NCBI RefSeq assembly: GCF_019029495.1 | Contig: NZ_JAERQM010000001.1 | Location: forward strand, 1,116,001 to 1,180,000 | Length of the DNA: 64,000 bases | Source: Falsiroseomonas oleicola | GTDB lineage: Bacteria > Pseudomonadota > Alphaproteobacteria > Acetobacterales > Acetobacteraceae | Reading direction: 5' to 3' | Shown here: positions 1 through 64,000 of the stretch, one piece after another | Layout: each line of letters starts with the position of its first letter | Numbering within the stretch: position 1 is the first letter of the stretch | The notes under the pieces: model-generated | The model's database searches: none | Seen by the model: the letters and a program-made list of their open reading frames with translations, nothing else | Told to the model about the DNA's origin: nothing | Made by a program: the position numbers and the translations under genes

Positions 1-57
1 CGTCGCGACATGCGCCGCGCCCAGCCGCTGCGCCAGCGCCGCCGCAAGGGATGTCAC
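1..57 (-). CDS. N-terminal fragment of an unidentified protein (runs off window)
   Basis: On the minus strand a GTG codon at 57-55 opens a frame that stays open to the window edge and reads as an alanine/leucine-rich start, roughly MTSLAAALAQRLGAAHVAT. This resembles the beginning of many cytosolic enzymes such as FAD-linked oxidases, but 19 residues are too few to assign a family. It would be the next gene after the amidohydrolase at 185-1084 in the same direction. The two are separated by an interspersed repeat, so it may or may not belong to that operon. Confidence 0.3.
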   Translation of the reverse strand, partial: MTSLAAALAQRLGAAHVAT

Positions 58-64
58 TGTACTG

Positions 65-154
65 CCCTCAGACGCCGGGCGGCCGCTCCGCGGCCTTGGC
101 TGCGCCGCATTGGCGGCGGCGCCCGTTCGGGCGCTCGGCCGGCCAGAGCCGGCC
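65..154. repeat. Interspersed hairpin repeat, copy 1
   Basis: This is one of three related elements in the window (others at 3060-3147 and 14364-14463). It starts CCCTCAGACGCCGGGCGG, carries a variable hairpin (GGCCGC/GCGGCC around TCC), then a constant block containing CTTGGC, CGCCGC and the hairpin GCGCCC-GTTC-GGGCGC. It ends in a second variable hairpin (GGCCGGC/GCCGGCC). It lies directly 3' of the amidohydrolase gene. The two end hairpins differ in sequence from copy to copy but stay self-complementary. Confidence 0.8.
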
Positions 155-184
155 GCAGGCTGCGCCGATCTTGCTTGCGTCGTG

Positions 185-1084
185 TCATGCCGGCGTATCT
201 CTGAGGTTGAAGATTCTGATGGCGTTGTTCCGCAGAATCTTCTTCAGCGGCTCGGGCCGGAAGGCCAGGTCGTGCATCTCGTTCATCGCGCGCTCCGGGT
301 CGATCACCGCCCAATCCGTGCCGAACAGGAATTTGTCCTGGCCGTAGGTGTTCGCATAGTGCACCGCCTGTTGTGGCCAATGTTTCGGCGCATAGGCATC
401 ACCCGCCATGTACACATTCGGGTGTTTCGTGCAGACGGAGATCATCTCGTCGGTCCAGGGGTAGCCCAGATGGATGCCGATGATGGTCAGTTCGGGGAAG
501 TGCATCGCCACCCGGTCCAGCGTCATCGGCCGCCCGACGGAAGGCAGGCGGCGGTCGGATTGATAGACCAGGCAATGCCCGACCTGCATCATGATCGGCA
601 CGCCCAATTCCGCGCAACGGGCGTAGTAGGGGTAGTAGATCGCCGCATCCGGCGCCTCGCTGAACCAGTGCGGGTAAAAATGCCCGCCGACGAAGCCGTA
701 TTCCTTGATCGCGACATCCAGTTCCTTCAGCCCGGCGATGCCGCGGGTCGGGTCGATGCCGGCGAGGCCGGAAAAGCGGTCCGGATACTTCGCGCAGATG
801 TCGCGCACCCATTCATAGGGGATCTCGATCGAGCCCCGCACCCGCAGGTCGCCGCAGCGCACGGCGATCAGGAAGGATCGCTCGATGCCGGCGCGGTCCA
901 TCTTGCGCAGGTAGTCCTCGATGGAGACGCCGCGGCGGTCATCCTCCTTGGTCCTGACCTGGCTGCGGAAGCGGTCATCGGTCGGGATGCGGCCCTCGGC
1001 GAAGGCTTCCGGGGTGAAGACATTCACCACGATGTCGATCGCGCCATAGCCGGTGCGGGTGGCGGCGGGGTCGAAGGTGGTCAT
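185..1084 (-). CDS. Amidohydrolase-2 family protein lacking the usual HxH motif
   Basis: A 299-residue TIM-barrel amidohydrolase of the amidohydrolase-2 type (relatives of gamma-resorcylate and ACMS decarboxylases and lactonases). Recognisable features are the VGH of beta-strand 5, the IGIHLG segment with a histidine, and the terminal GTDW with the catalytic aspartate. The N-terminal strand, which in this family normally carries an HxH (or ExH) metal motif, reads AIDIVVNVF here, so the first two metal ligands are missing. That makes the chemistry uncertain. The gene is the last of the dpp-type operon and its start overlaps the upstream ATPase stop by 4 nt, which implies coupled translation and a role in handling the transported compound. 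The specific substrate is unknown. Confidence 0.8.
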   Translation of the reverse strand: MTTFDPAATRTGYGAIDIVVNVFTPEAFAEGRIPTDDRFRSQVRTKEDDRRGVSIEDYLRKMDRAGIERSFLIAVRCGDLRVRGSIEIPYEWVRDICAKYPDRFSGLAGIDPTRGIAGLKELDVAIKEYGFVGGHFYPHWFSEAPDAAIYYPYYARCAELGVPIMMQVGHCLVYQSDRRLPSVGRPMTLDRVAMHFPELTIIGIHLGYPWTDEMISVCTKHPNVYMAGDAYAPKHWPQQAVHYANTYGQDKFLFGTDWAVIDPERAMNEMHDLAFRPEPLKKILRNNAIRIFNLRDTPA

Positions 1085-2055
1085 GGACGTTCCTCGGCAG
1101 GGGTAAGGTGGTTGGTGCCGTCCGTGATGCGGACACAGGCGGCACGGTGTCCGGCTTCCACCTCCTCGAAGGGGGGCGGGCCGGTGGTGCAGTCGGGCCG
1201 CACCAACGGGCAGCCGCCGGCGAAGAAGCAGCCGGGGGGCAGGTTCACGGGGGATGGGATTTCGCCCACCACCTCATGCCGCCGCAGCTTCACCAAGGGG
1301 TCCGGCGGCAGATGCGCCGACAGCAGCACCTGGGTGTAGGGATGCGCGGGGTTGGCAAAAAGCTGTTCCGCCGGCGCCTGTTCCGCAACCCGGCCGAGAT
1401 ACAGCACGGCCACGCGGTGGGAGACGAGGCGCACCGTTTCCAGGTCGTGGCTGATGAACAGCATGGCCACGCCGGATTCGCGCTGCAACTCGTCCAGCAA
1501 TTGCAGGATGCCGGCGCGCACCGAGAGGTCGAGCGAGCTGGTCGGCTCATCCAGCACGATCAGCTTCGGCCGGTTGGCGATGGCGCGCGCGATGGAGACC
1601 CGCTGCAACTGCCCGCCCGACAATTCGTGCGGATAGCGGGCGAGCGAGGCCGCCGGCAGGCGCACGCGATCCGCCAGCCGGCGGATCTCCGCCGCGCGGC
1701 TGGCGGCATCGCCCTGGCCGTGCAGCGTCAGCGGTTCCTCCATCAGGTGGCCGATGGTCATGCGCGGGTTCAGCGCGCCCCAGGGGTCCTGGAAGACGAT
1801 CTGCAGGCGCGCACGCAGCTTGCGGAGCGCGGCGGCGCCGAGATGGGTGATGTCCTCGCCTTCGAACAGGATCTGCCCGCCGGTCGGCGCCAGCAGCCGC
1901 GTGACCAGCAGGCCGATGGTGGATTTGCCGGAGCCGGATTCGCCGACCAGCCCGAGCGTCTCCCCGGCCGCGATATCGAAGGAGACATCGTTGACGGCAT
2001 GCACGCCGCCGGGGAAGCGGTGGATCAGGTTGCGGACGGAGAGGACGGGGCTCAT
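1081..2055 (-). CDS. Oligopeptide/dipeptide-type ABC transporter ATPase (second)
   Basis: A 324-residue ABC ATPase of the DppF/OppF subfamily that energises uptake through the two permeases encoded upstream. Walker A is GESGSGKST, the signature is LSGGQLQRVSIARA, and Walker B is LIVLDEPTSSLD. The C-terminal oligo_HPY extension carries the cysteine-rich CPLVRPDC segment typical of this subfamily, where related proteins can carry an iron-sulfur cluster. The gene overlaps both neighbours by 4 nt (2052-2055 and 1081-1084), which places it firmly in the operon. Family assignment is safe; the substrate could be a peptide, nickel chelate, glutathione or sugar acid. Confidence 0.93.
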   Translation of the reverse strand: MSPVLSVRNLIHRFPGGVHAVNDVSFDIAAGETLGLVGESGSGKSTIGLLVTRLLAPTGGQILFEGEDITHLGAAALRKLRARLQIVFQDPWGALNPRMTIGHLMEEPLTLHGQGDAASRAAEIRRLADRVRLPAASLARYPHELSGGQLQRVSIARAIANRPKLIVLDEPTSSLDLSVRAGILQLLDELQRESGVAMLFISHDLETVRLVSHRVAVLYLGRVAEQAPAEQLFANPAHPYTQVLLSAHLPPDPLVKLRRHEVVGEIPSPVNLPPGCFFAGGCPLVRPDCTTGPPPFEEVEAGHRAACVRITDGTNHLTPAEERP

Positions 2056-3029
2056 GCCGCCTCCCCCGCGAAATGGCAGGCGGCGCCGTGACTGTCGGAG
2101 ACGGCGATGCGCGGCGGTGGCGCCAGGCAGGCAGTGGTCGCGCGGGGGCAGCGGTCGCGGTACAGGCAGCCGGTCGGCAGGTTGTAGAGGTCGGGCGGCG
2201 TGCCGCCGGTCAGCGTCCAGCCGAGCTGCGCGATGCGGCCCGGCGTGCTGGCGATCAGCGCCTGGGTATAGGGATGGGCGGGGCGGGCGAAGACCTGCTG
2301 CACCGGCCCGTCCTCAATGATCTGGCCGGCGAACATCACCGCCACGCGCTGGCAGTAATGCGCGACCACGCCGAGGTCATGGGTGATGACCAGCGCACCC
2401 AGGTTCCGCGCCGCCACGATGTCCCGCAGCGTGTCCAGCACCTGCGCCTGCACGGTCACGTCCAGGCCCGTGGTGGGTTCGTCCGCGATGATGAGGGCGG
2501 GGTCGTTGACCAGTGCCATGGCGATCAGCACGCGCTGCGCCATGCCGCCGGACAATTCATGCGGCCAGGCCTGCATGCGCCGCGCCGGGTCCGGAATCCG
2601 CACGGCGGCCAGCATCGCCTCCGCCTTCGCGCGTGCCGCCGCGCCACGCGCGGTGCCGTGCACGCGCTGCATGCGCACAAGCTGGTCGCCGACGCGCTTC
2701 AGCGGGTCGAGCGAGGTCAGCGGCGACTGCACGATCATCGCCATCCGCCGCCCGCGGATTTTTTCCAATACGCGATCGGGCTGGCCGATGATCTCCTGGC
2801 CTTCGAAGCGGATGGAGCCCCGCGGGATGCGGGCGGGCGGGCGCAGCAGGCCCATGGCGGCGAGCGCGGTCAGCGACTTGCCAGCGCCGGTCTCGCCGAC
2901 CAGCCCCACCACCTCGCCAGCCGCGACGGTGAAGGAGACACCGTTCAGCGCGCGCGCGATGCGCAATTGGTTGTCGAGCCCGCGCGCGACGAATTCGACA
3001 TGCAGGTCCTGAACGTCAAGCAGGGTCAT
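2052..3029 (-). CDS. Oligopeptide/dipeptide-type ABC transporter ATPase (first)
   Basis: A 325-residue ABC ATPase of the DppD/OppD type, paired with the next gene to form the heterodimeric motor of the importer. Walker A is GETGAGKSL, the signature is LSGGMAQRVLIAMAL, and Walker B is LIIADEPTTGLD. The C-terminal oligo_HPY region has a CPRATTAC cysteine pair. Unlike every other junction in this operon, which overlaps by 4 nt, its 5' end is separated from the upstream permease by 145 nt filled with a hairpin and copy 2 of the interspersed repeat. Translation of the ATPases may therefore be partly uncoupled from the permeases. Confidence 0.93.
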   Translation of the reverse strand: MTLLDVQDLHVEFVARGLDNQLRIARALNGVSFTVAAGEVVGLVGETGAGKSLTALAAMGLLRPPARIPRGSIRFEGQEIIGQPDRVLEKIRGRRMAMIVQSPLTSLDPLKRVGDQLVRMQRVHGTARGAAARAKAEAMLAAVRIPDPARRMQAWPHELSGGMAQRVLIAMALVNDPALIIADEPTTGLDVTVQAQVLDTLRDIVAARNLGALVITHDLGVVAHYCQRVAVMFAGQIIEDGPVQQVFARPAHPYTQALIASTPGRIAQLGWTLTGGTPPDLYNLPTGCLYRDRCPRATTACLAPPPRIAVSDSHGAACHFAGEAA

Positions 3030-3036
3030 ATGGACC

Positions 3037-3059
3037 GGACGAAGGCTTCGCCTTCGTCC
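3037..3059. repeat. Perfect hairpin next to repeat copy 2
   Basis: Ten-base arms GGACGAAGGC and GCCTTCGTCC surround a TTC loop. It abuts the interspersed repeat at 3060-3147, just upstream of the first ATPase start codon on the minus strand. It could pause or attenuate transcription within the operon, or be a further variable hairpin of the repeat element. Confidence 0.7.
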
Positions 3060-3147
3060 CCCTCAGACGCCGGGCGGGCCGCATCCGCGGCCCTTGGCTT
3101 CGCGCCATCAGGCGCGGCGCCCATTCGGGCGCTCGGCCCTTCGGGCC
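3060..3147. repeat. Interspersed hairpin repeat, copy 2
   Basis: Same scaffold as copies 1 and 3: CCCTCAGACGCCGGGCGG, variable hairpin 1 (GGGCCGC/GCGGCCC, loop ATCC), a CTTGGCTTCG block, conserved hairpin GCGCCC-ATTC-GGGCGC and CTCGG, then variable hairpin 2 (GGCCC/GGGCC, loop TTC). It sits inside the transporter operon, between permease 2 (ending at 3175) and the first ATPase (starting at 3029). Confidence 0.8.
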
Positions 3148-3174
3148 GCAACGGGATCATTCTCCGGATGGCCA

Positions 3175-4026
3175 TCATTTGCCCGTCGCCCGCCGCTTCG
3201 GATCGAGCAGGTCCGACAGCCCATCCCCCGCCAGGTTCAACCCCAGCACCATGGCGATCAGCGCCAGGCCCGGGAACAGCGCCACCCACCATTCGCCGGA
3301 GATCACATATTCCGATCCCTGCCGGATCATCGCCCCCCATTCCGGCGCCGGCGCCTGCACGCCGATGCCGATGAAGGCGAGGGTGGCGGAAATGCGCACC
3401 GCCCAGGCCATGCGCAGCGGCAATTGCGCGGTGGCGCCGAGGATGGCGTTGGGCAGGATATGCACCAGCAGCACCCGCCATTCCGGATTGCCCGCGGCGA
3501 CGGCGGCACGCACGAAGGTGGCATTGCGCAGCGACAGCACCTCCGCCCGCACGATGCGCGCGAAGATCGGGCTGTCGAGAAAGCCCACCACCAGGATGAC
3601 GTTGAGAAACCCCTGCCCCGTCGCCGCGACGATCGCCAGCGCCAGGATGATGGTCGGAAAGGCCCGCAGCACATCGAGGATCCGCAGAAGGATCTCGTCC
3701 ACCCAGCCGCCGCGCCAGCCGGCGATCAGGCCGAGTGGAATGCCGACCACCGCCATGATGACGCCGGCCGGCAAGGCGATGCCGAAGGCGTAGCGCGCGC
3801 CATGGATGGTGCGGGAAAACACATCCATCCCATTGCCGTCGCTGCCCCACAGAAACGGGTCCGTCCCCGGCGGCTTCAGCGTCGCATAGGGAAAGGAGAG
3901 CGTCGGTGGCAGCGGCGCGATGACATCGGCCAGGGCCGCCATCACCGCGAAGACCAGGATGATGCCGAATCCCACGGCAAAAGTCGGGCTGCGGCGGGCG
4001 ATGCCCAGGACATGGGTGAAGCTCAT
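3175..4026 (-). CDS. Dipeptide-type ABC transporter permease (DppC-like)
   Basis: A 283-residue inner-membrane permease of the DppC/OppC family. It has an N-terminal membrane segment (about residues 15-37), a periplasmic stretch with the HGARYAFGIAL segment, and five further helices. The EAA-type cytoplasmic loop that docks to the ATPases contains VRAAVAAGNPEWRVLLVHILPNA (read in parts). The start codon overlaps the stop of the DppB-like gene by 4 nt (4023-4026). With its partner it forms the translocation pore for substrate delivered by the binding protein at 5030-6604. Confidence 0.92.
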   Translation of the reverse strand: MSFTHVLGIARRSPTFAVGFGIILVFAVMAALADVIAPLPPTLSFPYATLKPPGTDPFLWGSDGNGMDVFSRTIHGARYAFGIALPAGVIMAVVGIPLGLIAGWRGGWVDEILLRILDVLRAFPTIILALAIVAATGQGFLNVILVVGFLDSPIFARIVRAEVLSLRNATFVRAAVAAGNPEWRVLLVHILPNAILGATAQLPLRMAWAVRISATLAFIGIGVQAPAPEWGAMIRQGSEYVISGEWWVALFPGLALIAMVLGLNLAGDGLSDLLDPKRRATGK

Positions 4027-5033
4027 GCCCGCGCCCGCGGCTCCAGCAGCATGACGACCAGGTCGACCAAGGCGAAGACCAGCACGGAGGCCAGCGCCAG
4101 TACCAGCACATAGCCCTGCACCGCCGCGAAATCGCCGAGCAGGATGGCGTTAAGCCCCCAATGGCCGAGCCCGCCCCAGGCGAAGACGAATTCGATCAGG
4201 CTGGCGGCAGCGAGCAGGGATGTGAATTCCGACCCGACGAAGGTGATGACAGGCACCAGCGCCGCGCGCAGCGCGATGCGGCGGATGACGCGGCGCGGGA
4301 AGCCGCAGGCCCGCGCATAGCGGATATAGTCGGAGCCCATCACCTCGATGGCGATGGCGCGGGTGTGCTTGATGATCGGCGCGGTGGCGACGATGGTGAA
4401 GCAGCCGACGGGCAGCACGAGTTGCCCGGCGGCGGACCAGGCGGCTTCCCAGTTCCCGGCGATCAGGCTGTCGATCAGCACGGAGCCCGTCACCACCTCC
4501 GGCGGCGTCACCATCATGGAAACGCGGCCCATCGGCGCCGGCGCCCAGCCCAGCAGGTAGAAGAAGACGAAGATCGCCATCAGCCCGAGCCAGTAGGTGG
4601 GCAGCGAGAATCCGAACAGGGAGCCAAACCGGGAAAGCTGGTCGAACCAGCCATTCGGCCGTTCCGCCGCATGCAGCCCGAGCGGCACGCCGACCAGCGC
4701 ACCGATGCCGACGGCCAGCGTCACCAACTCCAGCGTCGCCGGCAGATGGTCCGCGATGGCCTGGGTGACGGGGGAATTGCCCTGCCAGGACATGCCGAGA
4801 TCACCCTGCACCAGCCGGCCAAGATATCCCCAGAACTGCGTCAGCAGCGGCTGGTCCAGCATCAGCTCCGCCCGGATGCGCGCCAGCATCGGCGCATCCG
4901 CCATCGGTCCCGCCAGCATCGCCACCGGGTCCTGATCCCCGATGCGCACCAGCATGAAGGTCAGGAACAGGATGCCGAGCAGAACCGGCAGCGCGACCAG
5001 CGCGCGCCGCAGCAGGAAGCCGCCCAGCGTCAC
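4023..5033 (-). CDS. Dipeptide-type ABC transporter permease (DppB-like)
   Basis: A 336-residue permease of the DppB/OppB family. It has a conserved N-terminal helix (LLRRALVALPVLLGILFLTF), a periplasmic region with the GDLGMSW motif common in this family, six membrane segments in all, and an EAA loop (YIRYARACGFPRRVIRRIALR, read in parts). It overlaps the binding-protein gene upstream and the second permease downstream by 4 nt each, so the three are translated as a unit. Substrate cannot be deduced from sequence alone. Confidence 0.92.
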   Translation of the reverse strand: MTLGGFLLRRALVALPVLLGILFLTFMLVRIGDQDPVAMLAGPMADAPMLARIRAELMLDQPLLTQFWGYLGRLVQGDLGMSWQGNSPVTQAIADHLPATLELVTLAVGIGALVGVPLGLHAAERPNGWFDQLSRFGSLFGFSLPTYWLGLMAIFVFFYLLGWAPAPMGRVSMMVTPPEVVTGSVLIDSLIAGNWEAAWSAAGQLVLPVGCFTIVATAPIIKHTRAIAIEVMGSDYIRYARACGFPRRVIRRIALRAALVPVITFVGSEFTSLLAAASLIEFVFAWGGLGHWGLNAILLGDFAAVQGYVLVLALASVLVFALVDLVVMLLEPRARA

Positions 5034-6604
5034 CGATTGCAGACCAGGTCCTTCCAGACCAGCCGGTTGTGCGGCCGCCAGGTGAAGCCACGCATGCAGC
5101 TCGCAAAGACCTCATGCGTGCCGGGCAGGAAGGTCTCGATGAAGGTCGCGCTGTTCGCCTGGCTGCGCTGCGCCTCCGCCACCAGCTCCAGCCATTTCGC
5201 CTCGTCGCGCTCCACGACGGAGGCGTCGATCAGCCGGTCGAGCTCGGCATTGTTGTTGCCGTTGACGTTGGAGCCGCCGCGCGAATGGGCTGTGAGGAAC
5301 ATGTTGTAGGAGGGATCGGGCACGAAGGAGGAGGTCAGATGCGTCATGAAGGGCAGCGACCACACATTGATGGCGCGGCGCGCCGTCATTTCCGTTGCCG
5401 GTATGCGGCGCGGCGTCACGCGGATGCCGGCACGCGCCAGGCTCGCCTGCATCTGCAGGGCCAGCGGCTCCTCCCACCACCAGTTGGTGCTGTATTCCAG
5501 CGTGACGTCGAGGCCGTTCGGGTGGCCCGCCTCCGCCAGCAGGGCCTTCGCACGGTCGTAGTCGGTCTCATAGGCATAGGCGTCGATGGCGCCCGGGATC
5601 GGCGGGTTCAGCATGGAACGGCTGCGCGTGCCGAGGCCGAGGAACACCGCCTCCCCGATCGCATTGTAGTCGGTGGCATAGGCGACGGCCTGGCGCACGC
5701 GCTGGTCGTCGAAGGGCGCGATGCGCGGATTCATGCGCACCGTCGCGCTGCCCGGCGCAGCCACGCTTTCGACGCGGATGTTGCGGTCGCGGCGGATGTC
5801 GGCGATCTGCTGAAGCGGGATCTGCTCGGCGTATTGCACCTGGCCGGTGCGCACCAGCGCCACGCGGGTCGCCGGCGAGGGCACTTCGCGCCAGACGATG
5901 CGGGTGAAATGCGGGCGTTCGAAGACGTAGTTCGGATTGGCGACGAAGATCGCCTGCTGCCCCGCCGTCACCGATTGCACGTGATAGGGGCCGAAGCCGG
6001 CCGTGTTGGAGCCAAGCCAGCGCGCCGCGAAGGGATCTTCCGCGGTCGCGTGCTTCTTCGCTTCCGTGCTGTCGAAGATCGCCGGGATATGCAGCGTCAG
6101 GACGCTGAGAAAGATGCGGTTGGCGTCGCGCAGGCGGAAGCGCACCTCATTCGGCGAAACCGCCTCCACGCTCTCGATGCGGGCGACGTTGCGAATGAAC
6201 AACCCGGTGCGGCGCTGGGCGTTGGACTTTTCGAAGGTCCAGACGACGTCGGCGGCGGTCAGCTCATTGCCGAAGGGGCTGCGCACGCCGGGGCGGATGC
6301 GGAAGACGTATTCCTTGCCGTCCTCCGACACCGTCCAGGATTCCGCCAGATGCGGCTCCACCTTGCCGGGGTCGAGTTCGGTGCGGCCATCGACCGTGCG
6401 GGTGCCGAAGCGGGTCAGCCCCTCATAGACATTGACCGAGGCCTCGATCTGGCCGGGCACCCAGATGTCGGGGTCGAAGCCGCGTGGGGTGGAGACCATG
6501 GCCATCACCATGGTGCGGTCCTGTGCGAGGGCCGGCTGCGGCGTCACGCCGAAGCTGGCGAACAGGGTGGCGGCGGCAAGCAGCAGGCGGCGTGGCGCGT
6601 TCAC
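5030..6604 (-). CDS. ABC transporter substrate-binding protein, family 5
   Basis: A 524-residue periplasmic binding protein of the DppA/OppA family (SBP_bac_5) with a clear Sec signal peptide ending near PALA-QD. Family landmarks include the ESWTVSEDGKEYVFRIRPGV stretch and the RQAVAYATDYNAI segment. The start chosen is GTG at 6604. It has a good Shine-Dalgarno sequence (GAGGAGG) six bases upstream, whereas no in-frame ATG lies nearby. It is the first gene of the operon, so its promoter at 6605-6680 probably drives the permeases, ATPases and amidohydrolase. The ligand is unknown; the terminal amidohydrolase suggests an amide or cyclic carboxylic compound, which is inference. Confidence 0.92.
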   Translation of the reverse strand: MNAPRRLLLAAATLFASFGVTPQPALAQDRTMVMAMVSTPRGFDPDIWVPGQIEASVNVYEGLTRFGTRTVDGRTELDPGKVEPHLAESWTVSEDGKEYVFRIRPGVRSPFGNELTAADVVWTFEKSNAQRRTGLFIRNVARIESVEAVSPNEVRFRLRDANRIFLSVLTLHIPAIFDSTEAKKHATAEDPFAARWLGSNTAGFGPYHVQSVTAGQQAIFVANPNYVFERPHFTRIVWREVPSPATRVALVRTGQVQYAEQIPLQQIADIRRDRNIRVESVAAPGSATVRMNPRIAPFDDQRVRQAVAYATDYNAIGEAVFLGLGTRSRSMLNPPIPGAIDAYAYETDYDRAKALLAEAGHPNGLDVTLEYSTNWWWEEPLALQMQASLARAGIRVTPRRIPATEMTARRAINVWSLPFMTHLTSSFVPDPSYNMFLTAHSRGGSNVNGNNNAELDRLIDASVVERDEAKWLELVAEAQRSQANSATFIETFLPGTHEVFASCMRGFTWRPHNRLVWKDLVCNR

Positions 6605-6665
6605 GGCATCCTCCTCACGCCAGCGCGGGGCCGGCGCCGTAATGTCCGGACAAGGCTAGACGTCA

Positions 6666-6679
6666 ACTTGGATACAAGT
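6666..6679. promoter_or_regulatory. GntR-type palindrome over the transporter-operon promoter
   Basis: ACTTG-GATA-CAAGT is a perfect inverted repeat whose core resembles the TTGTATACAA-like sites bound by many FCD-type GntR repressors. On the minus strand a TTGACG (6666-6661) could serve as -35 with a weak -10 (ATTACG, 6643-6638) 17 bases on, so the palindrome would overlap the -35. No gntR gene is visible in the window. The element is seen; the regulator class is inference. Confidence 0.45.
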
Positions 6680-6689
6680 CAACGATCCC

Positions 6690-7529
6690 TCAGTAACGGT
6701 CGGGCCGCTTCCAGGGTTGTGCCATCAGTGGCGCCATATCGGGCGGCAGCACCGGCTTGTGGTCCGGCTTCCAGGTGAAGGCCTGGTCCGGGTCTTCCCA
6801 CAGCGTGCTCTGCGGCCCGCCGACCGAACGGAACAGCAGCACCGTGCCGGTCCAGGAGCCATAGGGCGCGTGCTTGATCATCGGCGGCCGCCAGCAATAG
6901 GCGCCCGACTGCATCACGCCGAAATCGCCCGCCAATTCACCGGAGATCATGAAGAACTCCTGCACCACCGGATGGCGTTCGCTGCGCTCGCCCTGGCGGA
7001 AGGGCATGGTGCACGTCAGGTAGGTGACCTCCCCACTGTCGGGGTCGCGCCGCAGCGTGCGCATGCGGGCGGTGGCGGCCATGGATTCCAGGCCCATCGA
7101 CGCGAAGTCGCCATCCCAGACATTGTCGGTGGCGGAAAGGTGCCGCACCAGCCGGCGTTCATCGAAAGGCGTCGGCGCCACGCCGGGCCGCGCCACCGGC
7201 GTGCCCGAAAAGAAGGTCAGCACCACCGCGCCGTCCGCCGACGAAAAGCCGCTGCGCGGCATCAGCCGTGGCAGATGCGCATAGCTGTGTTCGCGGTACG
7301 CGATCCCATCCAGCTCGATCCCGCCATCCAGCACCCAGAATTCCTCATCCACCGCCAGGTGGTCCGCGCCCAGCCGATAGCCGGGCGGGTAGCGCAGGAT
7401 GCAGGACAGCGCGCCGCTCTCCGCGTCGCGCGAGAGAATCTTGGCCTCGGCACCGGGCCGGGCGGCGACGGCGTCGGGCTGCCATGACAGCGCCTGCGCC
7501 TGGATCCATTCGATGTGGGGACGTGCCAT
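6690..7529 (-). CDS. Cupin-domain protein, two cupin folds
   Basis: A 279-residue protein with two cupin-like halves. The N-terminal half has LRYPPGYRLGADHLAVDEEFWVLDGG (in parts), the typical cupin-1 pattern with H and E. The C-terminal half has FRQGERSERHPVVQEFFMISGE with H, QE and a later HAPYG segment. The spacing suggests one metal site per half. Proteins of this kind are often annotated DUF4437 or ChrR-like cupins. It lies on the same strand upstream of the transporter operon but is separated by about 85 nt containing that operon's promoter, so it is probably a separate transcript. Function is not established. Confidence 0.75.
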   Translation of the reverse strand: MARPHIEWIQAQALSWQPDAVAARPGAEAKILSRDAESGALSCILRYPPGYRLGADHLAVDEEFWVLDGGIELDGIAYREHSYAHLPRLMPRSGFSSADGAVVLTFFSGTPVARPGVAPTPFDERRLVRHLSATDNVWDGDFASMGLESMAATARMRTLRRDPDSGEVTYLTCTMPFRQGERSERHPVVQEFFMISGELAGDFGVMQSGAYCWRPPMIKHAPYGSWTGTVLLFRSVGGPQSTLWEDPDQAFTWKPDHKPVLPPDMAPLMAQPWKRPDRY

Positions 7530-7612
7530 GCCTGCATCGCGCCCCGTTGCACGACGCCTGTCAATGTCCTGTCCATTGACAGCGGTGGGAAAGCACCCCG
7601 ATCCTGCCGCGC

Positions 7613-9157
7613 ATGGCTGAATTCGCCCGACGCGGCGCCTCGCGCTGCATGCTGATCTCCGATGGTATCCGCGCTTCCGCGGGCCGCACCCCCGACAAGA
7701 TCGCGATGCGCGAAACCGGGCGGGAGCTGACCTATGCGCGGCTGGTCGATCGCATCGCCCGCGTCGCCAATCTCTGCCATGCGGGGCTTGGCCTGCGGCA
7801 TGGCGAACATGCCGCGGTGTTCTCGGCGAATTGCCTGGAATATGTCGAGATCGTCGCCGGCATGGCGGAGGCCGGCATCGCCGCCGCCACCATCGGCCCC
7901 GCCGCCTCGGCGCCAGAGATCCGCTTCATCTGCGACGACAGCGCCGCGCGGGTGATGTTCGTTTCCGCCGCGCTGGAGGAAGCCGCCCGCGCCGCAGCAC
8001 CCGCCAGCGTCGAACGCTTCATCGTCATCGGCCCGGGTTATGAGGCGCTGCTGGCCGAGGCCTCCGCCGGACCCTGCGCGGTGGAGGTGGATGAGCGCGA
8101 CATCTTCTCCGTCCCCTATACCTCCGGCGCCACCGGCCGGGCCAAGGGCGTGCGGCTGGCGCATCGTGGCCGCGTGCTGTCCGCCTATGCGATGGCGGCG
8201 GAACATGGCTGCTACACGCCCTATGACCGCGCCGTCGCCACCACGCCGATGTTCCACGGCGCCGGCTTCCTGATGGCGCTGACGCCGATCTTCTTCGGCG
8301 GCTTCGTGGAGGTGATGCCGCGCTTCGACATCGAGGCGCTGATGACCACCATCACCCGCATCCAGGCCACCAGCGCCTATATCGTCCCCGCCCATTTCGC
8401 CGCGCTCTTCGCGCTGCCGGAAGCTGCGCGCGCGCGCTACGATGTGCGCAGCATGAAGGCGGCCATCTCCGGCACCGCGCCGCTGCCGCAGGCCACGAAG
8501 GAACGCATCGTCGGCTTCTTCGGCGAGGGCAAGCTGTACGAACGCTACGGCACCACCGAGACCTCCATCGCCTGCTCGCTGAGCCCGCCCGACCAGCTCC
8601 GCAAGCAGGCCAGCGTCGGCCTGCCCTATCCGGCGACGCAGATGAAGATCTGCGACGGCGACGGCCAGCGTGTCGCGCAGGGCGAGGTGGGGGAGCTCTG
8701 GGTCTCCTCCCCCTATATGTTCTCGGGCTATCTGAACCTGCCGGAACAGACCGCGGCGGGCACGCGCGGCGACTGGTTCGTCACCGGCGACCTCGCCCGG
8801 CAGGATGAGGAAGGCTACCTCTATCTGGTCGATCGCAAGAACGACATGGTGATCTCGGGCGGGGAGAACATCTATCCGCGCGAGGTGGAGGAGGTGCTGC
8901 TGGCGCATCCCGCCATCGCCGAATGCGGCGTCACCGGCGCGCCGCATCCCTATTGGGGCGAAGCCGTCACCGCCTTCGTCGTCACCCGCCCCGGCATGAA
9001 CGTGACGGCGGAGGAACTGGCGGCGCTCTGCCGCGACCGCCTCTCGCGCTACAAGGTGCCGAAGGACATCCGCTTCATGCCCGCTCTGCCGCGCAATGCC
9101 ATGGGCAAGGTGCTGCGGCGGGAGTTGAAGGACCAGCTGCGGCGCGAAGCCGTCTGA
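7613..9157 (+). CDS. AMP-forming acyl-CoA synthetase/ligase
   Basis: A 514-residue member of the ANL superfamily, which adenylates a carboxylic acid and transfers it to CoA. The P-loop is YTSGATGRAKGV, followed by YGTTET, the hinge region GDLARQDEEGYLYLVDRKND, the ISGGENIYPREVE A8 motif, and the catalytic lysine in NAMGKVLRREL. This is the layout of fatty-acid or aryl-CoA ligases. The next in-frame ATG at 7649 is an equally plausible start, since homology begins at LISDGIRASAGRTPDK and neither codon has a clear ribosome site. The stop overlaps the start of the TauE-like exporter (TGATG), so the two are coupled. The acid substrate is unknown. Confidence 0.9.
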   Translation: MAEFARRGASRCMLISDGIRASAGRTPDKIAMRETGRELTYARLVDRIARVANLCHAGLGLRHGEHAAVFSANCLEYVEIVAGMAEAGIAAATIGPAASAPEIRFICDDSAARVMFVSAALEEAARAAAPASVERFIVIGPGYEALLAEASAGPCAVEVDERDIFSVPYTSGATGRAKGVRLAHRGRVLSAYAMAAEHGCYTPYDRAVATTPMFHGAGFLMALTPIFFGGFVEVMPRFDIEALMTTITRIQATSAYIVPAHFAALFALPEAARARYDVRSMKAAISGTAPLPQATKERIVGFFGEGKLYERYGTTETSIACSLSPPDQLRKQASVGLPYPATQMKICDGDGQRVAQGEVGELWVSSPYMFSGYLNLPEQTAAGTRGDWFVTGDLARQDEEGYLYLVDRKNDMVISGGENIYPREVEEVLLAHPAIAECGVTGAPHPYWGEAVTAFVVTRPGMNVTAEELAALCRDRLSRYKVPKDIRFMPALPRNAMGKVLRRELKDQLRREAV

Positions 9158-9897
9158 TGCTGACCGCCACGGCGGTGGCCCTGCTGGCGGGCGGGGCCTT
9201 CGCCGGCGGCTTCATCTCCGGCCTCGCCGGTTTCGGCACCGGCCTCATCGCGCTCGGCTTCTGGCTGCATGTGGTGGAGCCTTCCGCCGCGGCGACGCTG
9301 GTCGCCATCTGCTCCGTCGCCGCCCAGGCGCAGAACCTGCCGGGCATCTGGCCGGCGGTCGATCATCGCCGGGTCTGGCCGATGGTGCTCGCCGGGCTGC
9401 TGGGCATTCCGCTGGGCACGCTGCTGCTGACACGGGTGGCGCTGGACAGCTTCCGGCTCGGCATCGGGCTGCTGCTGCTGGGCTATGCCGCCTTCATGCT
9501 GCTCGGACGGTTCCAGCCGCGCATCGCCTGGGGCGGGCGGCTCGCCGATGCGGCAGTGGGGTTCGGCGGCGGCGTGCTCGGCGGGCTCGCCGGGCTGTCG
9601 GGGCCGCTGCCCACCATCTGGGCGACCCTGCGCGGCTGGGGCAAGGACCAGCGGCGCGGCGTGTTCCAGCTTTTCAACCTGGCCATCCTGGGCACGGTGG
9701 TGCTGTGGCACGCGGCCAGCGGGCTGGTCACCGCGCGGCTGGGGCTGATGGTCGCCATCGCCCTGCCCGGCACCTTCGCCGGCGCCTGGCTCGGCATCCG
9801 CGCCTATCGCCGGCTCAGCGACCGGCGCTTCCAGGATGTGGTTCTGGTGCTGCTGGCGCTGTCAGGCGCGACCCTGGTCGGGAACGCGTTGCCATAG
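9157..9897 (+). CDS. TauE/SafE-family membrane exporter
   Basis: A 246-residue integral membrane protein with about eight hydrophobic segments and the duplicated half-repeat typical of TauE/SafE (COG0730). The first repeat has GGFISGLAGFGTGL and the second FGGGVLGGLAGLSGPLPTIW. Family members export sulfite, sulfoacetate or other small organic anions. The ATG overlaps the ligase stop by one base, so it probably acts on a compound related to the ligase reaction. The exact substrate cannot be read from the sequence. Confidence 0.88.
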   Translation: MLTATAVALLAGGAFAGGFISGLAGFGTGLIALGFWLHVVEPSAAATLVAICSVAAQAQNLPGIWPAVDHRRVWPMVLAGLLGIPLGTLLLTRVALDSFRLGIGLLLLGYAAFMLLGRFQPRIAWGGRLADAAVGFGGGVLGGLAGLSGPLPTIWATLRGWGKDQRRGVFQLFNLAILGTVVLWHAASGLVTARLGLMVAIALPGTFAGAWLGIRAYRRLSDRRFQDVVLVLLALSGATLVGNALP

Positions 9898-9909
9898 ACC
9901 CGGCGGGGT

Positions 9910-10710
9910 TCAGATCTCGCTCAGCCGGCCCAGCGCCGGTTCCAGCTCGGGAAAATGCTCCGAGGCCGCGTCGAACAGCAGCCCGGCGATCCGCAGATAG
10001 CCCCAGCTGGTGAAATGCACCCCATCCTCCGCCCGGAAGCTGCGGCTCGCGGTTTCCAGGGCAATGGCGGGCATGTAGCGGCCCTCGGCGTCGCTCGTCG
10101 CCTCCCAGGTATCGACCCAGACGGCGCCCGCAGCCAGTGCCGCGTCATGCTGGATGGTATTGAGCTGCCGCACCGCGCCGGCGAACTGCGATTCCCGCAT
10201 ATTGGGCAGGCCGAGCCAGACCACGCGGCTGCCCGCCTGGGTGGCGTGGCCCACCATTTCCGTCACCCGCCGGGCATAGTGCTCGGCATAGCCCGCGCTG
10301 CCGAAGCGGTAGCGGGTGCGCTCCTCCCGCACCACCAGGGGGCGGAAATCATTGGCGCCGATCCAGAAGGCGACGAGTTGCGGCCGGTGCTGCGCCACCA
10401 GGTCGCGGGTCACCGCGGTCCAGTCATGTTCGTCGATGCGGGTCACGCCCGTGGCATGCAGCGTGCCATTGATGACGCGCGGCGTCGGCCGGCGGCGCAG
10501 CACGGGGTTGAGCGACAGGAACATGCCCTGGGCCAGGGAGTCCCCCAGCAGCAGCAGGTTGACGCGATCCGGCGGCACCACAGGGGGCGCGGAGTCAGAT
10601 CGTGCTCGGATGGATTCGGCCCTGGACGGACCAACCCCGCCACCGGCAGCGACGGCAGCCAGCATCAGGCCACGCCGGGACAAAAAGGCAGCATCGCGAC
10701 CAGGCCGCAT
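9910..10710 (-). CDS. Secreted SGNH/GDSL hydrolase
   Basis: A 266-residue SGNH-fold hydrolase. Block I is LLLGDSLAQG (nucleophilic Ser), block III is WIGANDF, and block V is DGVHFTSWGY (Asp/His). The chosen ATG at 10710 gives an N-terminus MRPGRDAAFLSRRGLMLAAV, a twin-arginine-like (SRRG) export signal followed by an alanine-rich hydrophobic run. A GGAG lies about nine bases upstream. An open frame continues further 5' but has no protein-like features. It is divergent from the lipoprotein SGNH gene at 10789 and convergent with the TauE gene. Together with the MBOAT gene it probably trims or transfers O-acyl groups on a surface polymer. Confidence 0.85.
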   Translation of the reverse strand: MRPGRDAAFLSRRGLMLAAVAAGGGVGPSRAESIRARSDSAPPVVPPDRVNLLLLGDSLAQGMFLSLNPVLRRRPTPRVINGTLHATGVTRIDEHDWTAVTRDLVAQHRPQLVAFWIGANDFRPLVVREERTRYRFGSAGYAEHYARRVTEMVGHATQAGSRVVWLGLPNMRESQFAGAVRQLNTIQHDAALAAGAVWVDTWEATSDAEGRYMPAIALETASRSFRAEDGVHFTSWGYLRIAGLLFDAASEHFPELEPALGRLSEI

Positions 10711-10788
10711 CCGGGGCACTCCGCATCCACTGGGAATTGGGGCAGAGTAGCAGCGGAGCGTGAACGAGATAAGGATGGCGACCGCAGG

Positions 10789-12093
10789 ATGTTGGATCGA
10801 CGTCGCCTGATCGGGGGCTTTTTGCCGGGACTCGGCCTGGCCACCCTGCTGCCGGGCTGCCGCAGCGACCCCGCGCCCGGCGGCACCCCGCCGGCCGAGG
10901 CGGCGCGACGGGCGGAAGGGCTCGACCCCGGCCCCGACCCGGATTTCGAGGCGCTGCTGACCGCCAGCCCCGCCGGCAACCCCTATGCCCCGCTCGGCGC
11001 CGCGCTGCGCGGGCTGGAGGCGGGACGGCAGGGCCGCGCCCTGGTGCTGATGCTGGGCGACAGCCACACCGCCTTCCCGCGCATGGCGGAACGGCTGCGC
11101 GAGTTGCTGCAGGTACGCTTCGGCGCCGTCGGCCCCGGCCGCATGCCGCCCGGCCGGGCGCAGAGCAGCTTCGTCCCCGCCGGCATCACCCTGATCCAGG
11201 AGGGAAGCTGGAGCACCGCTCATGCGCTGCGTGCCGCCACCCCCGGCCCCTTCGGCCTGGCCGGCTATCGCCTGACCGGCAGCCAGGCCGGCGACCATCT
11301 CAGCCTGGCCAGCGCCGACCCGCGCGGCTTCGACCGGCTGCACCTGACGCTGCAATGCGGACCGGAGAGCGGCAGCTTTCGCCTGATCGGCGCCGGCATT
11401 CCGGAGGCGCCGCGCGCGACCCGCACCGCCGCGCCCCGGCTGCGCCTGATCCGGCTGGACCTGCCGCCCGGCCAGCGTTCCGTGACGCTGGAACTGATGG
11501 GCGATGGGCCGGTGACGCTGCTCGGCTGGGGCGTTGACCGGCGCGGCCGGGGCGCAATGGTGGAATCCTTCGGCATCAATGGCGCCACCCTGGCGACGCT
11601 CGACAATCGCGATCCGGCGATCGTGGCGCGAGAGTTGTCGGTGGCGCCGCCGGCGCTCATCATCCTGGAATACGGGACGAATGAGGCGACCGACCGGGAT
11701 TTCGACCCTGCCGCCTATGGCCTGGCCCTGTCGCGGCGCATCGCCGCGCTGCGCGCCGCCAGCCCGCGCAGCGGCATTCTGCTGATGGGTGCGCCGGATG
11801 CGGGGCGCCCGATCCGCCGGGGCCGCGGCGCCTGCCCGGTCACGCCCCTGCCGGCGCTGGCGGCGGTGCGCAGCACCCAGCGTCGCGTCGCCGCCGCCGA
11901 GCGTGTCGGCTTCTTCGACTGGGCGGAGGAGGTGACCGGCGGGCTCTGCCGCCTGCCCAGCCTGGCGCGCGCCACCCCGCCGCTGATGCGGCCGGACCTG
12001 GTGCACTTCACCACCGATGGCTACCGGCTGACGGCGGAGCGGCTGCACGCGAATCTGCTGCGCGGCGCGGGCCTCGGCGGGGCCGCGGCCTGA
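10789..12093 (+). CDS. SGNH-family lipoprotein, putative O-acetyltransferase partner
   Basis: A 434-residue protein beginning MLDRRRLIGG with a hydrophobic stretch ending LLPGC, a plausible lipobox, so it is likely anchored in the periplasm. It has SGNH blocks LMLGDSHTAF (Ser), EYGTNEA (Asn) and VHFTTDGY (His), with an inserted beta-rich region between blocks I and III. This domain order resembles periplasmic partners of MBOAT proteins (PatB, AlgX/AlgJ and DltD-like), which receive an acyl group passed across the membrane and esterify it to a glycan. The MBOAT gene follows 4 nt after its stop. Homologous open frame extends 5' of the chosen ATG but is not protein-like. Confidence 0.85.
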   Translation: MLDRRRLIGGFLPGLGLATLLPGCRSDPAPGGTPPAEAARRAEGLDPGPDPDFEALLTASPAGNPYAPLGAALRGLEAGRQGRALVLMLGDSHTAFPRMAERLRELLQVRFGAVGPGRMPPGRAQSSFVPAGITLIQEGSWSTAHALRAATPGPFGLAGYRLTGSQAGDHLSLASADPRGFDRLHLTLQCGPESGSFRLIGAGIPEAPRATRTAAPRLRLIRLDLPPGQRSVTLELMGDGPVTLLGWGVDRRGRGAMVESFGINGATLATLDNRDPAIVARELSVAPPALIILEYGTNEATDRDFDPAAYGLALSRRIAALRAASPRSGILLMGAPDAGRPIRRGRGACPVTPLPALAAVRSTQRRVAAAERVGFFDWAEEVTGGLCRLPSLARATPPLMRPDLVHFTTDGYRLTAERLHANLLRGAGLGGAAA

Positions 12094-12097
12094 GACC

Positions 12098-13489
12098 ATG
12101 CTGTTCCCGACCGGGCTGTTCGCGATCTTCTTCGCCTGCGTCTTCGGCACGCATTGGTTGCTGGTGCGCCACGCGCCCCGCGCCGTCCTGCCCTTCCTGC
12201 TGGCGGCCAGCCTGGTCTTCTATGCCGCCTTCAGCGTGGAATTCTGCGCGGCGCTCGTGGTCTTCGGCCTCTGGGCCTGGGCCTTCGGGCGGATCTGCGC
12301 GGGGCAGCGCCGGGCGGGGCTTCTGAAGCTCGGCATCGCCGGCACGCTGCTCTGGCTCGGCTGGTTCAAATATGCGGGGTTCCTGGCCGGGACGGCCTCC
12401 CCCATCGGCGTCGCGCTGGGCCTGCCGCCGCTGCCGGTGCCGGAGGTGCTGCTGCCCGTCGGCATTTCCTTCTACGTCTTCCAGGCGATCTCCTACATGG
12501 TCGACACCCATCGCGGTGATGTGCCGGCGGAGCGCTGGCCGCTGAAGGTGCTGGTCTACCTGACCTTCTTCCCGCATCTGGCCGCCGGCCCCATCGTCCG
12601 CGCCGCGCATTTCCTGCCGCAGCTCGCCCAGCTGCCGGATCGCTGGCGGGTGCCGGTGGTGATGGCGGGGCTGCTGATCCTGGGCGGGCTGGCCAAGAAG
12701 ATGCTGCTGGCGAATGAGCTGGCGACCGGGCTGGTGGACCCGGTCTTCCGCGACCCCCTCGGCTTCGGGGCGGGCGACATCCTGCTGGCCTGCTATGGCT
12801 ATACCATCCAGATCTGGCTGGATTTCTCCGGCTATTCGGACATGGCGATCGGGCTGGCGGCGCTGCTCGGCTACCATTTCCCGCAGAATTTCAACCAGCC
12901 CTTCCGCGCCTTGACCCTGTCGGACTTCTGGCGGCGCTGGCACATCTCGCTGTCGACCTGGCTGCGCGACTACCTGTTCAAGCCACTGGGCGGCAGCCGC
13001 GGCAGCGAAGGGCGCACCGCGCGCAACCTGCTGGTCACCATGCTGCTGGGCGGCATCTGGCACGGCGCCGCCTGGACCTTCTTGGCCTGGGGCGCGCTGC
13101 ATGGGGCCGCGCTGGTGGTGGAGCGCTGGCTGGGCCTGCGCGACGTGCCGGCCAGCGCGGCGGGACGCGTCCTGCGCTGGGCGATCACCTTCCACATCGT
13201 GGTCGCCGCCTTCGTGCTGTTCCGCGCGCCGGACCTCGCCACCATCGGCACCTTGGGCCAGGGGCTGTTGGCCGGCGCGGCGGACACGGCCTGGACGCCG
13301 CGGCTGCTGGTCATCATCGCGCTCGGCCTCGGCCTGCATTTCCTGCCGCCGGATCTGCGCCAGCGGCTGGAGACGGTGCTGCGGCCGCTGCCGGCGCCAC
13401 TCCTCGGCCTGGTCTTCGGCCTGGCCATGCTCGTCATCATCCTGGCGGCGCCGGAGGGCGTCGCCCCCTTCATCTACTTCCAGTTCTGA
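12098..13489 (+). CDS. MBOAT family membrane O-acyltransferase (AlgI/PatA-like)
   Basis: A 463-residue polytopic MBOAT with about eleven hydrophobic segments. Diagnostic stretches are FLPQLAQL, the SGYSDMAIGLAALLGYHFPQNF region, FWRRWHISLSTWLRDYLF and GGIWHGAAWTFLAWG, whose histidine at residue 322 is the expected catalytic residue. Such proteins move an acetyl group from cytoplasmic acetyl-CoA to the periplasm for O-acetylation of alginate, peptidoglycan or other polymers. It follows the SGNH lipoprotein gene by 4 nt and precedes a small gene by 11 nt, so the three form an operon. The target polymer is unknown. Confidence 0.93.
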   Translation: MLFPTGLFAIFFACVFGTHWLLVRHAPRAVLPFLLAASLVFYAAFSVEFCAALVVFGLWAWAFGRICAGQRRAGLLKLGIAGTLLWLGWFKYAGFLAGTASPIGVALGLPPLPVPEVLLPVGISFYVFQAISYMVDTHRGDVPAERWPLKVLVYLTFFPHLAAGPIVRAAHFLPQLAQLPDRWRVPVVMAGLLILGGLAKKMLLANELATGLVDPVFRDPLGFGAGDILLACYGYTIQIWLDFSGYSDMAIGLAALLGYHFPQNFNQPFRALTLSDFWRRWHISLSTWLRDYLFKPLGGSRGSEGRTARNLLVTMLLGGIWHGAAWTFLAWGALHGAALVVERWLGLRDVPASAAGRVLRWAITFHIVVAAFVLFRAPDLATIGTLGQGLLAGAADTAWTPRLLVIIALGLGLHFLPPDLRQRLETVLRPLPAPLLGLVFGLAMLVIILAAPEGVAPFIYFQF

Positions 13490-13500
13490 GGGGACCGCCG

Positions 13501-13788
13501 ATGCGCCAGCCCTGGCTCCAGCCCACGCCGAACACCCGGCCCGACGATTTCTCGCCCCGCTCCGCCACCATGACGGCAGGCCGCGCGGCCTGCGTGGTCG
13601 GACTGGCGCTGCTGGTCTTCGCCGCCGGCCGGTCCGGCGCGATCCTCGATGCCGCCTATGGGCTGGACGTGCTGCCGGGGACGGAGGCGCTGATCGTCGT
13701 CACGGAAAGCTGGGATGGCGCCATGGCCATGCTCGGCGTGACGGAATCGGTGGAAGCGGCGCGCGGGCTGCTCGGCCTGGGTCGCTGA
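13501..13788 (+). CDS. Small single-pass membrane protein after MBOAT
   Basis: A 95-residue protein with a GAGGGG ribosome site seven bases before its ATG, 11 nt after the MBOAT stop. Residues about 28-45 form one hydrophobic segment (CVVGLALLVFAAGRSG), followed by a short predicted extracytoplasmic region. No family is recognised. Its 3' third overlaps the convergent SGNH gene by 133 nt, so one of the two C-termini may be shorter in reality. Position suggests an accessory part of the acylation machinery; this is inference. Confidence 0.6.
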   Translation: MRQPWLQPTPNTRPDDFSPRSATMTAGRAACVVGLALLVFAAGRSGAILDAAYGLDVLPGTEALIVVTESWDGAMAMLGVTESVEAARGLLGLGR

Positions 13789-14339
13789 GCCATCACCCCC
13801 TGCAACCCCTGCCACCAGGCGCGATAGCCCGCGGCCGTCGGGTGCACGCCATCGGCGCTGGGATAGTCGCAGCGGGCCACCCGGCCGCGATGCAGCGCCG
13901 GCAGATGCGCCAGGCTGGCATCGGCCAGGGTCTGCGCCCGCAGCAGCGCCCGGTCGAGCGACTGGCTGCCGGATTCCAGCGCCCGGTCGCGGGCGAAGCA
14001 GCCCGGCGTCGCCCAGATGATGCGCGCCGCCGGCCAGTTCTCCATCACCGCGGCGATCTGCCGGGCGTAATCCTCGGCCGCCTCCGGCGCCAGGCCGCGC
14101 AGGTCATTGGTGCCGAAGACCAGCAGCAGACGGTCGACGCAGCGCGGCGCCTGCTGCCGCAGCCAGGTGAGGCCGGCGCCGGTCTGGGCGACCACCTGAT
14201 AGCCTTCGGCGCGGGCGAAATCGGCCATGCCCACCGCGAGGCTGTCGCCGAGCAGCAGGTCCGGGCAGGCCGCATCGGCCTGCCCCGGCACCGCCGCCCA
14301 GAGCCCCAGTCCCAGTGCCGCACAGGCCAGCCATCGCAT
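13656..14339 (-). CDS. Secreted SGNH/GDSL hydrolase (third)
   Basis: A 227-residue SGNH hydrolase with a Sec signal peptide (MRWLACAALGLGLWAAVPGQ, cleaved near ADA). The blocks are LLLGDSLAVG, VFGTNDL and DGVHPTAAGY, giving Ser, Asn and Asp/His. Two cysteines near the nucleophile (AACPDLLL) and PRCVDRL may form a disulfide. The ATG at 14339 is preferred to the TTG two codons upstream. The last 45 residues are low-complexity and lie antisense to the small membrane gene at 13501-13788, so the functional domain probably ends near residue 185. It likely acts as an esterase on the polymer acylated by the neighbouring MBOAT system. Confidence 0.8.
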   Translation of the reverse strand: MRWLACAALGLGLWAAVPGQADAACPDLLLGDSLAVGMADFARAEGYQVVAQTGAGLTWLRQQAPRCVDRLLLVFGTNDLRGLAPEAAEDYARQIAAVMENWPAARIIWATPGCFARDRALESGSQSLDRALLRAQTLADASLAHLPALHRGRVARCDYPSADGVHPTAAGYRAWWQGLQGVMAQRPRPSSPRAASTDSVTPSMAMAPSQLSVTTISASVPGSTSSP

Positions 14340-14363
14340 CCGCAAACCAGTTTCCTCTCTATA

Positions 14364-14463
14364 CCCTCATACGCCGGGCGGAAACCTCCGGTTTCCTTGG
14401 CTTCGCCGCATAAGCAGCGGCGGCGCCCGTTCGGGCGCTCGGATCGGTCAAGTGACCGATCCG
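14364..14463. repeat. Interspersed hairpin repeat, copy 3
   Basis: The third copy of the element also seen at 65-154 and 3060-3147. Its scaffold is CCCTCATACGCCGGGCGG, then variable hairpin 1 (GGAAACC/GGTTTCC, loop TCC). The CTTGGCTTCGCCGCAT block and conserved hairpin GCGCCC-GTTC-GGGCGC come next. Variable hairpin 2 closes it, with 11-base arms (left arm CGGATCGGTCA) and a two-base loop. It lies in the divergent intergenic region between the SGNH gene and the thiF-like gene. Confidence 0.8.
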
Positions 14464-14471
14464 CCTTCTAT

Positions 14472-14487
14472 GGTGGCATGTGCCACC
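14472..14487. promoter_or_regulatory. Inverted repeat upstream of the ThiF/MoeB gene
   Basis: GGTGGCA-TG-TGCCACC is a perfect 16-base inverted repeat about 75 bases upstream of the start at 14562 and 130 bases upstream of the divergent SGNH gene. It may be an operator or a structured leader. It directly follows the interspersed repeat, so it may also be part of that element. Confidence 0.4.
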
Positions 14488-14561
14488 GCAACCGCTAACC
14501 GGCGATGAACCGCCAGCCGCATGGCTTGCAAGCCGCCCCCTGCCGCGCCCATATCGGCGCC

Positions 14562-15386
14562 ATGGACCTGGACTTCTCCGAGGCGGAGATCCGCCGCTAT
14601 TCCCGCCACATCCTGCTTGAGGAGGTGGGCGCCATCGGCCAGGCGAAGCTGCGCCAGGCGCGCGTGCTGCTGGTCGGTGCCGGCGGGCTTGGCTCGCCGC
14701 TGGGCCTCTACCTCGCGGCGGCGGGGATCGGCAAGCTGGGGCTGATCGACGATGACCGGCTGGAACTTTCCAACCTGCAGCGGCAGGTCATCCATGACAC
14801 AGGCCGCATCGGCCGCAACAAGGCCGAAAGTGCCGCCGAGACCATCGCCCGGCTGAACCCGGAAACCCAGGTGGAGGTGCATGCGCGGCGACTGGATGCC
14901 GAATGGGCCTGGGCCAATATCCCGAATTACGATCTGGTCTGCGACGGCACCGACAACTTCGCCACCCGCTTCCTGCTGGGCGATGCGTGCCACCTGCTCG
15001 GCCGGCCGCTGGTCTCGGCCGCCGTGCTGCGCTTCGAGGGCCAGCTTTCGGTCTTTCGCGGGCATGAGGGTGCGCCGCATCCCTGCCACCGCTGCCTGCA
15101 CCCAGAGCCGCCGCCGGATGGACTGGTGCCGACCTGTTCCGAGGCCGGGGTGCTCGGCGCCGTCACCGGGGTGATGGGGACGCTGCAGGCGACGGAGGTG
15201 CTGAAGCTGGTGATGGGCATCGGCGAGGGCCTGTCCGGCCGCCTGCTGCTGTGGGATGCGCTGGACATGCGGTTCCGCACCGTGAAGCTGCGCCGCGACC
15301 CGGCCTGCGCCCTGTGCGGCGACCATCCGACCATCCACGACCTGTCCGCCCATGCCAGCCCTGCGGCGACGGCCTGTGCGGTCTAG
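14562..15386 (+). CDS. HesA/MoeB/ThiF-family adenylyltransferase
   Basis: A 274-residue E1-like enzyme that adenylates the C-terminal glycine of a ubiquitin-fold sulfur carrier (MoaD or ThiS type). It starts MDLDFSEAEIRRYSRHILLEE, the canonical family opening. It has the nucleotide-binding GAGGLGSP, the DDDRLELSNLQRQ segment, the CDGTDNFATR motif, and zinc-binding pairs CHRC and CALC. The ATG at 14562 matches the family start; an in-frame ATG at 14505 would add a non-homologous leader. No moaD or thiS gene lies nearby. The next gene is DsrE-like, which fits sulfur-transfer chemistry. Confidence 0.9.
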   Translation: MDLDFSEAEIRRYSRHILLEEVGAIGQAKLRQARVLLVGAGGLGSPLGLYLAAAGIGKLGLIDDDRLELSNLQRQVIHDTGRIGRNKAESAAETIARLNPETQVEVHARRLDAEWAWANIPNYDLVCDGTDNFATRFLLGDACHLLGRPLVSAAVLRFEGQLSVFRGHEGAPHPCHRCLHPEPPPDGLVPTCSEAGVLGAVTGVMGTLQATEVLKLVMGIGEGLSGRLLLWDALDMRFRTVKLRRDPACALCGDHPTIHDLSAHASPAATACAV

Positions 15387-15425
15387 GGACGGCGAGCGAG
15401 CCAGCCAGGACAGCAGGGCCGCCGC

Positions 15426-15800
15426 ATGACCCCCCCCCTCGGCATCCTGCTGCTCTCCGGCGCGCATGACCGCGCGCATTACGCCCTGGTCCTGGCCACC
15501 GGGGCGGCGGCGATCGGGCGGGAGGTGGTGCTGTTCGCCAGCAATGCCGGCTGCCGCCTGTTACTGGCCGACACCCCTTTGCTGGCCGATGCCAGGGAGG
15601 CGCTTCTGGCCGAGCGCGGCGTCGCCACCCTCGCCGTGCTGGCGGAAGCCGCCGCCGATCTCGGCATCCGCCGCATCGCCTGCGAGGCCGGGTTGAAGGC
15701 CGAGGGGCTGGCGCCCGCGGCGCTGGCACCGGGCGTCGAGGTGGCGGGGGTGGTGACCTTCCTGGCCGCGATCGGGGCCGGGCAGATCGTCACGATCTAG
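15426..15800 (+). CDS. DsrE-family small protein
   Basis: A 124-residue protein with the flavodoxin-like alpha/beta fold of DsrE/DsrF/TusD proteins: a first strand GILLLSGAHDRAHYALVLATGA, a VVLFASNAGCRLLL strand-turn with a cysteine, and the C-terminal VAGVVTFLAAIGAGQIVTI. Relatives carry persulfides in sulfur relay or are small accessory proteins of unknown role. Two cysteines are visible (about residues 42 and 84). It lies 39 nt after the ThiF/MoeB gene on the same strand. Role in sulfur transfer is inference. Confidence 0.75.
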   Translation: MTPPLGILLLSGAHDRAHYALVLATGAAAIGREVVLFASNAGCRLLLADTPLLADAREALLAERGVATLAVLAEAAADLGIRRIACEAGLKAEGLAPAALAPGVEVAGVVTFLAAIGAGQIVTI

Positions 15801-15861
15801 CGATCACCGGGCCGCGTCTGAACGCTTGACCCGACACGGGCGGATGGGAGAGGGATCGGTC

Positions 15862-16842
15862 ATGGTTCCTGTCCGTCCCGCCCTGCTCGCGCTGTCCCTG
15901 TTTGCCCTGGGCGCCCATTCGCTGCTGGGCCAGGCGGCGCTGGCCCAGTCCAGCCTGGCGCCGAGCCAGGGCAGCCTGCCACCGCCGCGCCCGGCCGGCC
16001 AGGCGACACCGAGGCTGGTGCCGTCCGAACAGCCGCGCAACCTGGCCGCGCCCCCGGCCCGGCCCGCCACACCGCCGCGCGCCCAGCCCAGCCAGGCCCA
16101 ACCCAGCCCGACACAACCCCGGCAGGCCCAGCCCCGGCCGCCCGCGCGGCCGCAGGCCCAGGCCCCCGCCACGCCGGCCCGGCCGCAGGCGCCGCGCGCC
16201 AATCCGCCCGGGCAGCGGACACCAACGGTCGGCGGCGCCACGCCGCCACCGAATCGCCGCCCGGTGGCCGCGACGGCCGGCGCCGCTGCCGCTGCCGCGG
16301 CAGCGACTGCCGCGACCGCCGCCACGGCGCGCCCGCCGGAACCGGCCTTGCCGCCCCGCCCGGCCGCGCCCAGCACCGGGCCCGTCACCGGCCTGCCGCT
16401 GCCGCGCTTCGCCTCGCTGCGTTCAGATGAGGTGAACATGCGGGTCGGCCCCAGCACCTCCTACCCCATCGAATGGACCTTCCAGCGCCGCGACCTGCCG
16501 GTGCAGATCATCGGGGAGTTCCAGCTCTGGCGCCGCATCCGCGATCCGGACGGCGCCGAGGGCTGGGTGCATTCCTCCACTTTGGCCGGGCGCCGGACCG
16601 TGCTGGTGCGCCCGGCCACCCAGTTGGCCGGCGCCGGCAGTGCCGCATTGGGGGAGGCGACGCTGCGCCGAAGGCCGGAGGACAGCGCCGCCGCCATCGC
16701 CCGCTTCCGCCCCGGCGTCATCGCCCGCATCCGCGAATGCGGCGCCAACAGCGCCTGGTGCGAATTGCAGGCCGCCGGCCATCGCGGCTTTCTGCGTCGC
16801 GCCGAGATCTGGGGCGTGGGCAGCGACGAGGAGATCCAATAG
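15862..16842 (+). CDS. Secreted Pro/Ala/Gln-rich protein with C-terminal SH3 domain
   Basis: A 326-residue exported protein. The ATG at 15862 gives a signal peptide (MVPVRPALLALSLFALGAHS) ending near ALAQ. It has a GGGAGAGGG ribosome site about ten bases upstream. An upstream ATG at 15826 is in frame but less likely. Residues about 35-190 are a low-complexity proline/alanine/glutamine linker, likely spanning the cell wall or periplasm. The C-terminal part is a bacterial SH3 domain (COG3807 type), recognisable from LRSDEVNMRVGPSTSYPIEW and WRRIRDPDGAEGWVHSS, followed by a second SH3-like repeat with the cysteine pair CGANSAWC. Such proteins usually bind the envelope. The gene runs directly into the nitrile-hydratase-like set (9 nt gap). 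Confidence 0.85.
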   Translation: MVPVRPALLALSLFALGAHSLLGQAALAQSSLAPSQGSLPPPRPAGQATPRLVPSEQPRNLAAPPARPATPPRAQPSQAQPSPTQPRQAQPRPPARPQAQAPATPARPQAPRANPPGQRTPTVGGATPPPNRRPVAATAGAAAAAAAATAATAATARPPEPALPPRPAAPSTGPVTGLPLPRFASLRSDEVNMRVGPSTSYPIEWTFQRRDLPVQIIGEFQLWRRIRDPDGAEGWVHSSTLAGRRTVLVRPATQLAGAGSAALGEATLRRRPEDSAAAIARFRPGVIARIRECGANSAWCELQAAGHRGFLRRAEIWGVGSDEEIQ

Positions 16843-16851
16843 GCTCCCGCC

Positions 16852-17157
16852 ATGCCCGACGAAGCCCCCCTGCCTGTCCCGGCGACCCACGACATCGGCG
16901 GCGCCCCGCGCTTCCGCTGCACCCCGGTGGAACCGGATGACGAGGCCCCGCCCGACGCCTTCGGCAAGCGCGTCGATGCGCTGCGGCAGTTGCTCGCCCA
17001 GCGCGGGCTGATGACGGTGGACGAATTGCGGCGCGGGGTGGAGGCGATTCCGGAGGCCGAGTACCACGCCCTCGGCTACTACGAACGCTGGCTGCGCTCG
17101 ATCACCGCCCTGATGCTGGAAAAGGGCGTCGTCCTGCCGGAGGAGCTGCACCCATGA
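16852..17157 (+). CDS. Nitrile hydratase/thiocyanate hydrolase beta-type subunit, N-terminal half
   Basis: A 101-residue protein matching only the N-terminal helical half of nitrile hydratase beta. It has an HDIGGAPRF-like opening, the FGKRVDALRQLLAQRGLMTVDELRRGVEAIP segment (in parts), and YYERWLRSITALMLEKGV, a hallmark of that domain. In thiocyanate hydrolase (ScnB) and in three-subunit nitrile hydratases the beta chain is split exactly this way. The stop overlaps the next start by 4 nt (ATGA), and the catalytic subunit follows. No activator homologue is seen beside it. Confidence 0.82.
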   Translation: MPDEAPLPVPATHDIGGAPRFRCTPVEPDDEAPPDAFGKRVDALRQLLAQRGLMTVDELRRGVEAIPEAEYHALGYYERWLRSITALMLEKGVVLPEELHP

Positions 17158-17441
17158 CCCGTTTCACCCCCGGCGCCCGAATCCGCGTGAAGGCGGATTT
17201 CCCCGAGACGCGCGGCCCCTGCCACATCCGCACCCCGCACTACCTGCGCGGGCGGGAAGGGCTCGTGGAGCGCCATCTGGGCGCCTTCCGCAATCCGGAG
17301 GACCTGGCCTTTGCCCGGCCGGCAGCGACCATCCCACTGTATCATGTGCGCTTCGACCAGCCGGCCCTGTGGAATGAGGGCCAGGCGGGCGACACGGTGC
17401 TGGTGGAGCTCTACGAGCATTGGCTGGAGCCCGCCGCCTGA
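17154..17441 (+). CDS. Nitrile hydratase/thiocyanate hydrolase beta-type subunit, C-terminal half
   Basis: A 95-residue SH3-barrel protein equal to the C-terminal half of nitrile hydratase beta (and to ScnA of thiocyanate hydrolase). Landmarks are FTPGARIRVKADFPETRGPCHIRTPHYLRG (in parts), GLVERHLGAFRNPEDLA, and the closing PLYHVRFDQPALW and DTVLVELYEHWLEPA. It overlaps the upstream half-subunit by 4 nt and the catalytic subunit by one base, implying 1:1:1 synthesis. Together the two halves would form the partner of the metal-binding subunit. Confidence 0.85.
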   Translation: MTRFTPGARIRVKADFPETRGPCHIRTPHYLRGREGLVERHLGAFRNPEDLAFARPAATIPLYHVRFDQPALWNEGQAGDTVLVELYEHWLEPAA

Positions 17442-18025
17442 TGGCCCACGCCCCCGGCCCCGACAGCATCGCCCTGCTCGACCGCTTCACGGCGGCGCTG
17501 GCCGCCCGTGGCGTGGTGACGGAGGCGCAGATCGCCGCGCAGATCGAACGCACCGACCTCGCCGATCCGCGCATCGGCGCCGCCATGGTGGCCCGTGCCT
17601 GGACCGATCCGGACTATCACGCGCTGATGCTGCGCGATGGCAGCCAGGCGGCGGAGGCCATGGGGGTTTCCATGGCAGGGGCGCCGCCGCTCGGCGTGCT
17701 GGTCGACCGGCCGGGGGTGCATCACCTGGTCGTCTGCACCCTGTGTTCCTGCTACCCGCGCGCCGTGCTGGGCTACCCGCCGCATTGGTACAAATCCGCC
17801 GCCTATCGCGCTCGCGCGGTGCGCGACCCGCGCGGGGTGCTGGCCGAATGGGGGACCACCCTGCCGGAAGGCACCGAGATCCGGGTGGTGGACAGCACGG
17901 CGGATTACCGCTGGATGGTCCTGCCGCTGCGCCCGACCGGCACCGAGGGCTGGGATGCGGCGCGGCTGGCCGGATTGGTCGGGCGTGATGTGCTGGTGGG
18001 CACCCAGTTGCCGGTCGCGGGCTGA
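17441..18025 (+). CDS. Nitrile hydratase/thiocyanate hydrolase metal-binding (catalytic) subunit, cobalt type
   Basis: A 194-residue alpha-type subunit. The metal-claw motif VCTLCSC places Cys99, Cys102 and Cys104 as ligands. Threonine rather than serine at the second position is the signature of cobalt rather than iron enzymes. It is followed by the conserved YPRAVLGYPPHWYKS and by RVVDSTADYRWMVLPLRP. In this family the second and third cysteines become sulfinic and sulfenic acids. Starting at the ATG overlapping the preceding TGA gives the family-like N-terminus MAHAPGPDS. The split beta subunit suggests thiocyanate hydrolase (SCN- to COS and NH3) or a three-subunit nitrile hydratase. Sequence alone does not decide between them. 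Confidence 0.88.
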   Translation: MAHAPGPDSIALLDRFTAALAARGVVTEAQIAAQIERTDLADPRIGAAMVARAWTDPDYHALMLRDGSQAAEAMGVSMAGAPPLGVLVDRPGVHHLVVCTLCSCYPRAVLGYPPHWYKSAAYRARAVRDPRGVLAEWGTTLPEGTEIRVVDSTADYRWMVLPLRPTGTEGWDAARLAGLVGRDVLVGTQLPVAG

Positions 18026-18094
18026 ATGCCGGTCACGGCTGCGCGAGCCAGCGCGGCGCGGCTGTCGTATTGTGCAGTGCAGCAACCACATGAC

Positions 18095-18118
18095 ATCCCA
18101 TTGAATCAACAATGGGAT
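18095..18118 (+). promoter_or_regulatory. Perfect hairpin just upstream of doxX
   Basis: Nine-base arms ATCCCATTG and CAATGGGAT flank a six-base loop (AATCAA), ending seven bases before the ATG at 18126. It occupies the place where a ribosome site should be, and no Shine-Dalgarno sequence is visible. It may act as an operator over the promoter, a translation-controlling stem, or a weak terminator of the upstream operon (only TTT follows). The structure is seen; its function is inference. Confidence 0.5.
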
Positions 18119-18125
18119 TTTCGTC

Positions 18126-18518
18126 ATGTCGACCCAGACTTCGCTCGCCCTCTGGGCGCCGCGCCTGCTCTCCGTGCTGCGGATCGTCGCCGCGCTGATC
18201 TTCATGGCGCATGGCACCCAGAAGCTGCTGGGCTTCCCGCCGGGCTCCGGCGGTGGGCCGGCCGCGATGTCCCTGCCCTGGATCGCCGGGGTGATCGAGA
18301 TCGTAACGGGCGTGCTGCTGACGATCGGCCTGTTCACCCGGCCTGCCGCCTTCATCGCCTCCGGCACCATGGCGGCCGCCTATTGGATGGCGCATGCGCC
18401 GCGCGATTTCTTCCCGGTGAACAATGGCGGCGATGCCGCCATCCTGTATTGCTTCGTCTTCCTCTACCTCGTCGCCGCCGGGCCGGGGCCGTGGAGTGTC
18501 GACGCGAAGCGTCGCTAA
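18126..18518 (+). CDS. DoxX-family membrane protein
   Basis: A 130-residue inner-membrane protein with four hydrophobic segments and the DoxX signature: LRIVAALIFMAHGTQKLLGFP at the first helix, IAGVIEIVTGVLLTIGLFTRPAAF at helices two and three, and a conserved AHAPRDFFPVNNGGDAAILYC stretch (in parts). DoxX proteins are linked to oxidoreductase or thiol-stress complexes in some bacteria, but most have no defined role. It follows the nitrile-hydratase-type set after a 100-nt gap with a hairpin. Its stop codon lies inside a 25-bp tandem repeat. Confidence 0.85.
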   Translation: MSTQTSLALWAPRLLSVLRIVAALIFMAHGTQKLLGFPPGSGGGPAAMSLPWIAGVIEIVTGVLLTIGLFTRPAAFIASGTMAAAYWMAHAPRDFFPVNNGGDAAILYCFVFLYLVAAGPGPWSVDAKRR

Positions 18519-18566
18519 CGTGGAGCACGCGAAGCGTCGCTGACGTGAGACACGCGACGCGTCGCG
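18501..18566. repeat. Three 25-bp tandem repeats spanning the doxX stop codon
   Basis: Units begin at 18501, 18526 and 18551 with a period of exactly 25 bp. The core ACGCGAAGCGTCGCT is present in units 1 and 2; unit 3 is diverged (ACGCGACGCGTCGCG). Unit 1 includes the doxX stop TAA (18516-18518). GACGC-GAA-GCGTC forms a small hairpin in unit 1. Similar stop-spanning repeats occur at 20349-20397 and 46492-46533. Confidence 0.8.
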
Positions 18567-18776
18567 GAGGCGTTCTGCCTGCGGCGATAGCGGCCCGGGC
18601 ACGGGGAAGTATTTGCAAGCAAAGGTAAGATCGGCCCAACCCCGGTCAACCTATTGTTGCGGTGCGGCACGGCCGATGTCAGGATGCCATCAGCAAAGCG
18701 TGGATTGCTGGGCCTCAGCGAATCGGCGCGTCGCAGGTTACCGCCACAGCCGCTTCGCGTAAGGCACTTCGAGCCG

Positions 18777-20360
18777 ATGCAGTCCCACTCCCCGATCGGC
18801 GCATTTTCCGCGGCCCCGCGCACGGTCTGGCCCGGCCAGTCCCTGCTCCGGACTCCCCTGCGCCTGGTGGTGGCCAATCTGCTCGCGGCCCTGCTCTATG
18901 GCGGGCTCGGCGCCGCGGTGGGGCTGTTCTTCGCACAATACGGGCTGTTCCCGGCGCCGATCTGGCTGCCGGCCGGCATCGCCGCCGTGGCCTGCATGAC
19001 CGGCGGAATCCGGCTGGTGCCGGGGCTGTTCCTCGGCTCCTTCGCGGTGAACTGGCTGCTGCTGGATGCCGCCCTGGCCTCCGCCGCGCTGATTTCCCTC
19101 TCCAACAGCCTCGGTCCCCTGGCCGGCGCCCTGCTGACCCGGGCGATGCGCCCTCCGACCGGGCTGTTCACCCGCCTGCAGGGCGTGCTGGGCTTCGTCG
19201 CCGGCTGCGTCGTGCTCCAGGCCGTGCTCACCGGGCTCGGCGGCACCGCCGCGCTGGTTGTCACCGGCGCCGTGCCGATGGAAGCCGCCTATTCCATCTT
19301 CTCCCGCTGGGCGCTGTGCGAGGCCGGGGGCGTGTTCTTCTTCGCGCCGCTGGTGATGCTGTGGCTGGGCGTGGAGCGCACACCCTCCTCCCCCGGCCAG
19401 CAGATCGCGCGTGGCGACACGCTGGTGCTGGCGGCGACCGCCGGTGTCGCCGCGCTGGTCTTCGCCCTGCCGCGTTCCGTCTCCGCGCTGGTGCAGCCGG
19501 AGGCGGTGGCGCTGCTGACCATCCCGGTCACCTGGGTGACGCTGCGCATTTCGCTGCGCGCCGCCTATGGGCTGCTGACGCTGATCAGCGTGGTGGCCAC
19601 CGTCGGCACCCTGGCCGGGCTTGGCCCCTTCCAGCCGGACGTGGTCCCCAACCCGCTGCGCGCCGTCGGCATGATGATCGTGCTGATGGCCACCAATGCG
19701 CTGGCCCTGATGGCCCTGCTGAGCGAGCGGCGGGAGGCGGAGACGCTGCTCTCCGAGAGCAATGTGCGGCTGGTGGCGGAGGTTGCCGCGCGCACCGCGG
19801 AGCTGCGCCACCGGGCGGAAACCGATGACCTGACCGGCATCGGCAACCGGGGCCATTTCCTGCGCCTGATGGAGGAGGGTTTCGCCGAGGCGCGACGCCG
19901 CGGCAGCCCGCTGGGGCTGCTGGTGCTGGACCTGGACCATTTCCGCCCGCTGAACGACATGCGCGGCCATGCCGCCGGCGATGCGGCGCTACAGGCGGTG
20001 GCGCAGCTCTGCACGACCCAGGTGACGGGGTGGAATGCGATCCTGGGTCGCATCGGCGGCGAGGTCTTCGCCATCGCCCTGCCCGGCACCGGCACGGCGG
20101 AGACGGCGGCGCTGGCGGAGGGGCTGCGCGCCACCGTCGCCCGCCACAGCTTCCGCTTCGTGGGGGATGATGTGCCGGCGCGGATGACGGCGAGCCTGGG
20201 CGTCACCGGCCTGCTGCCGGGCGATGCCTCGGCGGAGGAGATGCTGCGGCGCGCCGATGCCGCGGTGTTCCTCGCCAAGGCCAAGGGCCGCAACCGGGTG
20301 GAGGTGCGGATGGTCAGCGAAGTGCCGAAGGAAATGCGCGCGAGCAACCTGTCGCGCTAA
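18777..20360 (+). CDS. MASE1-GGDEF membrane signalling protein with degenerate GGEVF site
   Basis: A 527-residue protein. About residues 20-330 are an eight-helix MASE1 sensor domain (for example AQYGLFPAPIWLPAGIAAV). A short coiled stretch (ERREAETLLSESNVRLVAEVAA) follows, then a GGDEF domain from about 350. That domain has the expected DDLTGIGNRGHF and LDLDHFRPLNDMRGHAAGD motifs, but the active-site loop reads GGEVF (residues 427-431) instead of GG(D/E)EF, and no RxxD inhibitory site precedes it. The metal-ligand loop is therefore altered and diguanylate cyclase activity is doubtful. Starts at 18684 (ATG) or 18654 (TTG) are possible; 18777 best fits the family. Its stop lies in a tandem repeat. 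Confidence 0.85.
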   Translation: MQSHSPIGAFSAAPRTVWPGQSLLRTPLRLVVANLLAALLYGGLGAAVGLFFAQYGLFPAPIWLPAGIAAVACMTGGIRLVPGLFLGSFAVNWLLLDAALASAALISLSNSLGPLAGALLTRAMRPPTGLFTRLQGVLGFVAGCVVLQAVLTGLGGTAALVVTGAVPMEAAYSIFSRWALCEAGGVFFFAPLVMLWLGVERTPSSPGQQIARGDTLVLAATAGVAALVFALPRSVSALVQPEAVALLTIPVTWVTLRISLRAAYGLLTLISVVATVGTLAGLGPFQPDVVPNPLRAVGMMIVLMATNALALMALLSERREAETLLSESNVRLVAEVAARTAELRHRAETDDLTGIGNRGHFLRLMEEGFAEARRRGSPLGLLVLDLDHFRPLNDMRGHAAGDAALQAVAQLCTTQVTGWNAILGRIGGEVFAIALPGTGTAETAALAEGLRATVARHSFRFVGDDVPARMTASLGVTGLLPGDASAEEMLRRADAAVFLAKAKGRNRVEVRMVSEVPKEMRASNLSR

Positions 20361-20397
20361 GGCGCGCGGGGACTGTCGCGCTGAAGGCGCGCGGGGG
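20349..20397. repeat. Tandem duplication of about 24 bp spanning the GGDEF-gene stop
   Basis: Two copies of CTGTCGCGCT(G)AAGGCGCGCGGGG start at 20349 and 20373. The TAA stop of the MASE1-GGDEF gene lies in copy 1, in the loop of a small hairpin CGCGC-TAAG-GCGCG; copy 2 has CGCGC-TGAAG-GCGCG. The copies fill the space up to the convergent ArsR gene at 20407. Confidence 0.8.
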
Positions 20398-20406
20398 CTG
20401 CTGCCC

Positions 20407-20721
20407 TCAGCGCTTTTCGGGCGCGCAGTAAAGCCGGTAAAGCGTCTCCAGCACAGCCGCCGCCTCCGGGCTGGCCAGGCTGTAGAAGATGGTCTGGCCG
20501 TCGCGCCGCGTCTCCACCAGCCGCAGGTCGCGCATCCGCGCCAGGTGCTGCGACAGGGCGGAGGGGGCGAGGTCCACCAGCTCGGCCAATTGGCCGACGG
20601 ATTTCTCACCCTCCACCATATGGCACAGCGCCATCAGGCGCTTGCCATGGGCCAAAGCGGAGAGCAGCCGCGCCGCCTCCTCCGCCTTCGCCCCCAGCGT
20701 CGCCATGGCCACCGTATCCAT
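20407..20721 (-). CDS. ArsR/SmtB repressor of the BigR/SqrR/YgaV persulfide-sensing type
   Basis: A 104-residue winged-helix repressor with DNA-recognition helix LAPSALSQHLARMRDLRLVETRRDGQTIFY (in parts). It has exactly two cysteines, Cys33 in ALCHMVEGEKSVG and Cys99 in LYRLYCAPEKR. That pair and both surrounding motifs match the BigR/SqrR/YgaV group. In those proteins hydrogen sulfide or persulfides create a di- or polysulfide bridge that releases DNA. The usual metal-binding motif of ArsR/SmtB is absent. A 14-bp perfect palindrome lies 16 bases upstream of the start. It ends convergently with the GGDEF gene. Target genes beyond itself are not obvious in the window; the DsrE, ThiF and nitrile hydratase-type genes nearby are sulfur-linked candidates by inference only. 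Confidence 0.88.
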   Translation of the reverse strand: MDTVAMATLGAKAEEAARLLSALAHGKRLMALCHMVEGEKSVGQLAELVDLAPSALSQHLARMRDLRLVETRRDGQTIFYSLASPEAAAVLETLYRLYCAPEKR

Positions 20722-20736
20722 CCTGCCTTGTCCTCA

Positions 20737-20750
20737 AATATCCGGATATT
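20737..20750. promoter_or_regulatory. Palindromic operator of the ArsR-type gene
   Basis: AATATCCGGATATT is a perfect 14-bp palindrome 16 bases upstream of the repressor ATG. It is an AT-rich island in a GC-rich region, as expected for a site overlapping the gene's own -10 region. ArsR-family repressors bind such imperfect or perfect AT-rich dyads and autoregulate. Assignment to this protein is inference from position. Confidence 0.65.
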
Positions 20751-20796
20751 CTGAAAAACCGGGCACGACGCTGTCACCCGCCGGGCGCTCGGCGGG

Positions 20797-21387
20797 TCAG
20801 CCCGCCCGCAGCCGTTCCGGAATCGGCAGGCCGAGGCGCAGCGGCACCGGCCAAAGCTCCCGCACCACCCGCATGATGCGGAACCCGGCCTCGACATAAT
20901 TGGGCAGGGCGCGGGGATGGTCCGCGGTGCAGGTGTTCACCGTCAGCAGGCGCGGCCGCTCGGCCCAGGCGGTGTCGATGGCATGGCGCAGCAAGGCACG
21001 GCCCGCGCCACGGCCGATGGCATGGGGCATCAGGCCGAAATAGGACAGGTTGCAGCCATGGTCGCCGCCGCGGCGTTCCAGCTCGTAGAAGCCTGCCGGC
21101 TCCCCGCTTTGGTACAGGACATGGATGCTGATCTCCGGCCGCGCCAGCAGCGCGGCGATTTCCGCATCCGCCACGGTACGGCGCAGCCACCAGACATAGT
21201 CGTGGCCGACGGTGTCATACAGGTAGCGATAGAAGGGCACGGAACAGGCCGCAAGCCGCACCACGCTGGCGCCGGGCGGAAAATCCGGCGGGGCGCCGCC
21301 GGGCGGCGCATCCATGCGCAGGAAGGTGACATCCACCTCGATCCGCTGCACCGGTTCGCGGATGCCGCTGCGCGCCGGCGTCGCCAT
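20797..21387 (-). CDS. GNAT-family N-acetyltransferase
   Basis: A 196-residue acetyltransferase of the GNAT fold. The acetyl-CoA-binding motif A appears as [20 protein letters not shown], preceded by a beta-strand [15 protein letters not shown] and followed by [25 protein letters not shown] (in parts), the usual motif B. A tryptophan-rich central segment (HDYVWWLRR) is typical of a subgroup of small-molecule acetyltransferases. The start at 21387 lies 3 nt after the rpoD stop, so it is the last gene of the dnaG-rpoD operon. Acceptor unknown. Confidence 0.85.
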
Positions 21388-21390
21388 GGC

Positions 21391-23310
21391 TCAGTTGTCC
21401 AGGAAGCTGCGCAGCTTGCGGCTGCGGCTGGGGTGTTTCAGCTTGCGCAGCGCCTTCGCCTCGATCTGGCGGATGCGTTCCCGCGTCACGTTGAACTGCT
21501 GGCCCACTTCCTCCAGCGTGTGGTCGGTGTTCATGCCGATGCCGAAGCGCATGCGCAGCACGCGTTCCTCGCGCGGCGTCAGGCTGGACAGGACCCGCGT
21601 GGTGGCCTCCCGCAGGTTGGACTGGATCGCGGCATCCAGCGGGATGATGGCGTTCTTGTCCTCGATGAAGTCGCCGAGGTGGCTGTCCTCCTCGTCGCCG
21701 ATCGGCGTTTCGAGGCTGATCGGCTCCTTCGCGATCTTCAGCACCTTCCGGACCTTTTCCAGCGGCATGCCGAGCTTCTCGGCAAGTTCCTCCGGCGTCG
21801 GTTCGCGGCCGATCTCGTGCAGCATTTGCCGAGACGTGCGCACCAGCTTGTTGATCGTCTCGATCATATGCACGGGGATGCGGATCGTGCGCGCCTGGTC
21901 GGCGATGCTGCGCGTGATCGCCTGCCGGATCCACCAGGTGGCATAGGTGGAAAACTTGTAGCCGCGGCGGTACTCGAACTTATCCACGGCCTTCATCAGG
22001 CCGATATTGCCTTCCTGGATCAGGTCCAGGAACTGCAGGCCGCGATTGGTGTATTTCTTGGCGATGGAGATGACGAGGCGCAGGTTGGCCTCGATCATCT
22101 CCTTCTTCGCCTGGGTCATGTCGCGCTCGCCGCGCGACACGGTCTGGTAGACGCGCCGGAAGTCCGGCACGGGCAGGCCGGTATCGGCGGCAACCCGCGC
22201 GATCTCGGCGCGAATGGCTTCCGCATCGTCCTTGGAGCGGGCAACAAAGGTCTTCCAGCCGCGCGTCTGCAACTTGCTGATACGCTCGAACCAGGCCGGG
22301 TCCAGCTCGCTGCCGCGCCACTGTTCCAGGAATTCCTCGCGCTTGACCTTCTGAGCCTCGGCCAGGCGCAGCACCTGGCCTTCCAGCGTGGTCTGGCGGC
22401 GGTTCAGGCCCTTGAGCTGGTCGACCAGCTCCTCAATGCGGTTGTTGTGGAGATGCACCTTCTCCACCAGCCCCACCAGTTCCTGGCGCTGCTTCTCATA
22501 GGTCTTCTCGGAACGCTGCGAGTTCTCGCCGCCGGAGGTATAGGCATCCATCCGCTTCGACGAGAGTTTCTGCAGCTTGCCGAACAGGCTCTCGATCTGT
22601 TCGAAGGCGAGCAATGCCTCCGGCTTCAGCTTTTCCTCCAGCGCGGAGAGGGACAGGCCGACGCCTTCGGCGGCCTCGTCGCCTTCCTCATATTCTTCCT
22701 CGGGCGGCGGCGTGCCCTCCGGCGTGTTGGCGCCAGCGGTCGCCTCCAGGTCGATGACATCCCGCAGAAGCATGCGGCCTTCCTTGACCGCCTCATGCCA
22801 GGCGACGATGGCTTTGAAGGTCAGCGGGCTTTCGCACAGCCCGCCGATCATCATGTCGCGGCCGGCCTCGATGCGCTTGGCGATGGCGATCTCGCCCTCG
22901 CGGGACAGCAGTTCGACGCTGCCCATCTCGCGCAGATACATGCGGACCGGGTCGTCGGTGCGGCCGAGATTGGCCTCATCGACATTGCCGCCGCCTTCCT
23001 CGTCGTCCTTCTCGTCTTCCTCGGCCTTGGCGGGCTTTTCGGCCGCGGCCTCGCCGTCCTCCGTCTCCTCGGATTCGACGACGTTGATGCCGAGCTCGTT
23101 GAGCGTCGCCATCGTGTCCTCGATGAGTTCGGAGGACACCTGCTCGGACGGCAGGGCAGCGTTCAGTTCATCATAGGTGACGTAGCCGCGTTCCTTGCCG
23201 CGGGCGATCAGCTTCTTGACCGAGGCCGTCAGGGTGTCGAGCAGCACGCCTTCCACCGCTTCGTCGCGTCCATCCGCCGTGTCGGTGCCATTCGCGGCCT
23301 TGCTCGCCAT
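21391..23310 (-). CDS. rpoD: RNA polymerase primary sigma factor
   Basis: A 639-residue sigma-70. Region 1.1 is at residues about 15-80 ([20 protein letters not shown]), then an acidic stretch. Region 1.2 is [21 protein letters not shown], and a long non-conserved insert follows. Regions 2.1-2.4 are [59 protein letters not shown] (in parts). Region 3 is near [17 protein letters not shown], and region 4 is [41 protein letters not shown] (in parts). It directs RNA polymerase to housekeeping promoters. The dnaG-rpoD order is the conserved macromolecular synthesis arrangement, here with yqeY in front and a GNAT gene behind. Confidence 0.98.
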
Positions 23311-23421
23311 GCCTTTTCCCGCTCCGTCAAAGGCGCCCTGGCCAGGCCGGGCCTGGGCCCCGCCTTTGCCTGCGCGAATTCGCCACGCCCCACGCCACCG
23401 CGCACCATCCGGCCCAACCCG

Positions 23422-25266
23422 TCAGCCGACCGGTGGGGCCGCCTCCTCCGTCTCCGCCGCCTCGCCGCGGCGTTGCGCCGACAGCAGCAGCGTCAACCGG
23501 ATGAGCCGCTGCTGCGCCCGGGCCTGGACGACCGGATCGGTCGTCATCGCGTCCCAGTCGCGCCGCGCGCTGGCGAGGTCTTCCATCAACTCCGCCTCGC
23601 CCCGTAGCAGGCCGTAGAAGTGCCACCAGGCATCCAGCACATCCTTCGGCTGGGCGTCCGCGCTTGCGGCCTCCGGCAGGCCGGGGTCCCGCAGCAGGCC
23701 GGTTGTCAGCTCCGCCAAGCCTATGCCGGCGAGTTGGTCCATCAGACGGGTTGAGTCAAGTTCATGGCCCTCTGCCAGCCAGGCGAGGACGCGGTCGCGG
23801 CATTCCGCAAGACGCGCATCGCCGGGGTCGATCGCCGCGAAACATTCTTCCACTTCCGCCAGCAGCCAGGGATGGCGCAGCGTTATGGCGAAGAGCGCAG
23901 CGGCCTGGGCGGCCCGGGTGCGTTCCAGGGTGATTGCCGGCCGGTTGCGGGGTGGCGCCGGCGGCTTACGGCCAAGGGAGCTACCAGGGCCGCCACCGCC
24001 GCGCTGCGGCCGGCTGGCGGCGAAGAAGCGGTCGAGCAGCGCGCGGCGATATTCCGCCGCCAGTGTCTTGTCGGGGATGGCGTTCGCCGCCTCCGCCAGG
24101 CGATGGCGCAGCGCGGCGCGCTGTTCCGGGGTGCTGGCAGGGCGGCCCTCGGTCAGCAGGGCGAACAGCGCCTCCGACAGCGGACGGGCGCCGTCCAGCA
24201 CCGTGGTGAAGCCACCGGGGCCGCGACGGGCCACCAGCGTGTCCGGGTCCTCGCCCTGCGGCAGGGTCGCCAGCTTCAGGCTGCGTTCCATGGTCAGCAG
24301 CGGCAGCGCGGCTTCGGCCGCCTTCGCCGCGGCACGGCCGCCGGCGGCGTCGCCGTCGAAGCACAGCACCGGCTCCGGCGTCAGCCGCCACAGCTCCTCC
24401 ATCTGCTCCGGCGTCAGCGCCGTGCCGAGCGGGGCAACGGCGCCGCCGAAGCCGGCCTGGTGCAGGGCGATGACATCCATGTAGCCCTCCACCACCACCA
24501 CCGGCTTGCCGCGGAAGGCGGCTTCCTTGGCGAGGTCCAGGCCGTAGAGGTTGCGGCGCTTGGAAAACAGGCTGGTCTCCGGCCCGTTCACGTATTTCGG
24601 CTGTCCGTCGCCGAGCGTGCGCCCGCCGAAGGAGATCACCCGGCCGCGGCGGTCGCGGATCGGGAAGATGACGCGGTTGAAGAACAGGTCGGTATAGCCC
24701 TCCCCCCCCTCGCGTTCCCGCACCAGCCCGGCCTCGGCCAATTGGGCGGGGGTGATGCCATCGGCCTTGAGGTCGGCGGCAATGGCGCCCCGGCCGCCGC
24801 CGGACCAGCCGAGGCCGAAGGCGGCGATGGTGGTCTCCGTCAGCCCGCGCCGCCTGAGATAGGCCAGCGCCTCCGCCCCCTCCGGCAGGTTCAGGCGGCG
24901 GCGGAAGGCGGCTTCCACCGCTTCCAGCACGCCGTAGAGGTCGCGGGCGCGGCGTTCGCGGGCGGCGGCCTCGGGGGTCGCCTGGGGGATCTGGAGTCCG
25001 GCCTCCCCGGCCAGGCGTTCCACCGCCTCGGGGAAGCCCAGGCCTTCCGCCTGCATGACGAAGCTGATGGCGTCGCCATGCGCGCCGCAGCCGAAGCAGT
25101 GGAAGTGGTCGTCATAGACGTAGAAGGAGGGGGTCTTCTCCCCATGGAAGGGGCAGCAGCCCTTCCAGTTGCGGCCCGATTTGGTCAGCCGCGTCTTGCG
25201 CTGGACCAGCGGCGCCAGCGGCGTCCGGAGTCGCAGTTCCTCGAGGAAGTTGGGGGGCAGCGCCAT
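23422..25266 (-). CDS. dnaG: DNA primase
   Basis: A 614-residue primase that makes RNA primers at the replication fork. The CHC2 zinc finger is at residues about 40-65 (CCPFHGEKTPSFYVYDDHFHCFGCGAHGD, in parts). The catalytic Toprim core is at about 255-340 with the VVEGYMDVIALHQAGF and FDGDAAGGRAA motifs. A glycine/proline-rich linker (RPQRGGGGPGSSLGRKP) precedes the C-terminal helicase-binding domain. Length and layout are normal for alphaproteobacteria. It sits between yqeY (49 nt upstream) and rpoD (111 nt downstream). Confidence 0.97.
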   Translation of the reverse strand: MALPPNFLEELRLRTPLAPLVQRKTRLTKSGRNWKGCCPFHGEKTPSFYVYDDHFHCFGCGAHGDAISFVMQAEGLGFPEAVERLAGEAGLQIPQATPEAAARERRARDLYGVLEAVEAAFRRRLNLPEGAEALAYLRRRGLTETTIAAFGLGWSGGGRGAIAADLKADGITPAQLAEAGLVREREGGEGYTDLFFNRVIFPIRDRRGRVISFGGRTLGDGQPKYVNGPETSLFSKRRNLYGLDLAKEAAFRGKPVVVVEGYMDVIALHQAGFGGAVAPLGTALTPEQMEELWRLTPEPVLCFDGDAAGGRAAAKAAEAALPLLTMERSLKLATLPQGEDPDTLVARRGPGGFTTVLDGARPLSEALFALLTEGRPASTPEQRAALRHRLAEAANAIPDKTLAAEYRRALLDRFFAASRPQRGGGGPGSSLGRKPPAPPRNRPAITLERTRAAQAAALFAITLRHPWLLAEVEECFAAIDPGDARLAECRDRVLAWLAEGHELDSTRLMDQLAGIGLAELTTGLLRDPGLPEAASADAQPKDVLDAWWHFYGLLRGEAELMEDLASARRDWDAMTTDPVVQARAQQRLIRLTLLLSAQRRGEAAETEEAAPPVG

Positions 25267-25315
25267 CGCCCTGCCCCCTTAGCACATCGGCGCGCCGATC
25301 AAGCGCGCCGAACAA

Positions 25316-25780
25316 TCAGCCGCCGAGACGCGCCTTCACCAGCGGCCCGGCCTTGGCCATGTCCAGCACGGCACCGTGCTTGGCCCGCAGCACGGCCATG
25401 ACCTTGCCCATCTCCTTCACGCCGGTGGCGCCGGATTCCGCGACGGCCGCATCCACGGCGGCCGCCATCGCCGCCTCGTCCATCTGCTGGGGGAGGAAGG
25501 ATTCGATGACGGCGATCTCCGCCTCCTCCTTCTCCGCCAGTTCCGGCCGGTTGCCCTGGCGGTACATGGTGGCGCTTTCGGCGCGGGACTTGGCCATGCC
25601 GCGCAGCATGGCGACGATCTGGTCCTCCGGCACCTTCTCCACGCCGCTGGGGCGGGCGGCGATGTCCACATCCTTCAGCTTGGCCGTGATCATCCGCAGG
25701 GTGGAGGTGCGCGCCGCATCCTTGGCGATCATCGACTCCTTCAGGCTGGCGGTGAATCGGCTGCGCAGGTCGTCGGCCAT
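25316..25780 (-). CDS. yqeY: GatB/YqeY domain-containing protein
   Basis: A 154-residue all-helical protein of the YqeY family, related to the tail domain of GatB and thought to bind tRNA or amidotransferase-like partners. Clear family stretches are DLRSRFTASLKESMIAKDAARTSTLRMI (in parts), IESFLPQQMDEAAM and EMGKVMAVLRAKHGA. The start at 25780 is fixed by a strong ribosome site (AAGGAG) nine bases upstream. A longer open frame to 25894 runs through the promoter and is rejected. The -10 on the minus strand is probably CTATAT (25810-25805), which puts palindrome IR1 (25825-25841) over its -35, so this operon may share control with carA. Confidence 0.9.
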   Translation of the reverse strand: MADDLRSRFTASLKESMIAKDAARTSTLRMITAKLKDVDIAARPSGVEKVPEDQIVAMLRGMAKSRAESATMYRQGNRPELAEKEEAEIAVIESFLPQQMDEAAMAAAVDAAVAESGATGVKEMGKVMAVLRAKHGAVLDMAKAGPLVKARLGG

Positions 25781-25824
25781 GGGGTATTCTCCTTCGATGG
25801 GGGGATATAGCACGGGACGGCCCA

Positions 25825-25841
25825 TGGGAAAAATCTTCCCA
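25825..25841. promoter_or_regulatory. Operator IR1: TGGGAA-N5-TTCCCA (yqeY side)
   Basis: A 17-bp inverted repeat with six-base arms and spacer AAATC, centred at 25833. It lies upstream of the probable yqeY -10 (ATATAG at 25805-25810 on the plus strand) in the -35 position. Its arms and spacing are identical to IR2, 52 bp away, which equals about five helical turns, so both would face the same side of the DNA. Confidence 0.65.
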
Positions 25842-25870
25842 GGCGCGGCCCGCGCTTGCGATGGGCCCGC

Positions 25871-25899
25871 TTGCAGTGGGAAGGAAATTCCCACATATC
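25871..25899 (+). promoter_or_regulatory. Probable carA promoter giving a leaderless mRNA
   Basis: TTGCAG (25871-25876), a 17-bp spacer and CATATC (25894-25899) fit a sigma-70 promoter, though both hexamers are imperfect. Transcription would begin about 25906, exactly at the carA ATG. The lack of any Shine-Dalgarno sequence before that ATG agrees with a leaderless message. Operator IR2 fills the spacer. Confidence 0.5.
25876..25894. promoter_or_regulatory. Operator IR2: GTGGGAA-N5-TTCCCAC (carA side)
   Basis: A 19-bp inverted repeat with seven-base arms and spacer GGAAA, centred at 25885 and containing the same TGGGAA/TTCCCA arms as IR1. It sits exactly between the likely -35 and -10 of carA, the classic place for a repressor site. 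It begins 30 bases before the carA start, whose first 55 codons encode an HTH domain. Confidence 0.7.
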
Positions 25900-25905
25900 T
25901 CTCCC

Positions 25906-27294
25906 ATGCGAAGCGTCGAAGAGATCATCGCCCTGATGGGTGGACCGGAAGCCGCGGCGCAGCGGCTGAACATCGGCACCGAGGCCGTGCGCAAATGGCG
26001 CCAGGCGCGCGCCGTGCCGTCCAAGCACTGGTCCGCCATCCTGGCCGCCACCGGCCTGACCCTGGCCGACCTGCCGCAACCCCAGCCCACGCCCCGCACC
26101 CCTTCTCCCGGCAAGGACAGCAGCACCGTGACCCAGACCGCCCAGACCCCGCCCGCCGGCGCGACCGCCGCCCTGGTGCTGGCCGATGGCAGCGTCTTCT
26201 GGGGCCGCGGCTTTGGCGCCCAGGCGACCACCGTCGCGGAGATCTGCTTCAACACCTCCATGACCGGGTATCAGGAGGTGCTGACCGATCCCTCCTATGC
26301 CGGGCAGACCATCTGCTTCACCTTCCCCCATATCGGCAATGTCGGCGCCAACCCGGAAGATATCGAGGCCATCACCCCCGCCGCGCGGGGCCTGATCGTC
26401 AAGCAGGACCTGACCGAGCCGGCGAATTACCGCGCCACGCGCCACCTGGATGACTGGCTGAAGTCCCATGGCGTGCCCGGCATCGCCGGCATCGACACCC
26501 GCGCGCTCACGGCCCGCATCCGCGACGGCGGCGCGCCGAACGGCGTGCTGGCGCATCCGGCGGATGGCAGGTTCGACATTCCCGCACTGATCGAACAGGC
26601 CAAGGCTTGGCCGGGGCTGGAGGGGATGGACCTGGCGAAGGAGGTTTCGACCCGCCAGTCCTATGGCTGGGACGAGGCCGAATGGGCCTGGGGCCAGGGT
26701 TTTGGGCGGCAGGACGCGCCGCGGGTGAAGGTCGTGGCGGTGGATTATGGCGCCAAGCGCAACATCCTGCGCTGCCTCGCCTCCGCCGGCTGCGCCGTGA
26801 CCGTGGTGCCCGCCACCGCCACCGCCGAGGACATTCTTTCCCACAAGCCGGATGGCGTTTTCCTGTCGAATGGCCCGGGGGACCCGGCGGCGACGGGCGC
26901 CTATGCGGTTCCGGCGATCCGGGGCGTGCTGGAGACGGGGCTGCCGGTCTTCGGCATCTGCCTGGGCCACCAGCTTCTGGCGCTGGCGCTGGGTGCGAAG
27001 ACCTACAAGCTCGACCGCGGCCATCGCGGCGCCAACCAGCCGGTGAAGGAGCTGGCGACGGGCAAGGTGGAGATCACCTCGCAGAACCACGGCTTTGCCG
27101 TGGACGACGCCAGCCTGCCGGAGGGCGTGGTGGTGACCCATCGCAGCCTGTTCGACGGATCGAATGAGGGCATCGCCAGCACCACGAAGCCGGCCTTCTC
27201 GGTGCAGTACCATCCGGAAGCGAGCCCGGGGCCGACGGATAGCCACCATCTGTTCCGGCGGTTTGTGGGGATGATCGAGGCGGCGAAGGGCTGA
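25906..27294 (+). CDS. carA: Carbamoyl-phosphate synthase small subunit with N-terminal HTH domain
   Basis: A 462-residue protein, about 80 longer than E. coli CarA. Residues 1-55 form a Cro/YdaS-like helix-turn-helix (AAAQRLNIGTEAVRKWRQA, then VPSKHWSAILAATGLTLADL). I recall NCBI naming such a region the carph-isopro domain. A proline/threonine-rich linker (about 56-80) follows. Next comes CarA proper, with the N-terminal domain (FNTSMTGYQEVLTDPSY) and a glutaminase domain with nucleophile Cys in FGICLGHQLLALALG and the His/Glu pair in VQYHPEASPGP. It hydrolyses glutamine and channels ammonia to CarB. The ATG at 25906 is preferred to 25861 because the longer form would include the operator. 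Direct DNA binding by the HTH is inference. Confidence 0.95.
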   Translation: MRSVEEIIALMGGPEAAAQRLNIGTEAVRKWRQARAVPSKHWSAILAATGLTLADLPQPQPTPRTPSPGKDSSTVTQTAQTPPAGATAALVLADGSVFWGRGFGAQATTVAEICFNTSMTGYQEVLTDPSYAGQTICFTFPHIGNVGANPEDIEAITPAARGLIVKQDLTEPANYRATRHLDDWLKSHGVPGIAGIDTRALTARIRDGGAPNGVLAHPADGRFDIPALIEQAKAWPGLEGMDLAKEVSTRQSYGWDEAEWAWGQGFGRQDAPRVKVVAVDYGAKRNILRCLASAGCAVTVVPATATAEDILSHKPDGVFLSNGPGDPAATGAYAVPAIRGVLETGLPVFGICLGHQLLALALGAKTYKLDRGHRGANQPVKELATGKVEITSQNHGFAVDDASLPEGVVVTHRSLFDGSNEGIASTTKPAFSVQYHPEASPGPTDSHHLFRRFVGMIEAAKG

Positions 27295-27297
27295 GCC

Positions 27298-27927
27298 ATG
27301 GTCGAGCCCGGCAACCTGCTGGCCTTCGCGGCAGTGGCGCTCGGCATGGTGCTGACGCCGGGCCCGAACATGATCTATCTGATCAGCCGCAGCATCCTGC
27401 AGGGGCGGGCAGCGGGCTTCGTCTCCCTGGCGGGCGTGGCGCTGGGTTTTGTTTTCTACCTGCTCTGCGCCGCGCTCGGCATTACTGCGCTCGTCATGGC
27501 GGTGCCCTTTGCCTATGACGCGCTGCGGCTGGCCGGCGCGGGCTATCTGCTGTTCCTCGCCTGGCAGGCGGTGCGCGCGCCGGGCACGCCCTTCGCGCCG
27601 CAGGCGTTGCGGCCGGACAGCCCGGCGCGGCTGTTTGCCATGGGCTTCCTGACCAACCTGCTGAACCCGAAGATCGCGGTGCTGTACCTGTCCCTGCTGC
27701 CGCAATTCATCGACCCGGCTTCGGGCAATGTCTTCGCGCAATCCGTCACGCTGGGCGCCGCGCAGATCGCGGTCAGCGTCGCGGTCAATGCGATGATCGT
27801 GCTGGCCGCCGGCTCCGTCGCCGTGTTCCTGGCGCGGCGGCCGGTCTGGCAGCGGGTGCAGCGCTGGCTGATGGCGACCGTGCTGACCGGGCTGGCGCTG
27901 CGGCTGGCTTTCGACGGGCGGCGCTGA
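27298..27927 (+). CDS. LysE-family exporter (first)
   Basis: A 209-residue membrane protein of the LysE/RhtB family with six hydrophobic segments. It has the conserved opening VALGMVLTPGPNMIYLISRSI, a glycine-rich second helix (AGVALGFVFYLLCAALG), and the mid-protein FLTNLLNPKIAVLYLSLLPQFI. Members export amino acids or small metabolites. The start lies 3 nt after the carA stop and the gene is followed after 1 nt by a second LysE gene, so both are inserted between carA and carB in one operon. Substrate unknown; export of arginine- or pyrimidine-pathway amino acids is a guess from context. Confidence 0.9.
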   Translation: MVEPGNLLAFAAVALGMVLTPGPNMIYLISRSILQGRAAGFVSLAGVALGFVFYLLCAALGITALVMAVPFAYDALRLAGAGYLLFLAWQAVRAPGTPFAPQALRPDSPARLFAMGFLTNLLNPKIAVLYLSLLPQFIDPASGNVFAQSVTLGAAQIAVSVAVNAMIVLAAGSVAVFLARRPVWQRVQRWLMATVLTGLALRLAFDGRR

Positions 27928-27928
27928 G

Positions 27929-28564
27929 ATGCCCTCCCCCGAAACCCTCCTCGTCTTCGCCGCGCTCTCGCTCGGCCTCGCGGTCACGCCGGGGCCGAAC
28001 ATGCTCTACCTGATCTCCCGCTCCCTCGCGCAGGGCACCGGGGCGGGCATGGTGTCGCTGGTGGGCTGCCAGTTCGGCTCCTTCACCATCATGGTCTGCG
28101 CCGCCGCCGGCATCACCGCGGCGCTGCTCGCCATCCCCTATGCCTGGGACATTCTGCGCGTTGGCGGCGCGGCGTACCTCCTCTACCTCGCCTGGCAGAG
28201 CGTGCGGCCGGGTGGCCAGCCGATCTTTGCATCTCGGAAAATGCCCCGCGAACCGCGCGCGCGGCTGTTCTGGGTGGGTTTCGCCACGGCGGCGCTGAAC
28301 CCGAAGGTGGCGCTGTTCTACATGGCCGTGCTGCCGCCCTTCCTCGATCCCGCTCGGGGAAATCTGTTCCTCCAGGCCGCGATCCTCGGCTTCGTGCAGA
28401 TCGCCATCTGCACCGCCTGGGACGCCGCGCTGGTCTGGGGCGCGGCGGGCGCGGCGCGCTTCCTCGGTGAAAACCCCACCTGGATGGCGGTGCAGCGCTG
28501 GGTGCTCGGCGGTGCGCTGGCGCTGCTGGCGGTGAAGCTGGCGACGGAGAGCCGCGCGACATGA
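27929..28564 (+). CDS. LysE-family exporter (second)
   Basis: A 211-residue paralogue of the preceding gene with the same architecture: AVTPGPNMLYLISRSLAQG, the CQFGSFTIMVCAAAGITAALL second helix, and FATAALNPKVALFYMAVLPPFLDP. The adjacent pair suggests a tandem duplication with later divergence or a two-component exporter, although LysE proteins normally work alone. Its stop overlaps the start of the next small membrane gene (ATGATGG at 28561). Confidence 0.9.
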   Translation: MPSPETLLVFAALSLGLAVTPGPNMLYLISRSLAQGTGAGMVSLVGCQFGSFTIMVCAAAGITAALLAIPYAWDILRVGGAAYLLYLAWQSVRPGGQPIFASRKMPREPRARLFWVGFATAALNPKVALFYMAVLPPFLDPARGNLFLQAAILGFVQIAICTAWDAALVWGAAGAARFLGENPTWMAVQRWVLGGALALLAVKLATESRAT

Positions 28565-28827
28565 TGGACATCGCCTTCGGGCTGTTCGCCCTCGCCTATT
28601 CCGGGCTGGTGCTCTTCACCGTCGCCTCCTCGCTGCGCCGGCTGATGCCGCCGATGCGCGCGGCGCTGACCGCCTTCGCGCTCTCGGCGGGGGTGCATGG
28701 CGCGACGACATTGATGCTGGGCGAGAATGCGATGCTCGCCTTCGCCTTCTGGGGCATCCCCCATCTGCTGATCCTGCCGCTGCTGCTGCTGAGCGCGCGG
28801 CGCCAAACCCCTTCGACCGGAGCCTGA
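28561..28827 (+). CDS. Small membrane protein between lysE and carB
   Basis: An 88-residue protein with three hydrophobic segments ([20 protein letters not shown], a middle helix around [19 protein letters not shown], and [15 protein letters not shown]) and a short polar tail. No family is recognised. It overlaps the second lysE by 4 nt and ends 1 nt before carB, so it is part of the carA-carB operon. A link to the exporters is likely from position only. Confidence 0.7.
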
Positions 28828-28828
28828 C

Positions 28829-32074
<3,246 letters not shown>

Positions 32075-32211
32075 GCGGGCGGGGATGGGGATCGTACCCT
32101 TTCCCCGCTTCGCCCGTTTCAGCGCGCCCCACGATCTGCCAGCCTGTCACCAGCCCGTTCGGCTGGCCCACGGCAAGGCTGGGCGCGGGGTGCCCGGAGG
32201 AAGGACGCGAC

Positions 32212-32685
32212 GTGCAGAAGTTCCCGATGACCGCGGAAGGCCTGGCTCGACTGACGGAGGAGCTGCGTGCGCTCAAGGTCGAGGAACGACCGGCCGTGAT
32301 CCGCGCCATCGCGGAGGCGCGGGCCCATGGCGACCTGTCCGAGAACGCCGAATACCACGCCGCCCGGGAACGGCAGTCCTTCATCGAAGGCCGCATCGCG
32401 GAGCTGGAATCGGTCATCCCCTCCGTCGAGGTGATCGATTCCACCAAGCTCACCGGCAACAAGGTGCTGTTCGGCGCCCATGTGACCGTGGTGGATGAGG
32501 AGACGGAGCAGGAGAAGACCTACCGCATCGTCGGCCAGTATGAGGCCGACATGAAGAACGGGTCGATCTCCAACTCCTCCCCGCTCGCCAAGGCGCTGAT
32601 CGGCAAGAAGGTCGGCGACAGCGTCGAGGTGCCGGCCCCCGGCGGCGCCAAGGTCTATGAGATCGCCGCCGTCCGCTTCGTCTAG
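32212..32685 (+). CDS. greA: Transcription elongation factor GreA
   Basis: A 157-residue factor that enters the RNA polymerase secondary channel and stimulates cleavage of backtracked transcripts. The N-terminal coiled coil contains the conserved acidic tip ([18 protein letters not shown]) and begins [18 protein letters not shown]. The C-terminal FKBP-like domain includes [34 protein letters not shown] (in parts). Length is standard. It starts at GTG or TTG-like context upstream of MTAEG (the GTG at 32212 is used). The threonine ammonia-lyase gene follows 3 nt later. Confidence 0.97.
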
Positions 32686-32688
32686 ACC

Positions 32689-33927
32689 ATGAGCCCCGTG
32701 GTGAGCATGATGCCGGTCGAGGCGCCCTCGATCGGCCTGGCCGATGTCCGCGCCGCCGCCGCCCGCATCAAGGGCGCGGTGCTGCGCACGCCGACCATCT
32801 TCTCCGACGCCCTGTCCCGCGCCACCGGCGCGAAGGTGCATCTGAAGCTGGACAACCTTCAGGCCACGGGAGCCTTCAAGGAACGCGGCGCGGCCAATCG
32901 CATCGCCCTGCTGACGCCGCGGGAACGGTTGGCGGGCGTTGTCGCCATGTCCGCCGGCAACCATGCCCAGGCCGTGGCGCGCCATGCCTCGCTGGCCGGC
33001 ATCAGTGCCACCATCGTCATGCCGCGCTTCACCCCGGCCACCAAGGTGACCCGCACCGAAGGCTGGGGCGCCCGCGTGGTGCTGCATGGGGAGACGCTGG
33101 CGGAAGCCGCCGCCCATGCCCATGAACTGGCGCTGAACCACGGCCTGACCTTCGTCCACCCCTATGACGACGTCGCGGTCATCGCCGGCCAGGGCACCGC
33201 GGCCCTGGAGATGCTGGAGGATTTCCCGCATCTCGACACCCTGGTCATCCCGGTCGGCGGCGGCGGGCTGCTGACCGGCTGCGCCGCGGCGGCGCTGGAG
33301 ATGAAGCCCGGCATCACCGTCATCGGCGTGGAGGTGGAGGGCTATCCGGCCATGCACCAGCGCCTGGCCGGCCAGCCCGTCTCCGTCGGCGGCCCCACGG
33401 TGGCGGAGGGTATCGCCGTGCGCGACGTGGGCGAGGTGCCCTATGCCTGGCTCAAGCGCATGGGCATCGAGGTCCTGGTCGCCCCCGAACGCAGCGTCGA
33501 ACAGGCCATCGCCCTGCTGGCGGAAGGCGCCAAGCTGGTGGCGGAGGGGGCCGGCGCCACCGGCCTCGCCGCCCTGCTGGCCTATCCGGAGCGTTTCGCC
33601 GGCCGCAGCGTCGGCATCCCCGTCTGCGGCGGCAATATCGACGCCCGGGCGCTGTCCAACGTGCTGCTGCGGCAGTTGCTGCGCGATGGCCGCATCCTGC
33701 GCCTGCATTTCGACATTCCGGACCGCCCCGGCATGCTGGCTGACATCGCCGCCCGCATCTCCAGCCTCGGCGGCAATGTCATCGAGGTGAACCACCAGCA
33801 GCTTTTCGGCGCGCCCACCGTCCAGAGCACGGAACTCTACCTGATGGTCGAGGTGCGCGACGGCGCCCAGGGCAATGCCATCATCGCCGCCCTTCAGGCG
33901 GCCGACTACGTGGTGCGCCGCGGCTGA
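32689..33927 (+). CDS. ilvA: Threonine ammonia-lyase with C-terminal ACT domain
   Basis: A 412-residue PLP enzyme converting threonine to 2-oxobutyrate and ammonia. The PLP lysine is in ATGAFKERGA, the substrate loop is SAGNHAQAVA, and the glycine loop is PVGGGGLLTG. A C-terminal ACT domain (about residues 335-410) is indicated by RLHFDIPDRPGMLADIAARI and TELYLMVEVRD. The single short ACT domain resembles the catabolic/biosynthetic short-form enzymes common in alphaproteobacteria. It starts 3 nt after greA. In-frame ATGs at 32707 and 32710 are alternative starts. Confidence 0.95.
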   Translation: MSPVVSMMPVEAPSIGLADVRAAAARIKGAVLRTPTIFSDALSRATGAKVHLKLDNLQATGAFKERGAANRIALLTPRERLAGVVAMSAGNHAQAVARHASLAGISATIVMPRFTPATKVTRTEGWGARVVLHGETLAEAAAHAHELALNHGLTFVHPYDDVAVIAGQGTAALEMLEDFPHLDTLVIPVGGGGLLTGCAAAALEMKPGITVIGVEVEGYPAMHQRLAGQPVSVGGPTVAEGIAVRDVGEVPYAWLKRMGIEVLVAPERSVEQAIALLAEGAKLVAEGAGATGLAALLAYPERFAGRSVGIPVCGGNIDARALSNVLLRQLLRDGRILRLHFDIPDRPGMLADIAARISSLGGNVIEVNHQQLFGAPTVQSTELYLMVEVRDGAQGNAIIAALQAADYVVRRG

Positions 33928-34043
33928 ATCCGTCATCGACGGCGCACTGCAAGCGGTTGCACGCGTTGCGGTTGCTTCGGTCACGAGGCATTCTCCCCAT
34001 AGCTGTGCCGGGCATCCATCCGTGACAGCGCGGGGGGTTCCAC

Positions 34044-36683
34044 TTGCCACACCGCCAGGCCGAAGCGTCAGTTCCGCTGGACAGCCTGCGTCCGCTGCTC
34101 GATCAACTCGGCCAGGTCGGCATCTGCCTGGTCGATATGGAAGGCCGGATCACCGCCTGGGATCCGGTCTGCGCCGAACTGATCGGCCATGAAGCGACGG
34201 ATGTGCTTGGCTGCCAGGCCTCCGATATCCTGCCTCCGCCTGGCCCGGACAGCGCGATAGGTCGCAGCCGGCTGCCGCTTCGCGCGGCGGATGGCACCCC
34301 GGCCGGCCATGCGGAAATCCTGCGCCCGCTGCCCCAGGCCGCCCCGCCCGAACGGCGGGAAGCGCGCTACCAGACGCTGTTCGACCACGCCCAGATCGGC
34401 ATCCTGCTGGCCGACCCGCAAAGCCGCTACATCGACGCCAATCCGGCCATCTGCGCCATGCTCGGCCATGCGCGGGAGGAGTTGGTCGGCATGACCGCCG
34501 CCGACATCCTGGCGGAGGGCGAGCTGGCGCGCCTCAGCGCCACGCTGCGGGATCTTCACGCCGGCCTGCGGCACCGCCAGGAATGGCGGCTGCGCCGCAA
34601 GGATGGCAGCACCCTGCCGGCGGAGGTGGTGGTGACCCCGCTGCCGGACGGCCTGCTGCTCGCCATGCTGCTGGACCGCAGCGACCGCCAGCAGGCCGAG
34701 CGCATCCGCGACCACCTGGCCGCCATCGTCCAATCCTCCTCCGACGCCATCGTGGCGGAGGATATGGAAGGCCGGATCATGAGCTGGAACGCGGCGGCGG
34801 AGGCGATGTTCGGCTACAGCGCGGTGGAGATGGTCGGCGCGCCGATCACCCGCCTGGTGCCACCCGACCGGCAGCGGGAGGCCGCCCTGCGGATCGACCG
34901 CCTGCGCCGCGGCGAGAAGCTGGAAGTGGTGGAAACCCAGCGCCGGGCCAAGGATGGGCGCCTGATCGACATCTCCGTCACCACCTCCCCCATCTGGGAC
35001 CAGCAGGGCCAGGTCGTCGGCGCCTCCCGCGCCGTGCGCGACATCACCACGCTGCGGCAACGCGACCGGGAGATCGCGCGCCTGTCCCGGCTCTATGCCG
35101 CGCTCAGCCAGGTCAACCAGGCCATCGTCTGGACCCGCGACCGGGACACGCTGTTCCAACGGATCTGCGAGGCGCTGGTGACCCATGGCGGCTTCCGCAT
35201 GGCCTGGATCGGCTGGCAGGATGCCGCCCTGGCCCAGCTTCGGCCGGTGGCGGCCCATGGCGTCGCCGAACGGGACGTGCAGCGCGGCTTCGCCAAGGCG
35301 ACCCAGCTCGACCCCGCCTTCCTGGCCTTCCGCAGCGGCGAGACCTCCATCCACAACAGCCTGACCGCCGACCCCGCCATCCTGCCCTGGCGCCAGCATG
35401 GATCGGGGCGGGAGGTGGAGGCCTGCGCCGCCATCCCGATCCGCCAGGGCGGCACGGTGCGCGGCGTGCTGACCGTCTGCTCCGACCGCGCGGATGTCTT
35501 CCATGACAAGGAGGTGGCGCTGCTGGAGGAGGCGGCGACCGACATCTCCTTCGCCCTCGACAACCAGGAGCGGGAAGTGGCCCGGCGCGCGGCGGAGGAG
35601 CGGCTGCGGCACGAGAAGCTCTTTTCCGACACGATCATCGAAAGCCTGCCCGGAATCCTGTATTTCTACGACCAGGATGGTCGGTTCCTGCGCTGGAACC
35701 GGAATTTCGAGACCGTCTCCGGCTATTCCGCCGCGGAGATCGTGCAGATGCACCCGCTGGATTTCTTCGGCGCCGAGGACCAGCCCCTGCTGCAACAGCG
35801 CATCGGGCAGGTCTTCGAGAACGGCGAGGCGGTGGTGGAAGCGGCCTTCCTGTCCCGCGACGGCACCTCCCACCCCTATCTCTTCACCGGACGGCGGGTG
35901 GAGTTCGAGGGCCGGACCTGCCTGATCGGCGCCGGGATCGACCTGTCGGACCGGGAGAAGCGGCACCGGGCAGAGGCGGCGGACCGCATCAAATCCGCCT
36001 TCCTCGCCACCATGTCGCATGAGCTGCGCACGCCGCTGAACTCCATCATCGGCTTCACCGGCATCATGCTCCAGGGCCTGGCCGGGCCGCTGAACATGGA
36101 ACAGGGCAAGCAGCTCGGCATGGTGCAGAACAGCGCCCGGCACCTGCTGGCCCTGGTCAACGACGTGCTCGACATCTCGAAGATCGAGGCCGGGCAGTTG
36201 GAGGTGGAGCGGGAAGCCTTCGACCCACGCCGCGCCATCGACCGTGTCATGGCCGCCGTGACACCGCAGGCGGCGGCCAAGGGGCTGATGCTGGATCTGG
36301 TCGTGCCGGCGCCGCTCGGCCAGGGGATTGGCGACGCCCGGCGCTTCGAGCAGGTGCTGCTCAACCTGCTCAGCAACGCCATCAAGTTCACCGATGCGGG
36401 GCGGGTCGAGTTGTCGGCGGAGCGTCTGCCGGGGCCGCCCGCGGCGCTGCGCGTGGCGGTCGCCGATACCGGCATCGGCATCCGCGAACACGACCTGGCC
36501 GGGCTGTTCCAGCCCTTCCGGCAGATCGCCTCCGGCCTCGCCCGGCGCAGCGAGGGCACCGGCCTCGGCCTCGCCATCTGCCGGCGGCTTTGCGAATTGA
36601 TGGGCGGCGGCGTCACCGCCGAAAGCACCCCAGGCCAGGGCAGCCGCTTCACCGTCACCCTGCCGCTGGAGGAGGCCCCATGA
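34044..36683 (+). CDS. Multi-PAS/GAF sensor histidine kinase
   Basis: A soluble 879-residue kinase without membrane segments. Domains in order: PAS at about 12-75, PAS about 110-215, PAS about 222-335 (IVQSSSDAIVAEDMEGRIMSWN), GAF about 355-515, PAS about 530-640 (LPGILYFYDQDGRFLRWN), HisKA with phospho-accepting His659 in MSHELRTPLN, and HATPase at about 760-875 with N box NLLSNAIKF and DTGIGI, GTGLGLAI boxes. The GAF domain lacks an evident bilin cysteine. TTG at 34044 is the start used, with GGGGG eight bases upstream; the next ATG would cut the first PAS. It overlaps the response regulator by 4 nt, so partners are made together. Confidence 0.9.
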   Translation: MPHRQAEASVPLDSLRPLLDQLGQVGICLVDMEGRITAWDPVCAELIGHEATDVLGCQASDILPPPGPDSAIGRSRLPLRAADGTPAGHAEILRPLPQAAPPERREARYQTLFDHAQIGILLADPQSRYIDANPAICAMLGHAREELVGMTAADILAEGELARLSATLRDLHAGLRHRQEWRLRRKDGSTLPAEVVVTPLPDGLLLAMLLDRSDRQQAERIRDHLAAIVQSSSDAIVAEDMEGRIMSWNAAAEAMFGYSAVEMVGAPITRLVPPDRQREAALRIDRLRRGEKLEVVETQRRAKDGRLIDISVTTSPIWDQQGQVVGASRAVRDITTLRQRDREIARLSRLYAALSQVNQAIVWTRDRDTLFQRICEALVTHGGFRMAWIGWQDAALAQLRPVAAHGVAERDVQRGFAKATQLDPAFLAFRSGETSIHNSLTADPAILPWRQHGSGREVEACAAIPIRQGGTVRGVLTVCSDRADVFHDKEVALLEEAATDISFALDNQEREVARRAAEERLRHEKLFSDTIIESLPGILYFYDQDGRFLRWNRNFETVSGYSAAEIVQMHPLDFFGAEDQPLLQQRIGQVFENGEAVVEAAFLSRDGTSHPYLFTGRRVEFEGRTCLIGAGIDLSDREKRHRAEAADRIKSAFLATMSHELRTPLNSIIGFTGIMLQGLAGPLNMEQGKQLGMVQNSARHLLALVNDVLDISKIEAGQLEVEREAFDPRRAIDRVMAAVTPQAAAKGLMLDLVVPAPLGQGIGDARRFEQVLLNLLSNAIKFTDAGRVELSAERLPGPPAALRVAVADTGIGIREHDLAGLFQPFRQIASGLARRSEGTGLGLAICRRLCELMGGGVTAESTPGQGSRFTVTLPLEEAP

Positions 36684-37098
36684 GGGACACTGTGAAGGCC
36701 CAGATGCAGGCCCCGATGAAAGCACGTATCCTGCTGATCGAGGACAATGCGCAGAACCGCTACCTCGCCTGCTTCCTGCTGGAACATCACGGTCATGAGG
36801 TGACGCAGGCGGAGACGGGGCCGGAGGGGCTGGCCCTGGCCGAGACGCTGCGGCCGGACCTGATCCTGCTCGACATCCAACTGCCGGGCATGGATGGGCA
36901 TGAGGTGGCGCGACGCCTGAAGGCGGATGGCGCGCTGCGCCATATCCCGGTCGTTGCCGTCACCTCCTACGCCATGGTCGGCGACCGGGAGAAATGCCGG
37001 CAGGCCGGGGCGGAAGGCTATATCGAGAAGCCGATCAACCCGGAGACCTTCGTCGCCGAACTGGCGCGCTTCCTGCCCGGCCACTCGGACAGGCCGGC

Positions 37099-37102
<4 letters not shown>
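36680..37102 (+). CDS. Single-domain response regulator (DivK-like)
   Basis: A 140-residue stand-alone receiver. Acidic pocket residues lie in LLIEDNAQNRYL, the phospho-acceptor Asp65 is in LILLDIQLPGMDG, with Thr in VAVTSYAM and Lys in YIEKPINP. There is no output domain. The ATG at 36680 overlaps the kinase stop, and its own stop overlaps the next kinase start (both ATGA). It therefore probably shuttles phosphate between the two kinases or works as an allosteric regulator, as DivK does. Confidence 0.93.
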
Positions 37103-39540
<2,438 letters not shown>

Positions 39541-39629
39541 CCGCGCGATGACGATGCAACCCCGCCTGTGCCACGGGGTTGTTCTGCCGCGCCACGGCCA
39601 CCGCCGGCCGGGCGCGGAGGGTGCTGCGC

Positions 39630-40139
39630 GTGGAGACGAGTTGGCTGACCGAACTGGCCGGTGACCTGGCCCGGAGCTACGGCCCGAACATCCGGGATCT
39701 CGGCCTGGCCTATGCGCTGGCCTTCATCATCGGCTGGAACCGGGAGCGGGAGAGCAACAGCGCCGGCCTGCGCACCTTCCCCCTGGTGGCCATCGCCAGT
39801 TGCGGCTTCGTCCAGGCGGCGGAGAGCATCACCGCCGACAGCCCGGAAGCCACTGCCCGCATCGTGGAAGGCGTGATCACCGGCATCGGCTTCATCGGCG
39901 CAGGCGCCATCCTGAAGGGTGGCGCGGCCATCCGTGGCACGGCGACGGCGGCCAGTATCTGGGCGACCGGCGCCATGGGCGCGGCGGTGGCGCTGGGCAG
40001 CTATCATGTCGCGGTGACCGTCTGCCTGTTCACGGCGGCGACGCTCTATGCGCTGACACCCTTGAAAACAGGCCGTGGCGCAGCGGCGCACCCCGCCGAG
40101 CCGGAGGCCGCCACGCCGCCCCGCATCACCTGGGGTTGA
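39630..40139 (+). CDS. MgtC/SapB-family membrane protein
   Basis: A 169-residue protein with about four hydrophobic segments and the MgtC/SapB signature: ALAFIIGWNRERESNSAGLRTFPLVAIASCGF (in parts), ITGIGFIGAGAILKGG and TATAASIWATGAMGAAVALG. In pathogens MgtC inhibits the F-type ATPase and supports growth at low magnesium; environmental homologues are poorly known. The GTG at 39630 is chosen because GCGGAGG lies nine bases upstream; longer in-frame starts have no ribosome site. It overlaps the convergent secreted hydrolase by 14 nt. Confidence 0.85.
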   Translation: METSWLTELAGDLARSYGPNIRDLGLAYALAFIIGWNRERESNSAGLRTFPLVAIASCGFVQAAESITADSPEATARIVEGVITGIGFIGAGAILKGGAAIRGTATAASIWATGAMGAAVALGSYHVAVTVCLFTAATLYALTPLKTGRGAAAHPAEPEAATPPRITWG

Positions 40140-41451
40140 CGCGGCTGGTCCAGGGTCGCGGCTGGTAGTCGGGCAGGATGCGGCACGGGCCGGTGGCGCG
40201 GCTGGCCAGGGCCTCGCAACGGCCGCGGATTTCACTGGCATTGGGGCGGCGCCGGGTTTCCGCCCAGTCGCGCAGCGCGGCGGCGGCGGCGGCGTAGATC
40301 GGGCCGGAGAGCTTGGAATGCTCCATCTCCTCGGTGAAGACCTGAAGCAGCAGATGGTCGGTGCCCGCCGCCTCCAGCGTGGTGCGATAGGCGGCCTCAT
40401 GCTCGACGAAGGCGGTCATGTCCTCCACCCCATGCAGGGTCAGGACGGGAACGGCGATGCGGCCGGTCGGGTCGCCATCCTCCGCGAGGCGCGCCGCCGC
40501 CGACGGGTCCGGGGCGATGCGCGGGATGCGGGCATTGAGCGCGGCGTCGTCGGAGGTGCCGCTGTAGCGCACCGACTGGTTCCCGAAGGCGCTGCGCCCC
40601 TCCATCATCTGCCAGGCGATATCGGCGAACAGGGTGGTGGCCCAGGTGAGGTGGCCCGGAATCGCCCATTCCGGAATGCGGCTGGCGGCCGAGAGGTCGG
40701 ACAGCGCCCGAAGCTGGGCCGGGGATCGCTGCTCCGGCGCCAGCTCCGCCCCGGTGCAGGCCAGGTAGCGGTCCATCAGCTCCTGCCGCGCCATCCGGAC
40801 GCCGCGGGGCAGGCCCAGCGTGACAGGATACTGCGTCTCCTCCGGCCGGGGATGGGTGCCGCAGATCGCCTGGAAGGCGGCGCGCAGGTCGACGCGCATG
40901 TCATAGGCGCGGCTCGGCCCGGCCAGCACGCCGGAGGTGAGCAGCGCCGCCTGCCAGGGGCGGGTGCCATCCGCGCCCGGTTCGTTCAACGTCTCGATCG
41001 CGCGGGCGGCGACGGCGGCGCCCCAGGACTGGCCATGCAGCAGGCTAAAGCGGATGGGCCCGAGCACCTGCCCGGCGATCCGCCGCGCCTCCAGCGTATC
41101 CTCCCCGGCGCGGCGGATGGCGAAGCCGGCGCGGCGGCGGCTGGTGGAGACCCAGGCCCAGCCCTGGTCGAGGAATTCGCTGTAGCGCAGCAGGTCTTCA
41201 TCGGTGGTGTCGCGGGCCGGCGGGGCCATGCGCGGGCCGCCGAAGATATGGGTGATGAGGCCCCCATGCCAGTTCGCCGGCCGGGCGATCAGCAGGAAGG
41301 CGCCATGGCTGTCACGGCCGCGCAGGCAGGTGGTGCTCTCCGGCAGGCCGGGTGGGCATTCCGCCGGGGCGGGTGGCTCGGCGGCCAGGGCCGCCCCACC
41401 CAGCCACAAGGCGATGGCCGCGATCGCGGCGGCCCGGCCGGCACGGCTCAC
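40126..41451 (-). CDS. Secreted alpha/beta hydrolase
   Basis: A 441-residue protein with a signal peptide (AAAIAAIALWLGGAALA) ending before EPPAP. The nucleophile elbow is LLHGQSWGAAVAARAIE (GxSxG as GQSWG). A late histidine in LTLHGVEDMTAFVEHEAAY may complete the triad with an acid. Several cysteines (CPPGLPESTTC, CGTHP, CTGAE, CEAL, CRIL) suggest disulfides in the periplasm. The protein resembles uncharacterised alpha/beta hydrolases; the substrate is not evident. Its start overlaps the stop of the AsnC-type regulator by 4 nt, so they form an operon. Confidence 0.78.
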   Translation of the reverse strand: MSRAGRAAAIAAIALWLGGAALAAEPPAPAECPPGLPESTTCLRGRDSHGAFLLIARPANWHGGLITHIFGGPRMAPPARDTTDEDLLRYSEFLDQGWAWVSTSRRRAGFAIRRAGEDTLEARRIAGQVLGPIRFSLLHGQSWGAAVAARAIETLNEPGADGTRPWQAALLTSGVLAGPSRAYDMRVDLRAAFQAICGTHPRPEETQYPVTLGLPRGVRMARQELMDRYLACTGAELAPEQRSPAQLRALSDLSAASRIPEWAIPGHLTWATTLFADIAWQMMEGRSAFGNQSVRYSGTSDDAALNARIPRIAPDPSAAARLAEDGDPTGRIAVPVLTLHGVEDMTAFVEHEAAYRTTLEAAGTDHLLLQVFTEEMEHSKLSGPIYAAAAAALRDWAETRRRPNASEIRGRCEALASRATGPCRILPDYQPRPWTSRVNPR

Positions 41452-41948
41452 GCAGGCGCACCCTCCACCGGCACGCCGGAGATGTCCTTTGTGGTGTGGA
41501 TGGTCTGCAGGGTCTGCACCCGCAGCACATGGGCGGCGCCGGTCAGCCGCCCGGTCAGGGCGTTCTCATGCGCCGTGTCGCGGGCGACGAGGCGCAGCAT
41601 GAAGTCGCCGCCGCCACGGATCATGTGGCATTCGCGCACCTCCGGCCATTCGCAGACCATCTGCTCGAAGGCCTGGAGCACCGACTGCTTCTGGGTTTCC
41701 AGCCCGACCAGGGCGAAGAAGGTGATCTCCCAGCCCAGCACCTGCGGGTCGAGGTCGGCGTGGTAGCCGCGGATCACCCCCTGCTCCTCCAGCCGCCGCA
41801 CGCGGCGCAGGCAGGGGGGGGCGGAAAGGCCGACGCGGCGGGCCAGTTCGACATTGGTCATCCGGCCATCGGCCTGCAGCTCCGCCAGGATCTGGCGGTC
41901 CACATCGTCGATATCCGGTGGAAGGTCCTCGGTCATTAAGTCCGTCAT
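41448..41948 (-). CDS. Lrp/AsnC-family transcriptional regulator
   Basis: A 166-residue regulator. The N-terminal winged HTH is VDRQILAELQADGRMTNVELARRVGLSAPPCLRRVRRLEEQGVI (in parts). It is followed by the RAM ligand-binding domain (VLGWEITFFALVGLE to GDFMLRLVA). Divergence from the thioredoxin reductase gene is an arrangement seen in many alphaproteobacteria and suggests that it responds to an amino acid and controls trxB or itself. A second start at 41936 (four codons later) is possible. It is the first gene of a two-gene operon with the secreted hydrolase. Confidence 0.92.
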   Translation of the reverse strand: MTDLMTEDLPPDIDDVDRQILAELQADGRMTNVELARRVGLSAPPCLRRVRRLEEQGVIRGYHADLDPQVLGWEITFFALVGLETQKQSVLQAFEQMVCEWPEVRECHMIRGGGDFMLRLVARDTAHENALTGRLTGAAHVLRVQTLQTIHTTKDISGVPVEGAPA

Positions 41949-42115
41949 GTCCCGGCTGGGGGTTCCAGGCGCAATATCCTTTCGACTTCGCCGATCTACA
42001 AGACGTTCTCCGTCGATTCACACGCGAGATGGCATAGGACGACAAGGCGGGTTGAGCATTCACCGGGCACGGCCGATATGCAGCGCAACGCTTTGCCTCC
42101 AGCCGGATCAATCCC

Positions 42116-43087
42116 GTGTCCCAGACAATCGCCACCCGCCTGCTGATCCTCGGTGCCGGCCCCGCCGGCTACACCGCCGCCATCTACGCCGCCCGCGCCG
42201 GGTTGAAGCCGCTGGTGGTGGCCGGGCTTCAGCCCGGCGGGCAGTTGACCATCACCACGGAGGTGGAGAACTTTCCCGGCTTCGCCGAGCCGATCCAGGG
42301 CCCCTGGCTGATGGAGCAGATGCAGGCCCAGGCGACGCATGTGGGCGCGGAGGTGGTGCAGGATGTCATCACCGCCGTCGACCTCAGCCGCCGCCCCTTC
42401 CGCTGCACCGGCGATTCGGGGGCGGTCTACCTGGCGGAGGCGCTGGTGATCGCCACGGGCGCGCAGGCCCGCTGGCTGGGCATTCCGGGGGAGAAGGAGC
42501 TTTCGGGCTTCGGCGTCTCCGCCTGCGCCACCTGCGACGGCTTCTTCTATCGCGGCAAGGATGTGGCCGTGGTCGGCGGCGGCAATTCCGCGACGGAGGA
42601 GGCGCTGTACCTGTCCAACCTGGCGCGCCACGTCACGCTGATCCACCGCCGCGACAGCCTGCGGTCGGAGAAGATCCTCCAGCAGCGGCTGTTCGAACGG
42701 CCGAATGTCACGGTCATCTGGGACACGGCGGTGGAGTCGGTGCTGGCGGATGCCAGCGGCCGGGTGGCGGTGGCCCGCGCGCTGGCGCTGCGCAACCTGA
42801 AGACCGGGGCGGCGCGGGAGCTGCCGGTGCACGGGCTGTTCGTGGCCATCGGGCACGACCCGGCGACCGCGCTGTTCAAGGGCCAGCTCGGCATGGATGC
42901 GGAGGGCTATATCCGCACCACCCCGGGCACCACGCAGACCACCATCCCGGGCGTGTTTGCCGCCGGCGACGTGCAGGACAAGATCTACCGCCAGGCGGTC
43001 ACCGCCGCCGGCACCGGCTGCATGGCGGCGCTGGAGGCGGAGAAGTTCCTGGCGCATCTGCCGGCCGTGGAGGTCGAGGCGGCCTGA
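42116..43087 (+). CDS. trxB: Thioredoxin-disulfide reductase
   Basis: A 323-residue FAD/NADPH enzyme that reduces thioredoxin. The FAD-binding GAGPAGYTAAIYAARAG is near the start. The redox-active pair is Cys137/Cys140 in CATCDGFF, the NADPH-binding motif is VVGGGNSATEEALYLS, and FAAGDVQDKIYRQAVTAAGTG closes the FAD site. The GTG at 42116 is the start (SQTIATRLLILGAG follows); no upstream ATG is in frame. It is transcribed divergently from the AsnC-type regulator. Confidence 0.97.
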   Translation: MSQTIATRLLILGAGPAGYTAAIYAARAGLKPLVVAGLQPGGQLTITTEVENFPGFAEPIQGPWLMEQMQAQATHVGAEVVQDVITAVDLSRRPFRCTGDSGAVYLAEALVIATGAQARWLGIPGEKELSGFGVSACATCDGFFYRGKDVAVVGGGNSATEEALYLSNLARHVTLIHRRDSLRSEKILQQRLFERPNVTVIWDTAVESVLADASGRVAVARALALRNLKTGAARELPVHGLFVAIGHDPATALFKGQLGMDAEGYIRTTPGTTQTTIPGVFAAGDVQDKIYRQAVTAAGTGCMAALEAEKFLAHLPAVEVEAA

Positions 43088-43123
43088 TCCGACGGGGCGG
43101 GGCGGTTCGGCACAGGCATTTTT

Positions 43124-43157
43124 GCGCTTTTGGACGGCAGGCCTGGGAAAAAAGCGC
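43124..43157. promoter_or_regulatory. Inverted repeat in the trxB-lysR intergenic region
   Basis: Arms GCGCTTTT and AAAAGCGC are separated by 18 bases, about 85 nt upstream of the LysR-type gene. There is no T-run after it on the plus strand, so it is unlikely to be the trxB terminator. It could be a regulator-binding site for the LysR protein, but it does not show the usual T-N11-A core clearly. Confidence 0.35.
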
Positions 43158-43240
43158 CCGAACTGTCATCAGCATGCTACTCAAACCGAATCGCGGCATG
43201 TCACCTTGCCACGAACTGAAACAGGGAATCGGGCGCGGGC

Positions 43241-44149
43241 ATGCCGTTGGATTGGGACAAGCTGCGCGTTTTCCACGCCGTCGCCGAGGCCGGGTCCTTC
43301 ACCCATGCCGGAGAGACGCTGAACCTCTCCCAATCCGCCGTCTCCCGCCAGATCCAGGCGCTGGAGGAGGCGCTGCAGGTCCCCCTGTTCCACCGCCACG
43401 CCCGCGGCCTGATCCTGACCGAGCAGGGCGAGACCCTGAACCGCGCGGTGCGGGAGGTTTTCGCCAAGCTGGCGATGACCGAGGCGCTGCTGACCGAAAG
43501 CCGGGAACGGCCGACCGGCCGGCTGAAGGTCACCACCACCACCGGCTTCGGCAGCCTCTGGCTGGCGCCCCGGCTGCGCCGCTTCATGCAGATGCATCCG
43601 GATGTGACGCTGACCATCGTGCTGGACGATGCCGACCTGGATCTCGCGATGCGGGAGGCGGATGTGGCCATCCGCCTGCATCCGCCCCGGCAGCCGGACC
43701 TGATCCAGCGCAACCTGGGCAATTTCGGCTGGCGCGTCTGCGGCTCGCCCGACTACCTCAAGACCGCCGGCATGCCGATGCGGGCCGAGGATCTCGATGC
43801 GCATCGCATGATCGTCTATGGCGACTACCGCCCGCCGGTGGAGAGCATCAACTGGTTGCAGGAGGCCGGGCGCCGCCCCGGCTCCACCCGGCGTGCGATG
43901 CTGGAGATGAACAGCCTTCCCGGCATCCTGGCCGCCGTCCGCAGCGGCCTCGGCCTCGCCGCCCTGCCCGACTACATGGGCGAGGAGCTGGACGGGCTGG
44001 TGCAGGTGCTGCCCGACCTCAAGGCACCGCGGATCGAGGCCTATTTCGTCTATCCGGAGGAGCTGCGCCATTCCAAGCGCGTCGCCGTGTTCCGCGACTT
44101 CCTGGTGGCGGAGCTGGCGATGCCGGCCCGGATGCAGCAGGCCGGCTGA
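43241..44149 (+). CDS. LysR-family transcriptional regulator
   Basis: A 302-residue LTTR. The N-terminal HTH (DKLRVFHAVAEAGSFTHAGETLNLSQSAVSRQIQALEEAL, in parts) is followed by a linker helix and a periplasmic-binding-protein-like effector domain (GRLKVTTTTGFGSLWLAPRL onwards, ending FVYPEELRHSKRVAVFRDFL). Its effector and targets are not evident. No divergent gene is paired with it; the same-strand trxB lies 153 nt upstream. A long 3' region with a probable sRNA and a strong terminator follows. Confidence 0.92.
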   Translation: MPLDWDKLRVFHAVAEAGSFTHAGETLNLSQSAVSRQIQALEEALQVPLFHRHARGLILTEQGETLNRAVREVFAKLAMTEALLTESRERPTGRLKVTTTTGFGSLWLAPRLRRFMQMHPDVTLTIVLDDADLDLAMREADVAIRLHPPRQPDLIQRNLGNFGWRVCGSPDYLKTAGMPMRAEDLDAHRMIVYGDYRPPVESINWLQEAGRRPGSTRRAMLEMNSLPGILAAVRSGLGLAALPDYMGEELDGLVQVLPDLKAPRIEAYFVYPEELRHSKRVAVFRDFLVAELAMPARMQQAG

Positions 44150-44274
44150 TCGCATTTCGCGATCGCTGCCTTGAGTTCTGTGGTTAACGAGGTTGTGTTC
44201 GATATTGCATGCGTCTGGCGCATGGCGGGTAGCGGCTTTTTGCCCAACATTTTTGCCGCAGCGCACACTATGTA

Positions 44275-44400
44275 GGCTGTGTTCCGGCGGCGACGCTGGA
44301 TCAGGGTCATTCGGGTCTCCCGAACCCCTTCGTCTCCCAGACGTGAAGCCTCCCTGTTTGACTTAGGCCGCTACCCCAACGGGTTGGCGGCCTTTTTTTT
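44275..44400 (+). ncRNA. Putative small RNA with three CUCCC motifs
   Basis: Between the LysR gene and the convergent MFS gene a compact structure is visible. Hairpin 1 is TTCGGG-TCT-CCCGAA (44310-44324), hairpin 2 is CGTCT-CCC-AGACG (44331-44343), a single-stranded GCCTCCCTG lies at about 44348-44356, and an intrinsic terminator (44366-44400) ends it. CTCCC or CCTCCC occurs in each of the three elements. This is the anti-Shine-Dalgarno pattern of several alphaproteobacterial sRNA families (alpha-r14/cuckoo type, named from memory). The 5' end is approximate; no convincing promoter was found. It could instead be the 3' UTR of the LysR mRNA. Confidence 0.45.
44366..44400 (+). terminator. Strong intrinsic terminator
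   Basis: GGCCGC (44366-44371) pairs with GCGGCC (44387-44392), with an internal CCAAC/GTTGG pairing, followed by eight consecutive T residues. It ends plus-strand transcription from the LysR/sRNA side, facing the convergent MFS gene. It is the clearest rho-independent terminator seen in the window. Confidence 0.9.
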
Positions 44401-44416
44401 GGCATGCCAGGGGGGC

Positions 44417-45655
44417 CTACTCCGCCGGCTGCGGCGTGGCAGGACCAGGGCGGGGCGCCGCCCAGAGTTCCGGCGCCAGTTCCTCCTTCCGATCCGGGAA
44501 GGCCAGGGCGCAGAGGAAGGTCACGGCGGCGACGCCGGCCAGCAGCAGCAGCACACTGCCCAGCCCGCCCGCCGTGGCATGCAGCCAGGCGATGACCGGG
44601 CTGGCCGCCGCGGCGCCCAGGAACCCCACGAAGAAGCGAATCGAATACAGCTTCGCCCGCAGCGCCGGGGCGACGTAGCGCGCCGTCATCGTCTCGTTCA
44701 CCGTCACCTGCCCGAAGATCGCCGCCGCGATGACCCCGGCCACCGGCAGCACCATCCAGCCCTGCAATTGCGACAGCAGCAGAAAGCCGGGCATCTGGAT
44801 GCAGGCTAGCGGCAGGAAGATGCGCTTCAGCGTGTTGCGGTCGATCATCCGCCCCACGGTGAACTGCGTCAGCCCGCCGCAGATCGTCACCAGGAAGGCG
44901 AGCAGACCCACCACCGGCAGCAGGTCCGGGCTGTCCGCCAGCCGTTCGGCCATCAGCTTCGGCAGTAGCAGGGTGAAGGCGTTGAAGATGAAGCCGGAGA
45001 CGGTGGCGAGGCTCAGCAGCACCACCACCGCGCGGCGCACCACCGCAGCGGGAATCTCGGGAAAGGGCTTTCCGGCGGCCTTGTTCTTGGCGACGTCCTC
45101 CGGCCCCTCCCGCAGATAGAGCAACCCGACCAGGATGCAGAGCGCGCCCGGCACTGCGAAGGCCCAGCGCCAGCCGAGCCAGGCGGCGAGGAAGGCCGTG
45201 ACGACCGGCGCCAGCGCCACGCCCAGATTGCCGAAGACGCCGTTGATGCCCATGGCCGCGCCGACGCGCGCCCCGGCCGCATCCACCAGCATCGCCGTGC
45301 CGATCGGGTGGTAGATGGCGCTGAAGGCCCCCATCAGCGCCAGCCCCGCCGCCAGCCAGTACGGGCCGGGGGCGAAAGCCGAAAGCACCAGCGCGGCGCC
45401 GCTGCCGAGGAAGAAGGCCACCATCAGCGCCGGCCGCCCGAAGCGTTCCGCCAGCCAGCCCATCGGCAGGCTGCCGAGGCCATAGAGCACGAACATCCCC
45501 GTCCCCAGCGCCAGGATCGGCCCGTAATCCGTGCCGAACATCGCCGGTTCCTGCAGCACGATGGCCAGCACGGCGGTGGCCAGGATCAGCAGCCCGTAAT
45601 GGGTGAAGATATGCGCCGCGTTGACGAACCAGATCTGCCGCTGGGCCGCGTCCAT
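44417..45655 (-). CDS. MFS transporter
   Basis: A 412-residue major facilitator with twelve hydrophobic segments. The loop 2-3 motif is GWLAERFGRPALM, the helix-5 region is GVFGNLGVALAPVVTAFLAAWLGWRWAF (in parts), and a central loop is charged (REGPEDVAKNKAAGKPFPE). The ATG at 45655 has an AAGGGG site nine bases upstream; longer in-frame starts read through the promoter. It is divergent from an AraC-type regulator, which probably controls it. Substrate unknown; the fosmidomycin-resistance-like subfamily is possible but not proven. Confidence 0.88.
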   Translation of the reverse strand: MDAAQRQIWFVNAAHIFTHYGLLILATAVLAIVLQEPAMFGTDYGPILALGTGMFVLYGLGSLPMGWLAERFGRPALMVAFFLGSGAALVLSAFAPGPYWLAAGLALMGAFSAIYHPIGTAMLVDAAGARVGAAMGINGVFGNLGVALAPVVTAFLAAWLGWRWAFAVPGALCILVGLLYLREGPEDVAKNKAAGKPFPEIPAAVVRRAVVVLLSLATVSGFIFNAFTLLLPKLMAERLADSPDLLPVVGLLAFLVTICGGLTQFTVGRMIDRNTLKRIFLPLACIQMPGFLLLSQLQGWMVLPVAGVIAAAIFGQVTVNETMTARYVAPALRAKLYSIRFFVGFLGAAAASPVIAWLHATAGGLGSVLLLLAGVAAVTFLCALAFPDRKEELAPELWAAPRPGPATPQPAE

Positions 45656-45718
45656 GATGGTGTTTCCCCTTGCTGGAAGCATGCTAGTCCTGGCGCCTGA
45701 TCGACGTCCGGACAGGTC

Positions 45719-46507
45719 ATGTCGCGAACTCGCCAAATTCCCGCCCCCCTGCGCGCCGACATGCCGCAGGATGCAGTGGACCGCCCGCTGGCCGCCTTCG
45801 CCCGGGACTATGCGGATGGCGAACACACGCCGCGTCACATGCATGGGCGGGTGCAGTTGATCTACGCCACCCAGGGGGTGATGCGGATCACCACCGACGA
45901 GGCCGGCTTCCTGGTGCCGCCGCTGCATGCGCTGTGGATGCCCGCCGGCACCGCGCATCAGGTGGTGACGCAAGGCCAGGTCGCGATGCGGGCGCTGTTC
46001 CTGCGCGCCGACGCCGCCCGGGCCGGCCCCGCCGCGACCACCGTGCTCGCCGTGTCACCCCTGTTGCGGGAACTGATCCTGGCCGCCTGCGCGGAGCCGC
46101 TGGAATGGGACCCGCAGGGCCGGGGCGGGCATCTGGCCGCGCTGATCCTGGATGAGATCGCCCGCGCGCCCGCACTGCCCTTCCGGGTGCCGGAGCCGCA
46201 TGACCCGCGCCTCAAGCGCCTGGCCGCCGCCCTGCGCGCCGACCCGGCAAGCGGCCGCACGCTGGAGGACTGGGCGCTGCTGGCCGGCGCCAGCCCGCGC
46301 ACGCTGGAGCGCCGCTTCCAGGCGGAAACCGGCCTGTCCTTCGCCCGCTGGCGCCAGACCTTGCGCCTGACCGAGGCCGCCGCCCGGCTGGCCGGTGGCG
46401 AGCCCCCGGCCCGCGCCGCCGCCGCCGTCGGCTATGCCAGCGCGCCGGCCTTCGGTGCCGCCTTCCGGGCCGCCTTCGGGGTCACGCCCGGCGCGGCGCG
46501 CCGTTGA
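45719..46507 (+). CDS. AraC-family transcriptional regulator
   Basis: A 262-residue regulator with an N-terminal cupin ligand domain (HTPRHMHGRVQLIYATQGVMRI and LHALWMPAGTAHQV). The C-terminal AraC HTH pair is indicated by LEDWALLAGASPRTLERRFQAETGLSFARWRQTLRL (in parts) and GYASAPAFGAAFRAAFGVTPG. It diverges from the MFS gene with 63 nt between the starts, the common layout of a regulator and its exporter. Its last codons and stop lie in the first unit of a 25-bp tandem duplication. Its 3' end overlaps the folC 3' end by 26 nt. Confidence 0.9.
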   Translation: MSRTRQIPAPLRADMPQDAVDRPLAAFARDYADGEHTPRHMHGRVQLIYATQGVMRITTDEAGFLVPPLHALWMPAGTAHQVVTQGQVAMRALFLRADAARAGPAATTVLAVSPLLRELILAACAEPLEWDPQGRGGHLAALILDEIARAPALPFRVPEPHDPRLKRLAAALRADPASGRTLEDWALLAGASPRTLERRFQAETGLSFARWRQTLRLTEAAARLAGGEPPARAAAAVGYASAPAFGAAFRAAFGVTPGAARR

Positions 46508-47816
46508 GAATAGGACGCGGCGCGCCGTTGAGATTTTCGAGTTTCAGCACTTCCCCGGCCAGGTAAAGGCTGCCGCAGATCAGCACCCGGGCCGGGCCAC
46601 CCTCGCGCGGCAGGGCGGCCAGGGCCTGTTCCACCGTGCCGCCCGGATGGGCGGTGCCGCCACTGGCGGCGACCACGCCCTCCACGCTCATCGCCAGGTG
46701 CTGCCCCGGCTCCGCCACCGCCCAGAGGCTGCTGGCCGCGGGAATGATGGGCGCGAGGAATTCCGGCACCTGCTTGCCGGCCTTCATGCCGACCAGCACA
46801 TGCAGCGGCCGGTCGCCAAAGCTCTCCCGGATATGCTGGCCGAGCACCACGCCGGCGCCGGCATTATGGCCGCCATCCAGCCACAGCTCCCAATCCGGCG
46901 GCAGCAGCGCCGCCAGCCCGGTCAGGCGCTGCATCCGCGCCGGCCAGTTCGCGGTCGCCACACCGTCCCGGATCGCCGCCTCGGTCAGCCAAGGCGGGTT
47001 CCAGCCGCGCAGCGCGGCGATGGCAATGCCGGCATTGTCCGCCTGGTGCGGGCCGATCAGGCCGGGGCGCGGCAGGTCGAGGGTGCCGGCCCCGTCGCGG
47101 AAGGTCAGCGTGCCGTCGGCATGGCGCGTCATGTCCCAGGCCTGGCCCCGGGCCGCCAGGGGCGCGCCCTGGGCGCTGGCCTCGGCCTCGATCACCGCCA
47201 GCGCCGCCGCCGGCTGGGCGCCGGTGGCGCAGGGCACGCCGGGCTTGATGATGCCAGCCTTCTCCCAGGCAATGCGGGAAATGTCCTCGCCGAAGAAGTC
47301 CATGTGGTCGAGGGAGATGCTGGCGATCGCGGTCGCCGCTGGGCGGTCCACCACATTGGTCGCGTCGAACCGCCCCCCCAGCCCGACCTCCAGCACCAGC
47401 AGGTCGGCCGGGACGCTGGCGAACAGGTGCAGGGCGACGGCCGTCGTCACCTCGAACACCGTGATCGGCAGCCCGGCATTCGCCTGTTCCACATGCTCCA
47501 GCGCCGCGATCAGCGCCGCTTCCGTCACCAGCTCACCGGCCAGCCGGATGCGTTCATGGAAGGAAACGAGGTGCGGACTCGTAAAGACATGCACGCGCAG
47601 CCCGGCGGCTTCCGCGATGGCGCGCAGAAAGGCGCAGGTGCTGCCCTTGCCATTGGTGCCGGCGACATGGACCACCGGCGGCAGTCGCCGTTCGGGATGA
47701 TCCAGCGCCGCCAGGCAGCGCTGCAGCCGCTCCAGGCTGAGGTCGATCAGCTTCGGATGCAGGCCATGCAGCCGGTCGATAATCTCCTCGCTGCGCGAGG
47801 ATGGCAGGGTGCTCAC
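46482..47816 (-). CDS. folC: Bifunctional folylpolyglutamate/dihydrofolate synthase
   Basis: A 444-residue ligase adding glutamate to folates and making dihydrofolate. The ATP-binding loop is VAGTNGKGSTCAFL, followed by TSPHLVSFHERIRL, the metal/ATP region LEVGLGGRFDATNVVDRP, the SLDHMDFFGEDISRIAWEKAGII stretch and WLDGGHNAGAG. The GTG start at 47816 overlaps the accD stop, a standard accD-folC arrangement. The C-terminus ends LNGAPRPILNGAPRRA, a repeated peptide created by the 25-bp tandem duplication at 46492-46533, so the original protein was probably eight residues shorter. Confidence 0.95.
   Translation of the reverse strand: MSTLPSSRSEEIIDRLHGLHPKLIDLSLERLQRCLAALDHPERRLPPVVHVAGTNGKGSTCAFLRAIAEAAGLRVHVFTSPHLVSFHERIRLAGELVTEAALIAALEHVEQANAGLPITVFEVTTAVALHLFASVPADLLVLEVGLGGRFDATNVVDRPAATAIASISLDHMDFFGEDISRIAWEKAGIIKPGVPCATGAQPAAALAVIEAEASAQGAPLAARGQAWDMTRHADGTLTFRDGAGTLDLPRPGLIGPHQADNAGIAIAALRGWNPPWLTEAAIRDGVATANWPARMQRLTGLAALLPPDWELWLDGGHNAGAGVVLGQHIRESFGDRPLHVLVGMKAGKQVPEFLAPIIPAASSLWAVAEPGQHLAMSVEGVVAASGGTAHPGGTVEQALAALPREGGPARVLICGSLYLAGEVLKLENLNGAPRPILNGAPRRA
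46492..46533. repeat. Tandem 25-bp duplication spanning the araC stop and the folC tail
   Basis: GCGGCGCGCCGTTGAGA occurs at 46492-46508 and again at 46517-46533, a period of 25 bp. The first copy holds the TGA stop of the AraC gene. On the other strand both copies are translated as the end of FolC, giving a duplicated LNGAPR peptide. Each copy contains the palindrome GGCGCGCC. Confidence 0.85.
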
Positions 47817-48751
47817 GCCGGCTTCACGGCCTCGGCCACCACCTCGGCGGGCTCCGGCGGCGCCAAGGCCGGCAGGGCCTCGGGCGGGGCCTCCGCCGGC
47901 AGTGTCGGCTCGCGCAGCAGGGAAATCACCTGCGCCAGGGTGGCGCGCATGTCATGCCGCTTCACCACCATGTCCAGGATGCCGTGCTCCAACAGGTATT
48001 CGGCCCGCTGGAAGCCCTCCGGCAGCTTCTCCCGCACCGTCTGCTCGATGACGCGGGCGCCGGCGAAGCCGATCAGCGCATTAGGCTCGGCGATCTGGAT
48101 ATCGCCCAGCATGGCGAAGCTGGCGGTCACGCCGCCCGTGGTCGGGTCGCAGAGCACGACGATGAAGGGCAGCCCGGCCTCCTTCACCATGCGCGTCGCG
48201 ATCACCGTGCGCGGCATCTGCATCAGGCTGATCGCGCCTTCCTGCATGCGCGCGCCGCCGGAGGCGGTGAAGACGATCAGCGGCGCATCCTGCAGCACGG
48301 CAAGCTTGGCGGCCGTCACCAGCGCCTCCCCCACCCCGGCGCCCATGGACCCGGCCATGAAGCCGAATTCAAACACGCCGAGCACCGCCTTGCGGCCCAG
48401 GATCTGGCCCTGCGCCACCAGCACCGCATCATCCATGCCGGATTTCTGCTGCGCTTCCTTCAGACGGTCGGCATATTTGCGCTGGTCGCGGAAACGCAGC
48501 GGGTCTGCCGGCGCCTTCGGCAGCTCGATGCGCGACCATCCCTCATCCAGCGTCGCCTTCACCCGCGCCGCGGCGGACAGCCGCATGTGATGCCCGCAAT
48601 GGGTGCAGACATGCAGGTTCCGCTCCAGGTCGCGGTGGAAGATCATCTGCTCGCAAGCCGGGCATTTGTGCCAGAGATTGTCCGGCACCTCCCGCGGCTG
48701 CCCGAACAGAGCCTTCACCTTCGGCAGCGCCCAGTCGGAAATCCAGTTCAT
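47813..48751 (-). CDS. accD: Acetyl-CoA carboxylase carboxyltransferase beta subunit
   Basis: A 312-residue subunit that with AccA transfers carboxyl from biotin to acetyl-CoA, the first step of fatty-acid synthesis. A zinc finger is present near the N-terminus (CPAC and CTHC). The carboxyltransferase core has GFMAGSMGAGVGEALVTAAKLA, FTASGGARMQEGAISLMQM, DPTTGGVTASFAMLGD and GFAGARVIEQTVREKLPEGFQRAEYL (in parts). The C-terminal tail is proline- and alanine-rich. Translationally coupled to folC. Confidence 0.97.
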   Translation of the reverse strand: MNWISDWALPKVKALFGQPREVPDNLWHKCPACEQMIFHRDLERNLHVCTHCGHHMRLSAAARVKATLDEGWSRIELPKAPADPLRFRDQRKYADRLKEAQQKSGMDDAVLVAQGQILGRKAVLGVFEFGFMAGSMGAGVGEALVTAAKLAVLQDAPLIVFTASGGARMQEGAISLMQMPRTVIATRMVKEAGLPFIVVLCDPTTGGVTASFAMLGDIQIAEPNALIGFAGARVIEQTVREKLPEGFQRAEYLLEHGILDMVVKRHDMRATLAQVISLLREPTLPAEAPPEALPALAPPEPAEVVAEAVKPA

Positions 48752-49002
48752 GCGTCCATGCCCTCAAGCGCCGGTCGCGCGCCGGAACGCGCCGCGCGGA
48801 CAGCCTGCGGCCGCCCATGCGGGGCGGGAGGTAGGGGCAATACCCGGCCCGGCGCAAGAGGGCGCACCACCCGGATGCCATCCGCACCGCGCCCCTGGAC
48901 ATCGCGCGCATCAACCACAACGATAGACAGGATGAATGATCCTCCGCGAACCACCCCTGGTAAAGGCAATCGCCAAGGACAAACCAGGGAGGTCCGCACC
49001 CC

Positions 49003-49908
49003 ATGAACCTGCGCGACCTGCGCTACGCGCTGGCCGTGGCGGAACACCGCCACTTCGGCCGCGCCGCCGAACTCTGCCACATCAGCCAGCCCACCCTGTC
49101 GACCCAACTCCGCAAGCTGGAGGAGGAACTCGGCGTCGTCCTGTTCGAACGCACCAACAAATCCGTCGTCCCCACCGCCGCCGGCGAAGCCCTGCTGGCC
49201 CATGCCCGCACCGCCATCGACGCCGCCGACGCCATGCTGGCCCTAGCCCAGGCCTCCCGCGACCCGCTGCGCGGCCGGCTGCGCCTCGGCGTCATCCCGA
49301 CGCTCGCCCCCTACCTGCTGCCCCTGGTCTTCGGCCCGCTGCGCGACGCCCTGCCCGACCTGGTCATCGAACCCTGGGAAGACATGACCCACGCTTTGCT
49401 CGAACGGCTCCGCAGCCACGACCTCGACGCCGCCCTGCTCGCCACCGACAGCGAAACCCCGGACCTGGAATCGCAGGACCTGTTCACCGAACCCTTCCTC
49501 GCCGCCCTGCCCCCCGACCACAAACTCACCCAGCAGGACCGCATCCACGAAGAAGACCTGGCCCCCGACATCCTGGTGCTGGCCGACGGCCACTGCCTGC
49601 GCGACCAGGCGCTGGCCGCCTGCGGCCAGGCCGGCCCCCACGCCGGCGCACTCCGCGCCGCCTCCCTCTCCACCCTCATGAACATGGTCGCCGCCGGCTA
49701 CGGCACCACCCTCATCCCCGGCCTCGCCGCCGGCACCGCCCGCGACACCGGCATCACCCTCCGCCCCCTGCACGGCAACACCGGCCGCCAAATCCGCCTC
49801 GTCGCCCGCACCACCTTCCCCCGCCGCGCCGCCATCCACGCCATCGCCACCCTCATCCGCAGCCGCCTCGCCCCCTTCGCCACAGGCGCAGCCGAAGGCG
49901 TGGTCTGA
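49003..49908 (+). CDS. oxyR: Hydrogen-peroxide-sensing regulator OxyR
   Basis: A 301-residue LysR-type activator. The HTH is MNLRDLRYALAVAEHRHFGRAAELCHISQPTLSTQLRKLEEELG (in parts). The redox region GHCLRDQALAAC places Cys198 and Cys207 at the same spacing as the peroxide-sensing pair Cys199/Cys208 of E. coli OxyR. The conserved ATSLETL-like segment (RAASLSTLMNMVAAGYGTTLIP) follows. Oxidation to a disulfide switches on antioxidant genes. No catalase or peroxidase gene is adjacent. The coding strand is unusually C-rich compared with neighbours. Confidence 0.95.
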   Translation: MNLRDLRYALAVAEHRHFGRAAELCHISQPTLSTQLRKLEEELGVVLFERTNKSVVPTAAGEALLAHARTAIDAADAMLALAQASRDPLRGRLRLGVIPTLAPYLLPLVFGPLRDALPDLVIEPWEDMTHALLERLRSHDLDAALLATDSETPDLESQDLFTEPFLAALPPDHKLTQQDRIHEEDLAPDILVLADGHCLRDQALAACGQAGPHAGALRAASLSTLMNMVAAGYGTTLIPGLAAGTARDTGITLRPLHGNTGRQIRLVARTTFPRRAAIHAIATLIRSRLAPFATGAAEGVV

Positions 49909-49944
49909 GGGGAATGGCCCCGGAGAGGGTGGCGCTGGTTGTTC

Positions 49945-50153
49945 GCGGGGAGGACGCTGTCCTCCCCGCACCTCACCTGCCAAGGGGCAGTGGCCCCTTG
50001 GAACCCTTTGATTCATGAAGGGAAATGGAGAGGGGCCAGAGGGACCGTCGAACATGCGGTACCGCGGGCCCCTCTCCATTTCCCTTCAAGGTCCTGAGGT
50101 CCAGGAGGCCACTGCCTCCTGGCAGGGGGTGCAGGGGGACAGCGTCCCCCTGC
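49945..50153. repeat. Nested palindromic element (five hairpins) between oxyR and the hydantoinase gene
   Basis: The gap 49909-50276 has no gene but is almost entirely self-complementary. (A) 49945-49969 has 11-bp arms GCGGGGAGGAC and a GCT loop. (B) 49980-50001 has 9-bp arms CCAAGGGGC and an AGTG loop. (C) 22-bp perfect arms at 50016-50037 and 50067-50088 surround a 29-nt interior containing the palindrome GCGGTACCGC. (D) 50101-50122 has 9-bp arms CCAGGAGGC and a CACT loop. (E) 50131-50153 has 10-bp arms GCAGGGGGAC and an AGC loop. A resembles E, and B is close to the reverse complement of D, so the whole is a large symmetrical element. It looks like a REP/MITE-type palindromic unit rather than a simple terminator. 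Confidence 0.85.
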
Positions 50154-50276
50154 AATCACCAGCACCACCTCCCACGCCATTCCCTCGGAACCATCGCCAT
50201 CCCGGCCGCGACCTCTGGTGGACAAGGGCGGGGTGGATGCGCACGGTGATGGTTTGGCGATGAGAGGGTTTCGGTG

Positions 50277-51767
50277 ATGGTGGAGCGGGCGTTTGACCTG
50301 GTGGTGCGGGGTGGTTTGGTGGCCACGGCGGCGGAGGTGTTTGAGGGGGATATTGGGATTCTGGGTGGGCGGATCGTGGCTTTGGGCCGCGGTTTGTCGG
50401 CGGGGCGGGAGGAGGTGTCCGCGCGGGGCATGATTGTCACGCCGGGTGGCCTGGATCCGCATTGCCACCTGGAGGAGTTGGGCCAGGACGGGTCGGTGCA
50501 TGAGGAGAGTTTCGCCAGTGGCTCGGCGGCGGCGCTGGCGGGCGGGACGACCTCGTTCATCTGTTTTTTGCCGCAGTGGAAGGGGCATTCGCTGGCGGCC
50601 AGTGCGCCGGGCTATGAGGCCAGGGCGGCGCGGTCGCGCTGTGATTATTCCTTTCACCAGATCATCACCGATCCGACGCCGGAGGTGCTTGAGCGGGAGA
50701 TTCCGGCGCTGATCGCGCGGGGTGTGCGCAGTTTGAAGGTGTTCCTCACCTATGATCCGCTGCGGCTGGATGATGCGCAGTTGATCCAGGTGCTGGCGGT
50801 GGCGCGGCGGCACCAGGCTTTCGTCACCATCCATGCGGAGAATTACGAGGCCATTGGCTGGCGCATCGATGCGCTGCTGAAGGCCGGACTGACCGATCCC
50901 TTGCAGCATGCCTGGTCGCGTCCGCCGGTGGTGGAGCGGGAGGCGACGCATCGCGCGATCGCGCTGGCGGAGCTGGTGGACCAGCCGGTGCAGATTTTCC
51001 ACGTGAGCTGTGAGGAGGCGGCGGAGGAGATTGCCCGGGCGAGGGCGCGTGGCGTGAAGGTCTGGGGTGAAACCTGCCCGCAGTATCTGACCCTGTCGCA
51101 TGACGACCTGCAGGGGCCGGATTTCGCGGGCGCCAAGGCGGTGTGCTCGCCGGCCTTGCGGGAGAAAGGGGAGAACGAAAAGGTCTGGCGCCGCATCCTG
51201 GATGGCACGCTGGATGTGGTGTCCTCCGACCATTGCGGCTTTTCCTTCGCGACGGCGAAGCGTGCGCCGGGCAGTGGCGGCTATGGCATGGGCAGCGCCA
51301 ATCTGCGCGCGGATGGCACGCCGGCCTTCAACGCGATTCCGAATGGCGTGCCGGGCATCGAGACGCGGTTGCCGGTGCTTTTCTCGGAAGGCGTATCGAA
51401 GGGCCGCATCGACCTGCCGCACTTCGTCCGGCTGAGTTCGGCCAATGCGGCGCGGCTGTTCGGCCTGGCGGGGCGCAAGGGCAGCCTGATGCCGGGCGCC
51501 GATGCCGATATCGTGATCTGGGATCCGGATGCCGAGCGAACCATCCGCAATGCCGACCTGCACCACGCCATCGACTACACGCCGTGGGAGGGTTTCGCCG
51601 TTAAGGGCTTTCCGCATGTCACCATCGCGGGTGGCAAAGTGGCGGTGCGCGGCGGGGAAGTGCTGGCGCAGCCGGGCGACGGGCGCTTCCTGGCGCGCGG
51701 CGCCTACGACACGGCGAAGCCTAGCGGCCGGGTGCCGGATGGCTTCGACGCGGCCTCCGCCGGGTAG
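50277..51767 (+). CDS. Dihydropyrimidinase/hydantoinase-family amidohydrolase
   Basis: A 496-residue cyclic-amidase of the hydantoinase/dihydropyrimidinase group. Metal-site motifs are GGLDPHCHLEE (HxH), the carboxylated lysine in SLKVFLTYD, ENYE after the HAEN histidine, the HVSCEEAAEEI histidine, and the SSDHCGFSF aspartate. Such enzymes open hydantoin, dihydropyrimidine or allantoin-like rings. ATG at 50277 is chosen over the GTG at 50274; GAGAGGG lies about eight bases upstream. The first 500 nt of the coding strand are unusually G/T-rich compared with the neighbours. Substrate unknown; no carbamoylase gene is adjacent. Confidence 0.9.
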   Translation: MVERAFDLVVRGGLVATAAEVFEGDIGILGGRIVALGRGLSAGREEVSARGMIVTPGGLDPHCHLEELGQDGSVHEESFASGSAAALAGGTTSFICFLPQWKGHSLAASAPGYEARAARSRCDYSFHQIITDPTPEVLEREIPALIARGVRSLKVFLTYDPLRLDDAQLIQVLAVARRHQAFVTIHAENYEAIGWRIDALLKAGLTDPLQHAWSRPPVVEREATHRAIALAELVDQPVQIFHVSCEEAAEEIARARARGVKVWGETCPQYLTLSHDDLQGPDFAGAKAVCSPALREKGENEKVWRRILDGTLDVVSSDHCGFSFATAKRAPGSGGYGMGSANLRADGTPAFNAIPNGVPGIETRLPVLFSEGVSKGRIDLPHFVRLSSANAARLFGLAGRKGSLMPGADADIVIWDPDAERTIRNADLHHAIDYTPWEGFAVKGFPHVTIAGGKVAVRGGEVLAQPGDGRFLARGAYDTAKPSGRVPDGFDAASAG

Positions 51768-51880
51768 TCCGACTTCGCGCCGCAGCATAACGCGGCGTTA
51801 CCTTCACGGTTTCACAACCACTCCCCGTCATCCTCCGGGCGCCGACCGACAAGCGGTCGACGTTCAGGGGCGACACAATC

Positions 51881-52717
51881 GTGGCGATCGAACTGAATTT
51901 GCGGGACGACCCCGCGCCGTTCCTGATGGAACGGCCCCAAGCGGCGCTCCGGCGGCGCGCAGCGGCGCCGTTGGCGGGCTTCGCGCTGGGCGCGGCGGCG
52001 GCGGCCGCGGCGCTGTTGTTGTTCTGGCCGGGCACGCCGATTTCCGCTGGCGCCACCACCCCCGCCATCGTCCTGGCGGTGGAGGATCGGGCGGCGGCGC
52101 TGGACACGCTGTTGCGCCAGGCCTCCGCCCGCATGGCGAATGAGATCGCAAGGGCCGAAAGCGCGGCGCAATTGGCCGAGGCCAGCGCGCAGCGCGTGGC
52201 GACCCTGGCCGAACGCGGCCCGATGGCCGATCGCTTCATGATGGCGGCGCTGCTGCTGCAATCCAGCGTCGCGACGCCGCGCCCCTGGCTCCGCGAATAC
52301 CAGGCGATGGTCGCACTCGCCCCGCCGGGCGCCCTGCCGCGTCCCCTGGCGGAAGTGCTGGCGAGCCATGCGGCGCGCGGCCTGCCGGCCGAGGCGGAGC
52401 TGCGTGAACGCTTCAACGCCTTGGCGCCGCAGCTTCTGGCGCGCGCCCCCAGCGAGACGACGCTGCTGAACCAGGCCACCGGCACGCTGCGCGGCTGGCT
52501 TTCCGGCATCGCGGATCATCTGCGGCGCGGCAACCTGGCCGGCGCCGTGGCCGATGCCGGCGCGCTGGACCCCGCCTTGCAACCCCTGGTCGCCGGCTGG
52601 CTGGCGCAGGCGCGTGCCCGCATGGCGGTGGAACAGGCCGTGCAGGAAACGCTTCTGCGCGCGCTGAACCCCCCCTCGACGCAGCCCACGCTCGCCGCCG
52701 CCACCCGCCGGCCCTGA
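51881..52717 (+). CDS. Mitofilin/HemX-like (COG4223-type) inner-membrane protein
   Basis: A 278-residue protein with a cytoplasmic N-terminus, one transmembrane helix (about residues 31-50, ending LLLFWPG) and a long alanine-rich helical periplasmic part. The C-terminal segment (LRRGNLAGAVADAGALDPALQPLVAGWLAQARARMAVEQAV, in parts) resembles the C-terminal domain of alphaproteobacterial mitofilin-like proteins. The protein at 57916-58539 shows the same pattern. Here it opens an unrecognised cluster rather than sitting beside heme genes. Family assignment rests on pattern recognition only. Confidence 0.65.
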   Translation: MAIELNLRDDPAPFLMERPQAALRRRAAAPLAGFALGAAAAAAALLLFWPGTPISAGATTPAIVLAVEDRAAALDTLLRQASARMANEIARAESAAQLAEASAQRVATLAERGPMADRFMMAALLLQSSVATPRPWLREYQAMVALAPPGALPRPLAEVLASHAARGLPAEAELRERFNALAPQLLARAPSETTLLNQATGTLRGWLSGIADHLRRGNLAGAVADAGALDPALQPLVAGWLAQARARMAVEQAVQETLLRALNPPSTQPTLAAATRRP

Positions 52718-52752
52718 TCCCCCTTTTCACTCCATCCCCCCGGGAGTCCAAC

Positions 52753-53808
52753 ATGGGCCACCTTCGCAGCCTTTTCCTCGGCCTTGCCATGGCCGTCGGC
52801 GCCGCGGCGCCGGCCCTGGCGCAGGGCGCCATGCGCGACCGCCTGGTTGTCATCAGCTCAACCTCTGCCGGCACCGTCGCCCGCATGATCGGCGCGAGTT
52901 TCGCCGAGCGCTACGAGGGTGCGCTGGAGCCGACGCGGCGCGGCCTGCCGACCACCGCGGCGCTGGAGCTGTTCTGCGCGGGGATCGGGCCGCAGACCCC
53001 GGATATCGCGATCACGGTGCGGCGCATGCCGCGCACCATGCTGGAAACCTGCCAGGGACATGGGGTGCGGGAGGTGGTGGAGATGCGGCTCGGCCTCAGC
53101 GCCGTGCTGCTGGCGGTGCGACGTGGCGAGCCGACGCCCAATCTGACCTCCCGCCAGGTGTGGGAGGCGCTGGCCGCCGAACGGATCGACGACGAGGAAT
53201 TCGTGCCGAACCGCCGCGCGATGTGGTCCGACGTCGCGCCGAGCCTGCCGCGCACGGAGATCCATGTGCTGGCCCCCAATCTCGGCACCGGCACCAACGG
53301 CCTGTTCGAGGACATGGTGCTGGAGGGTGGCTGCCGTGACGTGAAGGCGATCCGCCTGCTGTTCGAGGCTGCCTATCGCCGCGGCAAATGCATCACGGCG
53401 CGGGACGATGGGCGGATCCAGCGGATGGGCGGGCTTGAAGTGCCGGCCGCGCTGCTCGCCGCCCCGCCCGGCACCATCGGCGTGATCTCCTTCGACCAGT
53501 TGCTCGCCAGCGGCGGCAACCTGGTGGCGCTGTCACTGGATGGCGTGCTGCCGACGCAGGCCTCGATCTACGCGCAGGACTATGTCGCGACGCGCACCGT
53601 CTACCTCTACGCCAAGCGGCAGCATACGCGGATGCAGGAAGGCGTCGGCGTGGTGCGCGGCATCCGCGAATTCCTGAACGAAGCCGCCAGCGAGGCGGCC
53701 TCCGGCCCGGGCGGCTACCTCTCCGTCACCGGCCTGGTGCCCCTTGGCCCCGGCGAGCGTGCCGCGCAGCGCCGTACCGCCGAGCGCCTGACCCTGATCT
53801 CCCGATGA
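52753..53808 (+). CDS. PstS-like periplasmic binding protein
   Basis: A 351-residue exported protein (signal peptide MGHLRSLFLGLAMAVGAAAPALA, cut before QGAM) with a periplasmic-binding fold of the PstS-like type. It opens with RLVVISSTSAGTVARMIGASFAERYEG and has the APNLGTGTNGLFEDMVLEGGCRDV stretch, then GTIGVISFDQLLASGGNLVALSLDGVLPT and the ending VTGLVPL. Related proteins bind phosphate or other oxyanions. No transporter permease or ATPase lies in the cluster, so it may act as a sensor or scaffold. Its stop overlaps the next start by 4 nt. Confidence 0.72.
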   Translation: MGHLRSLFLGLAMAVGAAAPALAQGAMRDRLVVISSTSAGTVARMIGASFAERYEGALEPTRRGLPTTAALELFCAGIGPQTPDIAITVRRMPRTMLETCQGHGVREVVEMRLGLSAVLLAVRRGEPTPNLTSRQVWEALAAERIDDEEFVPNRRAMWSDVAPSLPRTEIHVLAPNLGTGTNGLFEDMVLEGGCRDVKAIRLLFEAAYRRGKCITARDDGRIQRMGGLEVPAALLAAPPGTIGVISFDQLLASGGNLVALSLDGVLPTQASIYAQDYVATRTVYLYAKRQHTRMQEGVGVVRGIREFLNEAASEAASGPGGYLSVTGLVPLGPGERAAQRRTAERLTLISR

Positions 53809-54563
53809 CCCGAACGCAGGAGCGCCGCGCCATGCCCATCGCCCCCACCGCCCGCCGCGCCACTGCCTGGCTGCTCGCCGGTGCCCTCGCCACCCTGCCG
53901 CTCGTGGGCGATGTGGCGCTGGCGCAGCCCGCGGCTTCGGATGATCGCACCCGCGTCACCGTGCCGCTCCAGGACCTGCCGGACAGCGGCGGGATCGGCG
54001 AGCGGGCGGAGGAACTGCTGGGCAGCGTGCTGGACCTGTTCGGCTTCAGCGGCGGCACCACGCATTTCATGCGCCGCCACGGCGCGCTGAACCGCAGCCG
54101 GACGCAGGATGACGACTTCACCTGGCTGATGGACATCGCCGGCTACAAGCTGAAGGAGATCGAGAGCAGCATCGGCCTGATCCCGACCTTCGGCCTGACC
54201 TTCGGCCAGGCGCGGGAGCTGACGGAAGCCGATCGCGACTATGTCGAGCGCATGCTGGAACGGCATGCGGCGCGCAATCCGGGGCCGGTGGCGCTGGTGC
54301 AGCGGACCATCGTGCGCGGCATCCTGGATGCGACGGAGATCGGCGGCTTCACCGTGGACAAGGTGGATGTCGACCTGTTCCCGCTGCCGCGCGTGAAGTT
54401 CGTGCTGACGCCGACGGATGCGCCGCTGGGCATCGAGGCCAGCCGCATCCTGCGCGCCATCGACCGGCTGAATGCGCGGGTGCAGGGCATGGCGACGCAG
54501 CCTCAGGGCATGGACATGCCGACGCAGCCGCAGCCGCCCGCGCTGCGTCCGGCATCGCTGTAA
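53805..54563 (+). CDS. Exported protein of unknown function (cluster)
   Basis: A 252-residue protein with an N-terminal signal (ATAWLLAGALATLPLVGDVALAQ). The mature part has a short acidic lead, then HFMRRHGALNRSRTQDDDFTWLMDIAGYKLKEIESSIGLIPTFGLTFG (in parts), a helical region and a beta-like stretch (KVDVDLFPLPRVKFVLTPTDAPLG). The tail is methionine/glutamine/proline-rich (repeats of QPQ). No known family is recognised. Start at 53805 overlaps the PstS-like stop (ATGA); ATG at 53832 is an alternative that removes nine residues. Presumably periplasmic or outer-membrane-facing. Confidence 0.7.
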   Translation: MTRTQERRAMPIAPTARRATAWLLAGALATLPLVGDVALAQPAASDDRTRVTVPLQDLPDSGGIGERAEELLGSVLDLFGFSGGTTHFMRRHGALNRSRTQDDDFTWLMDIAGYKLKEIESSIGLIPTFGLTFGQARELTEADRDYVERMLERHAARNPGPVALVQRTIVRGILDATEIGGFTVDKVDVDLFPLPRVKFVLTPTDAPLGIEASRILRAIDRLNARVQGMATQPQGMDMPTQPQPPALRPASL

Positions 54564-54584
54564 CGCCGAGCGGAGACGACGGAC

Positions 54585-55019
54585 ATGTATGCTCCCGACC
54601 AGGATGGCCGGATGCGCTTCGCCGAGCTGGTGAAGCTGCAACTCCAGGGCCGCCGCTTCCTCGACCGGGCGGAGGAACGCCGGCTGCTGGAGGAAGGGCT
54701 GACCCGCTACGGCCTGCGGCTGGAGGAGGCCAGCGGCTTGCTGCGCGCCGCCGCGGAGCAGGACGGGGTCGCCATGGAAGGCGAGCTCGGCCGCTCCTCC
54801 GGCATGTTGCTGAAGACCATGGCGGATCGCCGTGGCCGTGTCGCGCGGCCGGATTTCGACAAGGCGGTCGCCTTCTACCGCGCCCGCGCCGGAGACGGTC
54901 TGACGCCGCGGGAAGCGGCGACGCGGGTGAAGCGGCAGATGGAGGAGCTGGAACTCCAGCCCAAGCCATCCGGCCGCCTGATCCGCACGCGCCGCTGGTA
55001 TCGCGCGATCGAGGGCTGA
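54585..55019 (+). CDS. Free-standing copy of the domain fused to the beta-CA-like protein
   Basis: A 144-residue helical, charged, cytosolic protein. From Phe12 it aligns end to end with residues 180-310 of the beta-carbonic-anhydrase-like protein at 58952-59905. FAELVKLQL matches FAELVRLRL, RRLLEEGLTRYGL matches RALLVEGVARHGL, ADRRGRVARPDFDKAVAFYR matches ADRERRVARDDVARAAALYR, and a PKPSG/PRPEG ending with an aromatic tail closes both. So one domain occurs both alone and fused within this cluster. I do not recognise it from other contexts; the opening resembles TerB- or EF-hand-like helix pairs, without metal ligands visible. Confidence 0.8.
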   Translation: MYAPDQDGRMRFAELVKLQLQGRRFLDRAEERRLLEEGLTRYGLRLEEASGLLRAAAEQDGVAMEGELGRSSGMLLKTMADRRGRVARPDFDKAVAFYRARAGDGLTPREAATRVKRQMEELELQPKPSGRLIRTRRWYRAIEG

Positions 55020-55048
55020 GTTTTTTCCATCTCTGAAGGGGTGAATCG

Positions 55049-55363
55049 ATGAAGACGTTTCTTGCCGCATTGCTGATGCTGGGCCTCGCGCTGGCCCCCC
55101 AGGCCGCCCGTGCGCAGGGCGCCGCCGTGCTGACGACGCCGGCGATTCCCTCCGTCACCCTGCCGTCGGTCACGCTGCCGGAAGTGCCCTCGCAGCGGAT
55201 CACGGCGGGCCATGCCATGGCGCTCGGCGTCGGCCTGTTCGCCGGCGCCGTGGCGGGCTCGGCGCTGATCCATGGCGGCGCGCTGGCCACCGCGATCGGC
55301 GCGGCGGCGGGGCTCGCTTTGGGTCACTGGGTCTGGACCGAGGCCGACATCGACATCGACTGA
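55049..55363 (+). CDS. Exported small glycine-zipper membrane protein
   Basis: A 104-residue protein with a signal peptide (MKTFLAALLMLGLALAPQAARA, cleaved before QGAA), a proline/threonine/valine-rich mature lead (SVTLPSVTLPEVPS) and one or two hydrophobic glycine-rich helices (ALGVGLFAGAVAGSALIHGGALATAIGAAAGLALGHWVW, in parts). These have the GxxxG spacing of glycine-zipper membrane proteins. The very end is acidic (TEADIDID). Clear ribosome site (GAAGGGG) upstream of its ATG at 55049. Function unknown. Confidence 0.7.
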   Translation: MKTFLAALLMLGLALAPQAARAQGAAVLTTPAIPSVTLPSVTLPEVPSQRITAGHAMALGVGLFAGAVAGSALIHGGALATAIGAAAGLALGHWVWTEADIDID

Positions 55364-55427
55364 GGCGAAGGCACCGCCGTGCCCAGGATGGCACGGCGGT
55401 CCCGCGGCCTGCCCAGGAGGGGCGATA

Positions 55428-56228
55428 TTGGAACTTTCCCTGCCACACCACATCGCCGCCATGTCGTGGTGGATGGCCATCGCGCTGACCACCGCAGTGC
55501 CGCTGCTGCTCGCGCTCGGCCTGGGCCATGTCATGCACCAGATCTTCACACCGCAGGAATTCGCGGCGAACGTGCAGATCGGCGCGGTGAAATACGGCTT
55601 CGTGGTGGAGATCTACGCCGTCGTCGCCGCCCTCGCCCTGGTAGGCGCCTGGGACATCTATCAATCCGCGCGCGACAGCCTGCAGCAGGAAACCAACAAC
55701 CTCTACATGCTGGCGCTGTCGGTCGATACCTTCAGCGGTCCGGATTTCGCGACGCTGCGGCAGGAGATGCGCACGGCCATCCGCCTCTATGCCGGGGCCG
55801 TGGTGGCGCAGGACTGGCCGGCGATGCAGGCGGGTGTGCCGAGCACCGGTTCCGAAGCCGCCTTCCAGCATCTGACGCGAACCTTCCTGGATGCCAATGG
55901 CGTCAATACCAGCCAGCAGTCGCTGGGCCAGGTGATGCCGGGCTGGCTGGCAGAGGTGGCGCAGGCGCGCGTCGCGCGGCTTTCGGTGATGTCGCGCAGC
56001 CTGTCGGGGCTGATCTGGGCGCTGGTGCTGACCGTCTCCGTCGCCACCATCAGCTTCCAGTGGTTCTTCGGCGGCGGCCACATCGCGCTGCACTACACCA
56101 TGGGCGCGGTGATCGCGCTGATCGTCGGCGCGGTGCTGCTGGTGGCGCTGAAGCTCGCCTTTCCCTTCGTCGGCGACGCCGCGCTGCTGACGCCGCGACC
56201 CTTCCTGGCGTTGATGGAGGTGACGTGA
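55428..56228 (+). CDS. DUF4239-type (bestrophin-like) membrane protein
   Basis: A 266-residue protein with two N-terminal and two C-terminal hydrophobic segments (SWWMAIALTTAVPLLLALGL, GFVVEIYAVVAALALVGAW, LSGLIWALVLTVSVATISFQW and TMGAVIALIVGAVLLVALKLAF) around a soluble central region. This layout matches the DUF4239/bestrophin-like family. The start is TTG at 55428, decided by a perfect AGGAGGGG ribosome site five bases upstream (55415-55422); no ATG or GTG fits. The region between the helices carries a short helical bundle (LQQETNNLYMLALSVDTFSGPDFATLRQEMRTAI, in parts). Confidence 0.75.
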   Translation: MELSLPHHIAAMSWWMAIALTTAVPLLLALGLGHVMHQIFTPQEFAANVQIGAVKYGFVVEIYAVVAALALVGAWDIYQSARDSLQQETNNLYMLALSVDTFSGPDFATLRQEMRTAIRLYAGAVVAQDWPAMQAGVPSTGSEAAFQHLTRTFLDANGVNTSQQSLGQVMPGWLAEVAQARVARLSVMSRSLSGLIWALVLTVSVATISFQWFFGGGHIALHYTMGAVIALIVGAVLLVALKLAFPFVGDAALLTPRPFLALMEVT

Positions 56229-56239
56229 TGCCCCCCCGT

Positions 56240-56839
56240 TCAATGATGTCCACGGGGTGCGTAGCGCCAGCGCTGGAACAGCACCAGCAGCACGGCGAAC
56301 AGCCAGAAGTTCAACAGCGCCAGCATCCAGGCCAGCAGATGGATGGCGTAGTGCAGCAGCAGCGCGGTGCTGGCGGCGAACAGCAGGAAGGCGGCCAGCG
56401 CCCGCAGCCGCGCCTTGCCGCGCCACCAGCGCAGCGCCGCAAGTGGCCCGCTGGCCAGCAGCAGCAGCGCCAGCCCGCCGGGCATCGCGCCGAGCCCGCC
56501 CTGGCGGAGTTGCTCCGCCGCATGGTCCAGGGTGGCGCGGCTTGGCAGGCCGTGCCGTGCCAGGAAGCCGGGCAGGTCGAGGGTCCAGGGCCCCTCCGCC
56601 ACGAAGATGCGCGACAGGCGGAAATCATCGCCATGCGGCACCGCCAGCAGCAGCGCGACGCCACTGGCCAGCCCGGCCGCCAGCGCCAGCACATGCAGCA
56701 AGGGCACGGCCTCCGCATCATGCGGCGCCAGCATGCCGTACAGGATGCTGGCCAGGCGCAGCAGGCCGAGCGCCAGCAGGATGGCGAGCGCCGCCTCCGC
56801 CCCGCCCCAGAGAATCGTCCCGATGCCGCTGAATTCCAT
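56240..56839 (-). CDS. Polytopic membrane protein on the opposite strand of the cluster
   Basis: A 199-residue protein with about five hydrophobic segments (ILWGGAEAALAILLALGLLRLAS, VLALAAGLASGVALLLAV, GGLALLLLASGPLAAL, and two near the C-terminus) and a short soluble loop (VAEGPWTLDLPGFLARHGLPS). Composition and segment pattern are clearly those of a real membrane protein. No family is recognised. It is the only minus-strand gene in the cluster and its start lies 18 bp from the start of the plus-strand gene at 56858, so their promoters must overlap coding DNA. It may belong to the system or have been inserted. Confidence 0.65.
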   Translation of the reverse strand: MEFSGIGTILWGGAEAALAILLALGLLRLASILYGMLAPHDAEAVPLLHVLALAAGLASGVALLLAVPHGDDFRLSRIFVAEGPWTLDLPGFLARHGLPSRATLDHAAEQLRQGGLGAMPGGLALLLLASGPLAALRWWRGKARLRALAAFLLFAASTALLLHYAIHLLAWMLALLNFWLFAVLLVLFQRWRYAPRGHH

Positions 56840-56857
56840 GCGCGGAAGCTAGGTCCG

Positions 56858-57919
56858 ATGGCCCGGCTGCGTCCATGGCGCGAGGCGGGGATTGCCCTGG
56901 CTGTCCTGCTGCTCGCCCTGCCGGCCTCCGCCGCGCCGATGGCCGTGCGCAACATGGACGGAAGCTGCGGCCTGCGCGACGTGCCCGAACAGGCGCTGGC
57001 CGCCTGGGATGCCCGCCTGGTCGCCGAGGCCGCGCGGCTGGAGGCATTGGCCGGCCGGCTGCTGGCCGATGCCGCCGCCATGCGCCTGGCCCCGGCGCGG
57101 GAGGCGGTGCCGGCCTTCGGCGACTGGGCCTATGGCTGGGTGCAGAGCTACATGACCGCCTATCGCGTCCTGGGCCTCGCCATGCGCGGCGTGGCGGAGG
57201 GCGTGGCCGATGGAGTCGCCGGCGAGGACCCCGCCATCACCCTGTCGGATCGCATCGCCCAGGGCATGGCGACCCCGGTGCGGGAGGCATTTCGCCAGCG
57301 CGTGCTGGAACCTGTCCTGCCGCCCGGCACGCTGGAGGCCGACCGCGCCCATGCCGCCTTCGTCGCGGGACTCGATTGGCAGGAGGCCCTGGCCCGCGTG
57401 GCGCGGGAGGCCGCGGCCCTGCCGCAGGTGGCCTTGATCGCACCCGCCGCCGTGGGGGTGCCGCGCCTCGACCTGCTGGCGGCGTCGCGGCCGCTGGCGG
57501 ACGCCCTGCCCGATCCGGGCGGCACCGATCCGCTGACCCTGGTGGTGGAGGAAGGTGCCGACAGCAGCAGCGTCTTCCTGCGCTCCATGCGGCCGATGGC
57601 GGCCCGGCTCGGCGCCGTGGCGCTGCGGGTCAGCGAGGCTGGGTCCCTGGTCGCGACCGGCGGCGCCTTCGGCTACGCGCTGGGCGGCACGCCTGGCGTC
57701 GCGGTGGGCGTGGCGGGCGGCGTCGGCCTGTCCTGGGGCCTCGACTATGTGCTGAACCGCGTCGACTCGGCGCTCAACCGCAGCAGCTTCGAGGCCCAGG
57801 CGCTGGAAGCGCTGGAACGCGCGGAGCGGCGCATCGCCGAACAGGGGCGGGTGGCGGTCGCGGCGGCCCTCGCCACGCGCCACGCCGCATTGCGACCGGA
57901 GGCCCAGGGGTGCGGATGA
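56858..57919 (+). CDS. Exported protein with glycine-zipper segment (cluster)
   Basis: A 353-residue protein with a signal peptide (WREAGIALAVLLLALPASA, cut before APM). Mature features are a cysteine-containing lead (GSCGLRDVPEQAL), a helical region (WDARLVAEAARLEALAGRLLADAAAM), then a hydrophobic glycine-rich stretch near residues 275-300 (LVATGGAFGYALGGTPGVAVGVAGGVGLSWGLDYVLNRV, in parts) and a helical end. I recognise no family. The stop overlaps the next start by 4 nt (57916-57919). It probably spans or touches the membrane from the periplasmic side. Confidence 0.65.
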   Translation: MARLRPWREAGIALAVLLLALPASAAPMAVRNMDGSCGLRDVPEQALAAWDARLVAEAARLEALAGRLLADAAAMRLAPAREAVPAFGDWAYGWVQSYMTAYRVLGLAMRGVAEGVADGVAGEDPAITLSDRIAQGMATPVREAFRQRVLEPVLPPGTLEADRAHAAFVAGLDWQEALARVAREAAALPQVALIAPAAVGVPRLDLLAASRPLADALPDPGGTDPLTLVVEEGADSSSVFLRSMRPMAARLGAVALRVSEAGSLVATGGAFGYALGGTPGVAVGVAGGVGLSWGLDYVLNRVDSALNRSSFEAQALEALERAERRIAEQGRVAVAAALATRHAALRPEAQGCG

Positions 57920-58539
57920 TGGTGCGGATGATGCTGATGCGCGGGTTGTTGACCTTTTCGCTGTTGCTGGCGCTGGCGCTGCCCGCCCGGGCGCAGCCCG
58001 TCACGCCCGATCGCGCCCTTCTGGCGCTGGCCGGGGCGGAGTTGCTGCTGCCGCATCTGGCGCGGCCCGCCCCCTTCCCGCGCGCCTTGGCTGTGACCCG
58101 GGCGCTGACCGGGGACGATCCGGCCTGGGTCGCGCTGCTGGCGCCGCTGGAGGCGATCGCGCCGCAGGGCGCGCCGCTGCCGCGCCAGCTCGCCGCCAGC
58201 TTCGGCGTGGCGGCCGATGCGGCGGTGCTGGCGGAGATGGGCCAGGGCGACAGCCGCTGGCAGCGCTGGATGGCCACCGCCATGCGCCTCGGCGCGCGTT
58301 TCGGCGGCGGTGACAGCCCGGCGCTGGCCGCCATCACGGCGGCGGAGGCGCTGCTCGACCAGGGCGCGCTGGAGGCCGCCGATCAGGCGCTGGCGACCCT
58401 GCACGGCCCGGCCGCCGCGGCGCTGGCGGAGTGGCGCGCGGAACTGCAGCGCCGTCGCGCGGTGGATGCGGCGGTCGCGGCGCTCGCCGATCTGGTCACC
58501 CGGCGCGCCGCCCTGCCGCAGGCGCTGGCCGGGCGATGA
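57916..58539 (+). CDS. Exported mitofilin-like C-terminal domain protein
   Basis: A 207-residue protein with a signal peptide (LMRGLLTFSLLLALALPARA, cut before QPV). The mature helical part reads like the periplasmic domain of COG4223 proteins: PLEAIAPQGAPLPRQLAASFG, WMATAMRLGARFGG, LDQGALEAADQALATLHGPAAAALAEWRAELQRRRAVDAAV (in parts). The protein at 51881-52717 has the matching pattern plus a membrane anchor. The ATG at 57916 overlaps the upstream stop; three further ATGs follow at once, so the exact start is uncertain. The stop overlaps the next start (ATGA at 58536). Confidence 0.68.
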   Translation: MMVRMMLMRGLLTFSLLLALALPARAQPVTPDRALLALAGAELLLPHLARPAPFPRALAVTRALTGDDPAWVALLAPLEAIAPQGAPLPRQLAASFGVAADAAVLAEMGQGDSRWQRWMATAMRLGARFGGGDSPALAAITAAEALLDQGALEAADQALATLHGPAAAALAEWRAELQRRRAVDAAVAALADLVTRRAALPQALAGR

Positions 58540-58952
58540 GCGCGGCGCGCTTCGACTGGCGCGGCGTGGTGGCGCGGGGGCTGTTCAGCCTGTTCATCGT
58601 CTTCGCGCTGTACAACCCCTCCGGCTATTCCTACCTGCACTGGCTGCTGGATGGCTTCGCCTGGTTCTGGGCCAAGATCGCCATCGGCGCGCTGCTCTGC
58701 ACGGCGCTGCTGCTGCTGTGGAAGACCGCGCGCGGCGTGCTGAAGCGGCGCGGCATGATCCTGGTGGCACTGTTCTGCATCGGCGCCGGGATGACGCTCG
58801 GACAGCTTTCCGGAACCTCGCTGCTTGCCCCGGAATCGCTGCTGATCTGGGGCCTCGTCAGCCTCGCGGCGCTGTTCACCGCCGGCCTGTCCTACTCCCA
58901 CATCGATCACCGGCTGGGCGGCATCAGCCATACCGAGGAGGTCGGCAAGTGA
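58536..58952 (+). CDS. DUF6524-family membrane protein
   Basis: A 138-residue protein with four hydrophobic segments. The opening FDWRGVVARGLFSLFIVFALYNPSGYSYLHWLL (in parts) is a strong match to the DUF6524 family. It is followed by FAWFWAKIAIGALLCTALLLLW, GMILVALFCIGAGMTLGQL and LIWGLVSLAALFTAGLSYSHI, then a polar tail (DHRLGGISHTEEVGK). Function unknown. Tight overlaps with both neighbours (4 nt and 1 nt) mark it as part of the same transcription unit as the beta-CA-like gene. Confidence 0.82.
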   Translation: MSAARFDWRGVVARGLFSLFIVFALYNPSGYSYLHWLLDGFAWFWAKIAIGALLCTALLLLWKTARGVLKRRGMILVALFCIGAGMTLGQLSGTSLLAPESLLIWGLVSLAALFTAGLSYSHIDHRLGGISHTEEVGK

Positions 58953-59905
58953 TGGTTCCTGCCCCTGCAGCTGCTCCCGCATCGCCCACCGCTGCTGCGG
59001 CCCCCCGCAAGGCGGATGTCTTCCTGGTGAGCTGCATCGACCCGCGCCTGGTCGATGACGTGACGCATCTGATGGAGGCGGTGGGCCGCACCAACCGCTA
59101 TGCGGAGCTGCGCATCGCCGGCGCGGCGCTGGCCGCCGTGGACCCCGCCCGCCCGGCCTGGAGCCAGGCGCTGTGGGAGAACCTGGCCGCATCGCGCCAG
59201 TTGCACGGCGTGCGCAAGGTGGTCTTCGTCAATCACCGCGACTGCGGGGCGATGAACCTGTTCACCAAGCGCCGCCTGACGGATGACCCGGCGGATGAGC
59301 TGGTGCAGCACCAGACGGTGATGGAACAGGCCGCCGCCGAGGTCCTGCGCCGCCATCCCGACATGACGGTGGAGCTGCGGCTGATGGAGCTGGATGGCAG
59401 CACCACCCTGCTGCCCTGCGCCGCCTGCACCGGGTCCCGCCCCCGCCCGGCCTTGTGGGCGGAGGCGGTGGCGCCACCGCCCAACGGCTTCGCGGAGCTG
59501 GTGCGGCTGCGCCTGGCCGATGGTCCGCTGCCGCCGGAGGCGGAGCGCGCCCTGCTGGTGGAGGGCGTCGCCCGCCACGGCCTGACGGCGGAAGGCGCCC
59601 GCGCCACGCTCGCCGCCGCCGCCGCGGCGCGCGGGGAGGCCACCAGCGCGGCGGCGGAACGGGAGATCGTGGTGTTCCTGCGCAGCCGTGCCGACCGGGA
59701 ACGCCGCGTGGCGCGCGACGATGTGGCCCGCGCGGCGGCGCTGTATCGCCGGCTCGCGGGCGGGGTGCTGCCGCCGGCGGAAGCCAGCCGGCGCACCGCG
59801 GCGCTGCTGCAGCGGGAAGGGATGACACCGCGGCCGGAGGGCATCTGGCGCTCGATCGCCTGGTTCGCGAAGCTGCTGGATGCGGGGCCAGCGAAGGCGG
59901 CCTGA
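58952..59905 (+). CDS. Beta-carbonic-anhydrase-like protein fused to a cluster-specific C-terminal domain
   Basis: A 317-residue protein. Residues about 22-160 carry the beta-CA zinc site: Cys28, Asp30 and Arg32 in SCIDPR, and His95/Cys98 in VNHRDCGAM. All three zinc ligands and the Asp-Arg dyad are therefore kept. In place of the common TRNAG stretch it has LRIAGAALAAVDPA. Two more cysteines follow in LPCAACTG. Residues 180-310 are the domain also found alone at 54585-55019. The protein could hydrate CO2 or act on COS/CS2 as some clade-D beta-CA relatives do, or only bind zinc. No signal peptide is visible, so it is likely cytosolic. It ends the cluster. Confidence 0.8.
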   Translation: MVPAPAAAPASPTAAAAPRKADVFLVSCIDPRLVDDVTHLMEAVGRTNRYAELRIAGAALAAVDPARPAWSQALWENLAASRQLHGVRKVVFVNHRDCGAMNLFTKRRLTDDPADELVQHQTVMEQAAAEVLRRHPDMTVELRLMELDGSTTLLPCAACTGSRPRPALWAEAVAPPPNGFAELVRLRLADGPLPPEAERALLVEGVARHGLTAEGARATLAAAAAARGEATSAAAEREIVVFLRSRADRERRVARDDVARAAALYRRLAGGVLPPAEASRRTAALLQREGMTPRPEGIWRSIAWFAKLLDAGPAKAA

Positions 59906-60024
59906 ACCGCCGTTGCCCCCAGGGCTTCCCGGGAAGATGAGGCCGCCGGCCATGTCGCGGTTCACAATTCGCAACCGGGACGTGTAGTCTCCCCCACCGG
60001 CCCGTGCAGGCCCAAGGGAGGCGG

Positions 60025-61719
60025 ATGGAGGATACCACCACGCACTGGACGCTGGGCAGCGCGCCGCCGCCCGGCATCCTCTGGCCCGCCGCGCTCCAGC
60101 ATATCGGCCTCGGCTCCGTCACCCTGGTCTTTCCGCTGATCGTCGCTGATGCGGCAGGCGCCGATCCCGGGATGCTGTCCTCCTATCTCTCGCTGGCCAT
60201 GCTGGCGCTCGGCATCGGCACGCTGCTTCAGGCCTGGGGGCGGCATGGGGTGGGCTCCGGCTTCCTGCTGCCCTCCGTCTTCACCGCCATCTACCTGCCG
60301 CCCACTTTGATCGCGGCGCAGCTCGGCGGGCTTGGCGCGGTGGCGGCGATGACGCTGGTCGCGGGGGTGACGCAGGTGCTGCTGTCCTTCGCCGTGAAGC
60401 GGCTGCGGCCCTGGCTGCCCACGGAGCTGGTCGGGCTGGTGGTGCTGATGATCGGCGTCAGCCTCGGCCTGCTGGCGCTGCGGCTGATGCTCGGCTTCGG
60501 GCCGGGGATGGATCGCGGCACGGATGACCTGCCGGCCACGGCGGTGGCGCTGCTGGTCATCATCGGCGCGACCATCTGGGGCGGGCCGCGCTGGCGGCCG
60601 GTGGCGGTGCTCGCCGGGCTGGTGCTGGGCTTCGCGACGCATGTGGCCGGCGTGCTTGCCATGGGCGGGACGCTGCTGCCGGTGCCGGTGGCCTGGCACC
60701 TGCCGCACTGGCCGGTGGCGATGCCGGCGCTGGAATGGACGTTGCTGCCCGGCTTCGCCATGGGGGCGCTGGCCTGCCTGGTGCGGGTCTGCGGCGATGT
60801 GGTGGCCTGCCAGAGGGCCACCGACCCGCAATGGCGGCGGCCGGATTACGGGCAGATGCGGGCCGGCGCCCTGGCGGACGGGCTCGGCACCTGCATGGCC
60901 GGCCTGCTCGGCGTGCCGGGGGTGAACAGCTACACGGCGAGCGTCGGCCTCGCCATCGCCACCGGGGTCACGGCCCGGCGGGTCGGGCTGGCGGTGGGCG
61001 CGCTGTGGATCGGCCTCGCCTTGGTGCCGGGGGCGGCGGCGGTGGTGCTGGCGGTGCCGCGCGGGGTGCTGGGCGCGGCGCTGTTCTTCGCGGCGGCCTT
61101 CATCGCGGTGACCGGCATGGGCATCGTCACCCAGCGGCTGATGGATGCGCGGCGCACCCTGGTGGTGGGCGTGGCGCTGGTGATCGGCCTGTCCTACGAC
61201 GCCGCGCCGCAGATATTTGTCGGTCTGCCGCCGGCGGCGCGGCTGCTGGTGTCATCCTCCCTGGTGCTGGCCATGGTGGTGGCGCTGGGGCTGGTGGCGG
61301 CCTTCCGGATCGGCACCGCGCAGCAGCGCCGGCTGGTCTGGCGGCCGGAGGATGGGGCGGCGGTGCTCCAGGATTTCGCCCACCAGTCCGGTGCCGCCTG
61401 GGGCGCGCGGGCGGAGGTGGTGGCCCGGCTGGAAGCGGCGCTGGAGGAGGTGGCCCAGGCCCTGCCCGGCCTGCTCGCCCCCGGCGCGGCGGTGGAGCTG
61501 GCGGCGCGCTTCGACGAGTTCAACCTGGATGTCACGCTGCGCTGGGCCGGCGAGGCGCTGCTGCCCGCCGATGGCAGCCCGCCAAGTCTGGAGGATGCCG
61601 AGGACGCCGCCCTGGCCGCGCGCCTCGCCGCGCTGATGCTGCGCCGCGCGGCCGACCGGGCGACGGAGGCCGTGCTGCCGGACGGGCGGCAGGAGCTGCG
61701 GCTGCATTACGATCATTGA
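60025..61719 (+). CDS. NCS2 xanthine/uracil permease with soluble C-terminal domain
   Basis: A 564-residue protein. Residues about 10-435 are a nucleobase-cation symporter-2 permease with around 13 hydrophobic segments, including WPAALQHIGLGSVTLVFPLIV, LLPSVFTAIYLPPT and GVPGVNSYTASVGLAIATGV. The last 125 residues (from GTAQQRRLVWRPEDGAAVLQDF) are soluble and helical with AVELAARFDEFNLDVTLRWAGEALL, reminiscent of a degenerate HATPase-like or ligand-sensing fold. Plain UraA or XanP proteins lack it. The ATG at 60025 has AAGGGAGG about four bases upstream. It is separated by 119 nt from the beta-CA-like gene. Confidence 0.85.
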   Translation: MEDTTTHWTLGSAPPPGILWPAALQHIGLGSVTLVFPLIVADAAGADPGMLSSYLSLAMLALGIGTLLQAWGRHGVGSGFLLPSVFTAIYLPPTLIAAQLGGLGAVAAMTLVAGVTQVLLSFAVKRLRPWLPTELVGLVVLMIGVSLGLLALRLMLGFGPGMDRGTDDLPATAVALLVIIGATIWGGPRWRPVAVLAGLVLGFATHVAGVLAMGGTLLPVPVAWHLPHWPVAMPALEWTLLPGFAMGALACLVRVCGDVVACQRATDPQWRRPDYGQMRAGALADGLGTCMAGLLGVPGVNSYTASVGLAIATGVTARRVGLAVGALWIGLALVPGAAAVVLAVPRGVLGAALFFAAAFIAVTGMGIVTQRLMDARRTLVVGVALVIGLSYDAAPQIFVGLPPAARLLVSSSLVLAMVVALGLVAAFRIGTAQQRRLVWRPEDGAAVLQDFAHQSGAAWGARAEVVARLEAALEEVAQALPGLLAPGAAVELAARFDEFNLDVTLRWAGEALLPADGSPPSLEDAEDAALAARLAALMLRRAADRATEAVLPDGRQELRLHYDH

Positions 61720-61759
61720 TGGGCGGGGGGCAGACCTGCCGGCCGGCGACCAAGGAAAG

Positions 61760-61772
61760 TGGTCTCCCCGGC
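61760..61772 (+). other. Putative left attachment site of a degenerate integrated element
   Basis: TGGTCTCCCCGGC matches TGGTGTCCCCGGC at the tRNA-Arg 3' end (63310-63322) in 12 of 13 positions and in the same orientation. This gives a direct repeat that brackets a 1.56-kb lower-GC segment. Such repeats of a tRNA 3' end are left by tyrosine-recombinase integration. The match is short, so this is a hypothesis. Confidence 0.4.
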
Positions 61773-61902
61773 AATCGCTGCGAATAATTAGAGATGGTCA
61801 CGGGTGGTCAAAGTTCGGCTGAAAGCCGCACCCGGCCTCGCGTTTTGCGCCCTTCGGCATGGTCACAGATGATCACCCGTAATCACCCCTAACCAGTGCC
61901 GA

Positions 61903-61932
61903 GTGTGGGGGCGATTGTGGTGGCCGCTGAAG
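61903..61932 (+). other. Possible integrase arm-type repeats (left)
   Basis: GTGTGGGGGC followed five bases later by a GTGGTGGC and then CTGAAG. A very similar arrangement, GTGTGGGGC, GTGGGGC and TGAAG, occurs at 63246-63271 near the other end of the segment. Paired G-rich direct repeats of this sort are typical of integrase arm sites next to attachment sites. Confidence 0.35.
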
Positions 61933-61976
61933 TTCGATTCCCTGAAACCTTGCTAGAAGGTCTGGTGCGAGGGTAG

Positions 61977-62156
61977 ATGGCGCGGCGCCGCAAGGCTCTG
62001 GACGTCAAGACGGCGGAGGCTTTACGCCCCGGTTTCACCGACCGCACGCTCTACGTCGCACTAGGACAAGCCGGCTTCGCCCTAATCCGCGTGTGGCGCG
62101 GCAACGCGTTCGGCCTGTGGGGCATGGCGCACCTAGGTCCCGCTAGGGACCTATAG
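61977..62156 (+). pseudogene. Remnant of a tyrosine integrase N-terminus
   Basis: A 59-codon frame starting at ATG 61977 ends at TAG 62154-62156. Its peptide opens MARRRKALDVKTAEAL and ends WGMAHLGPARDL. The ending closely resembles the GLGPARDLSLAEAR stretch at the end of the arm-binding N-terminal domain (DUF4102 type) of phage-like integrases. The stop falls exactly where SLAEAR should begin, and no core or catalytic domain follows. It fits an inactivated integrase beside the left attachment-like repeat. Confidence 0.5.
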
Positions 62157-62311
62157 TGCGCCGGTCGGGGGGCGGTGGTAGATCTATATCTATAGAGCAA
62201 TATGCGTTCAAGCGAACGCAGCGTGCTCTAACCGCCTCGCCCAAGGTACCAGCGTGGGGAGCCCGTCTTTCATAAATCCCGAGATTTTCCGATGATGCAG
62301 CGCGAAAGGTA

Positions 62312-63088
62312 TCAAAACAACTGAAAACGAGGAAGGTTTTGCGCTCTAACGTATCGAATGAATGCAGAACCTTCCGCCGTAGCGCTACCGTGATTCTCCC
62401 TTGCTTCCACATAATTTTGAAGGTGCAAGAACCTAAGCCAGGTTTCGAAATCGAGCGGCGGCTTTACGTCGATTTGGTCTTGCGTTGCAGCTGTGTATCG
62501 CTGGACGTGCAGCTCGTGGAACGGGCGAAGATCGATCGGATCGGCACTTGCTAACATAGCCTCCAGCGCTTCTAGTTGAGATCGAAAGATGGCGAGATAG
62601 TTGAACAGGGCATTGTTTATCAGCGCGGCATTCGCGTACTTCTCGAGCAGCCACGTCTCCCTTTTCAGCGAGTTGTCTCCTACGTCGGTATCCATAACTG
62701 TATGGATATCTTTGATTTTTGCAGTGACGACATCGCCGAGAGCGCCGTCTGTCCCGAAATTTTTGCGGATTTCCTCGAATGGGCGATTTGCTAGCTGTGA
62801 GGACACCGCCGCGTCAGCGAATTCCGCGCCAGCCGGTCCAAACTTCCGAACCCTTCCGATAAGGGCTTGAGCCTCTCGGCGAAAAATCCAGACGGCCCAC
62901 ATGACCAGCAGTGGCCAGGCAATAGCTGATGCGCCGCGGAAAAGCTCGGCGAGGCCGCGTAGCTTCGGTTCATCTCCATGCTTCAGAATGGCTAGCACGC
63001 CGAAGAAGCAGCTAAGCGAAAACCATAGCCACGGCTTTGATAAAGCTTCCGCTCCTATCAATTTTATCTGCTTGATTGCGGCGCGCAT
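62312..63088 (-). CDS. Accessory two-helix membrane protein of unknown function
   Basis: A 258-residue protein clearly lower in GC than the surroundings. Two hydrophobic segments lie near the N-terminus (PWLWFSLSCFFGVLAIL and ASAIAWPLLVMWAVWIF), followed by a cytoplasmic part with FGPAGAEF and a charged helical tail. The ATG at 63088 has a strong GGAGGTAGG ribosome site immediately upstream; a longer frame to 63214 reads through non-coding DNA. It is the only intact gene between the tRNA and the integrase remnant, so it is likely cargo. Short two-helix anchors with a soluble tail are common among defence or toxin-type genes, but nothing here proves such a role. Confidence 0.7.
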   Translation of the reverse strand: MRAAIKQIKLIGAEALSKPWLWFSLSCFFGVLAILKHGDEPKLRGLAELFRGASAIAWPLLVMWAVWIFRREAQALIGRVRKFGPAGAEFADAAVSSQLANRPFEEIRKNFGTDGALGDVVTAKIKDIHTVMDTDVGDNSLKRETWLLEKYANAALINNALFNYLAIFRSQLEALEAMLASADPIDLRPFHELHVQRYTAATQDQIDVKPPLDFETWLRFLHLQNYVEARENHGSATAEGSAFIRYVRAQNLPRFQLF

Positions 63089-63245
63089 CCTACCTCCGTA
63101 GCCGGGCAATGTGGGCGCCGTTCGGGATGCACTACAGCCCTTACAGGACGGGGCCGGCTGTGGCCTCGCCGCGCTGTGCGCCGATCCACATTGTCCCAGA
63201 AGTACGCCGCACATTCACCGCGCGTGCTGCGACCACCCCCACCGG

Positions 63246-63271
63246 GTGTGGGGCTTAACGTGGGGCTGAAG
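63246..63271 (+). other. Possible integrase arm-type repeats (right)
   Basis: GTGTGGGGC (63246-63254) and GTGGGGCTGAAG (63260-63271) echo the G-rich repeats at 61903-61932. They lie 39 nt from the 3' end of tRNA-Arg. The stretch 63089-63309 otherwise holds no gene. Confidence 0.35.
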
Positions 63272-63309
63272 CGCAGGAAACGGAAAAAACATTCGAGAAC
63301 AAAGGCTAA

Positions 63310-63322
63310 TGGTGTCCCCGGC
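63310..63322 (+). other. Putative right attachment site within the tRNA-Arg 3' end
   Basis: TGGTGTCCCCGGC covers the CCA end and part of the acceptor and T stems. It is repeated with one mismatch at 61760-61772. Integration here would leave the tRNA intact, as observed. Confidence 0.4.
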
Positions 63323-63386
63323 GGGATTCGAACCCACGGCCCCCAGATTAGGAATCTGGTGCTCTATCCGGCTGAGCTACGGAGAC
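63310..63386 (-). tRNA. tRNA-Arg (anticodon CCU)
   Basis: A complete 77-nt cloverleaf on the minus strand. The acceptor stem is GTCTCCG pairing with CGGGGAC, and the D arm is in GTAGCTCAGCCGGATAGAGC. The anticodon stem CCAGA/TCTGG has loop TTCCTAA (anticodon CCT). The T arm carries GGTTCGAATCC, and encoded CCA lies at 63310-63312. It reads AGG codons. The 3' end borders the degenerate integrated element, as is common for tRNA-Arg genes used as attachment sites. Confidence 0.97.
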
Positions 63387-63510
63387 GCCGCAGCGCAATT
63401 ACCACAGCCCCGCCCTGCCCCGCGAGGGGGGATGGCCCGCGCCGTGCGCGGAATGGGATGACAGGCGCGCGGATATCCGCATGATCGGACGGCCAGGAAG
63501 GATGCCCGCC

Positions 63511-63699
63511 ATGCCGGAGCCGCTGCCCGAAGTGCTGTTCGACGCCATGATGGCCCGCGCCGGCATCCAACTGACGCCGGAGGAGCGCGCCAGCGTGCAC
63601 CGCGCCTCCCGCCACCTCGCCGCCGCGCTGGAAAGGCTGCGGCCGCAGCCGGATGTGGCGCTGGAACCCGCCACGATCTTCCAGGCGGCCCGGCCATGA
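63511..63699 (+). CDS. AtzG-like small subunit (DUF4089 type)
   Basis: A 62-residue helical protein (MPEPLPEVLFDAMMARAGIQLTPEERASVHRASRHLAAAL, in parts) ending FQAARP. This matches the short GatC-like partner (AtzG/DUF4089) that supports the AtzE-type amidase. ATG at 63511 has AGGAAGG ten bases upstream; ATGs at 63502 and 63481 are less likely. Its stop overlaps the amidase start by 4 nt, the usual AtzG-AtzE arrangement. In the known pair it stabilises the amidase that hydrolyses 1-carboxybiuret. Confidence 0.75.
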   Translation: MPEPLPEVLFDAMMARAGIQLTPEERASVHRASRHLAAALERLRPQPDVALEPATIFQAARP

Positions 63700-64000
63700 G
63701 CACGGGCCTGCCCCTGTCGATCGCCGAGGCGGCGCGGCAGATCGCGGCGAAGCGGCTGTCCCCGGTGGAACTGGCCGGGATGTCCCTGGCCGCCGCCGAA
63801 AGCCGCAACCCGACCCTGCACGCCTTCATCCGCCTGACGCCGGACCTCGCCCGCGCCCAGGCGAAGGCGGCCGAGGCGCGGCAGATGGCGGGCGACCTAA
63901 AGGGGCCGCTGGACGGCATCCCCGTCGGCCACAAGGATATCTACGAGACCGCCGGAATCCCCACCACGGCGCATTCCCGCATCCTGGAGGACCATGTCCC
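63696..64000 (+). CDS. AtzE-like amidase (runs off the window)
   Basis: The first 101 residues of an amidase-signature enzyme. It starts MSTGLPLSIAEAARQIAAKR and reaches the first catalytic lysine in GPLDGIPVGHKDIYETAGI, followed by PTTAHSRILEDHVP. The serine-cis-serine part lies beyond the window. The overlap with an AtzG-like gene and the HKDIYETAG wording favour an AtzE-type 1-carboxybiuret hydrolase or a close relative rather than GatA. Only the N-terminal third is visible. Confidence 0.82.
   Translation, partial: MSTGLPLSIAEAARQIAAKRLSPVELAGMSLAAAESRNPTLHAFIRLTPDLARAQAKAAEARQMAGDLKGPLDGIPVGHKDIYETAGIPTTAHSRILEDHV

Follow-up and report, generated by a model that had tools for sequence, protein, structure and literature searches.

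The window analysed here is a stretch of 64,000 nucleotides from Falsiroseomonas oleicola. It contains a carA gene in which the small subunit of carbamoyl-phosphate synthase, the enzyme at the start of pyrimidine and arginine synthesis, carries a helix-turn-helix (HTH) domain at its N-terminus, followed by a linker that leads into the enzyme (Table 1). Two palindromes lie between carA and its divergent neighbour yqeY. Downstream, two LysE-type transporter genes, assigned by reading, separate carA from carB (27298-28564).

Table 1. Features of the carA locus; coordinates are those of the window.
Feature	Position	Strand	Basis
yqeY, divergent neighbour	25316..25780	-	adjacent in 121/140 loci
Distal operator (putative) TGGGAAAAATCTTCCCA	25825..25841	.	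exact palindrome
carA -35, TTGCAG	25871..25876	+	by inspection; TTG there in 85/127 loci
Proximal operator (putative) TGGGAAGGAAATTCCCA	25877..25893	.	occupies carA -35/-10 spacer
carA -10, CATATC	25894..25899	+	by inspection and comparison of loci
carA, HTH-fused carbamoyl-phosphate synthase small subunit, 462 aa	25906..27294	+	Pfam/NCBIfam matches, invariant residues
Cro-like helix-turn-helix (carph-isopro), CarA residues 4-56	25915..26073	+	NF046037, AlphaFold2 model, solved relatives
Variable linker of CarA	26074..26163	+	unconserved in 20 aligned sequences, length varies, frame open
Possible internal Shine-Dalgarno AAGGA	26113..26117	+	sequence
Possible internal start GTG, HTH-less CarA	26128..26130	+	sequence; AAGGA 10 nt before
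carB, large subunit	28829..32074	+	named from reading of translations

The first-pass annotation had proposed that CarA carries an extra N-terminal HTH of the Cro/YdaS type, and we found such a domain. The N-terminal 83 residues of CarA match the carph-isopro model (NF046037) with 69.1 bits (cut-off 38). The matches to Pfam P22_Cro (28.2 bits, gathering cut-off 30.2) and YdaS_toxin (21.2 bits, gathering cut-off 30) are weak and below their cut-offs. In an AlphaFold2 model based on 79 sequences, the domain forms four helices (pLDDT 87.9). Its closest solved relatives are the Cro proteins of N15 (including an operator complex), Xfaso 1 and P22, with E-values of 2e-8 to 4e-5 in the sequence search and TM scores of 0.70-0.75 for the fold, where all Foldseek E-values are 0.001 or higher. 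The kinship with P22_Cro and YdaS is thus one at the level of distant sequence and fold similarity only. While the HTH is related to these Cro proteins, it is tied to a cellular enzyme and is not a free phage protein. We detected no viral relative of the domain in viral contigs with a single-sequence query, which reaches close relatives only. The enzyme part is intact: it matches the glutamine-hydrolysing CarA model TIGR01368 with 455.8 bits (cut-off 307.35), and Cys352, His436 and Glu438, which we take to be the catalytic residues by reference to E. coli CarA, are invariable in 20 of 20 aligned sequences.

The two palindromes follow the pattern TGGGAA-N5-TTCCCA. Both are exact and lie 52 bp apart from centre to centre, as had been claimed, and they are the only two exact occurrences in the genome of 5,617,378 bases, where the reversed control pattern does not occur. 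The proximal palindrome had been described as filling the spacer of the carA promoter, and its 17 bp indeed lie precisely between TTGCAG and CATATC. The start codon ATG follows 6 nt past the -10 element, and by inspection the carA message of the window appears leaderless. When up to two mismatches are allowed, the genome contains 51 matches compared to 47 for the reversed pattern. As this is the background level, no wider CarA regulon is visible in this genome and we rejected it as a candidate. One other genome of the family (G072) contains 11 exact sites, compared to 0-3 in the other genomes compared, and the sites at its own carA (L186) are not exact. These 11 sites could be either a repeat element or a wider regulon.

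To what extent the domain is shared is seen in 150 genomes of the window's family, 142 of which have a carph-isopro match over the cut-off. By gene arrangement, 141 genomes have the HTH before carA, two have an unfused carA, in three carA is cut by a contig end and in four no carA was matched. Named records carrying the domain include Roseomonas, Acetobacter, Komagataeibacter, Gluconacetobacter, Asaia, Belnapia and Rhodopila. We analysed 140 of the 141 fused loci; the one left out (G128) is near a contig end, and an exact site precedes its HTH match by 38 bp. In two of the 140 loci, the frame is broken past the internal ATG (L113) or the contig ends before the enzyme (L118). These were taken as fused carA based on the HTH and the divergent yqeY, and they are included in the operator counts and excluded from the linker counts.

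We scanned about 260 bp before the start of the 140 fused genes. The best site has no mismatch in 88 loci, one in 37, two in seven, three in two and four in six. Thus, a best site with at most one mismatch is found in 125 loci and with at most two in 132, and a second site with at most three mismatches is found in 121. The same three criteria are satisfied by 4, 50 and 16 of 2800 dinucleotide shuffles, by none of 140 stretches of equal length inside carA and by none of the upstream regions of 36 carph-isopro genes other than carA. Eight loci deviate from the strict consensus by more than two mismatches (L024 and L148 by three; L021, L098, L126, L146, L154 and L174 by four). With a tighter score that accepts G or C at position 2 (threshold 1.6 or lower), a site is found in 140 of 140 loci, compared to 64 of 1400 shuffles, 2 of 140 stretches inside carA and 0 of 36 non-CarA genes. 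With a relaxed score, two sites are found in 132 of the 140 loci (83 of 1400 shuffles) and one site only in the other eight. This relaxed score alone is weak, since 500 of 1400 shuffles contain at least one site; we therefore based our conclusions on the strict count and the tighter score. Among 51 loci from named records, CarA is in frame by a motif rule in 46; all 46 have at least one site and 45 have two (relaxed score), although 18 of the 51 are identical over the start region to loci already counted, so that not all are new genomes. Komagataeibacter xylinus (L326) is one of the named species that carry both the fusion and the two sites.

In most loci, the two sites at carA are separated by 37-41 bp; a smaller set, which includes the window, has 48-52 bp. 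These spacings are not uniform, though one mode dominates and the relatedness of the genomes is uncorrected, so that we draw nothing on helical phasing from them. By the relaxed score, 127 loci have two sites at a distance of 33-55 bp. In 85 of these, TTG is present at the place of the -35 element, and in 84 the start codon follows 5-9 nt past the place of the -10 element, as a leaderless message would have it. The remaining loci have longer leaders. For the window itself, the leaderless carA message is a reading by inspection. In the related literature, 62 of 1344 transcripts of Gluconobacter oxydans were called leaderless (PMC5756330), and the word "carbamoyl" is absent from the main text of that paper.

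If CarA acts on these sites, they should be kept where the fusion is kept and be gone where it is gone. This test had been set beforehand. In the genus g30 (G029 and G116; 98 and 99% complete), carA lies beside yqeY and the HTH is absent. Upstream of carA neither site is present, the best matches having four and five mismatches. In a tree of the CarA part alone, g30 is nested within the fused clade and adjoins a fused locus with two exact sites (L188), and thus the domain and the sites were lost in one lineage. This is the one independent loss of the CarA fusion that we found, comprising two genomes. Other small genomes that have the HTH (L059 and L167) kept the sites with 0-2 mismatches. The same test gave the same outcome for an HTH fusion of PyrB in another family, where all three fused loci and none of the six unfused loci have their site. 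The HTH and the operator pair are hence conserved together and disappeared together in one genus. A specific site at the own gene that is conserved together with the DNA-binding domain is expected of an autoregulatory trigger enzyme, and it is what we found here. For the proposed autorepression by CarA, the joint conservation, the joint loss and the PyrB case provide comparative support.

The sites had also been proposed to link CarA to the divergent operon yqeY-dnaG-rpoD, which would couple carbamoyl phosphate to growth. We observed that 121 of the 140 loci have yqeY as the adjacent, divergent gene. The distal site of the window overlaps a plausible -35 element of yqeY, as had been noted; this overlap was seen by eye. 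The other 19 loci have no yqeY within 300 bp. Of these, 11 have neither yqeY nor dnaG in the stretch, six have them at a distance of 400-1150 bp and two have dnaG itself as the neighbour. The divergent neighbours in these loci include ispD-like, lipA-like, mazE-like and other genes (by reading). Yet all 19 retain at least one site and 18 retain two (relaxed score). Because the sites persist at loci that lack a nearby yqeY, control of yqeY-dnaG-rpoD through the sites is not supported, and we regard it as quite unlikely. In these loci, the operators follow carA and not its neighbour. An incidental effect on yqeY may occur in genomes like that of the window.

We then asked if residues of the HTH go along with the bases of the operator. 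Among 54 HTH columns, column 30 is the one most associated with a change from G to C at operator position 2 (Fisher 6e-6, uncorrected). This column holds the Gln of the motif KWRQ, where helix 3, the recognition helix, ends. Three clades combine Ser or Ala at column 30 with C-type sites: L098 and L146 together with three further g96 genomes, L126 and L154, and L021. Exceptions are L155, which has Ser and mostly G-type sites, and L159, L174 and L024, which have Gln and C-type or mixed sites; with His or Thr, the site types are mixed. In tree-corrected independent pairs, two to three are concordant and zero to one discordant, which is not significant. A search for further genomes with Gln replaced by Ser or Ala, whose pattern lacked AGR/AGY codons and missed the known G096 and G068, yielded nine loci. 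Five encode another protein and four are carA, three of them new (all g96 and C-type) and one (L241) a repeat of L021. We take the association as a hint that the residue at column 30 might covary with the operator base.

The same domain also occurs on other proteins. It was found over the cut-off in 52 of 289 genomes drawn from the class and in 9 of 299 genomes of the phylum, of which only two (G797 and G922) are outside the class, where the domain thus looks rare. The partner seen most often in the class is a membrane protein, presumably of the mitofilin/COG4223 type, and has no TGGGAA sites. The HTH precedes an apparent membrane coiled-coil protein at L037, L038, L040-L047, L049, L051, L052, L054, L057, L061, L062 and L064, where L045 was placed in the group by its HTH only. 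It is puzzling why an inner membrane protein should carry a DNA-binding domain. Based on NCBIfam, the enzyme partners are HisZ (ATP phosphoribosyltransferase regulatory subunit), ArgB (acetylglutamate kinase), PyrB (aspartate carbamoyltransferase), SerA (phosphoglycerate dehydrogenase), pyruvate dehydrogenase E1 alpha (PdhA) and crotonyl-CoA carboxylase/reductase (CCR). The scanned HTHs of HisZ (30.4 bits), ArgB (36.0 bits) and PdhA (32.7 bits) are below the carph-isopro cut-off of 38.

Some of these fusions have palindromes of their own. In one family (f49), 15 of 18 genomes searched have an HTH-HisZ match, and all 15 loci contain two TTCATA-N3-TATGAA palindromes exactly 39 bp apart (no mismatch in 14 loci, one mismatch in one). 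None of 6500 shuffles of 13 of these upstream regions contains a pair 33-41 bp apart. The genomes with HisZ fusions have 0.9-1.4 Mb, several of them incomplete. For HTH-ArgB, pairs of TTACT-N5-AGTAA with 0-1 mismatch each are found 34 bp apart in three of four loci; the fourth (L266) fails the pair rule and has a variant pair visible by eye. For HTH-PyrB, all three genomes of one family that have the fusion contain an exact TTGCG-N5-CGCAA, and one of them has two copies. None of the six unfused PyrB loci of that family has a site within one mismatch. Thus, the HisZ, ArgB and PyrB fusions follow the same design, each with an operator of its own.

Further loci are single cases or small groups. 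A HisZ locus of family f19 (L246) has TTCATATAATATGAA upstream, the same operator as in the f49 fusions, in a single copy and further from the start; at a HisZ locus of another family (L249), no TTCATA pair was found upstream. Upstream of SerA L256, no palindrome was found by the search rule. ArgB L259 has an ATATAC-N7-GTATAT repeat, which is AT-rich at a single AT-rich locus. The upstream regions of two CCR fusions (L063 and L196) have CGTCAA-N13-TTGACG in common (2 of 2, by eye; too few to judge), and L063 contains a Met close to where the enzyme usually starts. PdhA and LeuA fusions are represented by one locus each. The latter (L343 of G797, another class of the phylum) is by reading an HTH on 2-isopropylmalate synthase, with a GGATTTA-N5-TAAATCC palindrome upstream at this single locus.

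These comparisons bear on the possibility that an unlinked transcription factor binds the palindromes, with the HTH of CarA as a passenger that has another DNA target or none. A candidate for such a factor exists, as the window's genome encodes a second, separate small carph-isopro protein (L004, C12:611483-611620; 83-codon open frame, 39.1 bits and thus just over the cut-off). No TGGGAA site was found near this gene. An unlinked factor is however at odds with the loss of sites and fusion together, with exact sites at the one locus that encodes the HTH, with the association of column 30 with the operator base and with the finding that the palindrome upstream of the own gene differs among four enzyme fusions. 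We therefore consider it very improbable.

The linker between HTH and enzyme is unconserved, yet it often contains a possible second start. Linker counts exclude the loci where the junction rule failed (24 of 139 in the first count, 12 of 138 in the second). An in-frame ATG is found in 80 of 126 linkers, most often 11-15 codons before the enzyme. In 63 of 126 it is preceded by a Shine-Dalgarno sequence, compared to 9.9 +/- 2.8 when codons are shuffled within the linker (maximum 19 in 1000). A Shine-Dalgarno sequence precedes 63 of 90 in-frame ATGs but only 1 of 56 out-of-frame ATGs of the same linkers, and 3.9% of ATGs inside carA under a slightly wider spacing rule. In place of ATG, the window has the candidate GTG of Table 1, and L123 of the same genus has a linker GTG led by GGAG. 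In g30, the unfused carA begins with a GGAG-led ATG, and the LeuA-like fusion L343 has a GGAG-led ATG at the expected enzyme start. At the fused PyrB loci, we found no internal start at the enzyme junction. Because half of the linkers hold an in-frame ATG with a Shine-Dalgarno sequence, many fused genes probably make both HTH-CarA and plain CarA. These codons could also be relics of the ancestral carA start from which no protein is made, and the 63 of 126 linkers that lack the combination fit such an origin. The preference of the Shine-Dalgarno sequence for the in-frame ATGs and the excess over shuffled linkers argue against relics, which we thus regard as an unlikely explanation.

From the sequence evidence, HTH-CarA is very probably a repressor of its own promoter, with two HTHs acting on each palindrome. 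Two HTHs that are paired in oligomeric carbamoyl-phosphate synthase (CPSase), or in CarA that is free of CarB, would bind each TGGGAA-N5-TTCCCA site. The proximal site is part of the promoter core; its occupation would block RNA polymerase, and repression is thus the likely effect. Cooperativity would come from the distal site, which is mostly located 37-41 bp further upstream (52 bp in the window). We infer binding and repression here, as well as which state of the enzyme would repress. In about half of the genomes, the internal start would yield plain CarA as well, so that the repressor form would be a part of the pool. The same plan would be reused with other enzymes and other operators.

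Pairing of the HTHs might depend on metabolites. Work on E. coli CPSase has it that UMP favours the heterodimer whereas ornithine, ATP and potassium favour the tetramer, and that oligomerisation itself has no effect on the regulation of activity (PMC6245113). Since the oligomeric state of the E. coli enzyme follows UMP and ornithine, effectors could decide the pairing of HTHs, and effector-dependent oligomerisation of CarA could in this way gate DNA binding. The main alternative to effector gating is that CarB-free CarA senses amount, with repression proportional to it and no metabolite sensed. The HTH is carried by the small subunit, and other genes separate carA from carB in the window, which both agree with amount control. 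Sensing of metabolites fits better, however, since several other fusion partners are feedback-regulated or regulatory: ArgB, HisZ, PyrB, SerA and LeuA are such proteins in many bacteria. We thus view pure amount control as possible but rather doubtful.

The domain of CarA is the very one described by NF046037, whose name fits fusions to carbamoyl-phosphate synthase and 2-isopropylmalate synthase (as in L343). This entry has so far consisted of a name and a model, to which we add operators, the association of a residue with the operator and internal starts. Among the matches listed, judged by title and abstract, we found no published description of HTH-fused CarA, of carph-isopro or of kindred self-regulating fusions, which may be in print elsewhere. 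PutA, BirA and NadR are trigger enzymes. Furthermore, PepA and PyrH act in transcription control at E. coli carAB (PMC6245113). Like these proteins, HTH-CarA would combine a metabolic activity with control of transcription, in this case that of the own gene. Unlike with PutA, BirA and NadR, one modular HTH of phage type is common to at least eight unrelated enzymes. The gene of the same enzyme is also regulated at the level of transcription in E. coli, in parallel to what we propose for HTH-CarA; the regulators of carAB named there are ArgR, PurR, RutR, IHF, PepA and PyrH, and not the enzyme itself (PMC6245113).

Operators of their own accompany the carph-isopro fusions that were examined in number, and carA frequently contains an internal start from which CarA without the HTH would be made. 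These observations point to a class of biosynthetic enzymes that would repress their own genes. We lean towards a modular class in Alphaproteobacteria and beyond, in which a Cro-like HTH on oligomeric enzymes of committed steps (CarA, PyrB, ArgB, HisZ, SerA, LeuA and others, often feedback-regulated) would read the state of the enzyme into matched operators at the promoter and replace separate regulators, often with an internal start that gives the plain enzyme. If this is true, one polypeptide would control both enzyme activity and gene expression, and this combination would have been assembled repeatedly from the same phage-type module. It would also assign a function to an NCBI domain for which little beyond a name exists, and offer matched pairs of HTH and operator. 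For the carA gene, two proteins are predicted from one gene, and the HisZ cases would provide a partial answer to how amino acid pathways are controlled in bacteria with small genomes.
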